From positions 1 to 41,911 of the IMG/VR virus record IMGVR_UViG_3300047334_000112: a DNA stretch of 41,911 nt. One strand, 5' to 3'. The notes under the pieces were generated by a model. The model did no database searches. It saw only the letters and a list, made by a program, of their open reading frames with translations, and had not been told where the DNA came from. The DNA is from a virus. How positions within the stretch are numbered: the stretch's first letter is position 1; the number at the start of each line of letters is the position of its first letter. Positions 1-41,911 of this stretch are shown in pieces. Position numbers and translations under genes: made by a program.

Positions 1-127
1 GCACGGCGGAGTACTTGTCCGCCTTGCCCTCCTCCATCGCCTTCTGAGGCTTCTCCAAGTGCGGGAAGCCCAGGCGGACGGGACAGGTCAGGATATTGCC
101 GCCTTCGAGTTTGCGGCAAGGGTTGTC
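1..127. repeat. Terminal redundancy, left copy (circular closure)
   Basis: Bases 1-127 are identical to 41785-41911. The repeat lies inside a coding region (start of the DUF2815-like gene), whose frame continues across the join. The molecule therefore closes into a circle of 41784 bp. A length of exactly 127 is a common assembler k-mer size, so this is more likely an assembly overlap of a circular or circularly permuted genome than a packaged direct terminal repeat. Confidence 0.95.
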
Positions 128-178
128 TGTGATCGTCCGTCGAACCCAATCGGCGGTCATTTTGGTGGATGCGGTCAT
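1..178 (-). CDS. DUF2815-like ssDNA-binding protein, N-terminal part (continues at 41784 in the circle)
   Basis: This is the start of the gene whose body lies at 41279-41911. Reading leftwards from ATG at 178-176 the protein begins MTASTKMTADWVRRTI and runs without a stop through the junction into the right-hand copy. The full product would be 227 residues (221 if the ATG at 160 is used). The upstream DUF2800 nuclease gene ends at 197, leaving an 18-base gap with a weak GAGG 12 bases before ATG 178. See the entry at 41279 for function. The start choice between 178 and 160 is not settled; 178 is preferred because only it has any ribosome-binding sequence. Confidence 0.8.
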   Translation of the reverse strand, partial: MTASTKMTADWVRRTITDNPCRKLEGGNILTCPVRLGFPHLEKPQKAMEEGKADKYSAV

Positions 179-196
179 CGGTCTCGGTATCCTCGG

Positions 197-1462
197 TTAG
201 GTCAGGAGAACGGACGAGAAGTCCGTCGCGACGGCGTCTACCGCCTCCCGCTTGTCGCTGGCTCGGGCGATGGTTCGCCCGCTGCTTTCCTTGATCGTAA
301 ACTTCAGGCGGAAGTCGTCGATCTGCTTCTTGGTCGCGCCGGCCGCTTTCAGGACCTTGTCGATCTCCGTCAGCGTGGCGAGCTTCTCGATCATCACCTT
401 CTCGCGCGGGATGTCGAACACCATATCGACGTAGGAGACGATGTCCGCGGGCTCGCCGGTGATCTTGGCGCGGGCCTGCTTATCGACCACCTTCCAGCCT
501 GGCACCTTGCCGCCCTCCAGCAGGATGGCCTCTACGCGCTGATGGACTTGGCTCAGCCACTCCTGGAGCACCTCGCCGGCCTCCAGGACGCGCGCCAGCT
601 TTTCGACGTCCATCTCTTTAGGGTCGGGCAGAGTGGCGGGCGTCACACCCACGATGGATCGACCAGGCAAATCAAGCTCTCCTGCGAAAGGCAATTCGGC
701 GGCGGGGCAAATGGCGGCGGCGTCGCAGAAGCTGCACCAGGGTCCGCGCTTGAAAGCGGCGTCTGAGCTGCGCAGCATACCGCTGTCCGATCCTATGAAG
801 GACTTGTTGAGCCTGACGGCGTCTTCGAGCACGCCTTTGAACTCCAGCAGGTCCGACGTGTCCATGGTCCAGGAGCGCACCGACGTCTCGCTGTATTGAT
901 TGCGCCAGTCGCGCGGCTGGACGATCACCACTTCAACTTCGGCGATCGGCACCTTCTCGGCGAAGGCCGAGCCCACGGCGTAGAATTTTCCCTGGGCGTT
1001 GTCGCTCGCGTCCACGTTCACGCCGATACCGTGCTTATAGTCCACGATGATCAGCTTCTTGAGCGACGGGATGTAAATGCGGCAATCGACGGTCCCGTAC
1101 ACCTCGCCGGGCTCGGCCGCAGCGATGGGAATTTCGAAGCCGTGCTCAACCACATACTCCGCGTCAGGATGGGCGTCGATCACGCCGAACACGTAGTCAA
1201 GATACTCGTCAACGGCGTCTGTCATCTCGTGGGTTATGGCGGGCCGATCCGCCGGCGCCGGGCGGCCGATGAAATCGTTGGCGGTCCTTATACCTTCTCG
1301 AAGGCACTGTGCGGCCAGCTCGTGGGCCAGCGTTCCTTCGGCGGCATAGGGGCTCTCAGGCATCGGCGGAACCCTGCGGTTCAGCGCCGTCGAGCCCGGA
1401 CAGTTGATAAAGCGAGAGGCGATCGAGCCGCCGAACTCGGAATGAAGAGGCTTAGTTGTCAT
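197..1462 (-). CDS. RecB/Cas4-like nuclease (DUF2800 family)
   Basis: 421 residues from ATG 1462, which overlaps the stop of the upstream gene as ATGA. The centre carries the PD-(D/E)XK pattern of the RecB nuclease fold: GTVDCRIYI followed by LIIVDYKHG. Near residue 240 a cysteine cluster, WCSFCDAAAIC, resembles the iron-sulphur ligands of Cas4/AddB-type nucleases. The family is known in phages next to a DUF2815 ssDNA-binding protein and a family A polymerase, and that is the order here (nuclease, DUF2815, polymerase). The likely role is 5' end resection or recombination during phage replication. The reading frame stays open upstream to 1861, but that part is a shadow of two small genes. I see the motifs; the enzymatic role is family-based inference. 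Confidence 0.85.
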   Translation of the reverse strand: MTTKPLHSEFGGSIASRFINCPGSTALNRRVPPMPESPYAAEGTLAHELAAQCLREGIRTANDFIGRPAPADRPAITHEMTDAVDEYLDYVFGVIDAHPDAEYVVEHGFEIPIAAAEPGEVYGTVDCRIYIPSLKKLIIVDYKHGIGVNVDASDNAQGKFYAVGSAFAEKVPIAEVEVVIVQPRDWRNQYSETSVRSWTMDTSDLLEFKGVLEDAVRLNKSFIGSDSGMLRSSDAAFKRGPWCSFCDAAAICPAAELPFAGELDLPGRSIVGVTPATLPDPKEMDVEKLARVLEAGEVLQEWLSQVHQRVEAILLEGGKVPGWKVVDKQARAKITGEPADIVSYVDMVFDIPREKVMIEKLATLTEIDKVLKAAGATKKQIDDFRLKFTIKESSGRTIARASDKREAVDAVATDFSSVLLT

Positions 1463-1692
1463 TTTCGTCCCCAGTTCGGAAATATCTCTTTTGGATTGAA
1501 ATGGTCGGATAGCTCCTCCTGTGCCTCTACGTCGAAAAGGTTCAGCGACACATCCCGCAGCGGGCTTTCCAAGCTCGCCTGTAGGATCGACGACCGGAAC
1601 CCTTGCATCATCCCAAACACAAGTTTGGGCGTCAGGGGCGCATACGAATAGGCTTCTATGATGATCTTCCGTTTGTACCGGGGAGGCAGCAT
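1459..1692 (-). CDS. Hypothetical protein, 77 aa
   Basis: Small protein beginning MLPPRYKRKIIIEAY. Its ATG at 1692-1690 overlaps the TGA of the preceding gene (TGATG), and its own TGA overlaps the ATG of the DUF2800 nuclease gene (ATGA). It sits in a chain of translationally coupled genes, which is the main evidence that it is real. A GTG one codon earlier (1695) is possible but would overlap more. No recognised domain; the sequence is mixed hydrophobic/charged with no membrane segment. Its position suggests an accessory role with the nuclease, but nothing in the sequence shows it. Confidence 0.65.
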   Translation of the reverse strand: MLPPRYKRKIIIEAYSYAPLTPKLVFGMMQGFRSSILQASLESPLRDVSLNLFDVEAQEELSDHFNPKEIFPNWGRK

Positions 1693-1868
1693 CACTTTTG
1701 CTCCAGATCGTCTCTTGTGCGCAGGGGGTTGGCCTCGCGGAACGCCTTGCGATGGGCGGCGTAAGCTTCTTGCTTGGCTGCGGCTTCGGCAGCAAAGGCT
1801 GAACCCTGCTCAGGCACAGGAGAGCGCCGCAGCACAAAGCCGCACCGAGGGCAGGGTTCATCGGTCAT
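1692..1868 (-). CDS. Small CxxC protein, 58 aa
   Basis: Short gene found by reading between two coupled neighbours. ATG 1868 overlaps the stop of the 167-residue gene (ATGA) and its TGA overlaps the next ATG (TGATG). The product begins MTDEPCPRCGFVLRRSP, so it has one CPxCG zinc-knuckle half, then an Ala/Lys/Glu-rich helix and a charged tail (RTRDDLEQK). Only one CxxC pair is present, so zinc binding would need a dimer or a partner. Function unknown. The tight coupling on both sides makes it a likely gene. Confidence 0.65.
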   Translation of the reverse strand: MTDEPCPRCGFVLRRSPVPEQGSAFAAEAAAKQEAYAAHRKAFREANPLRTRDDLEQK

Positions 1869-2368
1869 TTCCCTAGGATCTCTTGGACCTTGGCGACGAA
1901 GGCGCCGTATTTGTCCTCAGGGCACGCAGAGATGCGCTCAAAGCCCATGGCTTTCATCACCTCCAGCGCCCGACCGGTGTCCGTAGCGCTGATGAGATCG
2001 TTCAGCGCGCTCTTGGCGTCGGCCAGGGTCAGCTTGGCCGCGCCAGGGTCCTTGATAGCCTCGACCGCGGCGGCGCCCTGTTTCACGTTCAGATCAAAAG
2101 GGGATGCAGTCGTCGAAGGGGAAGGCTGGGCTGGCTTCTCGACAGGGCTCTCCGCGACGCCAGTCTGCTCCACAGCGCTGGCAGACGCCTTGTTGGGCCG
2201 GCCGCGCTTTTTTAGCACTCCCTCCATAACAGCCCCCGCCGCCACGCGGCCAGCGTCAACCTCAAAGTTTCCCTCGGGTTCGGCTGGTGAGGCGTTTGCC
2301 ATCGCAGCAGCGAAATAGGCCATTTCATCCGCCGTAATTGTCTCGATCGTCAGTGTGAATCTAGCCAC
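1865..2368 (-). CDS. AT-hook-like phage protein, 167 aa
   Basis: Starts at GTG 2368 with a strong AGGAGG five bases upstream. The middle contains KKRGRPNK, a match to the AT-hook minor-groove binding motif, followed by a Pro/Ser/Thr-rich linker. The C-terminal third (about residues 110-167) looks like a compact helical domain, and similar domains end many phage proteins of unknown function. First gene after a well-formed promoter (2389-2425). The AT-hook suggests DNA binding, perhaps an accessory to the recombination genes downstream; this is inference from one short motif. Confidence 0.7.
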   Translation of the reverse strand: MARFTLTIETITADEMAYFAAAMANASPAEPEGNFEVDAGRVAAGAVMEGVLKKRGRPNKASASAVEQTGVAESPVEKPAQPSPSTTASPFDLNVKQGAAAVEAIKDPGAAKLTLADAKSALNDLISATDTGRALEVMKAMGFERISACPEDKYGAFVAKVQEILGK

Positions 2369-2388
2369 GCAGGCCTCCTGTGATTTGA

Positions 2389-2425
2389 GTTTAGAATGTT
2401 AAACAGTGTTCAGCGTCGCCGTCAA
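2389..2425 (-). promoter_or_regulatory. Promoter with TTAA palindrome, copy a
   Basis: On the minus strand a -35 TTGACG (2425-2420), a 17-base spacer and a -10 TTAACA (2402-2397) precede the AGGAGG and GTG start at 2368. The -10 lies inside GTTTAGAATGTTAAAC (plus strand, 2389-2404), an imperfect palindrome GTTTA-N6-TAAAC. Closely related 16-mers occur at 4553 and 8175. A regulator binding the palindrome would cover the -10 box. Confidence 0.6.
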
Positions 2426-2431
2426 GCGCTC

Positions 2432-3769
2432 TTATGCGATGGCCGCCATCTCGAAACCGATCTTCCCGATGGCGGCGGTCTTGCGCGCCACGGTGTCCGT
2501 GACGCGCTCGTCGATCGAATTGGCCAGGGAGATGAACCTAGCGCGCACCGTCTCCGTTTGGCCGACGCGATGCACGCGCATGATCGCCTGGGCGTTTGTT
2601 CCAGGTGACCAATCGCTCTCGAACATTATTAAGTCAGAGGCAGCTGTAAGGGTGAGTCCGGTCCCGGCGGCTCTAATGTTGCCAATGAACACTGCGACTT
2701 GTTCATCCTGTTGGAAGCTTTGAACCGCTTCTGCTCGATGATTTTCCCCGACCGATCCGTCAATGTAAACGACACCGTGTCCCCTGGTTGAAAGGTAACT
2801 CCGAATATCTCCGAGAGCCTTTTTGTGTAGCCCGAAGACGCAAACCTTCTTGAGTCCATTTTCCAGTTCCTCCGCAAGCATTTCAGCGAAAGCCGGCGCC
2901 TTCGCCTCGCCGACCAGCCGACGAAGGGTTGCGATGTGCTGGGCGTCCAGGAACGACAGGCCGCCCTTCTCCACCGCGTCCAGGACCGCCTGCTCCATGC
3001 CAGGATGCTCGCTCAGGAGCGCCCTGATTTCGGCGGTGTCGCCGTCCACGGTCTGGGTCGCGAGGAATATCGGCGGCAACTGCAAGCCGGCCTGCTCCTT
3101 CGTGCGCCGTAGAGACACACTTCTGATCACCTGGCGCAGCTCAGGAACCATCTCTTCCCGCGGCGTCTGGCGGCTGGCGTAAGATCCATTCCGGCTCGTG
3201 AAATAGCGCGCCTTGAACTTGGACTTGTCCAAAAGCGTGGCGCCGGTGAAACGCAGCATCGGCCAAATGTCCAGGGGGTCGTTCGGCATGGGCGTACCCG
3301 TGAGGAACCAAACCTTGGCCGCCCAATAGGCCAGCCCGCCCTTGCCGTCGCAGTTTGGACCCAAAAGGGCGATTGTGCGCTGCGAGCCGTCGTTCATCAT
3401 GTAGTGCGACTCGTCAAAGATCAGCGCCTCGATGACGTCGCCGCTCAAACGCGGCGCCCACTTCACCGCCATCTCATAAGACACCAGCAGGACGTCCACC
3501 TTGTCCTTCAGCCATAGGCCGAGGTCATTGATCTTCTTGGCCTTGAGGATCTTCCGCGGCAGACGGCCGAACTTGCGAAACTCGCCCCGCCATACTTCGC
3601 GCACGCTCGCCGGGCACACAATGATCGCCCGCCTGACCTTTGCGGCGTCCAAAGCGCCGATGGCTTGGGCGCTCTTCCCGACTCCCATATCATCGTAAAG
3701 GCAGGCGAGACGCTTTCCCGCCAGGAACGCCGCGCCTTCGTGCTGGTAAGGGAAAAGGTCAAGCGGCAC
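2432..3769 (-). CDS. SNF2-family DNA helicase/translocase
   Basis: 445 residues from GTG 3769, overlapping the end of the CtrA-like gene by 11 bases. Superfamily 2 motifs are complete: Q-like start LFPYQHEGAAF, Walker A MGVGKS (about 28-33), Walker B DESH (119-122), motif III TGTPMPN, and motifs V/VI AAGTGLTLTAAS and RVHRVGQT. The HRxGQ signature and the short length place it in the SNF2/SMARCAL1-like group used by phages as compact ATP-dependent DNA translocases. Probable role: fork remodelling or recombination during replication. It follows RusA and the CtrA-like gene in one coupled cluster, which fits branch migration plus junction cleavage. Confidence 0.9.
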   Translation of the reverse strand: MPLDLFPYQHEGAAFLAGKRLACLYDDMGVGKSAQAIGALDAAKVRRAIIVCPASVREVWRGEFRKFGRLPRKILKAKKINDLGLWLKDKVDVLLVSYEMAVKWAPRLSGDVIEALIFDESHYMMNDGSQRTIALLGPNCDGKGGLAYWAAKVWFLTGTPMPNDPLDIWPMLRFTGATLLDKSKFKARYFTSRNGSYASRQTPREEMVPELRQVIRSVSLRRTKEQAGLQLPPIFLATQTVDGDTAEIRALLSEHPGMEQAVLDAVEKGGLSFLDAQHIATLRRLVGEAKAPAFAEMLAEELENGLKKVCVFGLHKKALGDIRSYLSTRGHGVVYIDGSVGENHRAEAVQSFQQDEQVAVFIGNIRAAGTGLTLTAASDLIMFESDWSPGTNAQAIMRVHRVGQTETVRARFISLANSIDERVTDTVARKTAAIGKIGFEMAAIA

Positions 3770-4145
3770 TGGGCGGCGCCTCGTCGAGCGCCTGAGCGAA
3801 AATCGCCATCCCTGCCGGCGACATCTGATAACCGCGCCCCCAAACCGTATCGATCGGCTTCTGATCGCCGCAGCGATAGATTAGCTTGGTGCGGATTTTG
3901 CAAATAAACACATCAACGATTTTTTGCTCGGCCGCTTCGTCTGGGTTTGGGTAAAGAATTTCAAGAGTAAATTCTTTGGTTATCATTCTCCCCGCGCGAT
4001 CATAAAGCGCCAGCGCTAATTTGGCTTCAGACGGTGTAAAGCCGAAAGCCTTGGACAGTTTCGCCAATCGGTTTTCTGATTGCTCGACTTTTAAGGCTCG
4101 CTTGAAATACGCCAGCTCTTCTTCTAATTTTTCGTATGTTTTCAT
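3759..4145 (-). CDS. CtrA-like winged-helix DNA-binding protein without receiver domain
   Basis: 128 residues from ATG 4145, whose ATG overlaps the stop of the RusA gene (TGATG). The N-terminus (about 1-30) is a charged heptad-like helix, likely a coiled coil. Residues from about 35 form an OmpR/PhoB-type winged helix (Trans_reg_C): a GFTPSEAKLALAL helix, MITKEFTLEILYP, then KIVDVFICKIRTKL and IDTVWGRGYQMS. The DVFICK and TVWGRGY blocks are the signature of alphaproteobacterial CtrA rather than of PhoB-type regulators in general. There is no phospho-acceptor receiver domain. The protein ends SAA; a terminal Ala-Ala is a known ClpXP recognition feature of CtrA and of ssrA tags. I infer a phosphorylation-independent CtrA mimic or a phage operon regulator. 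Confidence 0.85.
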   Translation of the reverse strand: MKTYEKLEEELAYFKRALKVEQSENRLAKLSKAFGFTPSEAKLALALYDRAGRMITKEFTLEILYPNPDEAAEQKIVDVFICKIRTKLIYRCGDQKPIDTVWGRGYQMSPAGMAIFAQALDEAPPSAA

Positions 4146-4552
4146 CACGATAGAATCCCCATCTTGAAAACCCCGACGTCGGTTTTCGCCACGCAACCAT
4201 ATCGCTTGGTCACGCGTAAGTCCGTGACTTGGGCGTCGTCTTTGAACGCGACGCCGTTCAGTCCGTCGAGGATGATCTTGGCGCAGTTGTCGATGTCGGG
4301 CTTCTTGGGCGCTGGCGATCCTGGCGCCGCGGCGCGGCGCTTCTTTGACCAAGACTCAGGCACGTCATAGGTGATCTCGATCTGCACAGAGACAGGACCT
4401 TCCCATGGCGCGGCGCCCTTCATCTCCAGTCCGGCCAGATGAGCCACCTTGTTTTCATAGCTGGCGGTCGCCTTATCGACGAAACGCACGGCGCCGCGCT
4501 GGCCAGTCCTGGCCCAGCCGCGCGGCGCGCCCATGACGGTGAAAGTGATCAT
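4145..4552 (-). CDS. RusA-like Holliday junction resolvase
   Basis: 135 residues from ATG 4552. RusA-family features: VMGAPRGWARTGQR near the start, then KKPDIDNCAKIILDGLNGVAFKDDAQV, which carries the catalytic acidic residues (PDIDN and DDAQV), and a final Lys-containing strand. RusA dimers cut four-way junctions; in phages they resolve recombination or packaging intermediates. The length is typical. No Shine-Dalgarno precedes the ATG. Instead a promoter -10 ends eight bases before it, so the transcript may be leaderless. First gene of a cluster with the CtrA-like protein and the helicase. Confidence 0.9.
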   Translation of the reverse strand: MITFTVMGAPRGWARTGQRGAVRFVDKATASYENKVAHLAGLEMKGAAPWEGPVSVQIEITYDVPESWSKKRRAAAPGSPAPKKPDIDNCAKIILDGLNGVAFKDDAQVTDLRVTKRYGCVAKTDVGVFKMGILS

Positions 4553-4589
4553 GCTTAAAATGTTAAACGCCTTTCCCGTTCGACGTCAA
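4553..4589 (-). promoter_or_regulatory. Promoter with TTAA palindrome, copy b (possible leaderless start)
   Basis: Minus-strand -35 TTGACG (4589-4584), a 17-base spacer and -10 TTAACA (4566-4561), with the same geometry as the promoter at 2389-2425. The -10 lies in GCTTAAAATGTTAAAC (plus strand, 4553-4568), which abuts the RusA ATG at 4552. A transcription start about seven to eight bases after the -10 would fall on the A of the ATG, giving a leaderless mRNA. The -35 overlaps the end of the upstream HTH gene. Confidence 0.6.
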
Positions 4590-4798
4590 CTGGTAAGGTC
4601 AATGTAATCGATTAACGTTTGCAGTTTGTCGCGCAGCTCGACCAAGGCGTCGCGCAGATGCTCGGTTTTCATGTCGCGCATCCGCACGTTAGCGCCGTGC
4701 GACGCGCGGTTCACGGTGATCCTGGTCAGTCCCACCATGTCGGCGATATCGACGTCTGGCCAGCCCGTGGCGTCTTTGACTTCAGCTAGGAGGTTCAT
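4586..4798 (-). CDS. Small helix-turn-helix protein, 70 aa
   Basis: Starts at ATG 4798, overlapping the stop of the upstream gene (ATGA). The segment DIADMVGLTRITVNRASHG reads as a helix-turn-helix (Cro/XRE-like: helix, turn at GL, recognition helix), followed by a C-terminal amphipathic helix that could mediate dimerisation. The size is typical of a phage Cro-type repressor or antirepressor. It precedes the RusA promoter and may be an early-to-middle switch regulator; the CTGATCAG or GTGGTATT palindromes upstream are candidate operators. No DNA target can be assigned from sequence alone. Confidence 0.65.
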   Translation of the reverse strand: MNLLAEVKDATGWPDVDIADMVGLTRITVNRASHGANVRMRDMKTEHLRDALVELRDKLQTLIDYIDLTS

Positions 4799-5052
4799 AG
4801 CAATCCCTCTTGGCGCAAAGCGAGAGCGCCTTGGTCCCTGTCGCCATCGGCGTCAAACCAATGCACAGGCGTCGTGGGGTGCGGATAAGAAATGTGGTGC
4901 GCCCAATACGGGCCGCCGTCTTTCCAAGTGTTAGCCCCTTTTATGAGAGCGTTAATAGTAGATTTTGGCCATCGAATATCGTCGCTCGAAACAATGCATT
5001 CCGCAGCTAGTACCAGCTTCGCGTGGGCGACAGATCCGGCCTTAATAGGCAT
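4795..5052 (-). CDS. Hypothetical protein, 85 aa
   Basis: ATG 5052 with AGGAGA nine bases upstream; the stop overlaps the HTH gene start (ATGA). The sequence is rich in Trp and His (PYWAHHISYPHPTTPVHWFDADGD) and ends in a charged tail. Not a family I recognise. No signal peptide or membrane helix. It is the gene following copy 1 of the repeated intercistronic module, so it may be transcribed at a reduced level through that terminator-like hairpin. Confidence 0.6.
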   Translation of the reverse strand: MPIKAGSVAHAKLVLAAECIVSSDDIRWPKSTINALIKGANTWKDGGPYWAHHISYPHPTTPVHWFDADGDRDQGALALRQEGLL

Positions 5053-5060
5053 AGTCTTTC

Positions 5061-5124
5061 TCCTAGAGGCCTGAGCGCCTCAAAAGCCTCACCGCGCTTG
5101 GCGGTGAGGCTTAAGCGAAGCTCA
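5061..5124 (-). terminator. Intercistronic hairpin module, copy 1
   Basis: On the minus strand: TGAG of the preceding gene's stop, then a 12-bp GC-rich hairpin (5083-5112) with a TTTT tract, then a second hairpin GAGGC-GCTCAG-GCCTC, then the AGGA ribosome site of the next gene. The first hairpin with its T tract has the form of a Rho-independent terminator. Nearly the same 64-base block recurs at 5778-5842, and two related blocks occur at 6350 and 7698. Confidence 0.7.
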
Positions 5125-5214
5125 GTGTGAAAGCAGAACGATGGCGCCGAAGGCGATCGCGTAGAAAGCCAGGGCGCCAGCTAGGTTGAGCGCGAGAACG
5201 GCGGCGCGCATCAT
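5122..5214 (-). CDS. Small single-pass membrane peptide, 30 aa
   Basis: ATG 5214 overlaps the stop of the Ala-rich gene, and a second ATG follows immediately (ATGATG). The peptide starts MMRAAVLALNLAGALAFYA and continues as one hydrophobic stretch to IVLLSH, with an Arg at position 3 and a His at the end. It is one predicted membrane helix with the short positive side at the N-terminus. Such tiny early phage membrane peptides can alter host envelope or immunity functions, but no family is recognisable. Coupling to the Ala-rich protein suggests the two act together. Confidence 0.55.
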   Translation of the reverse strand: MMRAAVLALNLAGALAFYAIAFGAIVLLSH

Positions 5215-5768
5215 GCGGATATCTTAAGGAAGATTTCGCGTTGCGCCTCTTGTTCTGCGGCCCAGGCGGCGGCCCAGGCGGCGGCCTCGGCGGCGGCCTC
5301 GGCGGCCCCGGCGGCCTCGGCGGCGGCCCCGGCGGCGGCCCAGGCGGCGGCCCCGGCGGCGGCCCCGGCGGCGGCCGCGGCGGCCCCGGCGGCGGCCCAG
5401 GCGGCGGCCTCGGCGGCGGCCTCGGCGGCCCCGGCGGCGGCCCAGGCGGCGGCCCAGGCGGCGTCCGCGGCGGCGTCCCCGGCGTCCGTATCAGCGTCGA
5501 GCCAGTTTTGCGCGGCGTTCAAGGCGGCTTGAACGCGAGGATCCTCGTTTTGGTGAGCGACGCGCTGAGCGCATTCTAAAGCGAATTGAACGCATTGGCG
5601 CTTCATGCCGAGGCGGCCGGCGACCCAAAGTAGCTCGCCGATCGACGCGCCCGCCGCCAAAGCTTCCGCGGCTGTCATAGCTTTGCGATCGCCGAACAAG
5701 GCGAGGCGGCTTTTGAGGCGGCAAGGGTTTATGGCGACCAGCTGGTCGCGGGTTATCGAAACGGGCAT
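5211..5768 (-). CDS. Ala-rich repeat protein, possibly Imm5-like
   Basis: 185 residues from ATG 5768. The first 90 residues are ordinary and contain a helical segment (CVQFALECAQRVAHQNED, then NAAQNWLDAD). From about residue 93 to 175 the protein is a run of Ala with periodic Trp, Gly or Glu (AAWAAAGAAEAAAEAAA pattern). This layout, a short folded head followed by AAWAAA-type repeats, resembles proteins annotated as putative immunity protein Imm5 in bacteria and phages, but I cannot confirm the family. The repeat is encoded by near-perfect GCC triplets, so it could change length by slippage. It lies between module copies 1 and 2. Confidence 0.6.
   Translation of the reverse strand: MPVSITRDQLVAINPCRLKSRLALFGDRKAMTAAEALAAGASIGELLWVAGRLGMKRQCVQFALECAQRVAHQNEDPRVQAALNAAQNWLDADTDAGDAAADAAWAAAWAAAGAAEAAAEAAAWAAAGAAAAAAGAAAGAAAWAAAGAAAEAAGAAEAAAEAAAWAAAWAAEQEAQREIFLKISA
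5262..5479. repeat. GGC/GCC triplet-rich low-complexity repeat
   Basis: About 220 bases built almost wholly of GGC triplets (plus strand), interrupted by CCA, CTC or CCC at regular spacing, giving 6-, 9- and 15-base periodicities. On the minus strand it encodes the Ala-rich tail of the gene at 5211-5768. The plus strand also reads open as Gly/Pro-rich sequence, which is a by-product of composition. Confidence 0.85.
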
Positions 5769-5777
5769 GATTTTTGT

Positions 5778-5842
5778 TCCTGGAGGCCTGAGCGCCTCAA
5801 AAGCCCCACCGCGCTTGGCGATGGGGCTTAAGCGGGGCTCAG
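5778..5842 (-). terminator. Intercistronic hairpin module, copy 2
   Basis: Second copy of the module seen at 5061. Compensatory changes keep the main stem: GCCTCACC became GCCCCACC with the opposite arm changed to match, and the TTTT tract, the GAGGC...GCCTC hairpin and the AGGA site are conserved. Covariation in the stem supports a functional RNA structure. It separates the 167-residue gene (stop 5839) from the Ala-rich gene (start 5768). Confidence 0.7.
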
Positions 5843-6342
5843 AGTTCGACGCCCATTTCTGAGGCTAATTCTTGCGCATACCATTCGACAGCTAACTTGA
5901 GGCCGAACATGAGGGCGTCACACATAGCTTCCGCGTTAGAGCCATGTTCGAGTCGCATCTGATCGGATGTCTTATTCTCCCAGACCTTGAAGGACAGAGC
6001 TAGGAAGCAGGCTTCGAGAATATCCGTGCTAGACGTTCCTTCCGCCGCACGCCACGATGTTTCCCCTGTTTCGGATAAGAAGGCCGTCATCGCTTCCGCA
6101 ATAGCTTTCCGGTTTTTGTCCGCCATCTGGTACACGTCGCGGGTATAGATCAGGTCACTCCACCAACCCGTATCCACGCCCCTAGTGGCATCCAGAAAGG
6201 CCATCCGCAGGCCTTCAGCCTTGGCTTCCTTGGCCGTGTACATGCGCGCCATATTGGCTTTGCGCACACAGCGAGCCCATTGCTCATGCTCCTTGGCGGA
6301 TGCCAGGATGGTCCGCTTTACGTACTGCTTAAGCTTGTTCAT
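5839..6342 (-). CDS. Hypothetical protein, 167 aa
   Basis: ATG 6342, with AGGAAC nine bases upstream. The product is mostly helical and charged (MNKLKQYVKRTILASAKEHEQW...), with an aromatic-rich centre (GVDTGWWSDLIYTRDVYQM) and a C-terminal helix ending EWYAQELASEMGVEL. No signal peptide, membrane segment or motif I recognise. It lies between module copies 2 and 3, as one of a series of separately bounded early accessory genes, a position where phages often carry host-takeover or anti-defence proteins. That context is the only hint of function. Confidence 0.65.
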   Translation of the reverse strand: MNKLKQYVKRTILASAKEHEQWARCVRKANMARMYTAKEAKAEGLRMAFLDATRGVDTGWWSDLIYTRDVYQMADKNRKAIAEAMTAFLSETGETSWRAAEGTSSTDILEACFLALSFKVWENKTSDQMRLEHGSNAEAMCDALMFGLKLAVEWYAQELASEMGVEL

Positions 6343-6349
6343 CGTTTTT

Positions 6350-6414
6350 GTTCCTAGTCAGGCCTGAGCGCCTGGAAAGGCCCCCGCCGCAGCGGGAGCT
6401 AGTCGAGGGGCTCA
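6350..6414 (-). terminator. Intercistronic hairpin module, copy 3
   Basis: Third copy, of a diverged subtype shared with 7698-7753. On the minus strand TGAGCCCCTCGACTAGC is followed by a CCCGC/GCGGG hairpin, GGCCTTT, then CAGGCGCTCAGGCCTG (a second hairpin) and TAGGAAC, the ribosome-binding site of the gene at 6342. The GC stem plus short T tract again resembles a terminator. Confidence 0.65.
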
Positions 6415-6417
6415 AAT

Positions 6418-6597
6418 TTAGCAGGCCAGAACGCAGATCGGCATGTCTGGGTGCGCCACAATGTGCGCGCCCACCTCCGCAACCGCCATCATTTCGCTTA
6501 TCCTCTTCAAGAACTTTCTGCCTTGAAACAGGCTGACGTATCCGCCTTCGATTTTACCGTTAAAAGCGTTTGTCTGTATGATAAGCTTTTCGACCAT
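6418..6597 (-). CDS. Hypothetical protein, 59 aa
   Basis: The start is taken as ATG 6597, which has GGAGAC eight bases upstream in a leader nearly identical to that of the gene at 7963. Product MVEKLIIQTNAFNGKIEGGY... with a short hydrophobic tail ending PICVLAC. It could be a small soluble beta-rich protein; no family recognised. An earlier in-frame start at 6633 would begin inside the promoter region and is unlikely. It is driven directly by the promoter at 6634-6662. Confidence 0.6.
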   Translation of the reverse strand: MVEKLIIQTNAFNGKIEGGYVSLFQGRKFLKRISEMMAVAEVGAHIVAHPDMPICVLAC

Positions 6598-6633
6598 GGT
6601 CTTGTCTCCATTGCGGCTGAGCCCGCCGCCCAT

Positions 6634-6662
6634 AAGTGTTCACGGCTGATCAGTAATGTCAA
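6634..6662 (-). promoter_or_regulatory. Early promoter with CTGATCAG operator, copy 1
   Basis: Minus strand: -35 TTGACA (6662-6657), 17-base spacer containing the perfect palindrome CTGATCAG (6646-6653), weak -10 ACACTT (6639-6634). The leader then holds a GCGG...CCGC hairpin and GGAGAC before ATG 6597. The same block from -35 to the ribosome site is repeated at 7964-8027, and its core recurs on the plus strand at 8128. Confidence 0.6.
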
Positions 6663-6682
6663 GCGGCTTTTTCCGCCTTGGC

Positions 6683-6731
6683 GTGGTGTGTGGTAAGGCG
6701 TGGTATTCACCACATGGCTACCACGCACCAC
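6683..6731. promoter_or_regulatory. Nested GTGGT/ACCAC palindromes
   Basis: Outer arms GTGGTGTGTGGTA (6683-6695) and TACCACGCACCAC (6719-6731) pair with one mismatch. Inside lies GTGGT-ATTC-ACCAC (6700-6713). It directly follows the stop of the 197-residue gene on the minus strand and precedes promoter 6634. It could be a terminator-like RNA hairpin or a protein-binding site related to GTGGTATT-N5-AATACCAC at 7557. Confidence 0.55.
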
Positions 6732-6735
6732 GGGC

Positions 6736-7329
6736 CTAGCTTAGCAGGTCTTGGGGGCTAGGTTTGAGCGCCGCTTGTTCCGCCGCTATCTCCGCTAAGC
6801 GCTCCTCGCGCGCCCTTCGAGCGACCGCAAGTAGGTGGTTTCGCACCGCTGCTATTTCCGCCTCTGTCATCTCCGGCTTGGGTGCGACGGCGCCAGCGAC
6901 GGCCGTGCGATTGGGCGACGCTTCGTCTATTTCCGGCAAGTCGCCGCCCAGCTCCTCGACCAAGGTTTCGAGCGTCCTGGCGTAGCGTTTCCATTTGGTC
7001 AGCTCTGGATCCTCTGGCTTCGTCTGCGCAGCGTCCATATGCGCATCTGACGGCGAGTAGCGCCGAAAAGGGGCCACGACTGAGCGCGTCATGCCCTTTG
7101 CGTGTTCGCGGCATCGGCGAGGCAGATTGTGAATCGCCGCGCCGGATTTGAAGGTGAACGGCTCGCCGTCTTTGGCGCACTCGCCTAGCCAAGTCGTGAC
7201 CAAGCTGCGCTCGCCTAGCCGCGTGGTATGGGGCTGTACATCCAGCAACTCATAGATAAATCCGCGGTCATAGAGCCGAAAGCCTATCGGCTTAGGATCG
7301 TCTAACAGATTGATTTTCAACGTGTTCAT
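6736..7329 (-). CDS. Hypothetical protein, 197 aa
   Basis: The start is taken as ATG 7329 (MNTLKINLLDDPKPIGF), preceded by AGGGA; an in-frame ATG at 7383 exists but lies within a long inverted repeat. The N-terminal half (about 1-85) looks like a small beta-rich domain (FRLYDRGFIYELLDV...TTWLGECAKDGEPFTF). The C-terminal half is helical and acidic, then Ala/Arg/Glu-rich. No recognised family. Likely transcribed from the tandem promoters at 7499-7570. First gene of the minus-strand block below an operator-bearing promoter, so an early regulator or takeover protein is possible. Confidence 0.65.
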   Translation of the reverse strand: MNTLKINLLDDPKPIGFRLYDRGFIYELLDVQPHTTRLGERSLVTTWLGECAKDGEPFTFKSGAAIHNLPRRCREHAKGMTRSVVAPFRRYSPSDAHMDAAQTKPEDPELTKWKRYARTLETLVEELGGDLPEIDEASPNRTAVAGAVAPKPEMTEAEIAAVRNHLLAVARRAREERLAEIAAEQAALKPSPQDLLS

Positions 7330-7380
7330 GGAGTTGTTCCCTGCGTGGTGGCTTAGAGCCGGCCTGAATAGGTGGGTTGA

Positions 7381-7465
7381 CAAGAAGGGTTTGGGATGGT
7401 AAGCGACTAAGCGCGTCTCAAACGCATGGGCGGCCTCGGTCGCTTACCCTCCCTTCCCCTTCTTG
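7381..7465. repeat. Long imperfect inverted repeat with promoter-like arms
   Basis: Arms 7381-7407 and 7439-7465 are inverted copies matching at about 23 of 27 positions, around a 31-base loop. Each arm contains CAAGAAGGG ... GGTAAGCGAC. On the plus strand the left arm together with 7377-7380 reads TTGACA-N17-TAAGCG, a promoter-like arrangement. The opposite arm has TAGCCA instead of TTGACA. There is no gene here; the structure lies 52 bases upstream of the gene starting at 7329. It may be a 5' leader fold, a binding site, or a replication element. Confidence 0.7.
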
Positions 7466-7498
7466 GCTATCCCATGGCCCCTTCAGGCCGCTTTTCGA

Positions 7499-7577
7499 CG
7501 CTTATCCGCTTTACCTATTAAGGTCAATAAGCAGGGTTTAGGCGTTACGCCAGGGCGTGGTATTGGTCAAATACCAC
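7499..7577 (-). promoter_or_regulatory. Tandem promoters with GTGGTATT operator
   Basis: Two minus-strand promoters with 17-base spacers: TTGACC (7570-7565) with TAACGC (7547-7542), and TTGACC (7527-7522) with TAAGCG (7504-7499). The upstream -35 is the exact centre of the palindrome GTGGTATT-N5-AATACCAC (7557-7577), so a repressor bound there would block it. They precede the 197-residue gene. The -10 boxes are weak by E. coli standards. Confidence 0.5.
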
Positions 7578-7585
7578 ATATAAAA

Positions 7586-7654
7586 TCAATGACTTAGCCG
7601 ATCAGGCTTTTGCGGCTTACCAGGAGACGGCTTTGCGCCGTTGTGGGCGGCCAT
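7586..7654 (-). CDS. Possible micropeptide, 22 aa (weak)
   Basis: ATG 7654 to TGA 7586 encodes a basic Pro/Lys-rich peptide (begins MAAHNGAKPSPGKPQKP). It lies after module copy 4, where the other copies are each followed by a gene. There is no ribosome-binding site, so this could be a remnant or chance. Otherwise the stretch 7330-7750 is non-coding and regulatory. Confidence 0.2.
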   Translation of the reverse strand: MAAHNGAKPSPGKPQKPDRLSH

Positions 7655-7697
7655 GGTCGAAAGGGATGGAAGGCGGGCCGGCGTTGCGGCTCGGCCC

Positions 7698-7753
7698 TTG
7701 GTCTAAGCGCCTGGAAAGGCCCCCGCCGCAGCGGGGGCTAGTCGAGGGGCTCA
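7698..7753 (-). terminator. Intercistronic hairpin module, copy 4
   Basis: Fourth copy, almost identical to the one at 6350 over its hairpin part (GAGCCCCTCGACTAGC, then CCCCCGC/GCGGGGG stem, GGCCTTT, CAGGCGCT). It follows the stop of the gene at 7751. The second hairpin is incomplete and no clear gene with a ribosome site follows, suggesting loss of a gene here. Confidence 0.65.
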
Positions 7754-7963
7754 GTGACCAAGCCACTCCAGTATGGCCTTCGAGTTCAGCTTCAGGACAT
7801 CTGCGTCCCAAGGGGCTCTGGGGTTGAAGGCGCGCAGGACGTCCGTTCTAATGTGTCCGTCGTCCGTCAAAACCGGCTCCCCGGCCATCCCGTGCCGCTT
7901 CAGCTCGGCGCACGCCGTGTCGAAAGACATTTTGTGGCCGCTCATCGCTTTGTCGTGTGTCAT
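7751..7963 (-). CDS. Hypothetical protein, 70 aa
   Basis: The start is taken as ATG 7963 (MTHDKAMSGHKMSFDTAC...), with a strong AAGGAGAC six to eight bases upstream. The sequence is a mixed alpha/beta fold with PVLTDDGHIRTDVLRAFNP in the centre and a C-terminal helix AILEWLGH. No known family. It is the first gene of the minus-strand unit, directly under the CTGATCAG promoter at 7999-8027, so it is probably the earliest expressed gene. Confidence 0.65.
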   Translation of the reverse strand: MTHDKAMSGHKMSFDTACAELKRHGMAGEPVLTDDGHIRTDVLRAFNPRAPWDADVLKLNSKAILEWLGH

Positions 7964-7998
7964 CGTTTGTCTCCTTAGCGGCTGAGCCCGCTGCCTGT

Positions 7999-8027
7999 AA
8001 CTGTTCATCGCTGATCAGTTCTGTCAA
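7999..8027 (-). promoter_or_regulatory. Early promoter with CTGATCAG operator, copy 2
   Basis: Minus strand TTGACA (8027-8022), 17-base spacer with CTGATCAG (8011-8018), -10 ACAGTT (8004-7999). The downstream leader has the same GCGG-GCTCA-CCGC hairpin and GGAGAC as copy 1. It likely initiates the leftward transcription unit. Confidence 0.6.
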
Positions 8028-8062
8028 GCGCCTTTTTCGAGTTTCACGCGGATAGCGCTGCT

Positions 8063-8102
8063 TTTATCGATTATCGATATCACCGCATTGATAATCGATA
8101 AA
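8063..8102. promoter_or_regulatory. Perfect 13-bp inverted repeat (operator or origin element)
   Basis: TTTATCGATTATC (8063-8075) and GATAATCGATAAA (8090-8102) are exact inverted copies with a 14-base spacer. Each arm also contains ATCGAT. The repeat sits midway between the leftward promoter at 8022 and the rightward promoter at 8128. A dimeric or tetrameric DNA-binding protein site, or part of a replication origin, is likely. The high-AT arms stand out from the surrounding GC-rich DNA. Confidence 0.75.
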
Positions 8103-8127
8103 CCCGTCTTGCCTCCAAACATCTCGC

Positions 8128-8156
8128 TCGACAGCCCTGATCAGCCGTGAACACAT
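8128..8156 (+). promoter_or_regulatory. Rightward promoter with CTGATCAG operator, copy 3
   Basis: Plus strand TCGACA (8128-8133), 17-base spacer containing CTGATCAG (8137-8144), -10-like ACACAT (8151-8156). From the palindrome onwards it shares CTGATCAGCCGTGAACAC with copy 1. It faces the late genes, so one regulator could control both directions. Confidence 0.5.
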
Positions 8157-8174
8157 AGCCTCATCGCCATATCG

Positions 8175-8190
8175 GCTTACAATGTTAAAC
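8175..8190. promoter_or_regulatory. TTAA palindrome, copy c
   Basis: GCTTACAATGTTAAAC matches the elements at 2389 and 4553 (consensus GYTTANAATGTTAAAC). Unlike them it has no TTGACG 17 bases away (the position reads GGCGGC on the minus strand), so here it may be a regulator site without a promoter of its own. Confidence 0.55.
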
Positions 8191-8251
8191 GCTGCACAGC
8201 CGATCGCCGCCTCGGCCAGGGCCCTAAGGCGTTGAAGCGTAAAGGCATTCC

Positions 8252-8291
8252 GGGGAAAAAGGGGTAAGGGGACGGGGGCAAAAAATTTTTT
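8252..8291 (+). promoter_or_regulatory. G-quadruplex motif followed by A6T6 tract
   Basis: Four G runs with short loops: GGGG (8252-8255), GGGG (8261-8264), GGGG (8268-8271) and GGGGG (8274-8278), loops 5, 3 and 2. Directly after comes AAAAAATTTTTT (8280-8291), a rigid bent-DNA tract whose last T is shared with a TTGACC -35. A quadruplex beside easily melted DNA is a plausible origin or promoter-control element. Confidence 0.7.
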
Positions 8292-8318
8292 GACCTCTCA
8301 TCCTAAAACCCGTATCAC
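8290..8318 (+). promoter_or_regulatory. Rightward promoter
   Basis: TTGACC (8290-8295), 17-base spacer, TATCAC (8313-8318), the best -10 in the region. A palindrome TGATCT-N4-AGATCA lies about 15 bases downstream, where a regulator could interfere with transcription. Confidence 0.5.
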
Positions 8319-8359
8319 TTTGAAAACATTGATCTTTCTAGATCACTGCGCTTTGCTGC

Positions 8360-8388
8360 TTGACAGTGTCGCCGTTTCGCGGCATACG
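8360..8388 (+). promoter_or_regulatory. Promoter of a short transcript
   Basis: TTGACA (8360-8365), 17-base spacer, CATACG (8383-8388). The only thing downstream before the strong terminator at 8413-8452 is about 55 non-coding bases. Confidence 0.45.
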
Positions 8389-8394
8389 CCCAAC

Positions 8395-8452
8395 AGCAGT
8401 GACCTACAACTTGCCTCGACGGCGCTCTGAGCGGCAACGTCGAGGCTTTTTT
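8395..8452 (+). ncRNA. Candidate small RNA or terminated leader, about 58 nt
   Basis: The segment lies between a TTGACA-N17-CATACG promoter and a textbook Rho-independent terminator and has no open reading frame. A second promoter follows the terminator, so the short RNA would be an independent product or an attenuated leader of the late unit. The transcription start is inferred at about 8395. Upstream single-stranded bases (ACCTACAACTT) could pair with a target. Confidence 0.4.
8413..8452 (+). terminator. Rho-independent terminator
   Basis: Perfect 9-bp stem GCCTCGACG (8413-8421) / CGTCGAGGC (8438-8446), a partly paired inner loop, then TTTTTT (8447-8452). It stops rightward transcription from the promoters at 8128-8388 before the first late gene unless antiterminated. 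Confidence 0.8.
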
Positions 8453-8460
8453 GTGAGTGC

Positions 8461-8489
8461 TTGACAGCCCTGGACACTTCCGACATTTT
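8461..8489 (+). promoter_or_regulatory. Promoter of the late unit
   Basis: TTGACA (8461-8466), 17-base spacer, CATTTT (8484-8489), 33 bases before the ATG at 8523, directly after the terminator. Likely the main rightward promoter for the structural genes. Confidence 0.5.
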
Positions 8490-8522
8490 GCCGCAACTGC
8501 GCTTTAGCCAGGACCAAAACCA

Positions 8523-9224
8523 ATGGCCTCTGAGATCCTTCGCGACGACGCTGAGCGCAACCGAGCCGCAGCCGTTGACCACAAACCCGAGCAGTACGAC
8601 CCCGAGCAGTACGACCCCGAGGAGTACGACCCCGAGGAGTACGACCCCGATGCAGACCGGAATACCCCGGCGGACACAGATGATTCCGCAACCGCTTTCG
8701 TGACCAAAGGCAAAGCCCGCCTAGAACCAATCCTGGACGGGATCAAAGCCACGGCGCTTCGGGCGGGCGGGGTGCAGGGCATGGCGCTTATGGCCGTGCA
8801 TGGTTCGCTCATGGCCTACACCAGCACTTTGCTGAACTACATGGCCGGCATTGGCGAGGAGGAAGACCTTCCCGAACCTCGGGACGAGATGGCCGATTCC
8901 AAACCCAACAATCCCGTCGAGCAGGCGCAGTTGGCCGCGCATCTTAACCCCGACGTGGCCGTGCCGGCCGCCAAAGAAGGTGCGGGCGTGACGTCGTCGC
9001 CACTGGTCGAAGTGACCGCGCCCCAGAGCCAGCCAGTCCCCAGCGTCAAGCTGCAGACCAGCGCGACGCCGCAGCCCGTGGCTTTGCCGTCAGTTGGTCA
9101 GAGCGTCGATACCGCCGTGGCGGCGCCCAACCCAGCGCCGAGCCAAGGCCCGCCCGAGCAGATCGCCGTCGTGCCTCAACCCTTGGTCAGCTCGCCCGCT
9201 GAGCAAGCCGCCTTGTTGTCCTGA
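8523..9224 (+). CDS. Hypothetical protein with YDPE tandem repeat, 233 aa
   Basis: ATG 8523 with AGGA about ten bases upstream. Residues about 22-43 are four tandem copies of EQYDP/EEYDP, followed by an acidic linker. Residues about 60-105 form a helical, moderately hydrophobic segment (GVQGMALMAVHGSLMAY), which could be amphipathic or membrane-associated. The rest is Pro/Ala/Val/Gln-rich and probably disordered. No family recognised. First gene of the rightward unit, coupled to the putative holin by TGATG, so a role in lysis timing or in early virion assembly is possible. A small-terminase role cannot be excluded, since no other candidate is obvious. Confidence 0.6.
   Translation: MASEILRDDAERNRAAAVDHKPEQYDPEQYDPEEYDPEEYDPDADRNTPADTDDSATAFVTKGKARLEPILDGIKATALRAGGVQGMALMAVHGSLMAYTSTLLNYMAGIGEEEDLPEPRDEMADSKPNNPVEQAQLAAHLNPDVAVPAAKEGAGVTSSPLVEVTAPQSQPVPSVKLQTSATPQPVALPSVGQSVDTAVAAPNPAPSQGPPEQIAVVPQPLVSSPAEQAALLS
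8589..8648 (+). repeat. Four tandem 15-bp repeats
   Basis: Four direct copies of GAGSAGTACGACCCC (two with GAGCAG, two with GAGGAG) encode E(Q/E)YDP units in the gene at 8523. The changes are in pairs, suggesting duplication of a two-unit block. Confidence 0.85.
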
Positions 9225-9736
9225 TGGACTTCGACACCGACATCAAACCGAAGCTCACCGCCGCCGCCCGCTGGGCCATGACCTTGGCCGCGGGGTACCT
9301 GGCGCAGCATGGCTTGTTGTCCACCACAACCACGGGGGCGTTTGAGGACGCCGGCGCCGCGGCGATCCTGGCCTTGGGGGCTCTCGTATGGTCGATCATC
9401 CAGAAGGAGCTGCAGAAGAAGCAGGTCCAACAAGCCCTGGCCACTCCAGTCGTGGGAACCATGACAGTGGAGGAAGCCGCAGGGAAACTGCTGCCGGCGA
9501 TCCTCAACGCCCTGCCGAGTACTGCGGTCGTTCCGACTGTGTCGGCCGAAATTGCTGCCCCTGGTGTGTCCGTGTCGCCGCCTGTTCCGTCGACGGCTAC
9601 CGCGCCTAAATTTGTGGACCCTGGCGAGGCGGAAGCGGCGCAGTTTCCCCCGCCTCTCACCTTCGGGGCATCGGTCGTACCTTCGACCCCGCAATCGACA
9701 GCTTCCACCGTTTTCAAGCCCGCAGGTCTGCCATGA
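9224..9736 (+). CDS. Putative holin (Pam3-gp28-like)
   Basis: 170 residues; ATG 9224 overlaps the stop of the previous gene (TGATG). The N-terminal 65 residues have two hydrophobic stretches, WAMTLAAGYLAQHGLL and AGAAAILALGALVWSII, followed by a charged KELQKK segment. This is the size and pattern of Pam3-gp28-type phage holins. The remaining 100 residues are a Pro/Ala/Ser-rich tail that such holins lack; it may be a periplasmic or cytoplasmic extension. Holins form the inner-membrane holes that trigger lysis. The endolysin is far away at 28614, so the lysis genes are split. The family assignment rests on pattern only. Confidence 0.5.
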   Translation: MDFDTDIKPKLTAAARWAMTLAAGYLAQHGLLSTTTTGAFEDAGAAAILALGALVWSIIQKELQKKQVQQALATPVVGTMTVEEAAGKLLPAILNALPSTAVVPTVSAEIAAPGVSVSPPVPSTATAPKFVDPGEAEAAQFPPPLTFGASVVPSTPQSTASTVFKPAGLP

Positions 9737-10026
9737 ACATCATGAACCTTCTCACGTTGCTGACCACGATCGTCGGCGACTTCCCCAAGGTCATGGCGGC
9801 CGGCACGTTCCTTATCAACGCCATTGCGACGGCCGAATCGACCACGCTCAGCGGGGCCGACAAGCTGACCCAGGTGCTGAACGAGTTCGAACTGTTCCTG
9901 AAGAACATCGCGCCAGAATGGCAGGGGGAGTTCACCACCATTGCCGCGGACGTCGAAGCCGTGGTCAACGACGTGGTCGCCTTCTACAACGCCATCGGCA
10001 GCTTCACCCACGGGCTGAAGCTCTGA
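9733..10026 (+). CDS. Hypothetical protein, 97 aa
   Basis: ATG 9733 overlaps the holin gene's stop (ATGA). The protein begins MNIMNLLTLLTTIVGDF, a hydrophobic or amphipathic helix without basic residues, then helical segments with conserved-looking aromatic positions (EFELFLKNIAPEWQGEF) to the end. It could be a second small lysis or membrane-associated protein, or an ordinary helical phage protein. No motif is recognised. Translational coupling with the holin suggests linked expression. Confidence 0.6.
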   Translation: MNIMNLLTLLTTIVGDFPKVMAAGTFLINAIATAESTTLSGADKLTQVLNEFELFLKNIAPEWQGEFTTIAADVEAVVNDVVAFYNAIGSFTHGLKL

Positions 10027-10030
10027 CCTG

Positions 10031-10255
10031 GTGACCTTGGTGGCCGAGACCTTCATCTTCCGGTCTTCGTCCAACCTCTCTTCGGCGAGCTACGACCCTG
10101 ACGAACAAACCTTGACGATTGAATTTCAGAGCGGGGACAGCTACACTTACTCCAACGTCCCCGTCGAGACGTACCGCGGACTGACCCTTGCGTCCTCGGC
10201 CGGTCATTACTTTCATCGTCAGATCAAGGGCCGATACTCGTTCGAGCAAGGCTGA
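10031..10255 (+). CDS. KTSC-domain protein, 74 aa
   Basis: Starts at GTG 10031, four bases after the previous stop; no strong ribosome site, and a second GTG at 10040 is an alternative. The body fits the KTSC domain: SSSNLSSASYDPDEQTLTIEF followed by GDSYTYSNVP, then LTLASSAGHYFHRQIKG. KTSC domains are short beta-rich modules, sometimes fused to lysyl-tRNA synthetase or found alone in phages, with an unproven nucleic-acid-binding role. Its place before the terminase is common in podovirus genomes. Confidence 0.75.
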   Translation: MTLVAETFIFRSSSNLSSASYDPDEQTLTIEFQSGDSYTYSNVPVETYRGLTLASSAGHYFHRQIKGRYSFEQG

Positions 10256-10362
10256 TGGACAACTTCGCCAACCACTACTTCGCCTCTAATAGCCCTCGGG
10301 CTCCTGGCAAGAGCCACCCATCGAGTCAACGTGTGCATGTCGGGCGGCGATGGATGACCTGA
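10255..10362 (+). CDS. Possible small protein before the terminase, 35 aa
   Basis: ATG 10255 overlaps the KTSC gene's TGA (TGATG) and an AAGG lies just upstream. The frame runs 35 codons and overlaps the terminase start by 13 bases. The product begins MDNFANHYFASNSPRAPGK and is basic. It may be a real coupled micropeptide or only a coupling device for the terminase, whose own ATG at 10350 has no strong ribosome site. Confidence 0.4.
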   Translation: MDNFANHYFASNSPRAPGKSHPSSQRVHVGRRWMT

Positions 10363-12323
10363 CGCCGAGGGAGCGAACTGCACTGCTCCTGGGCCTGGAT
10401 CGCCTTCTCGCCCACCAGACTCTTTTCGCCCACCGCCATCCGCAGCGCACGCCCTACTTTCACCGGCAGCTGATCGAAGACTGGCACAGCCCACAGAAGA
10501 ACGTCCTCGACATGGTGTTCCGCGGCGGCGCCAAGTCCACCATCGCCGAAGAGGCGATCACCATCAAAGCCTGCTACCGCGAGTTCAAGAACTGCCTGAT
10601 CGTAGGCGAAACGTTTGATCGCGCCGCCGCCCGCCTGCACGCCATCCGTCGCGAGTTCGAAGGCAACGAGCTGATCCGCGAGCTGTACGGCGATCTGCGC
10701 GGCCGGCCGTGGGGCGACGACAAGATCGAGCTGTCCACCGGCATTGTGATTCAAGCCTTGGGCAAAGGGCAGTCTCTGCGCGGGATCAAAGAGCTGGACC
10801 AGCGACCAGACCTAATCTTTGCGGACGACCTGGAAAATCGTCTCGACATGGTGAAGCCCGAGGCTCGGCAGAAGATCCGCGATTGGCATGACTTCGACCT
10901 GGTCCCCGCGGCGGACCCGTCTTACGTCGAACGCATGGCCGCGACGCCGCTGCACCCCGACGCCCTTCCCATGCGCCTGATGCGCGATCCCGAATGGCTG
11001 GTCCACAAGTTCCCAATCTACTTCTTGCACGCCGAGACCGGCGAGCGGACGTCGAGCTGGCCAGAGCGTTTCCCCATGAGCTGGATCGACAAGAGCGAAG
11101 CCAGCGCCAAGCGCCGTGGCCAGTATCAGGGCTGGAGGGCCGAATACATGTGTGAGGCCGAGGCGCCCGAGAGCAAGGCGTTCAAGAAGGACATGTTCCG
11201 TATCGAGCCGCGCGTGCGGACCTGGCAGGCGTGCTATGCCATGTTCGATCCCGCCAGAACGGTGAAGGCGACGTCGGCCACCACCGGCTACGCCTGCTGG
11301 TCCTGGGTCGGACCTAAGCTGGTTGTGTGGGACGCTTGGGGCAAGCGGCTGATGCCCAACGAGATCACCGACGCCATCTTCGACTGCCATGACGAGTTCC
11401 ACCCAATCAAGATCGGGGTGGAAGAAGACGGCCTAAACGAGTTCCTGATGCAGCCGATCCGCCAGGAGCAAGTCAAGCGCGCCACCTCCATCCCCGTCGA
11501 GCCCATGCGCGCTCCGCGGCACAAGACGGAGTTCATCAAGGCACTGCAGCCCTTTTTTCATGCGCGTGAGGTGGAGTGGGTCAAACCCATGCCCGAGGTA
11601 GAGGAGCAGTTCCTGGGCTTCCCCACCGGCGAAATCGACGTGCCCAACGCCTTGGCTTACGCGCTGAAGATGCGCCCAGGCCTGCCGCTCTACGAAGACT
11701 TCGGGATGCGCCACATCGCCGAGGAACTGCAGCCGCTTCGCGGCCAGCCCGCTTGGCTCTGCATGAACGCCAACCGCATTTGCACCACCGGCGTCTTGCT
11801 GCAGGTGCTCGACGGGTCGATCCGCATCTTCGCCGACTACGTGCGCGAAGGCGACCCTGCCACCGTCGGCGTGGACATGGTCGCCCAGGCGCAGCTCGAC
11901 GCGGGCCGCACCGTGCGCGTGCTCGGCGGCCCGCTGCACTTCGACCAATACAACAACGTGGGCCTGCGGCAGATGCTCGGCCGTCACCAGATCGAGCTGC
12001 AGCGCGGCGCGCCGCCCGAGAAAGGGCGGCCATATCTGACGTCGCTCCTGCAGCGCGAGAAGCAGTCGATGCCCATGGTCATGGTGTCGTCGGAGGCGCG
12101 GTGGGCATTGAACGCTTTCTCGGGCGGCTACTGCCGTGCGCTGCTGAAGCAAGGACAGTTGGCGGCCTATGCTGAAGAGGGGCCTTACCGGGTGTTGATC
12201 GAGGGACTGGAGAGCTTTGTTGGGCGTCTTTCGGTCGGGTCGCCAGATGACGAAAACGATGGTAGGAACTATGCCGTGGCGGCGGATGGGCGGCGCTACG
12301 TCAGCACGCTCCCGCGGAGATAA
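10350..12323 (+). CDS. terL: Terminase large subunit
   Basis: 657 residues. ATPase motor: Walker A variant FRGGAKST with Lys62, adenine-binding/coupling region around GETFDRAAARL, Walker B LIFADDLEN with Asp159/Asp160. The C-terminal nuclease region (about 290-470) includes MFDPARTVKATSATTG and VEEDGLNEFL, with acidic residues expected of the RNase H-like fold. Beyond about residue 480 there is an extra domain of about 170 residues (WLCMNANRICTTGVLLQVLDGS...), which itself resembles an RNase H-like strand pattern and makes the protein longer than most TerL. It pumps DNA into proheads and cuts concatemers. Upstream of the portal as usual. Confidence 0.93.
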   Translation: MDDLTPRERTALLLGLDRLLAHQTLFAHRHPQRTPYFHRQLIEDWHSPQKNVLDMVFRGGAKSTIAEEAITIKACYREFKNCLIVGETFDRAAARLHAIRREFEGNELIRELYGDLRGRPWGDDKIELSTGIVIQALGKGQSLRGIKELDQRPDLIFADDLENRLDMVKPEARQKIRDWHDFDLVPAADPSYVERMAATPLHPDALPMRLMRDPEWLVHKFPIYFLHAETGERTSSWPERFPMSWIDKSEASAKRRGQYQGWRAEYMCEAEAPESKAFKKDMFRIEPRVRTWQACYAMFDPARTVKATSATTGYACWSWVGPKLVVWDAWGKRLMPNEITDAIFDCHDEFHPIKIGVEEDGLNEFLMQPIRQEQVKRATSIPVEPMRAPRHKTEFIKALQPFFHAREVEWVKPMPEVEEQFLGFPTGEIDVPNALAYALKMRPGLPLYEDFGMRHIAEELQPLRGQPAWLCMNANRICTTGVLLQVLDGSIRIFADYVREGDPATVGVDMVAQAQLDAGRTVRVLGGPLHFDQYNNVGLRQMLGRHQIELQRGAPPEKGRPYLTSLLQREKQSMPMVMVSSEARWALNAFSGGYCRALLKQGQLAAYAEEGPYRVLIEGLESFVGRLSVGSPDDENDGRNYAVAADGRRYVSTLPRR

Positions 12324-12325
12324 CG

Positions 12326-14431
12326 ATGGCGAAGACCAAGCTCCCGCCAGAACGTAACAAGGAGCTGTCCACCCAAGCCAAGACGCGCGAGCGCCTGCTG
12401 GACGTTTACAAGGACATCCAAGAGGGCTTCGTCAACCAGCGTGATCGCGTAGACGACATCCTCGACTACTGGGACGCCTACGAGTGCAAATTGGGTGAAC
12501 GTCAGTACTATTCCGGCACGTCGCAGATATACCTGCCCTTTGTCTACGATGCCGTCGAAGCGCGCCAGACCCGCTTTACGAACCAGCTCTTTCCCCAGTC
12601 AGGCCGCTACGTCGAAGTCACGACGGAGAACGGCGATATTCCCCACGCCACCATGGCGCTGCTGGAGCACTACGTCGGCCAGGCCAAACTGCGTACGCAG
12701 ATCGTGCCGGCGCTCTGCCGATCGGCCGACGCCGAAGGGCAGATGTCCGTTTACGTTGGGTGGAAGGAAGTCAAAAAGACCCTGGCCTCTCGGGTCAAGA
12801 AGCCCGTCAAGGCGGCGGGCCTGGAACAAGAGGCGCTGGGCGAAGTCGAAGACATCGATCAGATCACCATCAAACGTGGAATGCCCGACATCGAGGTGTT
12901 GCACGACGCCGACGTCTTGATCCTGCCCGCCACTTCCAATTCGGTTGAAGAGGCCATCGCCGCGGGCGGCTGGGTTGTGGTGATCCGCCGTTGGACCAAG
13001 ACCAAGATTCGCGATTTGATGAAGCGCGGCGACATCGTTGAGAAGGAGGGCGAAGCCCTTATCGACTCGATGAACAAGGCCACCAAGGACGACGCGAAGG
13101 ACGTGTCGAAAGAACTGGCCACCGACGCCGGGATCAAGGCCAAGGGCAAGTTCGCCTTGGTTTATGAGGCGTGGGGCCACTTGAAAGTCGAAGGCGAAGA
13201 CCGGCTATGCCGCGCCTATTTCGGCGGCGAGAGCCAAGTGCTCGGGGCCAAGCTGAACCCTTACTGGTGTGACGAAGTCCCGATCCTGAGCGTGCCCGTG
13301 CGCAAACTGGCCGGCGTGTCCAAGGGCGTGGCGCCGATCTCCAAAGTGATCGACATGCAGGTGTTCGCCAACGACACCATCAACGAGGGCGCCGACACTG
13401 CGCACTTCGCCGCCATGCCGATCACCATGACCGACCCGGAGAAGAACCCCAAGGTCGGCACCATGATCATGGGCTTGGGCGCGGTGTGGGAGACCAGCCC
13501 GAACGATACCAAGTTCGCCCAGTTTCCCGATCTCTGGAAGTCGGCGCAGGAGCGCGCCGAGGCCATCAAGGTGCAGATCTTTCAGACCCTGGGCGTCAAC
13601 CCTTCGATGATCCCTCAGTCCACCGGCGGCGCCAAGAAGCGCAACCAGGCGGAGATGGCTACCGAGCAGCAGGTGGACATCCTCACTACCGCCGACGCCG
13701 TGATCAACATCGAGGAAGGCATTCTCACGCCGCTCCTGCAGCGCGTCGCCGCTTACGACCATCAGTTCCGCGACGAGCCGATCATGATCCGGTCCTTTGG
13801 GGAAATGGGCCTGAAGGCCCAGATGGAGGAGGTCGAGCCGCTGCAGATGAACCACCGCTACCAGTTCAAGTGGTTCGGGGTAGAAGCCGCGCGCAACGCG
13901 GCGATGATCCAGCAGCAGATCGCCATGGTCAACGTGATCAAGGGCATCCCGCCGCAGATGTACCAGGGCTACCAGTTGAAACTGGCGCCAATGATCATGC
14001 AGATGGTCGAGGCTGCGTTCGGCCCGCGCCTGGCGCCGCTGATATTTGAGGACATGGCCAAGCAGATTTCCGTTCCGCCCGACCAGGAGAACGAGATGCT
14101 GGCGGAAGGCTTCAACCTTCCGGTCCACCCGCCTGACAACGACGTCGAACACATGCAGGCTCACATGCAGGCGATGCAGGCCTTCGGCGATTCGCACGGC
14201 ACTTTCCGCTACCACCTGATGCTGCACTCCCAGCAGCAGGCGCAGAAGAACATGGCTCAGCAACAGCAGGGCGGCTTGCCTGGGGCGCCGGGCGGCGCAG
14301 GGCCGGGTGTGGCGGGCTCACCGAAAGGCGGAGCCCAGGCCGGCCCGTCCGTTCAGAAGGGGCCGCCCGGTATGATCCATGCCGATCGACTGCCCGCGGC
14401 CGGCGCCGTCGGGATGCCGAGGAAAATGTGA
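12326..14431 (+). CDS. Portal protein (P22-type)
   Basis: 701 residues, ATG two bases after the terminase stop. The N-terminal half (RERLLDVYKDIQEGFVNQRDRVDDIL, then SGTSQIYLPFVYDAVEARQTRFTNQLFP) and the conserved SMIPQSTGGAKKRNQAEM region identify the large podovirus portal family seen in P22-like and N4/phiKMV-adjacent phages. The C-terminal 60 residues are Gln/Gly/Pro/Ala-rich and probably disordered. The dodecameric portal forms the DNA channel and binds terminase, scaffold and the adaptor encoded at 18377. A hairpin with a short T-rich tail follows the stop. Confidence 0.92.
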   Translation: MAKTKLPPERNKELSTQAKTRERLLDVYKDIQEGFVNQRDRVDDILDYWDAYECKLGERQYYSGTSQIYLPFVYDAVEARQTRFTNQLFPQSGRYVEVTTENGDIPHATMALLEHYVGQAKLRTQIVPALCRSADAEGQMSVYVGWKEVKKTLASRVKKPVKAAGLEQEALGEVEDIDQITIKRGMPDIEVLHDADVLILPATSNSVEEAIAAGGWVVVIRRWTKTKIRDLMKRGDIVEKEGEALIDSMNKATKDDAKDVSKELATDAGIKAKGKFALVYEAWGHLKVEGEDRLCRAYFGGESQVLGAKLNPYWCDEVPILSVPVRKLAGVSKGVAPISKVIDMQVFANDTINEGADTAHFAAMPITMTDPEKNPKVGTMIMGLGAVWETSPNDTKFAQFPDLWKSAQERAEAIKVQIFQTLGVNPSMIPQSTGGAKKRNQAEMATEQQVDILTTADAVINIEEGILTPLLQRVAAYDHQFRDEPIMIRSFGEMGLKAQMEEVEPLQMNHRYQFKWFGVEAARNAAMIQQQIAMVNVIKGIPPQMYQGYQLKLAPMIMQMVEAAFGPRLAPLIFEDMAKQISVPPDQENEMLAEGFNLPVHPPDNDVEHMQAHMQAMQAFGDSHGTFRYHLMLHSQQQAQKNMAQQQQGGLPGAPGGAGPGVAGSPKGGAQAGPSVQKGPPGMIHADRLPAAGAVGMPRKM

Positions 14432-14433
14432 TT

Positions 14434-14531
14434 TTGACAAACAGCTTAGGCTGTGTTTCTGTTCAAATTCCGAGTGGTGTGGCGTTACCCACCCTTTGCG
14501 AGCGGTCGGCGTTACCGACTAGGAGAAGCTG
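14434..14531 (+). promoter_or_regulatory. Structured leader of the scaffold gene: promoter-like site and twin CGTTA hairpins
   Basis: TTGACA (14434-14439) with a 17-base spacer precedes TTCTGT, a weak promoter. The spacer itself folds (ACAGC-TTAG-GCTGT, 14441-14454), which with the following T-rich bases may instead terminate portal transcripts. Then come two hairpins with the same pentaloop: GGTGtGG-CGTTA-CCCACC (14476-14493) and GTCGG-CGTTA-CCGAC (14505-14519). The second ends two bases before the AGGAGA ribosome site. The twin loops suggest a protein or RNA recognition element controlling scaffold translation. Confidence 0.5.
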
Positions 14532-15356
14532 ATGGATCCTCTCAAGAGGCTTTTGCTTGCGACCTCATCCTGGTCTCAAGCCCTGCATTCACCCGAAGAT
14601 GATAACGGAGGCGACTTTGAAGACCAAGAAGAAGGCTCCGATGGCGTCGAAGATGATGAAGGGCAAGATGATGCCGGCGACGGGGACGAAGGCGAAGAGC
14701 AAACCGATCTCGTCGAAGACGACGATGACGGAGAGGATGAAGGGCAAGAAAACCGATCGCGTGAAGTAAGCGCGAAGACTTCTCGCAAAGAAGGCCGCCT
14801 TGCGGTCATCGCGCGAGAAGCCAAAGAGGCCAAGGCGGAAGCCGCCGCGGCTAAACGGGAACTTGAAGCTCTCCGTCAGAACCAAAACCGTCCGCCTCCA
14901 GAGACCGCCGAGCAGCGCGCCCAGCGCCTGGCGAACATGGATCCCGATCAGCGGACCGAATACCTGCTCAATGAGCAGGGCCGAAAATTCCAAGACCAAC
15001 TCAACCAGATCCAGTTCCAGTCGCAAGACAGCGCGGATCGAACGGCCTTCGAGGGGATGTGCGCCCGCAATACGGTTGCCGCTCGATACAAGGACGAGGT
15101 AGAGAGCGAGCTTCAGCGCCTTCGGCAGCTAGGCTTCAACTCCCCGCGCGAGACGGTCTTGAAGTACGTCATCGGCGAGAAGGCCCTTGCTGGCGCCTCA
15201 AAGGCCAAAGCCAAGCAGGAGCGCACCGCCGCCACGAATCGAACCCGCCAGCAGGCGCGTCCGTCTTCGTCCACCAGCGACGTGCCAGCAGGCAATCGTC
15301 GCGGTGGCTCTGAGAAGGAACAGCGCACCCGCCGGCTGGAGAACATGAGCATCTAG
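14532..15356 (+). CDS. Scaffolding protein
   Basis: 274 residues from ATG 14532 with AGGAGA upstream. The first 75 residues are extremely acidic (runs of Asp/Glu/Gly), followed by a long helical, coiled-coil-like segment (REAKEAKAEAAAAKRELEAL) and a C-terminal basic region ending RRLENMSI. Acidic/disordered head, central helix and basic C-terminal capsid-binding tail are typical of podovirus scaffolds, and the gene lies directly before the major capsid gene. It guides procapsid assembly and is then released. Assignment rests on composition and position. Confidence 0.8.
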   Translation: MDPLKRLLLATSSWSQALHSPEDDNGGDFEDQEEGSDGVEDDEGQDDAGDGDEGEEQTDLVEDDDDGEDEGQENRSREVSAKTSRKEGRLAVIAREAKEAKAEAAAAKRELEALRQNQNRPPPETAEQRAQRLANMDPDQRTEYLLNEQGRKFQDQLNQIQFQSQDSADRTAFEGMCARNTVAARYKDEVESELQRLRQLGFNSPRETVLKYVIGEKALAGASKAKAKQERTAATNRTRQQARPSSSTSDVPAGNRRGGSEKEQRTRRLENMSI

Positions 15357-15369
15357 CGGGGGCCGACTT

Positions 15370-15391
15370 GCTCCCGCGCAACAGCGGGAGC
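15370..15391 (+). promoter_or_regulatory. Hairpin holding the capsid gene's ribosome-binding site
   Basis: Perfect 8-bp stem GCTCCCGC (15370-15377) / GCGGGAGC (15384-15391) with a GCAACA loop. The only Shine-Dalgarno-like bases for the ATG at 15399 (GGGAG) are in the 3' arm, so folding would hide them. Ribosomes ending the scaffold gene at 15356 could open it, linking the two products. Confidence 0.55.
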
Positions 15392-15398
15392 CGCTTCC

Positions 15399-16742
15399 AT
15401 GGCCGTCAACATTGCAGGTCAGTTCGCCTCTGATATCGAGAATTACATCGCCGACGAGACGTTGCCTCTCGCGAGGCGCCAGCTCGTCGCTTATCAGTTC
15501 GGCGACCCTCTGACCCTGCCAAAAGGCCGGGGCACCACCTACACCGCCACCCGCTACAACCGTCTGCCGCTCCCGTTCGCGCCGCTGTCCGAAGGTGTAC
15601 CGCCCATCGGCGAGACCATGACTATCGCCCAGGTGTCCGCCACCGCGCTCCAGTGGGGCGACAGGGTGACCATCACCGACGTCGGCGAGATGACCATCAA
15701 GCATCCGCTCTTCAAGAAAGCGACCGAGCTGATCTCCATGCAGTTGGCGGAAACCCTTGAGCGCAACACCATGAACGCCCTCATGGCTGGCACCCAAGTG
15801 AACTACGTCAACTCCCGCGGCTCCCGCGGCGCCCTGGTGGCGGGCGACGTGCTCGACACCACCACGGTGATCCGCACCGACGCCGCCCTCGAAACGCTGG
15901 GCGCGCCGCGTTACATGGGCGATGAGCGCGCGGACATGAAGATCGACGCGGATGCCGGCGGCGCCAAGGCGTCGTCCAATCCCCGCGCCATGCCGCACTA
16001 CGCCGCTATCATCCACACCCTGGTCGTGGCCGACTTCCGCCAGAACGCCACTGTGATCCAGGCCTGGACCTATTCCGACCTGAACCGCCTCTACAACTAC
16101 GAGGCCGGCGAGTGGTCGGGCATCCGCTTCTGTAAGTCCAACATGGTCCCGTCCTTCACGGGCGTGGCCCAGCTCTCGGGCACGGCCGGCACGGCGGGCT
16201 CCTTGGCGACCGGCAACTACTACATCATCGTCACCGCGTCAGACACGCAGAACCAGTACGAGAGCCGCATCTACCAAGTGTCCGGCGCGATCCCCGTCAC
16301 CGGCCCCAACGGCTCGATCAGCGTGACGCTGCCCAACATCGTCGGCTACACCTTCAACGTCTACGTCGGCACCACCGCCAGCCCGGCCAACCTCGGCCTT
16401 TCCGCTTCTGGCCCCCTCGGCGGCCCCCTGGCTGGCCAAGCCACGCAGTTGACGCCGAACACCACGGTGGTGATCACCGCCCTGGGCTTGGCGCAGGTTC
16501 CGCCCGCGGCGCCGGCCACCGGCCTGACCGTATATCCGACGTTCGTGCTGGGCCGCGGGGCTTACGGGCAAGTCGTTCTCGACGATGCGAAGTTCACTTA
16601 TCTGAAGGACGCCGACAAATCAGACCCACTCAACCAGTCGCGCGTGGTTGGGTGGAAATGTTTTTACGGCACGCTTTTGGAAAACCAGAACTTCTTCGCA
16701 CGTATTGAAAGCGTCTCGGCCTTTACTACCGCTTTCGGCTAG
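15399..16742 (+). CDS. Major capsid protein, N4-gp56 family, with inserted Ig-like domain
   Basis: 447 residues. N-terminus FASDIENYIADETLPLARRQLVAYQFGD and GDRVTITDVGEMTIKHPLFKKA fit the N4-gp56 capsid family (HK97 fold). The expected ending is also present (VYPTFVLGRGAYGQVVLDD ... ENQNFFARIESVSAF). Between them, residues about 255-380 form a Gly/Thr/Val-rich insert (ATGNYYIIVTASDTQNQYES, YTFNVYVGTTASPANLG), which reads as a beta-sandwich of Ig/fibronectin type. Such a domain inside a capsid protein would project from the shell as a built-in decoration. Followed by a TTCG-loop hairpin. Confidence 0.88.
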   Translation: MAVNIAGQFASDIENYIADETLPLARRQLVAYQFGDPLTLPKGRGTTYTATRYNRLPLPFAPLSEGVPPIGETMTIAQVSATALQWGDRVTITDVGEMTIKHPLFKKATELISMQLAETLERNTMNALMAGTQVNYVNSRGSRGALVAGDVLDTTTVIRTDAALETLGAPRYMGDERADMKIDADAGGAKASSNPRAMPHYAAIIHTLVVADFRQNATVIQAWTYSDLNRLYNYEAGEWSGIRFCKSNMVPSFTGVAQLSGTAGTAGSLATGNYYIIVTASDTQNQYESRIYQVSGAIPVTGPNGSISVTLPNIVGYTFNVYVGTTASPANLGLSASGPLGGPLAGQATQLTPNTTVVITALGLAQVPPAAPATGLTVYPTFVLGRGAYGQVVLDDAKFTYLKDADKSDPLNQSRVVGWKCFYGTLLENQNFFARIESVSAFTTAFG

Positions 16743-16755
16743 GAGCTTCAGTTAA

Positions 16756-16775
16756 CCTTCCGCTTCGGCGGAGGG
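16756..16775 (+). terminator. TTCG-loop hairpin after the capsid gene
   Basis: CCTTCCGC-TTCG-GCGGAGGG forms eight pairs (one G-T) closed by a stable TTCG tetraloop. No T run follows directly, so it is more likely an mRNA-stabilising or partial-termination element than a full terminator. It lies 28 bases before the next ATG. Confidence 0.55.
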
Positions 16776-16802
16776 CCTTCTCAAGCTTTTAGAGAGCGCA
16801 TC

Positions 16803-17111
16803 ATGGCAACAAGAACTTTAGGCACCAACGCGAACAATTCCCTAACCGCTTTGCCCTTCCTTCCCGGCTACAACAGCGGCATGGCAGCGGCCGACATCGC
16901 CACGATCAACAACGCGATCAGGGGCCAGAACCCTTCTTCGGAAATGATGGGTTCCCGGTTTACCGCCGATGGTGTGCTGTACCTTCCCGAGAGGAAGGGT
17001 TTCATCAAGCTGGCGCCGGGTGATTATGTCGGTGTGGACGCCGCGGGCTGGCCGATCGTGGTCTCTGCCTATTCGATCGCTTTAGGCGGTACAAGCTGGA
17101 CACACACCTGA
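16803..17111 (+). CDS. Small structural protein, possible head decoration, 102 aa
   Basis: ATG 16803 with GAGAG seven bases upstream. The protein starts MATRTLGTNANNSLTALPF and has a central LPERKGFIKLAPGDYVGVDAAGWPIVVSAY, a beta-rich segment typical of small head or capsid-associated proteins. It lies just after the major capsid gene in a position normally used for decoration or minor head proteins, and structured leaders on both sides imply high expression. No family is certain. Confidence 0.65.
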   Translation: MATRTLGTNANNSLTALPFLPGYNSGMAAADIATINNAIRGQNPSSEMMGSRFTADGVLYLPERKGFIKLAPGDYVGVDAAGWPIVVSAYSIALGGTSWTHT

Positions 17112-17126
17112 TCGTCGGATAGGTTT

Positions 17127-17156
17127 AACTTTCCAAACCGTTTTGCGGGGAAAGTT
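17127..17156 (+). promoter_or_regulatory. Hairpin covering the ribosome site of the gene at 17159
   Basis: AACTTTCC (17127-17134) pairs perfectly with GGAAAGTT (17149-17156) around a 14-base loop. The Shine-Dalgarno GGGGAAA lies at the base of the 3' arm, so the fold would reduce initiation at ATG 17159. Confidence 0.5.
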
Positions 17157-17158
17157 GC

Positions 17159-17788
17159 ATGTCCGAGAACGACACGCCCACGGCGGCGGAATTACTGGGC
17201 GAGGTCGAAGACCTTTCAGGCCCGACTTCCCTGACGGGCGAGATCGCCGCGGAAGCTGCGGCGCCCATCGAGCCGAGCAAGCCCAAGAAAGCTCGCGCAG
17301 CCCGCGCGCCAGTCGTGCAGGAGCCCGAGGACTTCGACGAGCCCGCGCCGGTTGACCCGGATCGCTTGCACACGTTCTTGACCAACGAGGAAGTGCTGGC
17401 GGCGCGCGAGGAAGCGCGCAAGCAACTCCTGGCCGAACAGATCAAGGCAGCCAAGAAGAAGATCATCGCCGACGAGATGCAGCGCCTTCGCACCGAAGGC
17501 GGCATGTCCACGGGCGACGGGGTCAAGGACCAAATGGTGCGGATCACCCTGGACTTGGCGCCGCACTCGCCCTTCGTGGTCCTGAACCACCGGCCCTACT
17601 ACCACGCGCAAACCTACACGGTTCCCCGCCACGTCGCCGAGACCCTGCGTGAGATTCAGCAGCGTGGCTGGCGGCACCAGGACGAGATCGACGGCAAGAC
17701 TCTGAGCGAGCACTATCAACGCGCTCGCCAGACGGGTCTGTCGCCGGTCAAAGGCGTTATCAATCCCCCTCAAAAGATGGCGTCATGA
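17159..17788 (+). CDS. Hypothetical virion-associated protein, 209 aa
   Basis: ATG 17159 with GGGGAAAG upstream. The first 75 residues are acidic and Pro/Ala-rich (disordered), residues about 80-115 form a charged helix (NEEVLAAREEARKQLLAEQI), and the C-terminal part is compact (LAPHSPFVVLNHRPYYHAQTYTVPRHVAETLREIQQRGW). The compact part resembles conserved unknowns found between capsid and adaptor genes in podoviruses. Coupled to the next gene (ATGA). Role unknown; minor head protein is the best guess. Confidence 0.65.
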   Translation: MSENDTPTAAELLGEVEDLSGPTSLTGEIAAEAAAPIEPSKPKKARAARAPVVQEPEDFDEPAPVDPDRLHTFLTNEEVLAAREEARKQLLAEQIKAAKKKIIADEMQRLRTEGGMSTGDGVKDQMVRITLDLAPHSPFVVLNHRPYYHAQTYTVPRHVAETLREIQQRGWRHQDEIDGKTLSEHYQRARQTGLSPVKGVINPPQKMAS

Positions 17789-18363
17789 CCGAAGAAGCGA
17801 AGCCTATCCAAGTCCCGGCGATCGGGTTTTCCACAACGATCAACGTCGATGGCAACCGGCAGATCGTTTTCCAGGGCTATTTCGAGCAGGACGAGAGCGA
17901 CGACACGGTCAATGCGCGGATCGACCGCATCATGCGCCTGGCGGACCGCCAGCGCGGCATTTACGAGATCCCCCTGCTGAAGGAGGAGCGGCAGAAGCTG
18001 CGCGACGACGTGGCGCAGGCCGAGCAGGACATCGCCGAGGCCGAGGCCAACTTCCAAAAGCAGCAGGCGCAGCTCGACGTGCAAATTTTGGAGATGCATG
18101 GTCAGCGCGAGGAAACCTTGAAAGAGGGTTACGCTGCGCACGCCAAGCGCGGTGGCCAGGGCCCGTACAAGCCGCAGGGCAGGACAGAGGCCAATTTGCG
18201 TCTTGTCGAAACCCAGATCGAGAACTTCAAGAAGGCCAAGGAAACGAACGCCGCGGAGCGACAGCAGTTTCTCGACAATATCCAGATCGCGATCAGCCGT
18301 CGTCAAGCGCGGCTTTTGGTGCTAGACGAGAAGATCAGAGACCTGGATAAGGTCGCCTCCTGA
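17785..18363 (+). CDS. Coiled-coil protein, 192 aa
   Basis: ATG 17785 overlaps the previous stop. About 45 N-terminal residues are beta-like (PAIGFSTTINVDGNRQIVFQGYF). The rest is a long alpha-helical, Gln/Glu/Lys/Arg-rich stretch with heptad spacing (LLKEERQKLRDDVAQAEQDI; NFKKAKETNAAERQQFLDNI), broken by GGQGPYKPQG. A two-armed antiparallel coiled coil is plausible. Its place between head and adaptor genes suggests a head completion or assembly factor. No known family. Confidence 0.65.
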   Translation: MTEEAKPIQVPAIGFSTTINVDGNRQIVFQGYFEQDESDDTVNARIDRIMRLADRQRGIYEIPLLKEERQKLRDDVAQAEQDIAEAEANFQKQQAQLDVQILEMHGQREETLKEGYAAHAKRGGQGPYKPQGRTEANLRLVETQIENFKKAKETNAAERQQFLDNIQIAISRRQARLLVLDEKIRDLDKVAS

Positions 18364-18376
18364 ACAGGAGCAACCT

Positions 18377-19117
18377 GTGGCGCTGACCTACCAACAGATT
18401 TGCGTCCTGGCCACCCAAGACGCAAAGTGCCCTGGGTTTATGTCTCAGGCCGGTCAGCTGCTCCAGATGATCCTGGAAGACCTGAACCAGACCTACGACC
18501 TCGACGTCGCCAAGAAGACCTTCTACTTCAATTTTAACCCTGGCCTGACCGCCTCCCAAGGCAACAGCATATACGGCTCGGGGCCGTACCCCTTGCCGGC
18601 GGACTATCTCCGCGCCATCGAGGGCGAGGTGTTTTGGACGCTGCAGGGCGTCGTGTACGACATGATCCCGGTGGACTTGGCCGAGTTCGACCATCTCGTC
18701 CAGCAGCCCGGCATCCAGTCTTACCCCTACGTCTTTGCGACCGACCTGTCGCTGAGCGACAATCCGACGCCGGTGATGTACGTCTACGCGCCGCCGAGCG
18801 GCGCTTATCCTGTGACGGTGCGCTACTACTCGCAAATGGCGGACGTGGAGAACCCTCAGACGTCCACCGCCGTTCCTTGGTTCCCCAACAGCGCCTATCT
18901 TCGTCGCCGCTTGGCCGGTGAGCTGATGGGCCTCACGGGGGACGACAGGGCGGATGCGTGGCTGGGCGAGGGACCCATGGGCGCCCAGGGCATCCTTTCA
19001 AGGTATCTCAAGCTTAAAGATGATTCAAGTAATCGCGCTAAAACGATTAAATTAGATCGTCGTCAATTCGGTCGCGCTTACAACACGTTACCCAATACCA
19101 AGCTCATTGGGTGGTGA
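18377..19117 (+). CDS. Head-tail adaptor / tail tube-A-like protein
   Basis: 246 residues from GTG 18377, with AGGAG seven bases upstream. LTYQQICVLATQDAKCPGFMSQAGQLL and PLPADYLRAIEGEVFWTL followed by YSQMADVENPQTSTAVPWFP match the pattern of podovirus gp4/tail tubular A-type adaptors, which ring the portal exit and receive the tail hub. Its position directly before the hub protein supports this. The GTG start and the four-base spacing to the next GTG suggest coupled translation. Confidence 0.75.
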   Translation: MALTYQQICVLATQDAKCPGFMSQAGQLLQMILEDLNQTYDLDVAKKTFYFNFNPGLTASQGNSIYGSGPYPLPADYLRAIEGEVFWTLQGVVYDMIPVDLAEFDHLVQQPGIQSYPYVFATDLSLSDNPTPVMYVYAPPSGAYPVTVRYYSQMADVENPQTSTAVPWFPNSAYLRRRLAGELMGLTGDDRADAWLGEGPMGAQGILSRYLKLKDDSSNRAKTIKLDRRQFGRAYNTLPNTKLIGW

Positions 19118-19120
19118 GCC

Positions 19121-21280
19121 GTGGCGATCAAGAACGCCAAGGTTTTCACCCATAGACCCATCGGCCTGTCTGACAGCCAGGACGGGTCGAACACCTTCAG
19201 CGGGGCCATGCTGGTGCTGCAGAACCTCGTGCCGTCGCCGACCACCAAGAGCGTATTCGTACCGCGGCCTGCCGCGCAGGGGATCGTGAATTTCGCGCCT
19301 TTCAACATGCCGACCGGGGTGACAGCGTTCACCATCGTCGGGTCGCGCATGTACGGGATGATCTCGACCAACCGCAACCCTGGCTATGACGAGCCCTTTT
19401 GCTACGACCTGAAAGCCGGCGCTTACATCCCCGTCAGCGGCGTTCTTCCCGGCAACGTGCCGGCTACGCAGCCGACGGTGGGTGATTGGACGCCGCCGAC
19501 CATCGTGGCGTTCCCCAGCCGCATCATCGTCACGCACCCTGGTTTTCCCGGCGGCGCGGGGCCGTACATCGGCTGGTTCGACATTTCGAGCTTTGTGGCG
19601 GGTGCGATCAGCGGCAACACCGTCGCTGGCTCGCCGGTCATCGCCAGCGTGCAGACGCCGACCGGCACGTCTGCGCCGATCCTGAGCGGCGTGCAGCCTG
19701 GTCAAGCGATCAGCGGGCCAGGGATACCCGCAGGCGCGACGGTGGTCTCCGCGGCGAACGGGACCTTTAGCGCGAACCTGACAGGCAACACCACCAACGC
19801 CAGTCCGATCGTCACAGGTCTCGCGAGCACCGCGGGGATCACCTACGGCATGAGCGTGGCGTCGCCCGCCTTCTCGGTGGACGCCTATGTGGTTTCGGTG
19901 AATAGCGGGACGCAGATCACTTTGTCGGAGAACGCCATTGAGACGGCGGCTTCGGTGGCGATTGACGTCTCGGGCGGCGGGTCGATCACGATCTCCGAGA
20001 ACGCCATAACGACTGCCAACGGCGTTGCCGTGGCGATTGAAGGCGGAACGCTGGCGGCGCCGCTCTGGGGCGCGGGGAACCTCAACACCTATCCCCTGTC
20101 GTCCGTGCCGGCGTGCGTCGGTCAGTTCAACGGGCGGGCCTATTACGGGGTTGGCAACTTCCTGGTCTTTTCCGATTCCCTGAACCCAACCCAGCTCACC
20201 AACGCCAATCAGGCGCTGACTCTGGGCGACAACCAGCCGATCACAGCCCTGGCGGGTCTGCCCTATACCAACACGGTGACGGGAGGCGTGGTCGCAGCGC
20301 TGATCGCGTTCAAGGGGACCGGCACCCAGTACCAGATTACCGGCGACGCCGACACCAGCAACCTTCAGCAGAACGCGATCACCGGCGGGGTCGGCACTCT
20401 GGCGCCCAGCACTATCTGCGCCACGCCGCTCGGCCTGGCCTATGTGGCGACCGACGGGCTTCGCGTCTTGGGTTTGACGGGCCAAGTGTCCGAGCCCATC
20501 GGCACTAACGGCCAAGGCGTCAACACGCCTTTGATCAACGCGCTCTATCCGTCGCGGATGTGCGCAGCCTATGGCCAGGACGTGATGCGGATCAGCCTGC
20601 AAAACCCCCTGGCCGCTGGTCAGCCCTTCCAAGAATATTGGTACGACTTCGACCTGAAGATCTGGACGGGGCCACACACCTTTGCGGCGAACGTGATTGG
20701 GTCTTATCCGATCGGCGGTGCAGGTGGCGGCTTCATCGCCGCGCCGGTTGCTGCGCCGGCCGCACTTTACCAGTCCGGTGTGATCCCTGTTGCGACGTCA
20801 ACCTACACCGAAAATAACGCGACGCTGTCTTGGAACTACACGACAACGCTGGGGCCGGACAACGCAGACATGGCCAACAATCAAGTGGTTGAATCGACGA
20901 TCATGCTGGCCCTTGGCGACCAAGATACGGTGCGCGTCAGAGCCTTCAACGAAGCGAACAAAACCCTCGATACGGTTTACATTGACGGCTACGTCCAGCA
21001 ACCTACGCTCTGGGGGGAGTTCCAGTGGGGTCGCGGCAATTATTATGGTGTAGGAACGGGTATGGGGGGATCGGTCTGGGGCGCCGTGAGCTGGGGGGCT
21101 TTTGACTGGGGTGTGGCGACTGGACCGTTCGTGCAATATCCTATAGACTGGACCGGCACCGTGGACTTCAAACAGATGTCCGTGGAAGTTCTCGGAACCT
21201 CTTCGCCGGGACAATCCATCGGGAACTTGTACATAAAGTATTCCCCGACGGGGTTCCTCACACAAGGGCCAGGAATATGA
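19121..21280 (+). CDS. Tail hub / nozzle protein (P22 gp10-like) with inserted repeats
   Basis: 719 residues from GTG 19121. It begins with the typical nozzle opening (SDSQDGSNTFSGAMLVLQNLVP) and contains beta-propeller-like repeats with FNGRAYYGVGNFLVFSDSLNPTQ, ALIAFKGTGTQYQITGDAD and LGLAYVATDGLRVLGLTG, then VRVRAFNEANKTLDTVYIDG and a Trp/Gly-rich end. This is the layout of podovirus tail hubs (P22 gp10, T7 tail tubular B). Residues about 163-300 are an insert of two related repeats, each with a G..ISGPGIPAGATVVS or GMSVASPAFSVDAYVVS core. The hub closes the channel and holds the fibres encoded next. Confidence 0.8.
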   Translation: MAIKNAKVFTHRPIGLSDSQDGSNTFSGAMLVLQNLVPSPTTKSVFVPRPAAQGIVNFAPFNMPTGVTAFTIVGSRMYGMISTNRNPGYDEPFCYDLKAGAYIPVSGVLPGNVPATQPTVGDWTPPTIVAFPSRIIVTHPGFPGGAGPYIGWFDISSFVAGAISGNTVAGSPVIASVQTPTGTSAPILSGVQPGQAISGPGIPAGATVVSAANGTFSANLTGNTTNASPIVTGLASTAGITYGMSVASPAFSVDAYVVSVNSGTQITLSENAIETAASVAIDVSGGGSITISENAITTANGVAVAIEGGTLAAPLWGAGNLNTYPLSSVPACVGQFNGRAYYGVGNFLVFSDSLNPTQLTNANQALTLGDNQPITALAGLPYTNTVTGGVVAALIAFKGTGTQYQITGDADTSNLQQNAITGGVGTLAPSTICATPLGLAYVATDGLRVLGLTGQVSEPIGTNGQGVNTPLINALYPSRMCAAYGQDVMRISLQNPLAAGQPFQEYWYDFDLKIWTGPHTFAANVIGSYPIGGAGGGFIAAPVAAPAALYQSGVIPVATSTYTENNATLSWNYTTTLGPDNADMANNQVVESTIMLALGDQDTVRVRAFNEANKTLDTVYIDGYVQQPTLWGEFQWGRGNYYGVGTGMGGSVWGAVSWGAFDWGVATGPFVQYPIDWTGTVDFKQMSVEVLGTSSPGQSIGNLYIKYSPTGFLTQGPGI

Positions 21281-21876
21281 AGAAGCTTTTTGCCCTTGCT
21301 GTACTATTGAGCGCCCTAACACGGCCTGCGTTTGCGGGGGTTTGCTCTTCTTATCCTTACGTGTTGAGCAATGGCCAGACCGCCGACGCCAATCAAGTGA
21401 TGGCGGATTTTAATTTAGTCAGGAATTGCTTTGTTAACAGCGGCGCGGCAAACGGCGCGAACAGCGACATCACGTCGCTGAACGGCCTTTTGACCCCACT
21501 ATCGATCGCCCAGGGCGGGACAGGGGGTACAGCAGGGACGGGCGGCCCGGCTGGGGGAGCCTTGGCCGGCACGTATCCTAATCCGACCCTGGCGTCTCAG
21601 GCTGCGCAAACCTTTATAGCCAACGGTTCGGGGTCCGCAGGTGTTCCGGTCGCTATCAGCGCCGCTGCGGCGGGCGCCTTGGTTTACCCAACGGTGTCGG
21701 CATCGATTCTGGGCGCGGCGAACACTTGGGGAGCGGCCCAGGCTTTTCCCTCGGGCGTGACCATTAATTCCGCGCCAGGGATGTACCTGACAAACGGCGG
21801 CGCGGCGTCTGTGACTTACGGGACGGCAGCCCCTGGCACGTTGGCCACTGGGGCCATCTACTTGCAGACAAACTGA
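21277..21876 (+). CDS. Tail fibre-like protein with Sec signal peptide, 199 aa
   Basis: ATG 21277 overlaps the hub gene's stop. The N-terminus MKKLFALAVLLSALTRPAFA is a complete signal peptide (Lys-Lys, hydrophobic core, AFA cleavage site). Then comes a YPYVLSNGQTADANQVMADF motif, shared with the gene at 22367, and a fibre-type IAQGGTGGTAG ... GTYPNPTLAS collagen-like or trimerisation segment. The mature part has two cysteines. Fibre motifs and location next to the hub indicate a receptor-binding accessory; export by Sec is unexpected for a virion protein made in the cytoplasm. Confidence 0.75.
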   Translation: MKKLFALAVLLSALTRPAFAGVCSSYPYVLSNGQTADANQVMADFNLVRNCFVNSGAANGANSDITSLNGLLTPLSIAQGGTGGTAGTGGPAGGALAGTYPNPTLASQAAQTFIANGSGSAGVPVAISAAAAGALVYPTVSASILGAANTWGAAQAFPSGVTINSAPGMYLTNGGAASVTYGTAAPGTLATGAIYLQTN

Positions 21877-22367
21877 TGCGCTGGCTCCTGGCACTGCTGT
21901 GGCTGCTGGCGGGGCCGTGCTGCGCCCAAGTCGTCAGCATTGGTGAGAGCGGCACGAACCACGTCGTCAAGGAGATTTACGTCGGTGAGGGCGGTACAAA
22001 CCACACCGTCATAAGCGGTTACATCGGCACTGTTGCAGGCAACAAGCTCTTCTTTTCGGCTTTGACAGTGGCGGCGTCGCCGACGTCTGTTTCCGGCGCG
22101 CGGGCAACCCCGGGCACGGCCGTGTCGAACTCCTCGACGGCTACGGCTTCAGGCGGTCTCGGCAGCTACACCTACTCGTGGACGGACGAGGGCGCTGCAG
22201 CAATCACGAACCCCACCGCGGCAATAACCACTTTCAGTGCCGCCGTATCTTGTAGCAACACGGTCGTTTCGGACAATGCCACAGTGACGGCGACAGACAC
22301 CTCGACGGGAATCACGGCTCGTGCAAGCGTGTCTGTGATGCTCAGTTTCACCGGGACGCCTTGCTGA
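21876..22367 (+). CDS. Exported protein with Ig/PKD-like domain, 163 aa
   Basis: ATG 21876 overlaps the previous stop by one base. Signal peptide MRWLLALLWLLAGPCCA precedes QVVSIG; the C-C-A end suggests signal peptidase I, and a lipobox is not clear. The mature protein has two GESGTNH/GEGGTNH repeats, then an Ig-like sandwich (ATASGGLGSYTYSWTDEG ... ITTFSAAVSCSNTVVSDNAT) of PKD type, ending TGTPC. Two mature cysteines could close the domain. Likely an adhesin or fibre accessory acting outside the inner membrane. Confidence 0.7.
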   Translation: MRWLLALLWLLAGPCCAQVVSIGESGTNHVVKEIYVGEGGTNHTVISGYIGTVAGNKLFFSALTVAASPTSVSGARATPGTAVSNSSTATASGGLGSYTYSWTDEGAAAITNPTAAITTFSAAVSCSNTVVSDNATVTATDTSTGITARASVSVMLSFTGTPC

Positions 22368-22612
22368 TGGCGGAGCTACCTTACCCTGATCTAGCCAATG
22401 GTCAGCCAGCTGATGTGACTCAGCTTTTGGCAAACTTCAACTTCTTGTTGGGCTTGATCGTAGGAATCTCAAATGGTTTTGCTTTAGTATCGGCGCTACC
22501 AGAAACTGGTTCTGTCGGAGAGACTGTTTTGTTAGAGGATGGCACCGCTCCCGGAACCCCATATTTTTACGGGAGGGACGACGCATGGCACGCTTTTTTC
22601 TTGGCTTCTTAG
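22367..22612 (+). CDS. Short tail fibre-like protein, 81 aa
   Basis: ATG 22367 overlaps the previous stop (TGATG). The product begins MAELPYPDLANGQPADVTQL; the YPxLxNGQxADxxQxxANFN block is the same as in the exported protein at 21277, but here there is no signal peptide and no cysteine. The end (YFYGRDDAWHAFFLAS) overlaps the start of the large fibre gene by 28 bases. It may be the cytoplasmic, virion-bound partner of the exported set, or an adaptor joining fibre to hub. Confidence 0.65.
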   Translation: MAELPYPDLANGQPADVTQLLANFNFLLGLIVGISNGFALVSALPETGSVGETVLLEDGTAPGTPYFYGRDDAWHAFFLAS

Positions 22613-25600
22613 TTACTGCGCTTCTGTTTGGCGGGGCGGCGCGCGCCCAGTCGATCCCAAATCTCCCGATCGCTGGATCGGTTTCAAACACGGATCCGCT
22701 TGCCGTCTGGCACGCTGGTGGCACGAAGCAAGCGACAGCCGCTCAAATAGTTTCTGGAGGCCTTGGAACGGCGCCTGGGGCGTTCGGCTTGAACATCTTG
22801 GCATCGACCACTCAAAGCGGCGCGCAATCCCTTTTAGGCCTTGGCTCGGCCGCTTATCAGCCTGCCACGGCGTTCGACGTTAGCGGCGCGGCTGCGGGGG
22901 CCCAAGCCGCAAGTTTGCAGAAGTCCAACAACCTCAGCGACCTCGCATCTGCTGCCGCAGCGCGCATCAACCTTGGTCTTGGGTCCGCAGCGACACAGCC
23001 TGCCACGGCGTTTGATGCGGCAGGCGCGGCATCGACAGCGCAAGTCGCTGCGGAAACCTTTGCGTCCAATTCTGGCAACCAAGCCATCGGAACGCTACCG
23101 AGCGGCAGATTGTCTGGGAGCTATTTGGGGATCACCAACCTCGGGACGATCTCTATGGGCGGCCCTCTGACGCTTTTTGCCGACGCAGCGCAACCCCTAC
23201 AGCCCGTATCGTTGGAGCAGCTCAACAGCCTTGTGGTGAACAAATACACTGCTAGCGCAGTCGCTACCTCAAATGTCAGTTTAACATCTGCGCCCGCCAC
23301 TATTGACGGCTATACCCTTACTGCCGGCCAGTGTGTGCTACTCACAAACCAAACATCTTCGGTGAATAACGGCCTTTGGGTTTATCCGGGGTCGGGATCA
23401 GCGTTCACCACAAGATGCTCGGGCGCCACCGTCTACTCGGGACTTTACGGCTCGGCTGTGCTAATTTTGAACGGCACAGCGTTTACCGGTACGACTTGGT
23501 CATCGACGTCTCCTGCTAGCGGAACTATAGGAACAACGCCTATAACGTTTGTCCAGACAGGACTCCCTGGCGGCGTTACGGCGGGGGTCGGAATAACTGT
23601 TTCGGGCAATTCGGTGGCCCTGTCCAATACCGGCGTGACGGCAGGAACTTATGGCTCGGCGACTCAAGCTGCCGCCCCGACCGTCAACGCCCAGGGCCAA
23701 ATCACAGGGATAGCGACATACACCGTCACGCCAGCCATCGGATCAATCACTGGACTTGCCACGGGCGTCGCGGCGGCGCTGGCCGTCGCGCCGAACACCA
23801 ACGGAGGATTTGCCGGCTCATATATGCCCACGTTCTCGGGAACGGCTACATTTGCCGGTTTAATTTCATCAAGTTCTGTTACTCCGTTTCAGATCACAGG
23901 TACGGGATCGGCTGGAACCGTAACAATCCAAGGCTACGGCGGAGACACTGTCGAAACTATAACAAGAAACGGTACAAATAATTACAATTTAGCATGGAAT
24001 GGCACCGGTTTTTATACCGGAAGCATAACGTCTAGTGCCGATATTTTAGCAATTGGAGGAAATATAACCTCCACTAACCCCACCGGGGCGGCAAACGTTT
24101 ATGCATCCGGCGCAAGCGGATACACAAGTGGTTTTGGCCTGTGCACTTATGGAGCCCAGTGCCGATGGAACATGGGGCTGGACACAAGCGGTAATTATAA
24201 CATTTACGCCTTCAACTCCAGCGGGGCCTATCTAGGCGACTGGCTGTCAATCAATAACGCCACCGGGGCTGTGACGATCCAAGGGGATGCGGCAGTTGGA
24301 AACCTTGCGGACTTAACCGCAGGGTTCGGCGCTGGCGGCTTAACGGCGGCGTTTTTACGCGGTGGACAACAAATACTTATCGATACACTGTCTCCGTCAA
24401 TAGTAAATAGTTGTGTAAGCGCAACGAGTTCCTGCTCTTACAACGGGAGTTATTCAACCACTGGCCCACTTATTGAATATTGCTCCGCTTCTAACTGCCC
24501 GTTCGACAGCAATGGCACCCATATGTACGCGCAAGACGTTCAATTTTTAACCACAAATCGCCCTTCTTCCGGAGCAACTGGCGCACAAGAGGTGGCGCTT
24601 GCAATCGGAATGTATAGCGTTACTGGAGCGGATGGGCCTACTTCAGGAAACATAAACAACGGAAAAACAGCTCTTTCTATTTCACACGAAGCAATGCCTG
24701 GATCGGGGGCTACGTGGGCAATGACATCCGAAATGGAAATGAAGCGCTCTAGTAGCAGCCCTTACGGGGCAATTAATGCTGAATTCGACTTAAATAATAG
24801 TCAAGCGAATTGTGGGATAGGCGTGGGATGTAACTCATTTAATGTCTGGATTGCCGGAGCTTCGGCTTATACAAATTCAGTCGGATTGTACGTTCACGGA
24901 ATATCTACTACCGGAGGATATGAATCCCATATAGGTGTTTTGATTGATGGGGCGCAAACAGCTCAAGACTCCGGACTTCAAGAGAACACGTCTGCCAGCG
25001 TTGGCATAACAGAAAGTGGAGCACACAACACTGCCATAAACGAAATATCCACATCCACAAACGGTATTATTATTGGAGGTACAAAGTCGTCTTCTTTATT
25101 GTTAATAAACGGAACGTCGTCTTCAGGATACAGCATAAACGATTCTTCAACTTCCACCAGATCTTTGTATATACACGGAACTCATACTTATGGGATCGAC
25201 TTATCTCAGGACTCGTCCTCTTTGGGGATAACAATGCATACGGGGCAGTCTTTATGCTTTAGCGGCACAAGTGATTGTGCACAAGACGTGAGTGGAGTTT
25301 TACAGTTTAATCAAGCTCTGTCTGTCACAGGATTATCAAGCGGGGCTGGAAACGACCCGCTTTGCTGGACAACTAGTTCAGGACTTGTAACTTACGGTAC
25401 ATCGTCTTGTACAGTGTCCGATGCCCGCAAAAAACATGATTGGACGCCGGGAAACGTTCCGGGCATTGAAGCGGTCATGAAAATGACACCAGGGTCTTAT
25501 GTCTTAAACGACGATCCTCACCATATCGGGCAACAGGTGGGTATGCTTGCCCAGGACGTCGCCAAGATTGATCCGCGCTTAGTAACATACTACTATGACG

Positions 25601-25764
25601 GCCCTGACAAGGGTACTCCTTCTGGCATTCGCTACGAACAGCTTGCCGGCTCCGTATTAGTGAAGGGCGAGCAAGACCTTCAGCACGAGATTGACATACT
25701 AAAAGCTGAAGTTTTAGTACTTCAGCTTGCCCTTGGGGGCAGAGCGTCACTAACCTTAAACTAG
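22585..25764 (+). CDS. Large tail fibre/spike with signal peptide and S74 chaperone domain
   Basis: 1059 residues; ATG 22585 has GGAGGG upstream. Signal peptide MARFFLGFLVTALLFGGAARA, then fibre repeats (LGLGSAAYQPATAFD, LGLGSAATQPATAFD), a beta-rich shaft, and a C-terminal peptidase S74 intramolecular chaperone from Ser945-Asp946 (SDARKKHDWTPGN ... GQQVGMLAQDV). S74 domains trimerise the fibre and cut themselves off. Fourteen cysteines occur, mostly in close pairs, all upstream of the chaperone. DNA from about 23860 to 25330 is clearly richer in A and T than its surroundings, suggesting an acquired receptor-binding part. Main host-recognition protein. Confidence 0.88.
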   Translation: MARFFLGFLVTALLFGGAARAQSIPNLPIAGSVSNTDPLAVWHAGGTKQATAAQIVSGGLGTAPGAFGLNILASTTQSGAQSLLGLGSAAYQPATAFDVSGAAAGAQAASLQKSNNLSDLASAAAARINLGLGSAATQPATAFDAAGAASTAQVAAETFASNSGNQAIGTLPSGRLSGSYLGITNLGTISMGGPLTLFADAAQPLQPVSLEQLNSLVVNKYTASAVATSNVSLTSAPATIDGYTLTAGQCVLLTNQTSSVNNGLWVYPGSGSAFTTRCSGATVYSGLYGSAVLILNGTAFTGTTWSSTSPASGTIGTTPITFVQTGLPGGVTAGVGITVSGNSVALSNTGVTAGTYGSATQAAAPTVNAQGQITGIATYTVTPAIGSITGLATGVAAALAVAPNTNGGFAGSYMPTFSGTATFAGLISSSSVTPFQITGTGSAGTVTIQGYGGDTVETITRNGTNNYNLAWNGTGFYTGSITSSADILAIGGNITSTNPTGAANVYASGASGYTSGFGLCTYGAQCRWNMGLDTSGNYNIYAFNSSGAYLGDWLSINNATGAVTIQGDAAVGNLADLTAGFGAGGLTAAFLRGGQQILIDTLSPSIVNSCVSATSSCSYNGSYSTTGPLIEYCSASNCPFDSNGTHMYAQDVQFLTTNRPSSGATGAQEVALAIGMYSVTGADGPTSGNINNGKTALSISHEAMPGSGATWAMTSEMEMKRSSSSPYGAINAEFDLNNSQANCGIGVGCNSFNVWIAGASAYTNSVGLYVHGISTTGGYESHIGVLIDGAQTAQDSGLQENTSASVGITESGAHNTAINEISTSTNGIIIGGTKSSSLLLINGTSSSGYSINDSSTSTRSLYIHGTHTYGIDLSQDSSSLGITMHTGQSLCFSGTSDCAQDVSGVLQFNQALSVTGLSSGAGNDPLCWTTSSGLVTYGTSSCTVSDARKKHDWTPGNVPGIEAVMKMTPGSYVLNDDPHHIGQQVGMLAQDVAKIDPRLVTYYYDGPDKGTPSGIRYEQLAGSVLVKGEQDLQHEIDILKAEVLVLQLALGGRASLTLN

Positions 25765-25774
25765 GAAAAACTCT

Positions 25775-26035
25775 ATGATTGCTTCTCTCATTGCAGCCGC
25801 CGCTATTGCCTCCGTCCCTCAAACCACGGCGCCACCCGCCACCCCGGCGCCCATCACGGCTCAGACGGAGATCACCGTCACCTTGCCCATTGGCGTGCTT
25901 GAGGCCGCCAAGCAGGCGCTCCATAAGGCGTACACGGGCGCCGAGGCCGATCCGGTGATTGAACTGATTACGAAACAGGAGCAGGATGCCGTGGCAAAGT
26001 TACAGGCGGCGGCCAAAACGGACAAGAAGCCTTAG
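25775..26035 (+). CDS. Small protein with hydrophobic N-terminus, 86 aa
   Basis: ATG 25775, ten bases after the fibre stop, with AGGA just upstream. MIASLIAAAAIASVPQTTA is hydrophobic but lacks basic residues, so it is a weak signal peptide or anchor. The rest is a Pro/Thr-rich linker (APPATPAPITAQTE) and a helical charged end (LEAAKQALHKAYTG ... KLQAAAKTDKKP). It contains no cysteine. It sits within the block of exported proteins and may be a periplasmic helper; a spanin-like role is conceivable but not shown. Confidence 0.55.
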   Translation: MIASLIAAAAIASVPQTTAPPATPAPITAQTEITVTLPIGVLEAAKQALHKAYTGAEADPVIELITKQEQDAVAKLQAAAKTDKKP

Positions 26036-26044
26036 GAGAGCAGC

Positions 26045-26530
26045 ATGAAGCGCATTCTGGTAGCCTTGGCGCTGTTGCTTTCGCCTTTAGCGGCGCACGC
26101 CCAGAACTTTGGCGCCGTAGTGGTTCCCGCTTGCGGTACGCCAAACAACGCCCCTGTCGTGGGCAGTCCCTACTCCCTGACCCAGGATCCTACGCTTAGG
26201 CTGTGCGATAGCGGGCCGAGCAATAACACGGCGAACAGTCCTTACTATATTGTCGGAAAGCAAGAATCCTTTGCGCTGGTTACAAACAACGTGGCCAGCG
26301 GAGCGGTTACCGTCACGGGAGGCGATTACGTCTTAAGCCAAGTTTGCTCTGGTTACGGGACTTTGGTTCTTCAAGGTTTAGATGCCAGCGGCGCTTATGA
26401 AAACTTAATATCAAAGACCGCGACTGATTCCGTTGGAGGCACCGGAGTAACCCTCGCCGGAAATGCCGTGGTGCGAGTTCTCCTCACAGGCACGACCGGC
26501 TGTGTGGCCACCTTGACGCGGGTTCCTTGA
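26045..26530 (+). CDS. Exported beta-rich protein, 161 aa
   Basis: ATG 26045 with AGGAGAG upstream. Signal peptide MKRILVALALLLSPLAAHA before QNFGAV is complete (Lys-Arg, hydrophobic core, AHA site). The mature protein is Gly/Thr/Val-rich, probably a jelly-roll or beta-sandwich (VTGGDYVLSQVCSGYGTLVL), with four cysteines at spread positions. The sequence resembles beta-sandwich domains appended to tail fibres. Together with its neighbours it suggests a periplasmic or surface complex. Confidence 0.65.
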   Translation: MKRILVALALLLSPLAAHAQNFGAVVVPACGTPNNAPVVGSPYSLTQDPTLRLCDSGPSNNTANSPYYIVGKQESFALVTNNVASGAVTVTGGDYVLSQVCSGYGTLVLQGLDASGAYENLISKTATDSVGGTGVTLAGNAVVRVLLTGTTGCVATLTRVP

Positions 26531-26533
26531 GCC

Positions 26534-28180
26534 ATGAAGCGCTTTTTCAAAGTCCTCGGGCTGTCCCTGGCTTTAGCTTCTCAGTTTTTTGGCGCCCTCG
26601 CTGAGGCCCAAACAAAGCACAGGTATTTCACTGCCGTCGCAGTAAACGGGGGGCAGTCAGCTACAAACGGGGCTAACTTAACCCGTTACATGTTGGCCGG
26701 AACCCGCTTAAGAATTCTTGATGCACAGTTCAACGTGTCATCCCAATACGTATATGCGGCGAGCAATATTATTGTCGGAACGCCGAACTGGACGTGCCAC
26801 AACCCGCGACTTCTATTAACCAACTGGCAAATTTCATCTTCCGGCACAATCAACAATCCGGGAAACGCGATTAACATCGAGAAGCTCGCGTTTTGGAATT
26901 CGGCGGGCACGGTCACGACGCCGATCACCATCCAAGGGTCTCGCGCTTATACAATCCCTAACGGCGGCCAGGTCTGGACAGACCCTGCGCCTGTCGATTT
27001 GACCGCGAACAGCACCTACAACATTCGTGAAGCCTACAATGTCGCGGTTGGCGGCAATCGCGTCGGGAGTTCAGTTCCGCCGATACCCGGCGAGGGCTTC
27101 GTCGTCAGTTCAAGCGATCGGTCCAGCTATGTCGATACGTTCACGGCGATGGGGCCGAGCTTGGGCGTGGGCAACGCGTTCTACATGCCGATCGCCATGG
27201 CTTGCCAAGGCTGGGATGGATCGCCGGTCATTTGGATGCTGGGCGACAGCATCGGTGACTATCTTCAGGTCAACGCCACCTTGGCGGACAGCAGAGGCAA
27301 TCGCTCGTGGGTCGAGGACATGCTCGACGACTCAGGGCGTCGCCTCGCTTACAGCAATTGGAGCCGAGTAAGCGCTACCCCAGCGTGGTACTATGGGTCG
27401 CAGTTTCTGGCTAACGCTATCGCGGCGTTCTCGGCCCTAGGGTCTCAGCCCCCTTTCACGGCGGTTCTCAACGAAACCGTCGTCAACTCGATCCAGGGCA
27501 AGGGCGTGAGTGGTACGGAGGCGCAGCTTACCGCGCTTCAAGCTGCAATGCAGGCAAATTGGCCCGGGACCGCCTTTTATCAGACGCTTTCGACGACCTA
27601 TACCTCATCAACCGACGGGTGGACCACAACCACGAACCAGACGCCAAACAATGGCTTTACTGTCGGGGGAACGAGAGACCAAGTCAACGCTTGGATTGAG
27701 GCGAATACCGCGTTCACCGCCTACATTGATCCAACGCCTGTATTGGAGGCCAACAACGTTTGGCTTGTTCCCAACTATTCAACTACATTGGCGGGCGGCA
27801 CAGCTGTTGGCAACGCCATTCCGGCCAACTATTATTACACCTCGGCCAGCGTTTCAAACGCTTTATACCTCAATGCCTGTCCTCCCATTGGTACTTTTCT
27901 AGTCTTTGAACCGGGCACATCAAATCAAGACTACAATACAGGTGCCGGATATGGCATCGTCAGCGAAGTTAACAACGGAACAAACTGTTTTGTAACGCTT
28001 GGTCCCGCCACTAATCAACAAATCGGCTGGCTCAATTCCTCACCTATCGCCAAAGCCCACGCATTGAATGTTACGGTGACCAGTTCTGACAGCATAGACG
28101 GTCTGCACCCGACATATGCCAACACACAGGCCGCCGCTGCTTACGCGATTTCGACGCAGAAACCTAAGATATCTAAATAG
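26534..28180 (+). CDS. Exported SGNH/GDSL-type esterase
   Basis: 548 residues, ATG three bases after the previous stop codon. Signal peptide MKRFFKVLGLSLALASQF...ALAEA before QTKHR. Residues about 30-215 form a beta-rich domain. The SGNH block I is WMLGDSIGDYL (Asp238, Ser239), VLNETVVNS may be the block III Asn region, and block V is DGLHPTYANT (Asp522, His525), giving a Ser-Asp-His triad. SGNH enzymes in phage tails remove O-acetyl groups from capsule or LPS sugars. Four cysteines occur. Unlike usual tail esterases it has an export signal, so it may act on newly made surface polysaccharide from inside the cell. Confidence 0.78.
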   Translation: MKRFFKVLGLSLALASQFFGALAEAQTKHRYFTAVAVNGGQSATNGANLTRYMLAGTRLRILDAQFNVSSQYVYAASNIIVGTPNWTCHNPRLLLTNWQISSSGTINNPGNAINIEKLAFWNSAGTVTTPITIQGSRAYTIPNGGQVWTDPAPVDLTANSTYNIREAYNVAVGGNRVGSSVPPIPGEGFVVSSSDRSSYVDTFTAMGPSLGVGNAFYMPIAMACQGWDGSPVIWMLGDSIGDYLQVNATLADSRGNRSWVEDMLDDSGRRLAYSNWSRVSATPAWYYGSQFLANAIAAFSALGSQPPFTAVLNETVVNSIQGKGVSGTEAQLTALQAAMQANWPGTAFYQTLSTTYTSSTDGWTTTTNQTPNNGFTVGGTRDQVNAWIEANTAFTAYIDPTPVLEANNVWLVPNYSTTLAGGTAVGNAIPANYYYTSASVSNALYLNACPPIGTFLVFEPGTSNQDYNTGAGYGIVSEVNNGTNCFVTLGPATNQQIGWLNSSPIAKAHALNVTVTSSDSIDGLHPTYANTQAAAAYAISTQKPKISK

Positions 28181-28181
28181 G

Positions 28182-28457
28182 ATGGTGTTTTCTCAAGTCA
28201 TTCAGCTCTACGCGCCTTTTCTAGGCCTGATTGCGTTAGCTTTTTGGACCGGTGTGCTCAGTCAACGTGTCAAAGGCCTAGAGAAATCCACTGAGGACTT
28301 TTCCGCGTCTCACGACGCCATCATCCGCATGACTACGGTTATGGAGGGGTTGAAGGAAAAGCTAGACGCCTTGGAGCGTAACGGGCAGAATACCAACCGG
28401 CAGCTAGCCAACCTTGCCGCTGGCAAGGATGGCTTTTTCAAGCACGAGGAAAAGTGA
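28182..28457 (+). CDS. Membrane-anchored coiled-coil protein, 91 aa
   Basis: ATG 28182 directly after the esterase stop. The start MVFSQVIQLYAPFLGLIALAF is a single N-terminal membrane helix. The rest is helical with heptad spacing (VKGLEKSTEDF, MEGLKEKLDALERNGQNTNR). The topology, one helix plus a coiled coil, and its place two genes before the endolysin fit a lysis accessory such as an i-spanin or a Mu gp25/DUF2730-like protein. No outer-membrane partner gene is evident. The function is inferred from topology and context. Confidence 0.6.
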   Translation: MVFSQVIQLYAPFLGLIALAFWTGVLSQRVKGLEKSTEDFSASHDAIIRMTTVMEGLKEKLDALERNGQNTNRQLANLAAGKDGFFKHEEK

Positions 28458-28458
28458 C

Positions 28459-28617
28459 ATGGCCAAGAGCGGCAAGGGTTACATGCACGAAGGCATGAAG
28501 AATATGTCGCCCCCTGGCGACTCAGGGATGCGCCCGCCTAAGGGCAGCGTGAACAGCGACCCGACGCGCAGCGGCGTGGCGCCGACCCCCAAGACCCTCG
28601 GCCCGAGGACTGCGTGA
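28459..28617 (+). CDS. Small basic protein, 52 aa
   Basis: ATG 28459, one base after the previous stop. The product begins MAKSGKGYMHEGMKNMSPPG and is rich in Lys, Gly, Met, Pro and Ser, without hydrophobic segments, so it is probably disordered. Similar short basic proteins occur in podovirus virions or near lysis genes. Its stop overlaps the endolysin start (GTGA), so it is translated in a coupled set. Confidence 0.6.
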   Translation: MAKSGKGYMHEGMKNMSPPGDSGMRPPKGSVNSDPTRSGVAPTPKTLGPRTA

Positions 28618-29087
28618 CGCGGCCAGTCCCTGCCTGCTTGCCGCCGTTCGTCAAGCGGTTCGAGGGCTTCGTGCCGAAGGCGCAGCCGGACCCCGCCGGC
28701 TTTTTGACCATCGGTTTTGGTCACAAGATCACCGGCGCCGATCCCGACAGTTACCGCACTGAGCCAATGGCCTTGGCCGACGCGGATGCGCTCCTTCTGC
28801 ACGACCTGAACGCCGATGGCGCGGTACCCGTTTGCCGGCTCTTGGATCCCCCTGTGCTGGCGCGTCTGACCGACAACCAGTACGCCGCCTTGGTCGATTT
28901 TACCTACAACGAAGGTATCGGCCGTGTGGTCGGCTCGAAGCTGTTTCGTCTTTTGAACGTCGGGCAGCTCGACCAAGTCGCCGCAGAATTTGGTCGCTGG
29001 ATCTACGGAGACGTCGCTGGCCGTGAGGTAGTTATGCCTGGATTGGTCGCGCGCCGGCAAGCCGAGACGGAGCTTTGGCTGTCGTGA
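28614..29087 (+). CDS. Endolysin, GH24 T4-type lysozyme
   Basis: 157 residues from GTG 28614. The catalytic triad follows T4 lysozyme spacing: Glu17 (RFEGF), Asp26 (QPDPAG) and Thr32 in TIGFGH. Further conserved parts are LTDNQYAALVDFTYNEG and the C-terminal GLVARRQAETELW. It cleaves the glycan backbone of peptidoglycan. There is no signal sequence, so release needs a holin; the candidate at 9224 is distant. Overlaps both neighbours by GTGA. Confidence 0.92.
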   Translation: MTRPVPACLPPFVKRFEGFVPKAQPDPAGFLTIGFGHKITGADPDSYRTEPMALADADALLLHDLNADGAVPVCRLLDPPVLARLTDNQYAALVDFTYNEGIGRVVGSKLFRLLNVGQLDQVAAEFGRWIYGDVAGREVVMPGLVARRQAETELWLS

Positions 29088-29539
29088 TCAAGGCCATCGG
29101 CTTCGTGGACGCCTCGTTCTTTACGGCAATGTTCATCACCAAGTACAAGACGCAGCTCGTCGGCGAAGGCCCGCTGCGCACTCTGCCGCTGATGAAAGAC
29201 GGCTCTCCGTTGCCTGTACTGAAAGAGTGGAAAAGTGGCCGAAGCCTGCTCGGGCGGATCAAGTCTGTCCTTAACACCGGCGAGCCTGTTGAGTTCGGCG
29301 ACGTCGCGATTATGCAGCTTGACCCTGGCGGTTATGTCCCGTGGGCGGCGGACGCAGGTGCAACGACTGATCGATATCACCTCTGCCTCATACCGTCCCC
29401 CGCCTGCTGGACATACAGTGGCGGGTCCGGCGCAGTCCTGCCGGTCGGCCAACTCACGCAAGTCGATCATCGCGCCCTCTACAGCATCGTGAACTTCAGT
29501 GAGCACGCCTGCACCCATATTGTCTTGGACGTGAAGTGA
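29084..29539 (+). CDS. Degenerate Asp/Asn beta-hydroxylase-like (cupin) protein
   Basis: 151 residues from GTG 29084 (overlapping the endolysin stop). AIMQLDPGGYVPWAADAG, TDRYHLCLIP, and VDHRALYSIVNFSEHACTHI align by eye with the Asp/Asn beta-hydroxylase fold (PG-x-I-x-x-H-x-D ... RYHxxL ... HxVxN ... R). The first iron His of HxD is Ala here (WAAD), the second His of HSVVN is Tyr, and the Arg that binds 2-oxoglutarate appears to be Thr. So the fold may be kept without oxygenase activity. Sits between endolysin and GNAT genes. Identification is moderate. Confidence 0.5.
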   Translation: MIKAIGFVDASFFTAMFITKYKTQLVGEGPLRTLPLMKDGSPLPVLKEWKSGRSLLGRIKSVLNTGEPVEFGDVAIMQLDPGGYVPWAADAGATTDRYHLCLIPSPACWTYSGGSGAVLPVGQLTQVDHRALYSIVNFSEHACTHIVLDVK

Positions 29540-30072
29540 TCACCGTCGGTTGGGAACCCCTGAGCCGTCTGATCAGCGACGGCCTGGAAGACTTAGCCAT
29601 CCAGCATCACAAGGAAGCGGAAGAGGGGCCTATCCCCTTGGCCCTGGACGTTCCACAGGCCTTGGCCATGGAGAAGGTCGGTATCTTCAGGATCGCCGCG
29701 GTGCGCAAGAACGGTGCGCTGGTTGGCTACGCGGATTTCATGATCACCACGCCGCTGCACAACGTCAGGACCAAGACGGCTTTCTGTCAGGGCCTCTTTG
29801 TCGAACCCGAAGCGCGCGGCGCCGCGGGCGTGAAGCTTCTGCGTTTCATCAACCGCGAGATGGACAGGCTCGACGTCAAGCGGACCTTCATCGCGTCCAA
29901 GTTTCACGTCCCCTTGGGCGCGGCGAAGAAGTCTGCTACGCTCGGGCGATTACTTGGCCACATGGGCTACCAGCCCTCCGAGGTCCTCCACGTGCGGCTG
30001 AAAGGGAGCGGGCATGAGCAGCGGTCAGAACGCCCCGACGCCGTACCAGCCGACCGGCCAAGCCGCCGCTGA
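29536..30072 (+). CDS. GNAT-like acetyltransferase
   Basis: 178 residues from GTG 29536 (GTGA overlap). IFRIAAVRKNGALVGYADFMI, then CQGLFVEPEARGAAGVKLLRFINREM, is the GNAT core with a motif A-like (R-G-A-A-G) acetyl-CoA loop. The C-terminal 20 residues run over the start of the next gene by 59 bases and are basic. GNAT proteins occur before ejection proteins in many podoviruses. The substrate is unknown; it could be a virion, host or base modification enzyme. Together with the preceding cupin-like gene it forms a coupled pair. Confidence 0.7.
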   Translation: MITVGWEPLSRLISDGLEDLAIQHHKEAEEGPIPLALDVPQALAMEKVGIFRIAAVRKNGALVGYADFMITTPLHNVRTKTAFCQGLFVEPEARGAAGVKLLRFINREMDRLDVKRTFIASKFHVPLGAAKKSATLGRLLGHMGYQPSEVLHVRLKGSGHEQRSERPDAVPADRPSRR

Positions 30073-30859
30073 CGCCAACTACCAATCTGACAATAGCCAG
30101 CTGAGCGGCGCCGGCCAAGCGCTCTACTCCCAGGTCGCGCCTCAGTACCAGCAGATCACGTCCAACGTGATGAGCAATCCTTATTACGCCCAGGCGCAGG
30201 CCGGCGCAGGGCAAGTGGCGCAGGCCGGCCAAGGCGTGGCCGCCGGCCAGTTCCAGGGCGCTTCGTCACTGCAGGGCCTCGGTAACCTCGCCGCCGCCTA
30301 TGCGCCAGCAACCATGGCCACAGGGTACGATCCGCAGAGCGCGCTCTACAACCAGCAGCTCACCGCCACCCAAGATCAGCAAAATGTCGCCAATGCCCAG
30401 AACGGCGTGGCAGGATCGCCTTTTGCTGCAGGAGTCAGCGGCCAAGCGACGCAGAACTTCAACCTGACATGGGAGCAGCAGCAGCAGTCGCGCCAGGCCG
30501 CCGCCATCGCGGCGCTGTCGCAGCTAGAAAGCGCGGCGGGCTCCGCTTATTCCGGCGCGTCCACCTTGGGCGCTCAGGGCCTCGACACGATCGCGCAGAC
30601 CAGCGCCGCGCCCAGCCAGACGTACCTTAGCCAGCAGACCGCGGATGCGACGGCGCTGAACAACCAAGTGAACGGCACCAACGCTTCTGATGCGTTAACG
30701 CAGTCTGCTGTGGCGAATGACGCCAGCTACCTCCAGCTCGGCCAGTCCGCTACGCAGGGCGCGGACAACGCCGCCGCCACCAACAACGCGCAGTCGAACG
30801 CCCAGTCTGCCGGGTTGGGCTCGGCGTTCGGCAGTCTTCTTTCCTACGCTTTCATCTAG
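30014..30859 (+). CDS. Internal virion / ejection protein, 281 aa
   Basis: ATG 30014 with AGCGGG upstream, overlapping the GNAT gene's tail. The product is Ala/Gln/Ser/Gly-rich and low in charge (SSGQNAPTPYQPTGQAAADA, SAAGSAYSGASTLGAQGL), helical in the middle, ending FGSLLSYAFI. This composition and its place ahead of two larger proteins of similar type match the first of the three ejected internal proteins of podoviruses. These form the conduit that carries DNA across the cell envelope. Confidence 0.65.
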   Translation: MSSGQNAPTPYQPTGQAAADANYQSDNSQLSGAGQALYSQVAPQYQQITSNVMSNPYYAQAQAGAGQVAQAGQGVAAGQFQGASSLQGLGNLAAAYAPATMATGYDPQSALYNQQLTATQDQQNVANAQNGVAGSPFAAGVSGQATQNFNLTWEQQQQSRQAAAIAALSQLESAAGSAYSGASTLGAQGLDTIAQTSAAPSQTYLSQQTADATALNNQVNGTNASDALTQSAVANDASYLQLGQSATQGADNAAATNNAQSNAQSAGLGSAFGSLLSYAFI

Positions 30860-30865
30860 GGCGCC

Positions 30866-32029
30866 ATGCCGGGACTGACGATCGGATCCTTTGCTGGAGG
30901 GGCGGTGCAAGGCGCCACCCAAGGCGCGGACCTGCGCCAGCGGCAACAGGAAATTCAAGCGACTGCAGCGAAGCTGAAGCAGCTTATAATTCAACAGCAA
31001 GGCGCAAACGCCGATTGGAAGGCACTGACCGACAGTCCTGTCGGCGGAGCGCCGCAAGGCCAGCCGCCTATCCCCGGCGCGACGCCGATGCCGCAAGGCG
31101 TCATGGGCGGCAGTCCGCCTCCCGCTGCGCCCCAGGGGCCGCAAGCTATGGCGCCGGGACAGCCTAGCGTCCCTGGTCCCCAAGCCGCTCCGCCGCCTCA
31201 GTCAGGGCCGCCGCAGCCCCAAGGCGGCTTCACGCCGACGCCCATGCCCGGCGCGACGCCAATGGCCCCGCCGCAGCAAGGCGCGCCGCCCAGCCCAGGC
31301 GGGGCTCCTGGCGGCCAACCTCCCCAAGCCGATGGCATGAGCGGCGTTGCGTCGCCGAGTGGCCAGGGTTTCGCCATGGACCTGCAGAAGACGTATAAGT
31401 CCATCGCGATGGACGTCCAGCGCGGCAACCCTGGTGCTCCGCCTGAGGTCCTGATGGCCGCAGTGCAACACCGCATCGAGATGATGAAAGGCTTGGAGCC
31501 CGAGCAGCGCGCTTTGATGCAGTCCGAAGTCGCCGAAATGAAGGTTCGCATGGAGGGGCAGATCGCGGCGCAGAAAGCGCAGAACGCTATGGAGCTGGCC
31601 CAGGTCCGCGCCGAATCGGCTCAGAAGATCGCCGATATGCGGGCGCAAGCGGCCAAGGACGTCGAGGCGGCCAGGGCTAAAGCCCAAGAGAGCACCGCTA
31701 AAATGCGGGCTGGCGCGACGGTGGGCGCCGCCGGCATCCGTGCAGGAGCGCAAGAAGCCGTAGCCGGGACCAATGCCGGCGCGCGGAAGTACGCCGCGGA
31801 CAAGAGCCTTGAAGGCGCGAAGGTGCGCGGCTCCTCCGCGCAGAGCGTGGCCCAGACTGGAGCCGAAGGGCGGGTACGAGCCGCGACTGTCAGCGCAGGC
31901 GGCAAAGACCCCGGCGGCCCTGGCACGGCGCAGAACCCCATCAGCGTTAAAACGCCGCAGGACGCCCAGAAACTGCCGAAGGGCACGTACTTCAAGCGCC
32001 CTGACGGCACGGTGATGGTGAGGCAGTAA
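30866..32029 (+). CDS. Internal virion / ejection protein, 387 aa
   Basis: ATG 30866, six bases after the previous stop. An N-terminal segment (FAGGAVQGATQGADLRQRQQEIQATAAKLKQL) could be a helix. Residues about 58-165 are a Pro/Gln/Gly-rich linker. A long Ala/Gln/Glu/Lys coiled-coil-like region follows (about 185-320), and a small C-terminal motif, LPKGTYFKRPDGTVMVRQ, occurs at the end of many phage ejection-type proteins. The likely role is the second ejection protein. Confidence 0.65.
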   Translation: MPGLTIGSFAGGAVQGATQGADLRQRQQEIQATAAKLKQLIIQQQGANADWKALTDSPVGGAPQGQPPIPGATPMPQGVMGGSPPPAAPQGPQAMAPGQPSVPGPQAAPPPQSGPPQPQGGFTPTPMPGATPMAPPQQGAPPSPGGAPGGQPPQADGMSGVASPSGQGFAMDLQKTYKSIAMDVQRGNPGAPPEVLMAAVQHRIEMMKGLEPEQRALMQSEVAEMKVRMEGQIAAQKAQNAMELAQVRAESAQKIADMRAQAAKDVEAARAKAQESTAKMRAGATVGAAGIRAGAQEAVAGTNAGARKYAADKSLEGAKVRGSSAQSVAQTGAEGRVRAATVSAGGKDPGGPGTAQNPISVKTPQDAQKLPKGTYFKRPDGTVMVRQ

Positions 32030-32031
32030 TC

Positions 32032-34662
32032 ATGGCCGATCCATGGGCTTCCGTCGGCGCGCCGGTGGCGGGCGGGGGTTCAAGTGATTGGGGCTCCGTC
32101 GGGACCGTGTTGCCCGCCACTGCAACACCCAAGGCTCCGCCACCGGCGCCCAGGGCGGACAGCGGCGGCGTGTGGGACTTCGTCGGCAAGGTAGCCGACC
32201 GCTTCGCTGAAATCCCCAAGGCCGCGATCGAGGGCCAACGCCAAGCCAACGAAGCGATCAAGGAAGACTTCACCGGGCCTAAGAGCCAAACGGACTGGCA
32301 GAAGATCGGGCGCGTCGCCAAAACGAGCCTGGACGTTTTCGGCTATCCTTTTGCGGCGGTTGGCGGCGCCGTACACAACGTCGTGGGCCAGCCTATCGAA
32401 AAGGCCATCGGCGAAGGCTCCGTGGCCGGCCGGCTGGCAGGCAACACGGCTGACGCCGCGGCGAGCGTGTTCGCGCCTGAGATGGCGGCCAAGTCTGCGC
32501 CGAAGGCAGCGGAAGAAGCACTGAGGGCGGCCAAGGGCGCGACAGGTGCAGCAGAGAAGATCTTTTCCCCTGGGACTGTAGACGATCACGCCAGGGCTGC
32601 GGTCGAGCTGCACAAGTCAATCCTTGGAAAGCGAGGCCTAGAAGCGGATAAGGCCGCCTACACCCTTGGCCAGCACCAGCGTGTCGTCGGCAACGCCTCC
32701 CCTCAGGAACAGCTTGCTTTGATCCACTATGTGGAGAACAGAAGCGCAGGCAAGGCGACTATTTCCGACAAACTACGGCCGGCGGCTGATGCGATACGCG
32801 AAGTGGCCCAGGCATATCGTAAGCAAATAGAGACCGTATTTAACTCAAGCACGGGCGGGCCTAACTTTGTGCAGGACTATTACGCGCGTATGTGGGAGCA
32901 AAAGCCGGAAGACGTCGAGCGTGCAATTTATGGCGGTAAACAAGGCTCCGGTCGTAACCTTCGAACGCGCTCTTTGCCGACTTATGAAGACGGGCTGAAC
33001 GCAGGCCTAACCCCGCGCTACAAAAACCCCCTGGACGCTATGACCGCCTACGCCGACAACATGGCCCGTTATCTCGGCGCGCATGAAATTCTTGATGGGA
33101 TGAAAAGCTCCAAGGAGATCGGGGCCAAGATGTTTGTGCCGGGGACGCAACCTGAAGGTTGGGTTCCGTTAAAAGGCATGAAGGCATCTGAACCAGAGGT
33201 GCGTATTATAAAGGACGGCAAGGTCGTAGGGACGCAACCTGCGAAACAGCTCTTCGCCCCAGAAGGCGCAGCGCGGGTCTATAATAACCATCTTTCCAAA
33301 GGGCTTGATCAAGGCGACATCGGCCCCTTCTACCGCGGAGCGCGCGCTGCCGCTAATGGGTTGGTGCAGCTCAAACTTGGTTTATCGGCCTTCCACGCCA
33401 CAGTGATGGGCGAAGAAGGCATGGTCTCCGAGATGGCCAGGGGTATCAAAAAGGGGTCGCGCGGCGATGTCGTGGGTGCCGCAAAGAGCCTAGCCGCCAC
33501 GCCTTTCGCGCCGGTTCGGACGGCGATGCGCGGGGCCAGGATGAAAGACCAAATCTTGGGCCGAGCCCCGATCAGTGGCTTGGACGCCAAGGTCAACGCC
33601 CTCTACGAGCGGTCTGGCCAGCGGCTCAACATGGACAAGATATATGCGACGCGGCGCGGCACGTCGCTTCTGTCTTCAACCCTACGCGGAACACTGAAGC
33701 GGGACCTAGGCGACGCCCTGAAAGGCGTGAAAGAGAAGCCTATCAGAGGATCGATCGACCTTGCCGGCAACATCATTCAAAGCGCAGCCGCACCGATTTT
33801 TGAACACTACGTTCCGAACATGAAGCGCGGTGCCTGGGCCAAGGGTATGGAGGATTTTCTGCAAGCTAACCCTAACGCCACGCCGCAGGAGCAGTTGCGC
33901 TACGGCCAGCGGTTGGCAGACAACATCGACAACCGCTTCGGCGAATTGGTCGTGAACAATAACTTCTGGCACAAATCGGGCTTCCAAATCGCACAGCTTC
34001 TTATGCTATCACCCTCCTGGAACCTCGGCACCGTGCGGGAAATCGGCGGCGGCGTCGTGCAGATTCCCGAATCGCTGAAAGGCTTGGTCAAGGGCAAAGG
34101 CGTCACCGATAAGACCGCCTATGTCGCCGCTCTCGTGGGCCTCACGGCCATTCAGAATGGGATCGCGACATATTTACACACCGGCCAGATGCCGGAAGGC
34201 ATGGACTGGTTCGCTTATCGAACGGGCGGCACCGATAGCAAAGGCCAGCCCGAACGGGCGGTCATTCCCTCCTACATGAAAGACGTCCTGGCCTTCACCA
34301 TGGGTGATCCACGACAGGAGATCGAAAACAAAGCCAATCCGGCTTTGTCCGCTGCGGTGGAGCTTTACAATAACAAGGACTACCGCAAAGACCCAATCCG
34401 GAACGAGCAAGGATCTGCGACGGAACAGGCGGCGGAAGTCGGCAAGTATGCAGCCGACGAAGCTTTGCCCATGTCTTTGGGCCCGTCGTCGAAGCCGCGT
34501 CCAGGGTCAAAGCTTAATCCCTTCGAGCGCTTTGCAGGGGTGCGGCCCGCTGGCGCGTATCTTACCCGACCAGAGGCTTTGGCGGCGTCCAAGAAGAAGC
34601 GCGACAACGCAGCGTGGAAGGCTAAGCTAAAGCACGACAGGCAAATGCAGGGGGACCAGTGA
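32032..34662 (+). CDS. Large internal virion / ejection protein, 876 aa
   Basis: ATG 32032, two bases after the previous stop. It begins MADPWASVGAPVAGGGSSDW, a start common to phage ejection proteins, followed by a Pro/Ala linker and a helical body. Parts of the centre (NFVQDYYARMWEQKPEDVER; DNMARYLGAHEILDGM) resemble the polyvalent-protein-associated domains of large phage virion proteins. It ends in a basic helix (KKKRDNAAWKAKLKHDRQMQ). Probably the largest component of the DNA-injection apparatus. No lytic transglycosylase motif was found. Confidence 0.65.
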   Translation: MADPWASVGAPVAGGGSSDWGSVGTVLPATATPKAPPPAPRADSGGVWDFVGKVADRFAEIPKAAIEGQRQANEAIKEDFTGPKSQTDWQKIGRVAKTSLDVFGYPFAAVGGAVHNVVGQPIEKAIGEGSVAGRLAGNTADAAASVFAPEMAAKSAPKAAEEALRAAKGATGAAEKIFSPGTVDDHARAAVELHKSILGKRGLEADKAAYTLGQHQRVVGNASPQEQLALIHYVENRSAGKATISDKLRPAADAIREVAQAYRKQIETVFNSSTGGPNFVQDYYARMWEQKPEDVERAIYGGKQGSGRNLRTRSLPTYEDGLNAGLTPRYKNPLDAMTAYADNMARYLGAHEILDGMKSSKEIGAKMFVPGTQPEGWVPLKGMKASEPEVRIIKDGKVVGTQPAKQLFAPEGAARVYNNHLSKGLDQGDIGPFYRGARAAANGLVQLKLGLSAFHATVMGEEGMVSEMARGIKKGSRGDVVGAAKSLAATPFAPVRTAMRGARMKDQILGRAPISGLDAKVNALYERSGQRLNMDKIYATRRGTSLLSSTLRGTLKRDLGDALKGVKEKPIRGSIDLAGNIIQSAAAPIFEHYVPNMKRGAWAKGMEDFLQANPNATPQEQLRYGQRLADNIDNRFGELVVNNNFWHKSGFQIAQLLMLSPSWNLGTVREIGGGVVQIPESLKGLVKGKGVTDKTAYVAALVGLTAIQNGIATYLHTGQMPEGMDWFAYRTGGTDSKGQPERAVIPSYMKDVLAFTMGDPRQEIENKANPALSAAVELYNNKDYRKDPIRNEQGSATEQAAEVGKYAADEALPMSLGPSSKPRPGSKLNPFERFAGVRPAGAYLTRPEALAASKKKRDNAAWKAKLKHDRQMQGDQ

Positions 34663-35024
34663 AGATCATCATCATCAAGGTCATCCCTCACCACGAACAG
34701 CGCTACGCGACGCTCGGCGACTATTGGTTCGACGGCCGCGACCTGCAGATTCGGGTCAGCGATACGGCCGACGAGCGGATGAACTTCGCCGCCATGCTGC
34801 ACGAGCTGGTCGAAGTGGCGCTGTGCATCGACCGCGGCATCTCCGAACCGGATATCCTCGCCTTCGACATGGATCATCCCGAAGCGGACGACCCGGGCCA
34901 CTTGCCCAACGCGCCCTACCACAAAGAGCACGTCTTCGCCGAGTGCATCGAGCGGCTGTTCGCCCAGGAGATTGGCCTGAACTGGCAGGCGTACGACAAG
35001 GCGGCCGAGGCCATGTTCGAATGA
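34659..35024 (+). CDS. Hypothetical protein with HELVE motif, 121 aa
   Basis: GTG 34659 overlaps the previous stop (GTGA). AAMLHELVEVALCIDRGI looks like a zincin-type helix (HExxE), and DMDHPEADDPGHLPNAPYHKEH supplies further His and Asp residues, so a metal site is conceivable. Similar small proteins of unknown function occur in other phages. No signal peptide. Enzymatic activity is not shown. Confidence 0.6.
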   Translation: MKIIIIKVIPHHEQRYATLGDYWFDGRDLQIRVSDTADERMNFAAMLHELVEVALCIDRGISEPDILAFDMDHPEADDPGHLPNAPYHKEHVFAECIERLFAQEIGLNWQAYDKAAEAMFE

Positions 35025-35209
35025 AGCTCAAACTCATCACCAGACGAAACCAATGTGACCCTTTTAACAAGAAGCGTATCCTGATGCTTAAGCTGAAGGA
35101 CCGCGTGTTGTTTATCGGTTGGTCTTTTCGGTGGTCTACGCCACACGAAATAGAAGGCGGGTGGCGCTGGACGCGACGACCCATTTTCGGCTGGGGCGTG
35201 ATAAAATGA
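35021..35209 (+). CDS. Small basic protein, 62 aa
   Basis: ATG 35021 overlaps the previous stop and its TGA overlaps the next ATG, both as ATGA. The product is rich in Lys, Arg and Trp (MKLKLITRRNQCDPFNKKRI ... WSFRWSTPHEIEGGWRWTRR) and ends WGVIK. It could bind nucleic acid or membranes. No family recognised; coupling on both sides supports it. Confidence 0.6.
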   Translation: MKLKLITRRNQCDPFNKKRILMLKLKDRVLFIGWSFRWSTPHEIEGGWRWTRRPIFGWGVIK

Positions 35210-36528
35210 AAGTGCTCCTGCTCGACCGCTATGGATCGGATGGGATGCTCGACGTCGCCATGCGCATGGAGGCCGACGGTCATGAGGTGCGCTGGTCTTT
35301 CCGCAAGGACGAGCGCAACCAGAACATCGGCAAAGGGCTGGTCAAAGGGCGCATCAGCGATTGGCGCCCCTCGATCAACTGGGCCGACATCGTGCTCCTG
35401 GCCGACAACACGATCTACCTGCGCGAGTTGGACGCCTGGCGGGACCGCGGCGTGCGGATCGTCGGCGCCACCCAGGAGGCGGCTAAGTGGGAGCTGGACC
35501 GCAAGACCGGGCAGGACGTGTTCAAAAAGCACAAAATCGACGTGCCCGACTACAAGGAGTTCTCCGACTACGATTCGGCCATCGCCTACGTGAAGAAAGA
35601 GAACCGCGCTTTCGTCTCCAAGCCGTCCTATGACGAAGCCGACAAGTCGCTCAGCTACGTCGCCAAAACCCCGGTCGATCTCATCTTCATGTTGGAAAGG
35701 TGGAAGAGAGCCGGCCGGCACAAGGGCGCTTTTATCCTCCAGGAGAAGGTCTCAGGCTGCGAGATGGCCGTGGGCGCCTTCTTTGGGCCGCACGGCTTCA
35801 GCCAGGGGTGGTGCGAGAACTGGGAGTTCAAGTCGCTGATGGCCGGCGACCGCGGCCCAAACGTGGGTGAGATGGGGACGGTGGTGCGCTTCGTCGTTAG
35901 GTCGCGCTTGGCCGACAAGGTGCTGAAGCCGCTCGAAGACGCCCTCTCGCGTCTGGACTATTGCGGCTACGTCGATGTGAACTGTATCATCGACGAAGAA
36001 GGGACGCCTTGGCCGCTGGAGTTCACCATGCGCCCAGGGTGGCCGACGTTCAACATCCAGCAGAGCTTGCTCAAGGGAGATCACGCAGAATGGCTGGCTT
36101 CGCTCGCAGAAGGGCGCGACAGTCGGCCCTTCTCCTTAAACAAAATCTCGACCGGGGTGGTGATGGCGCTCCCGGAGTTCCCTTACGGGAAGACCCCGCT
36201 GGACAAGATTATGGGGGCGCCCCTCTACGGACTGACCCCGGCCCTGAGGAAGAACGTCCACCTGTGCGGCGCGATGGAAGGACCCGCGCCGCAAGAGCGG
36301 AACGGGCAAATCGTCAGCGAGAAGATGACCCTGGCGGCGGGGGACTACGTGCTGGTGGCGACGGGGCTGGGCGACAGCGTACAGCAGGCGCGAAACAAGG
36401 CGTACCGGATCTTGGAGAAGATCAAGATTCCGGCGTCGCCGTTCTGGCGGCCGGATATCGGGAGCAGGCTGAAGAAGCAATTGCCCGAAGTGCAGAAGCA
36501 CGGCTACGCGACGGGGATGACGTTCTAA
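35206..36528 (+). CDS. PurD-like ATP-grasp ligase
   Basis: 440 residues from ATG 35206. An N-terminal PurD-like nucleotide fold (MKVLLLDRYGSDGMLDVAMRM; SINWADIVLLADN) is followed by an ATP-grasp core: FILQEKVSGCEMAVGAFF, MAGDRGPNVGEMGT, and VDVNCIIDEEGTPWPLEFTMRPG. The PurD C-terminal block is also present (VATGLGDSVQQARNKAYRIL, PFWRPDIGSRL). PurD joins glycine to phosphoribosylamine. Here the metal-binding EFNxRFGDPE of PurD reads EFTMRPGWPT, so the substrate probably differs. In a phage an altered amino-acid ligase might modify DNA, a nucleotide or a host metabolite. Confidence 0.75.
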   Translation: MKVLLLDRYGSDGMLDVAMRMEADGHEVRWSFRKDERNQNIGKGLVKGRISDWRPSINWADIVLLADNTIYLRELDAWRDRGVRIVGATQEAAKWELDRKTGQDVFKKHKIDVPDYKEFSDYDSAIAYVKKENRAFVSKPSYDEADKSLSYVAKTPVDLIFMLERWKRAGRHKGAFILQEKVSGCEMAVGAFFGPHGFSQGWCENWEFKSLMAGDRGPNVGEMGTVVRFVVRSRLADKVLKPLEDALSRLDYCGYVDVNCIIDEEGTPWPLEFTMRPGWPTFNIQQSLLKGDHAEWLASLAEGRDSRPFSLNKISTGVVMALPEFPYGKTPLDKIMGAPLYGLTPALRKNVHLCGAMEGPAPQERNGQIVSEKMTLAAGDYVLVATGLGDSVQQARNKAYRILEKIKIPASPFWRPDIGSRLKKQLPEVQKHGYATGMTF

Positions 36529-36575
36529 TCGAAGTCGTCATCTCCGACGAGTTTGAGAAACTCCGCGACCTAGCT

Positions 36576-36794
36576 ATGAAGCGGGCGCTCGACATCATGA
36601 AGATCAAGCCGGACTACGACAAGCACGGCAAGGATTTCATGCGCATCCTCTCCACCCAGCAGGCGGTGATCGCTTCGGTGCTCTCCACCACAGCCAGAGT
36701 AGAGAGCGCCAAGCTCAGGTCGAAGGGCGAGGATGGGATGGACCGCGTCCTGGCAGCTATGGAAGAGGCGAAGCGTGCTCAGCTGCTGAACTAA
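36576..36794 (+). CDS. Hypothetical protein at the end of the late unit, start uncertain
   Basis: The helical frame ends at 36794 and reads RALDIMKIKPDYDKHGKDFM and then AVIASVLSTTARVESAKLR. The first in-frame ATG is 36576 (72 residues) but has no ribosome site. The frame is open upstream into the PurD-like gene, and residues before the ATG (IEVVISDEFEKLRDLA) look like real protein, so the true start may be a rare codon near 36525 or a frameshift from the ligase gene. Probably a genuine small phage protein with an unresolved start. Confidence 0.55.
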   Translation: MKRALDIMKIKPDYDKHGKDFMRILSTQQAVIASVLSTTARVESAKLRSKGEDGMDRVLAAMEEAKRAQLLN

Positions 36795-37045
36795 GCGCTT
36801 CCCCTCGGTTCTGGGAACGGGATCACGTTGCCGATCGGCGTTACAGGCCCGTCATAGACCCGCATGATTTTCACGATCGAGTCGCGCATGATCATGATGT
36901 CATTGGTCATCATGCAGCCAGTCGAGGTCAACTGCGCCAGGAATCCTTCCCAGCTTTGGTTCGGTCCAAGGTAAAAGTCGTAGCTGGTCGCATCGATCAT
37001 GAAAACGCGAAAGCGGTTGGCCGGCGTGCTGGATTGATCGGTCAC
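36791..37045 (-). CDS. Hypothetical protein, 84 aa
   Basis: GTG 37045 overlaps the stop of the preceding small gene (GTGA). Compact mixed fold (RFRVFMIDATSYDFYLGPNQSW; DIMIMRDSIVKIMRVYDG). It is the last gene of the leftward unit and its end overlaps the last rightward gene by four bases, so the two transcription units collide here. No family recognised. Confidence 0.6.
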   Translation of the reverse strand: MTDQSSTPANRFRVFMIDATSYDFYLGPNQSWEGFLAQLTSTGCMMTNDIMIMRDSIVKIMRVYDGPVTPIGNVIPFPEPRGSA

Positions 37046-37149
37046 AGGTCCACGTCCTTCAGGCGCTCGTAGCGCTCCTGCTTTTCCTTGGCGGGGCTGG
37101 GTTCGGCCGGCGGCTTGGGCTTCGGCGGTTTGGGTGTGGGCTTCTTCAC
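37042..37149 (-). CDS. Lys/Pro-rich peptide, 35 aa
   Basis: GTG 37149 overlaps the stop of the primase gene (GTGA) and its TGA overlaps the next GTG. The product begins MKKPTPKPPKPKPP and ends ERYERLKDVDL: a stiff polyproline-like, highly basic arm with a short helix. Repeated PKPP motifs could bind SH3-like or acidic partners. Coupling on both sides makes it a probable gene. Confidence 0.55.
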   Translation of the reverse strand: MKKPTPKPPKPKPPAEPSPAKEKQERYERLKDVDL

Positions 37150-39056
37150 GTCATGATCTCCTTCTGCTTGATGTAGGTGCGGTGATTGTCGAGGATGATC
37201 TGAATCGCCCCCATCTGTTCGGCCCAGGTTTTGACCTTGGTGTACGCCTTGGCGCGATTGCTGCGGTCCACGATCAGGCATCGACTGTTGAACATGTCCC
37301 GCACGTCGCATTCCTCGGGCATGGTCGCTTCGGGGTCCTCCTTTTGGGCGTTCACCGTGGCGTGCTCGACGCACTGCATGAAAAGCTCCGAATGCGCAGC
37401 GACCTTCTGGCTTGAAGTCTGCACCGCGCCGGTGGAGAGGATGCAGCTAACCACGGGACGGTTTTTCTTGTCGTGACCCAACTCCACCTCGACCAGGGTG
37501 TAGCTGCCGAGCTTGCGCTGCGACGCCGTGCGCGCCTTGACCAAGGCCACCTCCCGCACAGAGCCCATGCCCTCGCGCGTGATCTCGATCCGCACGTCGG
37601 CAGAGTTGGGGATCGCCGACGCGCCGCGGGAGCCTTTTCCGGCCTTGGGCGGGTGATGGGTGGTGACGAAAAGGGCGTTCATGCGCTTGGACATGTTGCC
37701 GAGGATCGCGACTGCCGCGGCGGCTTCGGAGTTGTCGTTCTCGTCCTTCAGCAAACCACTGGCCGATAAGGTCTCAAAGACCACCATGCGGATTGGGACG
37801 CCGAACTGCGCCAACATCTGCGCCGCTTTGGCCTCTATGTCGTCCTGCAGGGCCGCCAGGGCCCCCGCAGTGGTCAGGGAGGACGTGATGGCGCGGAAGG
37901 CGATGGGAAGCCTGTCGGCCTCGCGTAGAGCCATCATGCGCTCCTCAATGCCGCTTCCCTCCGTCCCGGCGTAGAGGAGCAGCGTTCCGCCGCGCTCCTC
38001 GGGCGGTGTGCCAAATATCGGGGTTCCGGTCGCAAGGCAGCGCGCCAGCTCCAGGATGAAGAAGCTCTTACCGACTTGGCTTTCACCCTCGACCACGGCC
38101 ACGCCGACGGCAGGCAGCAGCTTGTGGAATAACCAGGAAAATTCAAACGACCAAGGGTCGCCATGGTGATACCAAGGCGACGGCGCCGCCGCGGCGGGCT
38201 GCTCCACGGCCACTGTCTTGAACTGGTGCTCGGGCGCACTGACGCCAGGCGGCAAGAGCCCATAGCGGTAGGCGTTTTGAACCTTGGTTCTCAACTCGTC
38301 GAGCAGCCATGGTGGGTCGCAGCGATCGTTCCAATGCTCCGCCATCAAGTCGAAGGCCGCGCTTTGGGAAAGGCCCATGTCCTTCAGGGCGATGGCGGTC
38401 TTCAGTGTCTTGGCGTCTCCCCCTTGGCCCTGTATGGCGGGCTCGGCCTCGACGCTCAGGAAGTGCGTTGCGCGCGCGATCGCATCCTCGGTGTCGGAAA
38501 CAGCCAGTGAGAGGCCGCCTTCCACCACGGTGAGCGCGACGGCGGAGCAACGTTCAAGAAGATTCGGTTCAGCACGCATAATGGCTGAATTGTTAGAGAC
38601 AGTATACGTCCCTGCATCTGTTCGGGAACCTGGAGCGACCACATACCCGTGTCTGGATCGAATATCCAATCCCGGCCCAATTCGACCGACACTATTCTTG
38701 ACGTTGGGTCCGGTGAAGTAGACATGCAGCCCTCCTGTGGGGGTCTTGACGGTGAAAGTGTCGAGATCGAGATCCAGGTCGATCAGCGACGCCATGCCAG
38801 GCTTGCCGCCTTTCACGTCCACGTCGATCACGATCATGTCGTCGCAAAGGATCGCCACGTTGGCGTCGGGAAATTTGCCCCAAACCTTGCGGATTATCGC
38901 CTCGTCGGTGGTGGCGAACTCGGGCCAGTCCTTGATCAAGGGCCGATCCTTGGTCCCTGGCGCCAAGGGAAACACGCGCAGCCTGCGCGCGGCCATCGCC
39001 AAGGCCGCGTCCAGCATGGTGGCGGGCTCGTCTGCCATCTGCGGGTCAGCGGGCAT
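37146..39056 (-). CDS. Primase-polymerase with RepA-type helicase domain
   Basis: 636 residues from ATG 39056. The N-terminal half is the bifunctional primase/polymerase (AEP) fold: IVIDVDVKGG (metal-binding Asp 78 and 80), TPTGGLHVYF, and GLDIRSRHGYVVAPGS. The C-terminal half is a RecA-like ATPase: Walker A GESQVGKSF (about 325), TLLLYAGTEGSG, a Walker B-like RMVVFET, and ALFVTTHHPP (motif with sensor His/Thr). It makes primers and probably unwinds DNA for the family A polymerase encoded just upstream. The end of the protein is a helical region of unknown role. Confidence 0.88.
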   Translation of the reverse strand: MPADPQMADEPATMLDAALAMAARRLRVFPLAPGTKDRPLIKDWPEFATTDEAIIRKVWGKFPDANVAILCDDMIVIDVDVKGGKPGMASLIDLDLDLDTFTVKTPTGGLHVYFTGPNVKNSVGRIGPGLDIRSRHGYVVAPGSRTDAGTYTVSNNSAIMRAEPNLLERCSAVALTVVEGGLSLAVSDTEDAIARATHFLSVEAEPAIQGQGGDAKTLKTAIALKDMGLSQSAAFDLMAEHWNDRCDPPWLLDELRTKVQNAYRYGLLPPGVSAPEHQFKTVAVEQPAAAAPSPWYHHGDPWSFEFSWLFHKLLPAVGVAVVEGESQVGKSFFILELARCLATGTPIFGTPPEERGGTLLLYAGTEGSGIEERMMALREADRLPIAFRAITSSLTTAGALAALQDDIEAKAAQMLAQFGVPIRMVVFETLSASGLLKDENDNSEAAAAVAILGNMSKRMNALFVTTHHPPKAGKGSRGASAIPNSADVRIEITREGMGSVREVALVKARTASQRKLGSYTLVEVELGHDKKNRPVVSCILSTGAVQTSSQKVAAHSELFMQCVEHATVNAQKEDPEATMPEECDVRDMFNSRCLIVDRSNRAKAYTKVKTWAEQMGAIQIILDNHRTYIKQKEIMT

Positions 39057-39297
39057 TGGCCGTAAGGCGATAGGTGCCCTTCAGCTTTCCTGGCTCGACC
39101 CGGCGTCCGTGGTTCTTCAGCCGGCGGTTTAGCTTGGTGATGTAGGAGCCGAGGTAGGACTGTTTGTAGCGCAGGTCGTCGCTAGGCAGATGGCCCTCAG
39201 TCACCACGTCGAAGATGTCAGCGATCGCCACGTCCTGGCCGAACGGCATCATGTCGTAGATCAGACGGAGCTTGGGCGGCAGGTCGATACTGGTCAT
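39046..39297 (-). CDS. Small winged-helix-like protein, 83 aa
   Basis: ATG 39297 overlaps the polymerase stop (ATGA) and the 3' end overlaps the primase gene by 11 bases. LPPKLRLIYDMMPFGQDVAIADIFDVVTEG is followed by SYLGSYITKLNRRLKNHGRRVEPG and TYRLTANAR, a helix, helix and wing (basic, with Y-R-L end) like the DNA-binding part of response regulators. Distinct from the CtrA-like protein but of the same general fold. Possibly a replication-linked regulator or origin binder. Confidence 0.6.
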   Translation of the reverse strand: MTSIDLPPKLRLIYDMMPFGQDVAIADIFDVVTEGHLPSDDLRYKQSYLGSYITKLNRRLKNHGRRVEPGKLKGTYRLTANAR

Positions 39298-41279
39298 TTT
39301 ACGTAGCGCGGCCCTTCCCAGGCTGTGGCGGCGATCGGCACCTCGGCGAACCAAGGGTCTTTCTCCATCAGGATTTCGCGGTACTCGTCGGCGCTTCCAA
39401 AACCGATGGGGGCTTCGGATAAGCACTCGTCATGAACCGTGAGCACGAGAGGGTACCCGGCTCGCTCCAGCCTAAACATCGCGGAAACGAGCACGTCGCG
39501 TGCGGCGCCAGATACGACGTGGGCGCACTGCATTCCTCCGTAGAGGTCGATCTGTCGCCAGCCTTTCTGCATCCCCCAGAAGGAGACGGTGCGCCGGTTG
39601 AATTCGACTTCGTCGCCATCGATGACCACCACTTTCGTTTTCCAGGCGACGCTGGGCGAGGCGTAGGAGATGACCCGCCCACTGGGCAGGCGGCAGAACA
39701 GAAAGTCGCCGTTGGAGACGTAGGCCACCTTGCCATGCAGGCACGAAACGACGCAGCCCTGAGCGCTGACCGCCTCGATCGCGGCGTCCTGAAGAGCGGG
39801 CCACATGGCGGCGATGTTGGCGTTTTCCGCGCGCCAGCTCCGGACGAACTGGCTGATGACATCGTCAGGCAGACGGATGCCATACTTAACGCCTTGTTTT
39901 TTATAGGCTCCGACTGCGCCTTGAAACTGGAAGCTCAACTCGGACACTTTTCCAGTCTGTTGCCTTTGAGGCTTGGTCACTTGCTCGGGCGGCACTCCTA
40001 ACATGCGGCCAGCGGTAACTTTATAGAGGTCAGGCCCTTTTCCAGCGTCATAAGCCTTAAAAGCGTCCAGCTTCCATTGCTCGCCTGCCATCCATGCGCA
40101 TATGCGGCCCTCGATGTTGGAGAAGTCGCCGCCTAGGAGCCGATGGCCCGGCGCGGCGATGACGCTGGCGCGGGTGCAGAGGGATAGGGTTTCGAGGGGC
40201 GAGTCGAAGAGGACTTCGAGACGGTCAACGGTACGAGCGATATCGCGAATATCGCTATTACGCACGATATCCACAGCCAGGCCAACGTCGTTAGCATCCG
40301 CATCGGTCTCAACCCTCTTCATGTTGTGGAATTGAACGCCAGACCCCGCCCAGCGACCCTGGACGGTGGCGCCGTACTTTAGCGAGTCGCGCACCCGCCC
40401 ATCCTTGCACTTGGCGTTCAGCATGGCCGGAAACTTGAAGGCCTTGGCGCTGGCGGCGCGCAGGCGGATCACCTCTTCGATCACAGGATCGTCGAACATG
40501 CCGGCGCAGACGATCAAGCCTTCGTGCTCGCCTTCGGCGATGCTCTCGCAGGGGATGCCACGCGACCGTATCCATTCGCAGATCTTGGCCGCCTCGGTGA
40601 CCTTCTTCACATAACCGTCGGTCAGATGCCATATCTTCTTGTTGGCCCGCTTCAGAAGCTCGTCGGCGCAAGCCATGGCCGCCGTGACCATCGGCACATC
40701 GATCTGAACGCCGCGGTCATTGATGTGCTGGTCCAGCTCCCAGACCTTGCGCTCCTCGGGGGTCAGCTCGGGCAGATGCTTGTCGATGGCCGCTTCGGTG
40801 CGGACGTCCTGGGCGCAGTATTCGATGAGGCGAGGCAGGTCTTTGGCGTCGTGCCACTCGATCGTCCCGTCCTCGTGAATCTTCTTGGGTCGGCACATGC
40901 GCATCATCAGCGCACGGCCTTCCTTGTCTTTGGTCACATTGGTGCGGAGCGCTACGGCCAGGGCTTCCAGCGACGCCGGGAGCCCCATGGAGACCGCTCT
41001 GGCCATGGTGCAGGACTGCTGCTCGATCTTCAGCTCAACGTCGTAATTGGCGTTCCAAATAGCGCGCTCGAACCCGGCGTTGTGGGCGACGACCACGCCG
41101 CCTTCGGCTATATGTTCGGCCAGGGCGACCTGGGCGCATTCGTCAGATTGAATGGGTTCGTCGCCTAATTGCACAGCCGCGCACCAAATGCCGGTATTCT
41201 CGTCCTCGGCATAGCGGCGCTGGCCCACCTTGATGTCGACCACAGCACGAGTTTCGAAATCAAGGTGGGCTCTACGCAT
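39294..41279 (-). CDS. DNA polymerase, family A, with 3'-5' exonuclease
   Basis: 661 residues from ATG 41279 (TGATG with the DUF2815-like gene). Exonuclease motifs: LDFET (Asp7, Glu9), VAHNAGFERAIW and YCAQDV. Polymerase motifs: motif A LGGDFSNIEGRICAW, a motif B-like region around VTKPQRQQTGKVSELSFQFQG, and motif C TVHDE. No 5' nuclease domain, as in T7-like phage polymerases. It replicates the phage genome with the primase-polymerase and the ssDNA-binding-like protein encoded next to it. Confidence 0.93.
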   Translation of the reverse strand: MRRAHLDFETRAVVDIKVGQRRYAEDENTGIWCAAVQLGDEPIQSDECAQVALAEHIAEGGVVVAHNAGFERAIWNANYDVELKIEQQSCTMARAVSMGLPASLEALAVALRTNVTKDKEGRALMMRMCRPKKIHEDGTIEWHDAKDLPRLIEYCAQDVRTEAAIDKHLPELTPEERKVWELDQHINDRGVQIDVPMVTAAMACADELLKRANKKIWHLTDGYVKKVTEAAKICEWIRSRGIPCESIAEGEHEGLIVCAGMFDDPVIEEVIRLRAASAKAFKFPAMLNAKCKDGRVRDSLKYGATVQGRWAGSGVQFHNMKRVETDADANDVGLAVDIVRNSDIRDIARTVDRLEVLFDSPLETLSLCTRASVIAAPGHRLLGGDFSNIEGRICAWMAGEQWKLDAFKAYDAGKGPDLYKVTAGRMLGVPPEQVTKPQRQQTGKVSELSFQFQGAVGAYKKQGVKYGIRLPDDVISQFVRSWRAENANIAAMWPALQDAAIEAVSAQGCVVSCLHGKVAYVSNGDFLFCRLPSGRVISYASPSVAWKTKVVVIDGDEVEFNRRTVSFWGMQKGWRQIDLYGGMQCAHVVSGAARDVLVSAMFRLERAGYPLVLTVHDECLSEAPIGFGSADEYREILMEKDPWFAEVPIAATAWEGPRYVK

Positions 41280-41911
41280 CAGAACAGGTCCGCAGCTTTG
41301 GGCGCCGCGACCGTCGCCGCGCCCTCGAACATCGCCGAGGGGTTAACGTTGGCTTCCAGCTTCACCCCGGCGAAGGCGGTGTGCGGATCGACGGACCCGC
41401 CGCCCCACTCCTCGTCATCGGCGATGATCATCACGCTCTGCAGGCCAAAACCCAGACCGCGCTTCAGCACCGCGCCCTGGTTGTTCTTGGTCTCGAACGT
41501 AAACGGGCGGACCACACAGATCGCCCAAAGGCCGGGGTAGATGCGGCCAGTGTATGGGGCGAGGTTCTGCATCACCACTGGCGGCTTGCGCTCGCCGTTC
41601 GCCGTGATCATCGGCAGGCCCGCCACGAAGCCATCGTACTGCGACTTGAGCGCTTGGTCCTGGATCGGGTTGTGGAAGTTGGCGCCCTGGGCGTAGGCGG
41701 CCAGTTTGTCGCCCCACTTCTCTGCGCCGACTTCGCCCATCGCCGTCTTGATCAGGGAGATGTCGGAGCCGGGCTGAAACAGCAGCACGGCGGAGTACTT
41801 GTCCGCCTTGCCCTCCTCCATCGCCTTCTGAGGCTTCTCCAAGTGCGGGAAGCCCAGGCGGACGGGACAGGTCAGGATATTGCCGCCTTCGAGTTTGCGG
41901 CAAGGGTTGTC
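41279..41911 (-). CDS. DUF2815-like ssDNA-binding protein (main part; start lies at 178 in the circle)
   Basis: The frame runs off the right end and continues at position 128 leftward copy to ATG 178, giving 227 residues in the circular genome. Recognisable DUF2815 features: DKYSAVLLFQPGSDISLIKTA, NFHNPIQDQALKS, GRIYPGLWAICVVRPFTF, GLGFGLQSVMI and the acidic stretch DDEEWGGG, with a short C-terminal tail ending KAADLF. The family is placed with T7 gp2.5-like OB-fold ssDNA-binding proteins encoded beside DUF2800 nucleases. It would coat single strands for the polymerase and for recombination. A TTG at 41842 is within the frame but is not the real start. Confidence 0.8.
   Translation of the reverse strand, partial: DNPCRKLEGGNILTCPVRLGFPHLEKPQKAMEEGKADKYSAVLLFQPGSDISLIKTAMGEVGAEKWGDKLAAYAQGANFHNPIQDQALKSQYDGFVAGLPMITANGERKPPVVMQNLAPYTGRIYPGLWAICVVRPFTFETKNNQGAVLKRGLGFGLQSVMIIADDEEWGGGSVDPHTAFAGVKLEANVNPSAMFEGAATVAAPKAADLF
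41785..41911. repeat. Terminal redundancy, right copy
   Basis: Exact copy of 1-127, within the DUF2815-like gene. It shows that the linear window closes on itself. Confidence 0.95.

Follow-up and report, generated by a model that had tools for sequence, protein, structure and literature searches.

The DNA analysed here, referred to as the window, comprises 41,911 nucleotides, positions 1 to 41,911 of the viral record IMGVR_UViG_3300047334_000112. Our subject is a gene encoding a 128-residue protein, P0001, which lies between genes for a nuclease and a helicase/ATPase. The features needed below are listed by window coordinate, with residues numbered as in P0001.

2389..2406, minus strand: third, weaker copy of an 18-mer, CTGTTTAACATTCTAAAC, upstream of the open reading frame (ORF) 1865-2368
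2432..3769, minus strand: SNF2-family helicase/ATPase (PF00176, E 4.2e-21; phrog_62, E 7.1e-86)
3759..4145, minus strand: P0001 gene, receiver-less CtrA-type DNA-binding protein (translation, profile, tree, dN/dS, AlphaFold)
3819..4040, minus strand: winged-helix DNA-binding domain PF00486, residues 36-109 (Pfam, AlphaFold, structure match)
3822..3854, minus strand: predicted wing IDTVWGRGYQM, residues 98-108 (AlphaFold and CtrA alignment; TVWGRGY is the same as in CtrA)
3870..3926, minus strand: predicted recognition helix QKIVDVFICKIRTKLIYRC, residues 74-92 (AlphaFold and CtrA alignment)
4044..4136, minus strand: predicted single long helix with a short coiled coil, residues 4-34 (AlphaFold; heptads read from the sequence)
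4145..4552, minus strand: RusA-family Holliday-junction nuclease (PF05866, E 1.7e-27)
4553..4570, minus strand: promoter-like 18-mer copy GCGTTTAACATTTTAAGC, just upstream of RusA/P0001/SNF2, overlying the -10 of TTGACG-N18-TAACAT
8175..8192, minus strand: second 18-mer copy, identical at 17 of 18 bases, in a divergent intergenic region

A sequence-only reading of the window had placed a phage CtrA mimic at 3759-4145. The coordinates were right and the gene is encoded on the minus strand; read on the plus strand, the interval is broken by 5 stops. Both of the blocks that had been singled out, VDVFICKIRTKL and IDTVWGRGY, are present in the 128-residue translation. The P0001 gene sits in a leftward replication operon. 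Its start codon and the stop of RusA overlap (TGATG), and its 3’ end overlaps the GTG start of the SNF2 gene by 11 bases, which suggests that the three genes share one transcript. The neighbours, described earlier as a resolvase and a helicase, were specified by Pfam and PHROG as a RusA Holliday-junction nuclease and an SNF2-family ATPase. That the three form a coupled cluster is borne out by the overlaps in the window but not by the single close relative of this phage (IMG/VR 3300047174_000108, hereafter the sibling), in which a 262-residue ORF stands between RusA and the CtrA-type gene, and a Dam-type adenine methyltransferase between the latter and SNF2. At another locus, L272, an ORF that by eye resembles a C5 cytosine methyltransferase precedes SNF2. 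The RusA/P0001/SNF2 cluster is a local arrangement that is not conserved, and the slot before SNF2 is variable. In six other terminase relatives, three of 42-45 kb and three partial contigs, no PF00486 match was found at E values up to 1 (0/6), and the P0001 gene is therefore accessory.

The sibling matches most of the window with gene order kept, circularly permuted. The two ends of the window adjoin there, about 126 bases apart, and the window is therefore probably a nearly complete genome. It encodes a terminase, a head-tail adaptor, a head protein, DNA polymerase A, a primase-polymerase, a single-strand binding protein (SSB) and an exonuclease of the DUF2800/PD-(D/E)XK kind. No integrase was found among the ORFs scanned, a subset of all ORFs, which makes a lytic life likely; the window has no tRNA genes. 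Elsewhere, the 26534-28180 product matches PHROG 8480, a lysophospholipase L1-like esterase (E 4.1e-34), and is possibly a tail-associated esterase. A 185-residue ORF at 5211-5768 (minus strand) consists of a low-complexity Ala/Trp/Glu repeat (AAAWAAAGAAAEAA...) built of 12- and 9-base repeats, and has a longer version in the sibling. Repeat pairs that are 85-94% alike (5061-5128/5778-5845, 6361-6414/7700-7753 and 6602-6673/7967-8038) lie in and around gaps between small leftward genes, some with hairpins.

The profile search confirmed an OmpR-family C-terminal domain in P0001: Pfam Trans_reg_C (PF00486) matches residues 36-108 (E 3.4e-11, 43.5 bits), above the curated cut-off of 26.2, and together with the predicted winged-helix fold this makes P0001 a member of that family. 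PHROG 31800, ‘transcriptional regulator’, also matches (E 3.1e-15). No receiver domain with a phospho-acceptor aspartate was matched in P0001, either in the Pfam scan or in the classification of loci, in agreement with the absence of a receiver noted earlier. Nor is P0001 a SciP-family sequence (SciP being a small inhibitory protein of CtrA), as its Pfam scan to E 1 lists Trans_reg_C only.

The AlphaFold model, computed from a 57-row alignment (pLDDT 90.4, pTM 0.78), consists of a helix over residues 4-34, the winged helix and a small C-terminal helix. The structure comparison proposed with the original reading gave OmpR-family matches, i.e. ArlR, CovR and PhoB, over about 74 residues. The short coiled coil that had been said to stand in place of the receiver is upheld in so far as helix 4-34 is predicted, but the hydrophobic heptads span only about Y4-L18. 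Replacement of the receiver by a coil is likewise only part of the change: the receiver is gone, but linker and beta-platform have been replaced as well, the four-stranded N-terminal platform being absent from the model, which has no strand before about residue 55.

The gene is under purifying selection. The one close relative, in the sibling, is 86-89% identical in amino acid sequence, and comparison with it gives a dN/dS of 0.19 (19 synonymous and 13 non-synonymous changes), in the range of the neighbouring RusA (0.12) and SNF2 (0.17) genes. Conservation in a related phage at this dN/dS rules out a chance ORF. The G+C content of the gene, 50% against 60% for the genome, suggests a later acquisition.

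We then consider the origin of the domain. In a tree of 121 domains over 80 columns, the 23 other OmpR-family domains taken from four alphaproteobacterial genomes for comparison split off with support 100/99, and P0001 lies opposite, with CtrA and its phage relatives. It does not fall with non-CtrA regulators, the placement that had been named beforehand as speaking against a CtrA origin. P0001 falls in a phage clade, although its branch is long, as are others on the CtrA/phage side, and its exact position there is uncertain. Pairwise scores do not overlap, P0001 giving 53-65 bits against CtrA and 20-38 against other OmpR-family domains; together with the tree split, they rule out a non-CtrA origin. 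The viral and cellular sets were gathered by the motif KI[IV]DVF[IV]C and are biased towards CtrA-like members, but two results are independent of it. Firstly, W102, in the wing and outside the motif, occurs in all of the 63 aligned phage domains and in none of the 23 non-CtrA domains. Secondly, P0001 alone, searched against 297 Hyphomicrobiales genomes, found a match in 289, and the ten top loci inspected all encode full-length CtrA with its receiver. Close cellular homologues, sought with P0001 peptides, were not found. As had been proposed, the alignment shows the recognition helix and wing kept as in CtrA: K75, I76, D78, V79, F80, C82, K83 and R85 are the same, as are T100, W102, G103, R104, G105 and Y106 in the wing. 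Which of these positions would touch bases is taken by analogy from PhoB-DNA structures. By sequence, the domain is CtrA-type. The host is likely to be alphaproteobacterial, and the ancestry of P0001 implies that it would have CtrA.

P0001 is one of many such proteins. The viral motif search gave 147 confirmed viral stretches, 80 of which were kept. Among the classified viral and phage rows, 24 have a receiver and 63 do not, the 63 including P0001 itself, some near-duplicates and a few pieces of ordinary ctrA truncated at contig ends. About 59 viral loci have a CtrA-type domain minus the receiver, near-duplicates and fragments among them. The uniqueness implied by the sequence-only reading does not hold, as alphaproteobacterial phages commonly encode similar proteins, some of which already bear the annotation ‘ctrA’. 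Their N-termini vary, with coils, CxxC modules, domains of about 100 residues and fusions. At about 28 of the 59 receiver-less loci a DUF6551-like gene lies beside the CtrA-type gene on the same strand, upstream or downstream (in L037, one of these, a ParB-like part is fused to the CtrA-type domain), and at 16/59 a methyltransferase-type gene lies within 1.5 kb; the 24 receiver-bearing loci have 0/24 DUF6551 and 1/24 Dam genes, the loci compared being related and the counts not independent. The window has no DUF6551-like or MT-A70-like match anywhere. DUF6551, ParB-like by eye, adjoins the CtrA-type gene at L014, L017, L023, L025, L043, L046, L049 and L059, at L062, L063, L082, L085, L089 and others, and at L204-L208, with an MT-A70 or similar methyltransferase nearby. 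Two phage CtrA-type proteins (L047, L054) have, by eye, a beta-platform-like N-terminus, and receiver-bearing viral ones such as L018, L022, L028 and L050 have a degenerate receiver matched at about E 1e-6 to 1e-8; together these suggest stages of receiver loss.

Where might P0001 act? No exact TTAA-N6-8-TTAA occurs in the window or in the sibling genome, about 0.1 exact CtrA box being expected by chance in such a 42-kb genome. Near matches are not in excess either: one-mismatch TTAA-N7-TTAA sites number 6 against 3.1 expected, TTAA-N7-TTAAC with at most one mismatch is found 0 times in the window against 1.6 expected, and TTAACCAT half-sites are not clearly enriched in the window. Boxes pooled around receiver-less viral genes number 1 against 1.0 expected. 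The scan itself works, since cellular ctrA loci give 16 against about 3. The lack of canonical boxes in either phage thus weakens control of the phage’s own genes through them and leaves host targets open; in a genome of 42 kb it is weak evidence for action on the host.

Both phages contain another element. The 18-mer GCGTTTAACATTnTAAGC is found at three intergenic promoter positions in each, which 0/100 shuffles reach, and plausibly is a phage operator or promoter element. It contains a TTTAAC core, and two of its copies overlie the -10 of TTGACG-N18-TAACAT. Because the copy at 4553-4570 abuts the RusA start codon, the transcript from this promoter may be leaderless. Outside the window, more than one copy was found in the sibling only. 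The divergent intergenic region also holds an inverted repeat at 8063-8102, TTTATCGATTATC...GATAATCGATAAA, half conserved in the sibling and a possible operator.

The strongest alternative to a host role follows from this element: P0001 would be a drifted CtrA-derived domain that regulates the phage’s own promoters in the leftward early/replication operon, possibly via the 18-mer. This is a serious possibility, though not the one towards which we lean. The promoter positions of the 18-mer, its overlap with the -10 and the copy that immediately precedes RusA and the P0001 gene all argue for it, as does the general habit of small phage DNA-binding proteins, the usual target of which is the phage itself; the conserved DUF6551 gene pairs in many relatives fit phage-internal regulation equally. 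But the 18-mer lacks the TTAA-N7-TTAA spacing and may be merely a shared promoter, and the terminase relatives manage without a P0001 gene. Moreover, a 70-residue helix-turn-helix protein encoded near the P0001 gene (4586-4798) and 100% identical in the sibling is an equally good candidate to bind it. Relatives of that protein were found in the sibling only, the phage in which the 18-mer also recurs, so that co-occurrence favours neither candidate.

An unlikely alternative is that P0001 is a passive antagonist, either because the coil pairs with a partner from phage or host or because P0001 occludes CtrA sites without activating transcription, so that CtrA output is lost. The absent receiver is compatible with this, and in the model the altered N-terminus and missing beta-platform could change contacts with RNA polymerase, but no pairing partner was found. 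Least probable is that the gene is a functionless piece of a host ctrA, in decay or present by chance: the low G+C and the single close relative might be read in this way, but the frame is intact in both phages at a dN/dS of 0.19, the predicted fold is of high confidence and many intact relatives share the architecture.

Action on host CtrA sites is the reading that we tentatively favour over control of the phage’s own promoters. P0001 may, on the sequence evidence, be an accessory phage transcription factor that acts on these sites as a stand-in or competitor, a proposal that we hold at somewhat short of an even chance. The N-terminal helix would pair two copies into a DNA-binding dimer independent of phosphorylation; the shortness of this helix in the model counts against that step. 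Because its DNA-facing residues match those of CtrA, P0001 would recognise CtrA-like TTAA sites. Its main targets would be the host’s CtrA-controlled promoters or the host origin, given that the gene is accessory and the phage lacks a canonical CtrA box. During infection, P0001 would then be a signal-blind stand-in for host CtrA, or its competitor. More broadly, and more doubtfully, alphaproteobacterial phages may repeatedly have taken the CtrA DNA-binding domain, shed the receiver and fitted new N-termini (coil, CxxC module or other domains); the resulting signal-blind stand-ins would rewire the CtrA regulon of the infected host, often together with ParB-like DUF6551 and an adenine methyltransferase.

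Published work shows that the CtrA of the host binds promoters in some alphaproteobacterial phages and regulates them (Mascolo et al. 2022, PMC9437464), phage Jorvik needs host CtrA for infection (PMC10589892), and phiCbK encodes a homologue of GcrA (PMC3556154, cited in PMC9437464). Receiver-less CtrA domains of phages would reverse the known direction, with phages addressing or bypassing the CtrA network. In the open literature we found no paper on such domains, and CtrA is not named in the text of the paper describing the RDJL Phi 1 genome. As far as we found, these genes have been annotated individually for years and are unstudied as a class. Being small, intact and readily expressed, the proteins make CtrA-site binding directly testable.

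Compared with known systems, P0001 shares with CtrA of Alphaproteobacteria the KI(I/V)DVFICK(L/I)R block and the TVWGRGY wing, at about 45-56% identity where the domains match. It differs from full-length CtrA in being encoded by a phage, in having no receiver, phosphorylation site or linker, and in the long N-terminal helix that replaces the beta-platform. With the PhoB, ArlR and CovR domains (PDB 1gxq, 6iju and 3rjp) it has the winged-helix fold in common over some 73-75 residues, but these possess the beta-platform, which P0001 lacks, and non-CtrA recognition residues. Among named phages, its best matches come from the Rhodobacter phage RcIroh group. The helix-turn-helix proteins of that group, like those of Paracoccus phage vB_PmaS-R3 and of RDJL3, have a CtrA-type domain without a receiver but are 204-279 residues long, with another N-terminal domain of about 100 residues. 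The best structural match in BFVD is a 151-residue receiver-less protein that is encoded near replication genes in the Roseobacter phages RDJL Phi 1 and Phi 2 and annotated there as ‘transcriptional regulator CtrA’; it belongs to a different phage group, with about 33% overall identity, a short N-terminus without a coil and a C-terminal extension. The same architecture is seen in coiled-coil proteins of about 116-140 residues from alphaproteobacterial (pro)phages, such as L014, L023, L025, L059 and L067, which belong to the same broad phage clade; their genes adjoin one for DUF6551 and often also one for an MT-A70 methyltransferase, whereas the P0001 phage has neither.

Follow-up and report, generated by a model that had tools for sequence, protein, structure and literature searches.

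Predicted Sec signal peptides and paired cysteines in the tail-fibre block of a short-tailed phage suggest fibre assembly outside the cytoplasm

It is assumed that tailed phages fold and assemble their fibres in the cytoplasm, and a fibre locus in which most genes begin with apparent Sec signal peptides (SPs) raises the question of where its products are built and how they would reach the virion. Such a block occupies positions 21277–28180 of the virus record IMGVR_UViG_3300047334_000112, whose whole analysed stretch (41,911 nt, 41.9 kb) is referred to below as the window; the open reading frames and coordinates given for the block in an earlier note, made from the letters of the sequence, were correct. 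The gene order is of the short-tailed-phage type, running from a terminase through a portal-like protein, a major head protein and an SU10-type adaptor to the gene at 19121, which encodes a protein of 719 residues. The block comes next, and after it an endolysin gene and genes for three large late proteins (Table 1). The GC content of the block is 0.55 versus 0.62 for the adjoining structural genes. Positions 35119–36528 of this phage genome encode an ATP-grasp protein resembling phosphoribosylglycinamide synthetase (GARS/PurD). We consider it probable that the block supplies an SU10/T7-like short-tailed phage with its tail fibres and a surface enzyme, which would be produced by a three-step route of export, oxidation and docking.

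Table 1. Features of the block and its surroundings in the window, with the basis of each assignment (aa, amino acids; SP, signal peptide).
Feature	Position	Strand	Basis
Tail adaptor	18377..19117	+	Pfam SU10_adaptor PF24175, 5.9e-8
Predicted tail nozzle protein, 719 aa	19121..21280	+	AlphaFold2 model and Foldseek
Candidate fibre-dock loop within nozzle	21011..21109	+	Trp 631/636 and full WGxxxWGxxxWG at 653/658/663
Fibre 1: SP and module GVC..YPYxLxNGxxADAxQVMADFN...RNC, Cys23 and Cys51	21277..21876	+	SP score 13.1; tail-fibre PHROGs
Predicted SP of fibre 1, MKKLFALAVLLSALTRPAFA, cleaved before G	21277..21336	+	SP scorer
Small protein: SP, 2 mature Cys, weak SprB-like stretch	21876..22367	+	SP score 10.7; weak SprB repeat match
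Second module copy, no SP, no Cys; candidate virion-side base	22367..22612	+	SP scorer; module comparison
Large fibre: SP, 14 Cys, C-terminal S74 chaperone	22585..25764	+	SP score 12.9; Peptidase_S74 5e-8; tail fibre/virion PHROGs
Small protein, weak hydrophobic start, no SP call	25775..26035	+	SP scorer
Small protein: SP, 4 mature Cys	26045..26530	+	SP score 14.2
SGNH/GDSL-type esterase: SP, 4 mature Cys, GDS 237, DxxH 522	26534..28180	+	SP score 10.6; phrog_8480 4e-34
Lysozyme-type endolysin, no SP	28614..29087	+	Pfam Phage_lysozyme 3e-27

The 719-residue protein is a tail nozzle according to its AlphaFold2 model (mean pLDDT 80), for which the best Foldseek matches were portal-tail or nozzle chains of podoviruses, including HRP29, Kp7/Kp9, the T7 tail complex and the PhiM1 nozzle (E 8e-14 to 1.5e-8). 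Overlaps of 1 to 28 bases link the first block genes and the nozzle gene, including start-stop overlaps with the nozzle gene and an overlap of 28 nt between the large-fibre gene 22585 and gene 22367, and the first block genes are therefore probably co-translated with the nozzle. At the other end of the block, the second motif of the esterase reads DGLH at 522, following GDS at 237, and no match was found between this protein and Pfam GDSL. The nozzle carries a WGxxxWGxxxWG motif about 55 residues from its end, in a stretch of low model confidence. In phage SU10, the short fibre docks with pseudo-threefold symmetry on a nozzle loop via three Trp residues (839/847/857) (PMC9509320); by its sequence motif alone, the triple-Trp loop of the window nozzle resembles this dock and is a candidate for the same role.

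Signal peptides were detected with a home-made Sec/SPI scorer calibrated on a region of E. coli K-12, in which the periplasmic proteins TolB, CpoB, YbgS and ModA scored 10.6–12.3 with plausible cleavage sites, the lipoprotein Pal scored 11.4 and cytosolic proteins reached at most 4.6; since some K-12 inner-membrane proteins score 9–15, the score alone cannot reject N-terminal anchors. On this scale, clear Sec SPs were found in five of the seven block proteins (Table 1), as the earlier note had proposed, and the protein at 25775, described there as having a weaker hydrophobic start, received no SP call. The remaining 34 likely genes of the window score at most 7.4, and a score of 10.5 was reached by only 2 of 151 other ORFs and by none of 20,000 random internal starts. 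The probability of five SPs among seven proteins by chance is 8e-9, and the Sec SPs of the block are thus beyond chance. The n-h-c layout with an AXA site is present as judged by this heuristic, E. coli-calibrated scorer, and no strong transmembrane segments were found in the mature parts of the five proteins. Chance or mis-called starts as the source of the signals were rejected by the background scores and a start-codon check, and lipoproteins were rejected on the basis of the lipobox [LVI][ASTVI][GAS]C, found at the site in none of the five SPs. In fibre 1 of the window, no ATG, GTG or TTG codon occurs from three residues before the cleavage site to the module, making it unlikely that internal initiation yields an additional, signal-free product there; such a codon is present in 30 of the 64 SP-bearing modules described below.

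The mature parts of the five SP-bearing proteins contain, in gene order, 2, 2, 14, 4 and 4 cysteines, confirming the even counts reported before. The close pairs described for the large fibre are located at 520/526, 610/617, 633/638, 743/749 and 891/898. Its final cysteine, 942, is followed almost at once by the S74 domain (945–1000), and the chaperone itself contains none. The even parity of SP-bearing proteins is above chance: 93 non-redundant examples from the window and its relatives comprise 73 even and 13 odd cases (p = 3e-11), and 707 SP-less proteins of the types found in the block comprise 202 even and 313 odd ones. Within the family of the fibre-1 module, the non-zero cases were 37 even and 3 odd with an SP versus 5 and 8 without (p = 2e-4), and the cysteine density was 10.9 versus 6.6 per 1000. 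Some SP-less fibres run against this trend by being rich in cysteines: that of L004 (3569–5305), in which the module is joined to a beta-helix-like spike, has 15 and that of L006 has 8. Paired cysteines linked to SPs and an even parity agree with the prediction for chains oxidised outside the cytoplasm.

To cover relatives independently of the signal, viral and cellular contigs were searched with the fibre-1 module without its SP, so that recruitment was blind to SP status. This gave 88 distinct modules: an SP precedes 64 of them, with the predicted cut mostly 4–8 residues upstream, and the other 24 stand at the very start of their proteins. The SP-bearing modules have both cysteine A, next to the mature N-terminus, and cysteine B, about 27 residues further, in 52 cases, neither in 12 and one alone in none, whereas both were present in 0 of the 24 SP-less modules (Fisher 5e-13, computed on rows that are related to each other). 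Independent SP/Cys contrasts on supported branches amount to about 3 to 0, as predicted, a number too small for a p value. The SP changed at least 10 times on the best tree, with 4 changes forced by supported branches, and the sisters L051 (without SP) and L066 (with SP) have homologous bodies and differ by the SP. Homologues lacking an N-terminal hydrophobic segment had been named in the earlier note as evidence against export; they do exist, as a minority, but since they also lack the cysteine pair they support the export idea.

The same alternation is seen for another fibre N-terminus, KTKAALTTEINTNF, which is unrelated to the module and, in the same place, either follows directly on an SP or lacks one. 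The fibre domains of SP-bearing proteins include Collar (in 11), gp53-like, the Mtd second domain, S74 and GDSL, together with matches to tail-fibre PHROGs. The match of one such fibre to the Mtd second domain (PF21916) makes a diversity-generating retroelement worth looking for. The motif of the fibre-1 module is common to the fibres of SU10 and PhiM1; its AlphaFold2 model is confident for residues 1–30 only, and a Foldseek search of the module fold against the PDB gave no match. No close cultured relatives were found in INPHARED by portal, nozzle or module, the only matches there being to the shaft motif GANSDITSL, which occurs in the fibres of Kuravirus and in other fibres, and a single-sequence scan of viral contigs revealed no relatives of the esterase.

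The 39 nozzle-recruited relatives, 97 to 31% identical, repeat the SP pattern in the genes behind the nozzle, and the distance from the nozzle stop to the start of the module is, in nearly all cases, no more than about 130 nt. The Trp triplet is present in 45 of 46 nozzles accompanied by SP-bearing modules and in 12 of 15 accompanied by SP-less ones; among nozzle-recruited relatives it was found in 35/39 with the module versus 7/18 without it (p = 1e-4), with no difference by SP status. Having the same slot, the same module and an equally conserved nozzle Trp loop, the SP-bearing proteins look like genuine virion fibres. The protein at 22367, in which neither signal nor cysteine was found, as described before, had been suggested as a virion-side partner, and this idea is compatible with its being a second module copy and with the degenerate second Trp repeat, LWGEFQWGRGNYY, that precedes the full triplet in the window nozzle. 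Two module proteins each are found in the window, L003 and L004. The L003 nozzle has two full Trp triplets, and its counterpart of 22367 is an SP-less module overlapping the next SP-bearing gene, as in the window; the Trp repeats of L004 are arranged similarly, but its second module is instead part of the SP-less beta-helix-like spike protein. The correspondence between second module and second Trp repeat is not strict, since L006 and L012 combine two modules with one triplet.

The proteins might be exported and yet never become virion parts, acting in the envelope or outside the cell by blocking receptors, stripping sugars through the esterase or detaching progeny from debris. The SPs and even cysteine numbers would fit such roles, under which the esterase would work in the periplasm. 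Moreover, SP-bearing, Cys-paired module relatives occur, single or in tandem, in the bacterial-genome contigs L165, L166, L173, L129 and L200 (three copies in L165, four in L200); bacterial contigs with the module include Rhizobium tropici and Reyranella, and some of the copies lie near YD-repeat-like genes. Beside the modules of L165, L166, L173 and L200, no phage genes were evident in the stretches read, so that a secreted cellular role for the module may exist, and these relatives are possibly a cellular secreted family. However, the SP-bearing genes occupy the slot of SP-less fibres behind the nozzle, the Trp dock is kept equally, which receptor blocking or sugar stripping from inside explains less well, and the window offers no further gene recognisable as adhesin-like. 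A purely envelope role is thus rather unlikely, and virion docking is preferred chiefly because of the dock conservation; among the options raised in the earlier note, periplasmic fibres joining virions at lysis are favoured.

A division of fates, with fibre 1 and the large fibre on virions and the esterase and small SP-bearing proteins in the envelope or shed free, appears improbable. It agrees with the restriction of the docking module to fibre 1 and 22367, no dock being recognised in 21876, 26045 and 26534, and with L035, where an SP-less fibre 1 stands beside SP-bearing neighbours, among them a GDSL-like protein; on the other hand, the esterase has homologues in Rhizobium phages, encoded in a tail gene region and lacking an SP, which suggests a virion enzyme. 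It is very doubtful that the hydrophobic N-termini are not used as Sec signals but serve, for example, as docking peptides of proteins staying in the cytoplasm. Although some membrane anchors also pass the home-made scorer, such a use would not account for the n-h-c layout with AXA sites 4–8 residues before the module in most cases, the signal placement shared by two unrelated fibre families, or the paired cysteines and even parity that go with the presence of an SP.

Sec export and oxidation of the fibre proteins are well supported by inference from their sequences, and docking of the exported fibres on virions is likely by analogy; if both are true, joining at lysis follows. For the preferred route of export and docking, we strongly infer that late genes translationally coupled to the nozzle would yield SP-bearing fibre proteins that are exported via Sec and cleaved, and equally that the mature chains would form disulphides in the oxidising periplasm and assemble into fibres, a disulphide staple linking the first residues to the helix of the N-terminal module. 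Virions would be made in the cytoplasm and stay fibreless until holin and endolysin merge the compartments, whereupon the fibre module would likely dock on the triple-Trp loop of the nozzle. For the large fibre, the SP-less product of 22367 may provide a base by binding to the second Trp repeat while still in the cytoplasm. With somewhat less confidence than for the block itself, it seems on balance likely that a widespread tailed-phage lineage completes its virions outside the cytoplasm at lysis, SPs having been repeatedly gained and lost together with the disulphide pair.

If the fibres are exported, a whole uncultured group would make disulphide-bonded receptor-binding machinery in another compartment and complete its virions at lysis. 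This would bear on the production of fibres for study, on how phages separate fibres from receptors and on the annotation of 'secreted' proteins in viral metagenomes, and the sister pairs with and without an SP make the idea directly testable.

A search of the open-access literature revealed no reports of Sec-exported tail fibres in tailed phages. Virion proteins with Sec signals and disulphides are known as the minor coat proteins of filamentous phages (pIII), but these belong to an unrelated virus whose assembly at the membrane involves no lysis. SAR endolysins and phage-encoded exported lipoproteins such as Llp and Bor are also phage proteins using Sec; unlike the products of the block, they are lysis or exclusion proteins and not virion fibres. 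The lysophospholipase L1-like esterase of Rhizobium phage P10VF (phrog_8480) is homologous to the protein at 26534 and located in the tail gene region, differing from it in the lack of an SP and in its N-terminus. The nozzle-docked short fibre of SU10 (gp16/gp17; PMC9509320) shares with the window the adaptor family, the nozzle fold, the three-Trp dock loop, the N-terminal fibre segment before a helix and the neighbouring genes. However, its dock module has no close sequence relation to that of the window, and SU10 gp16 has no SP and begins with MAIETNAVVITDL, whereas the window fibres carry predicted SPs and paired cysteines.
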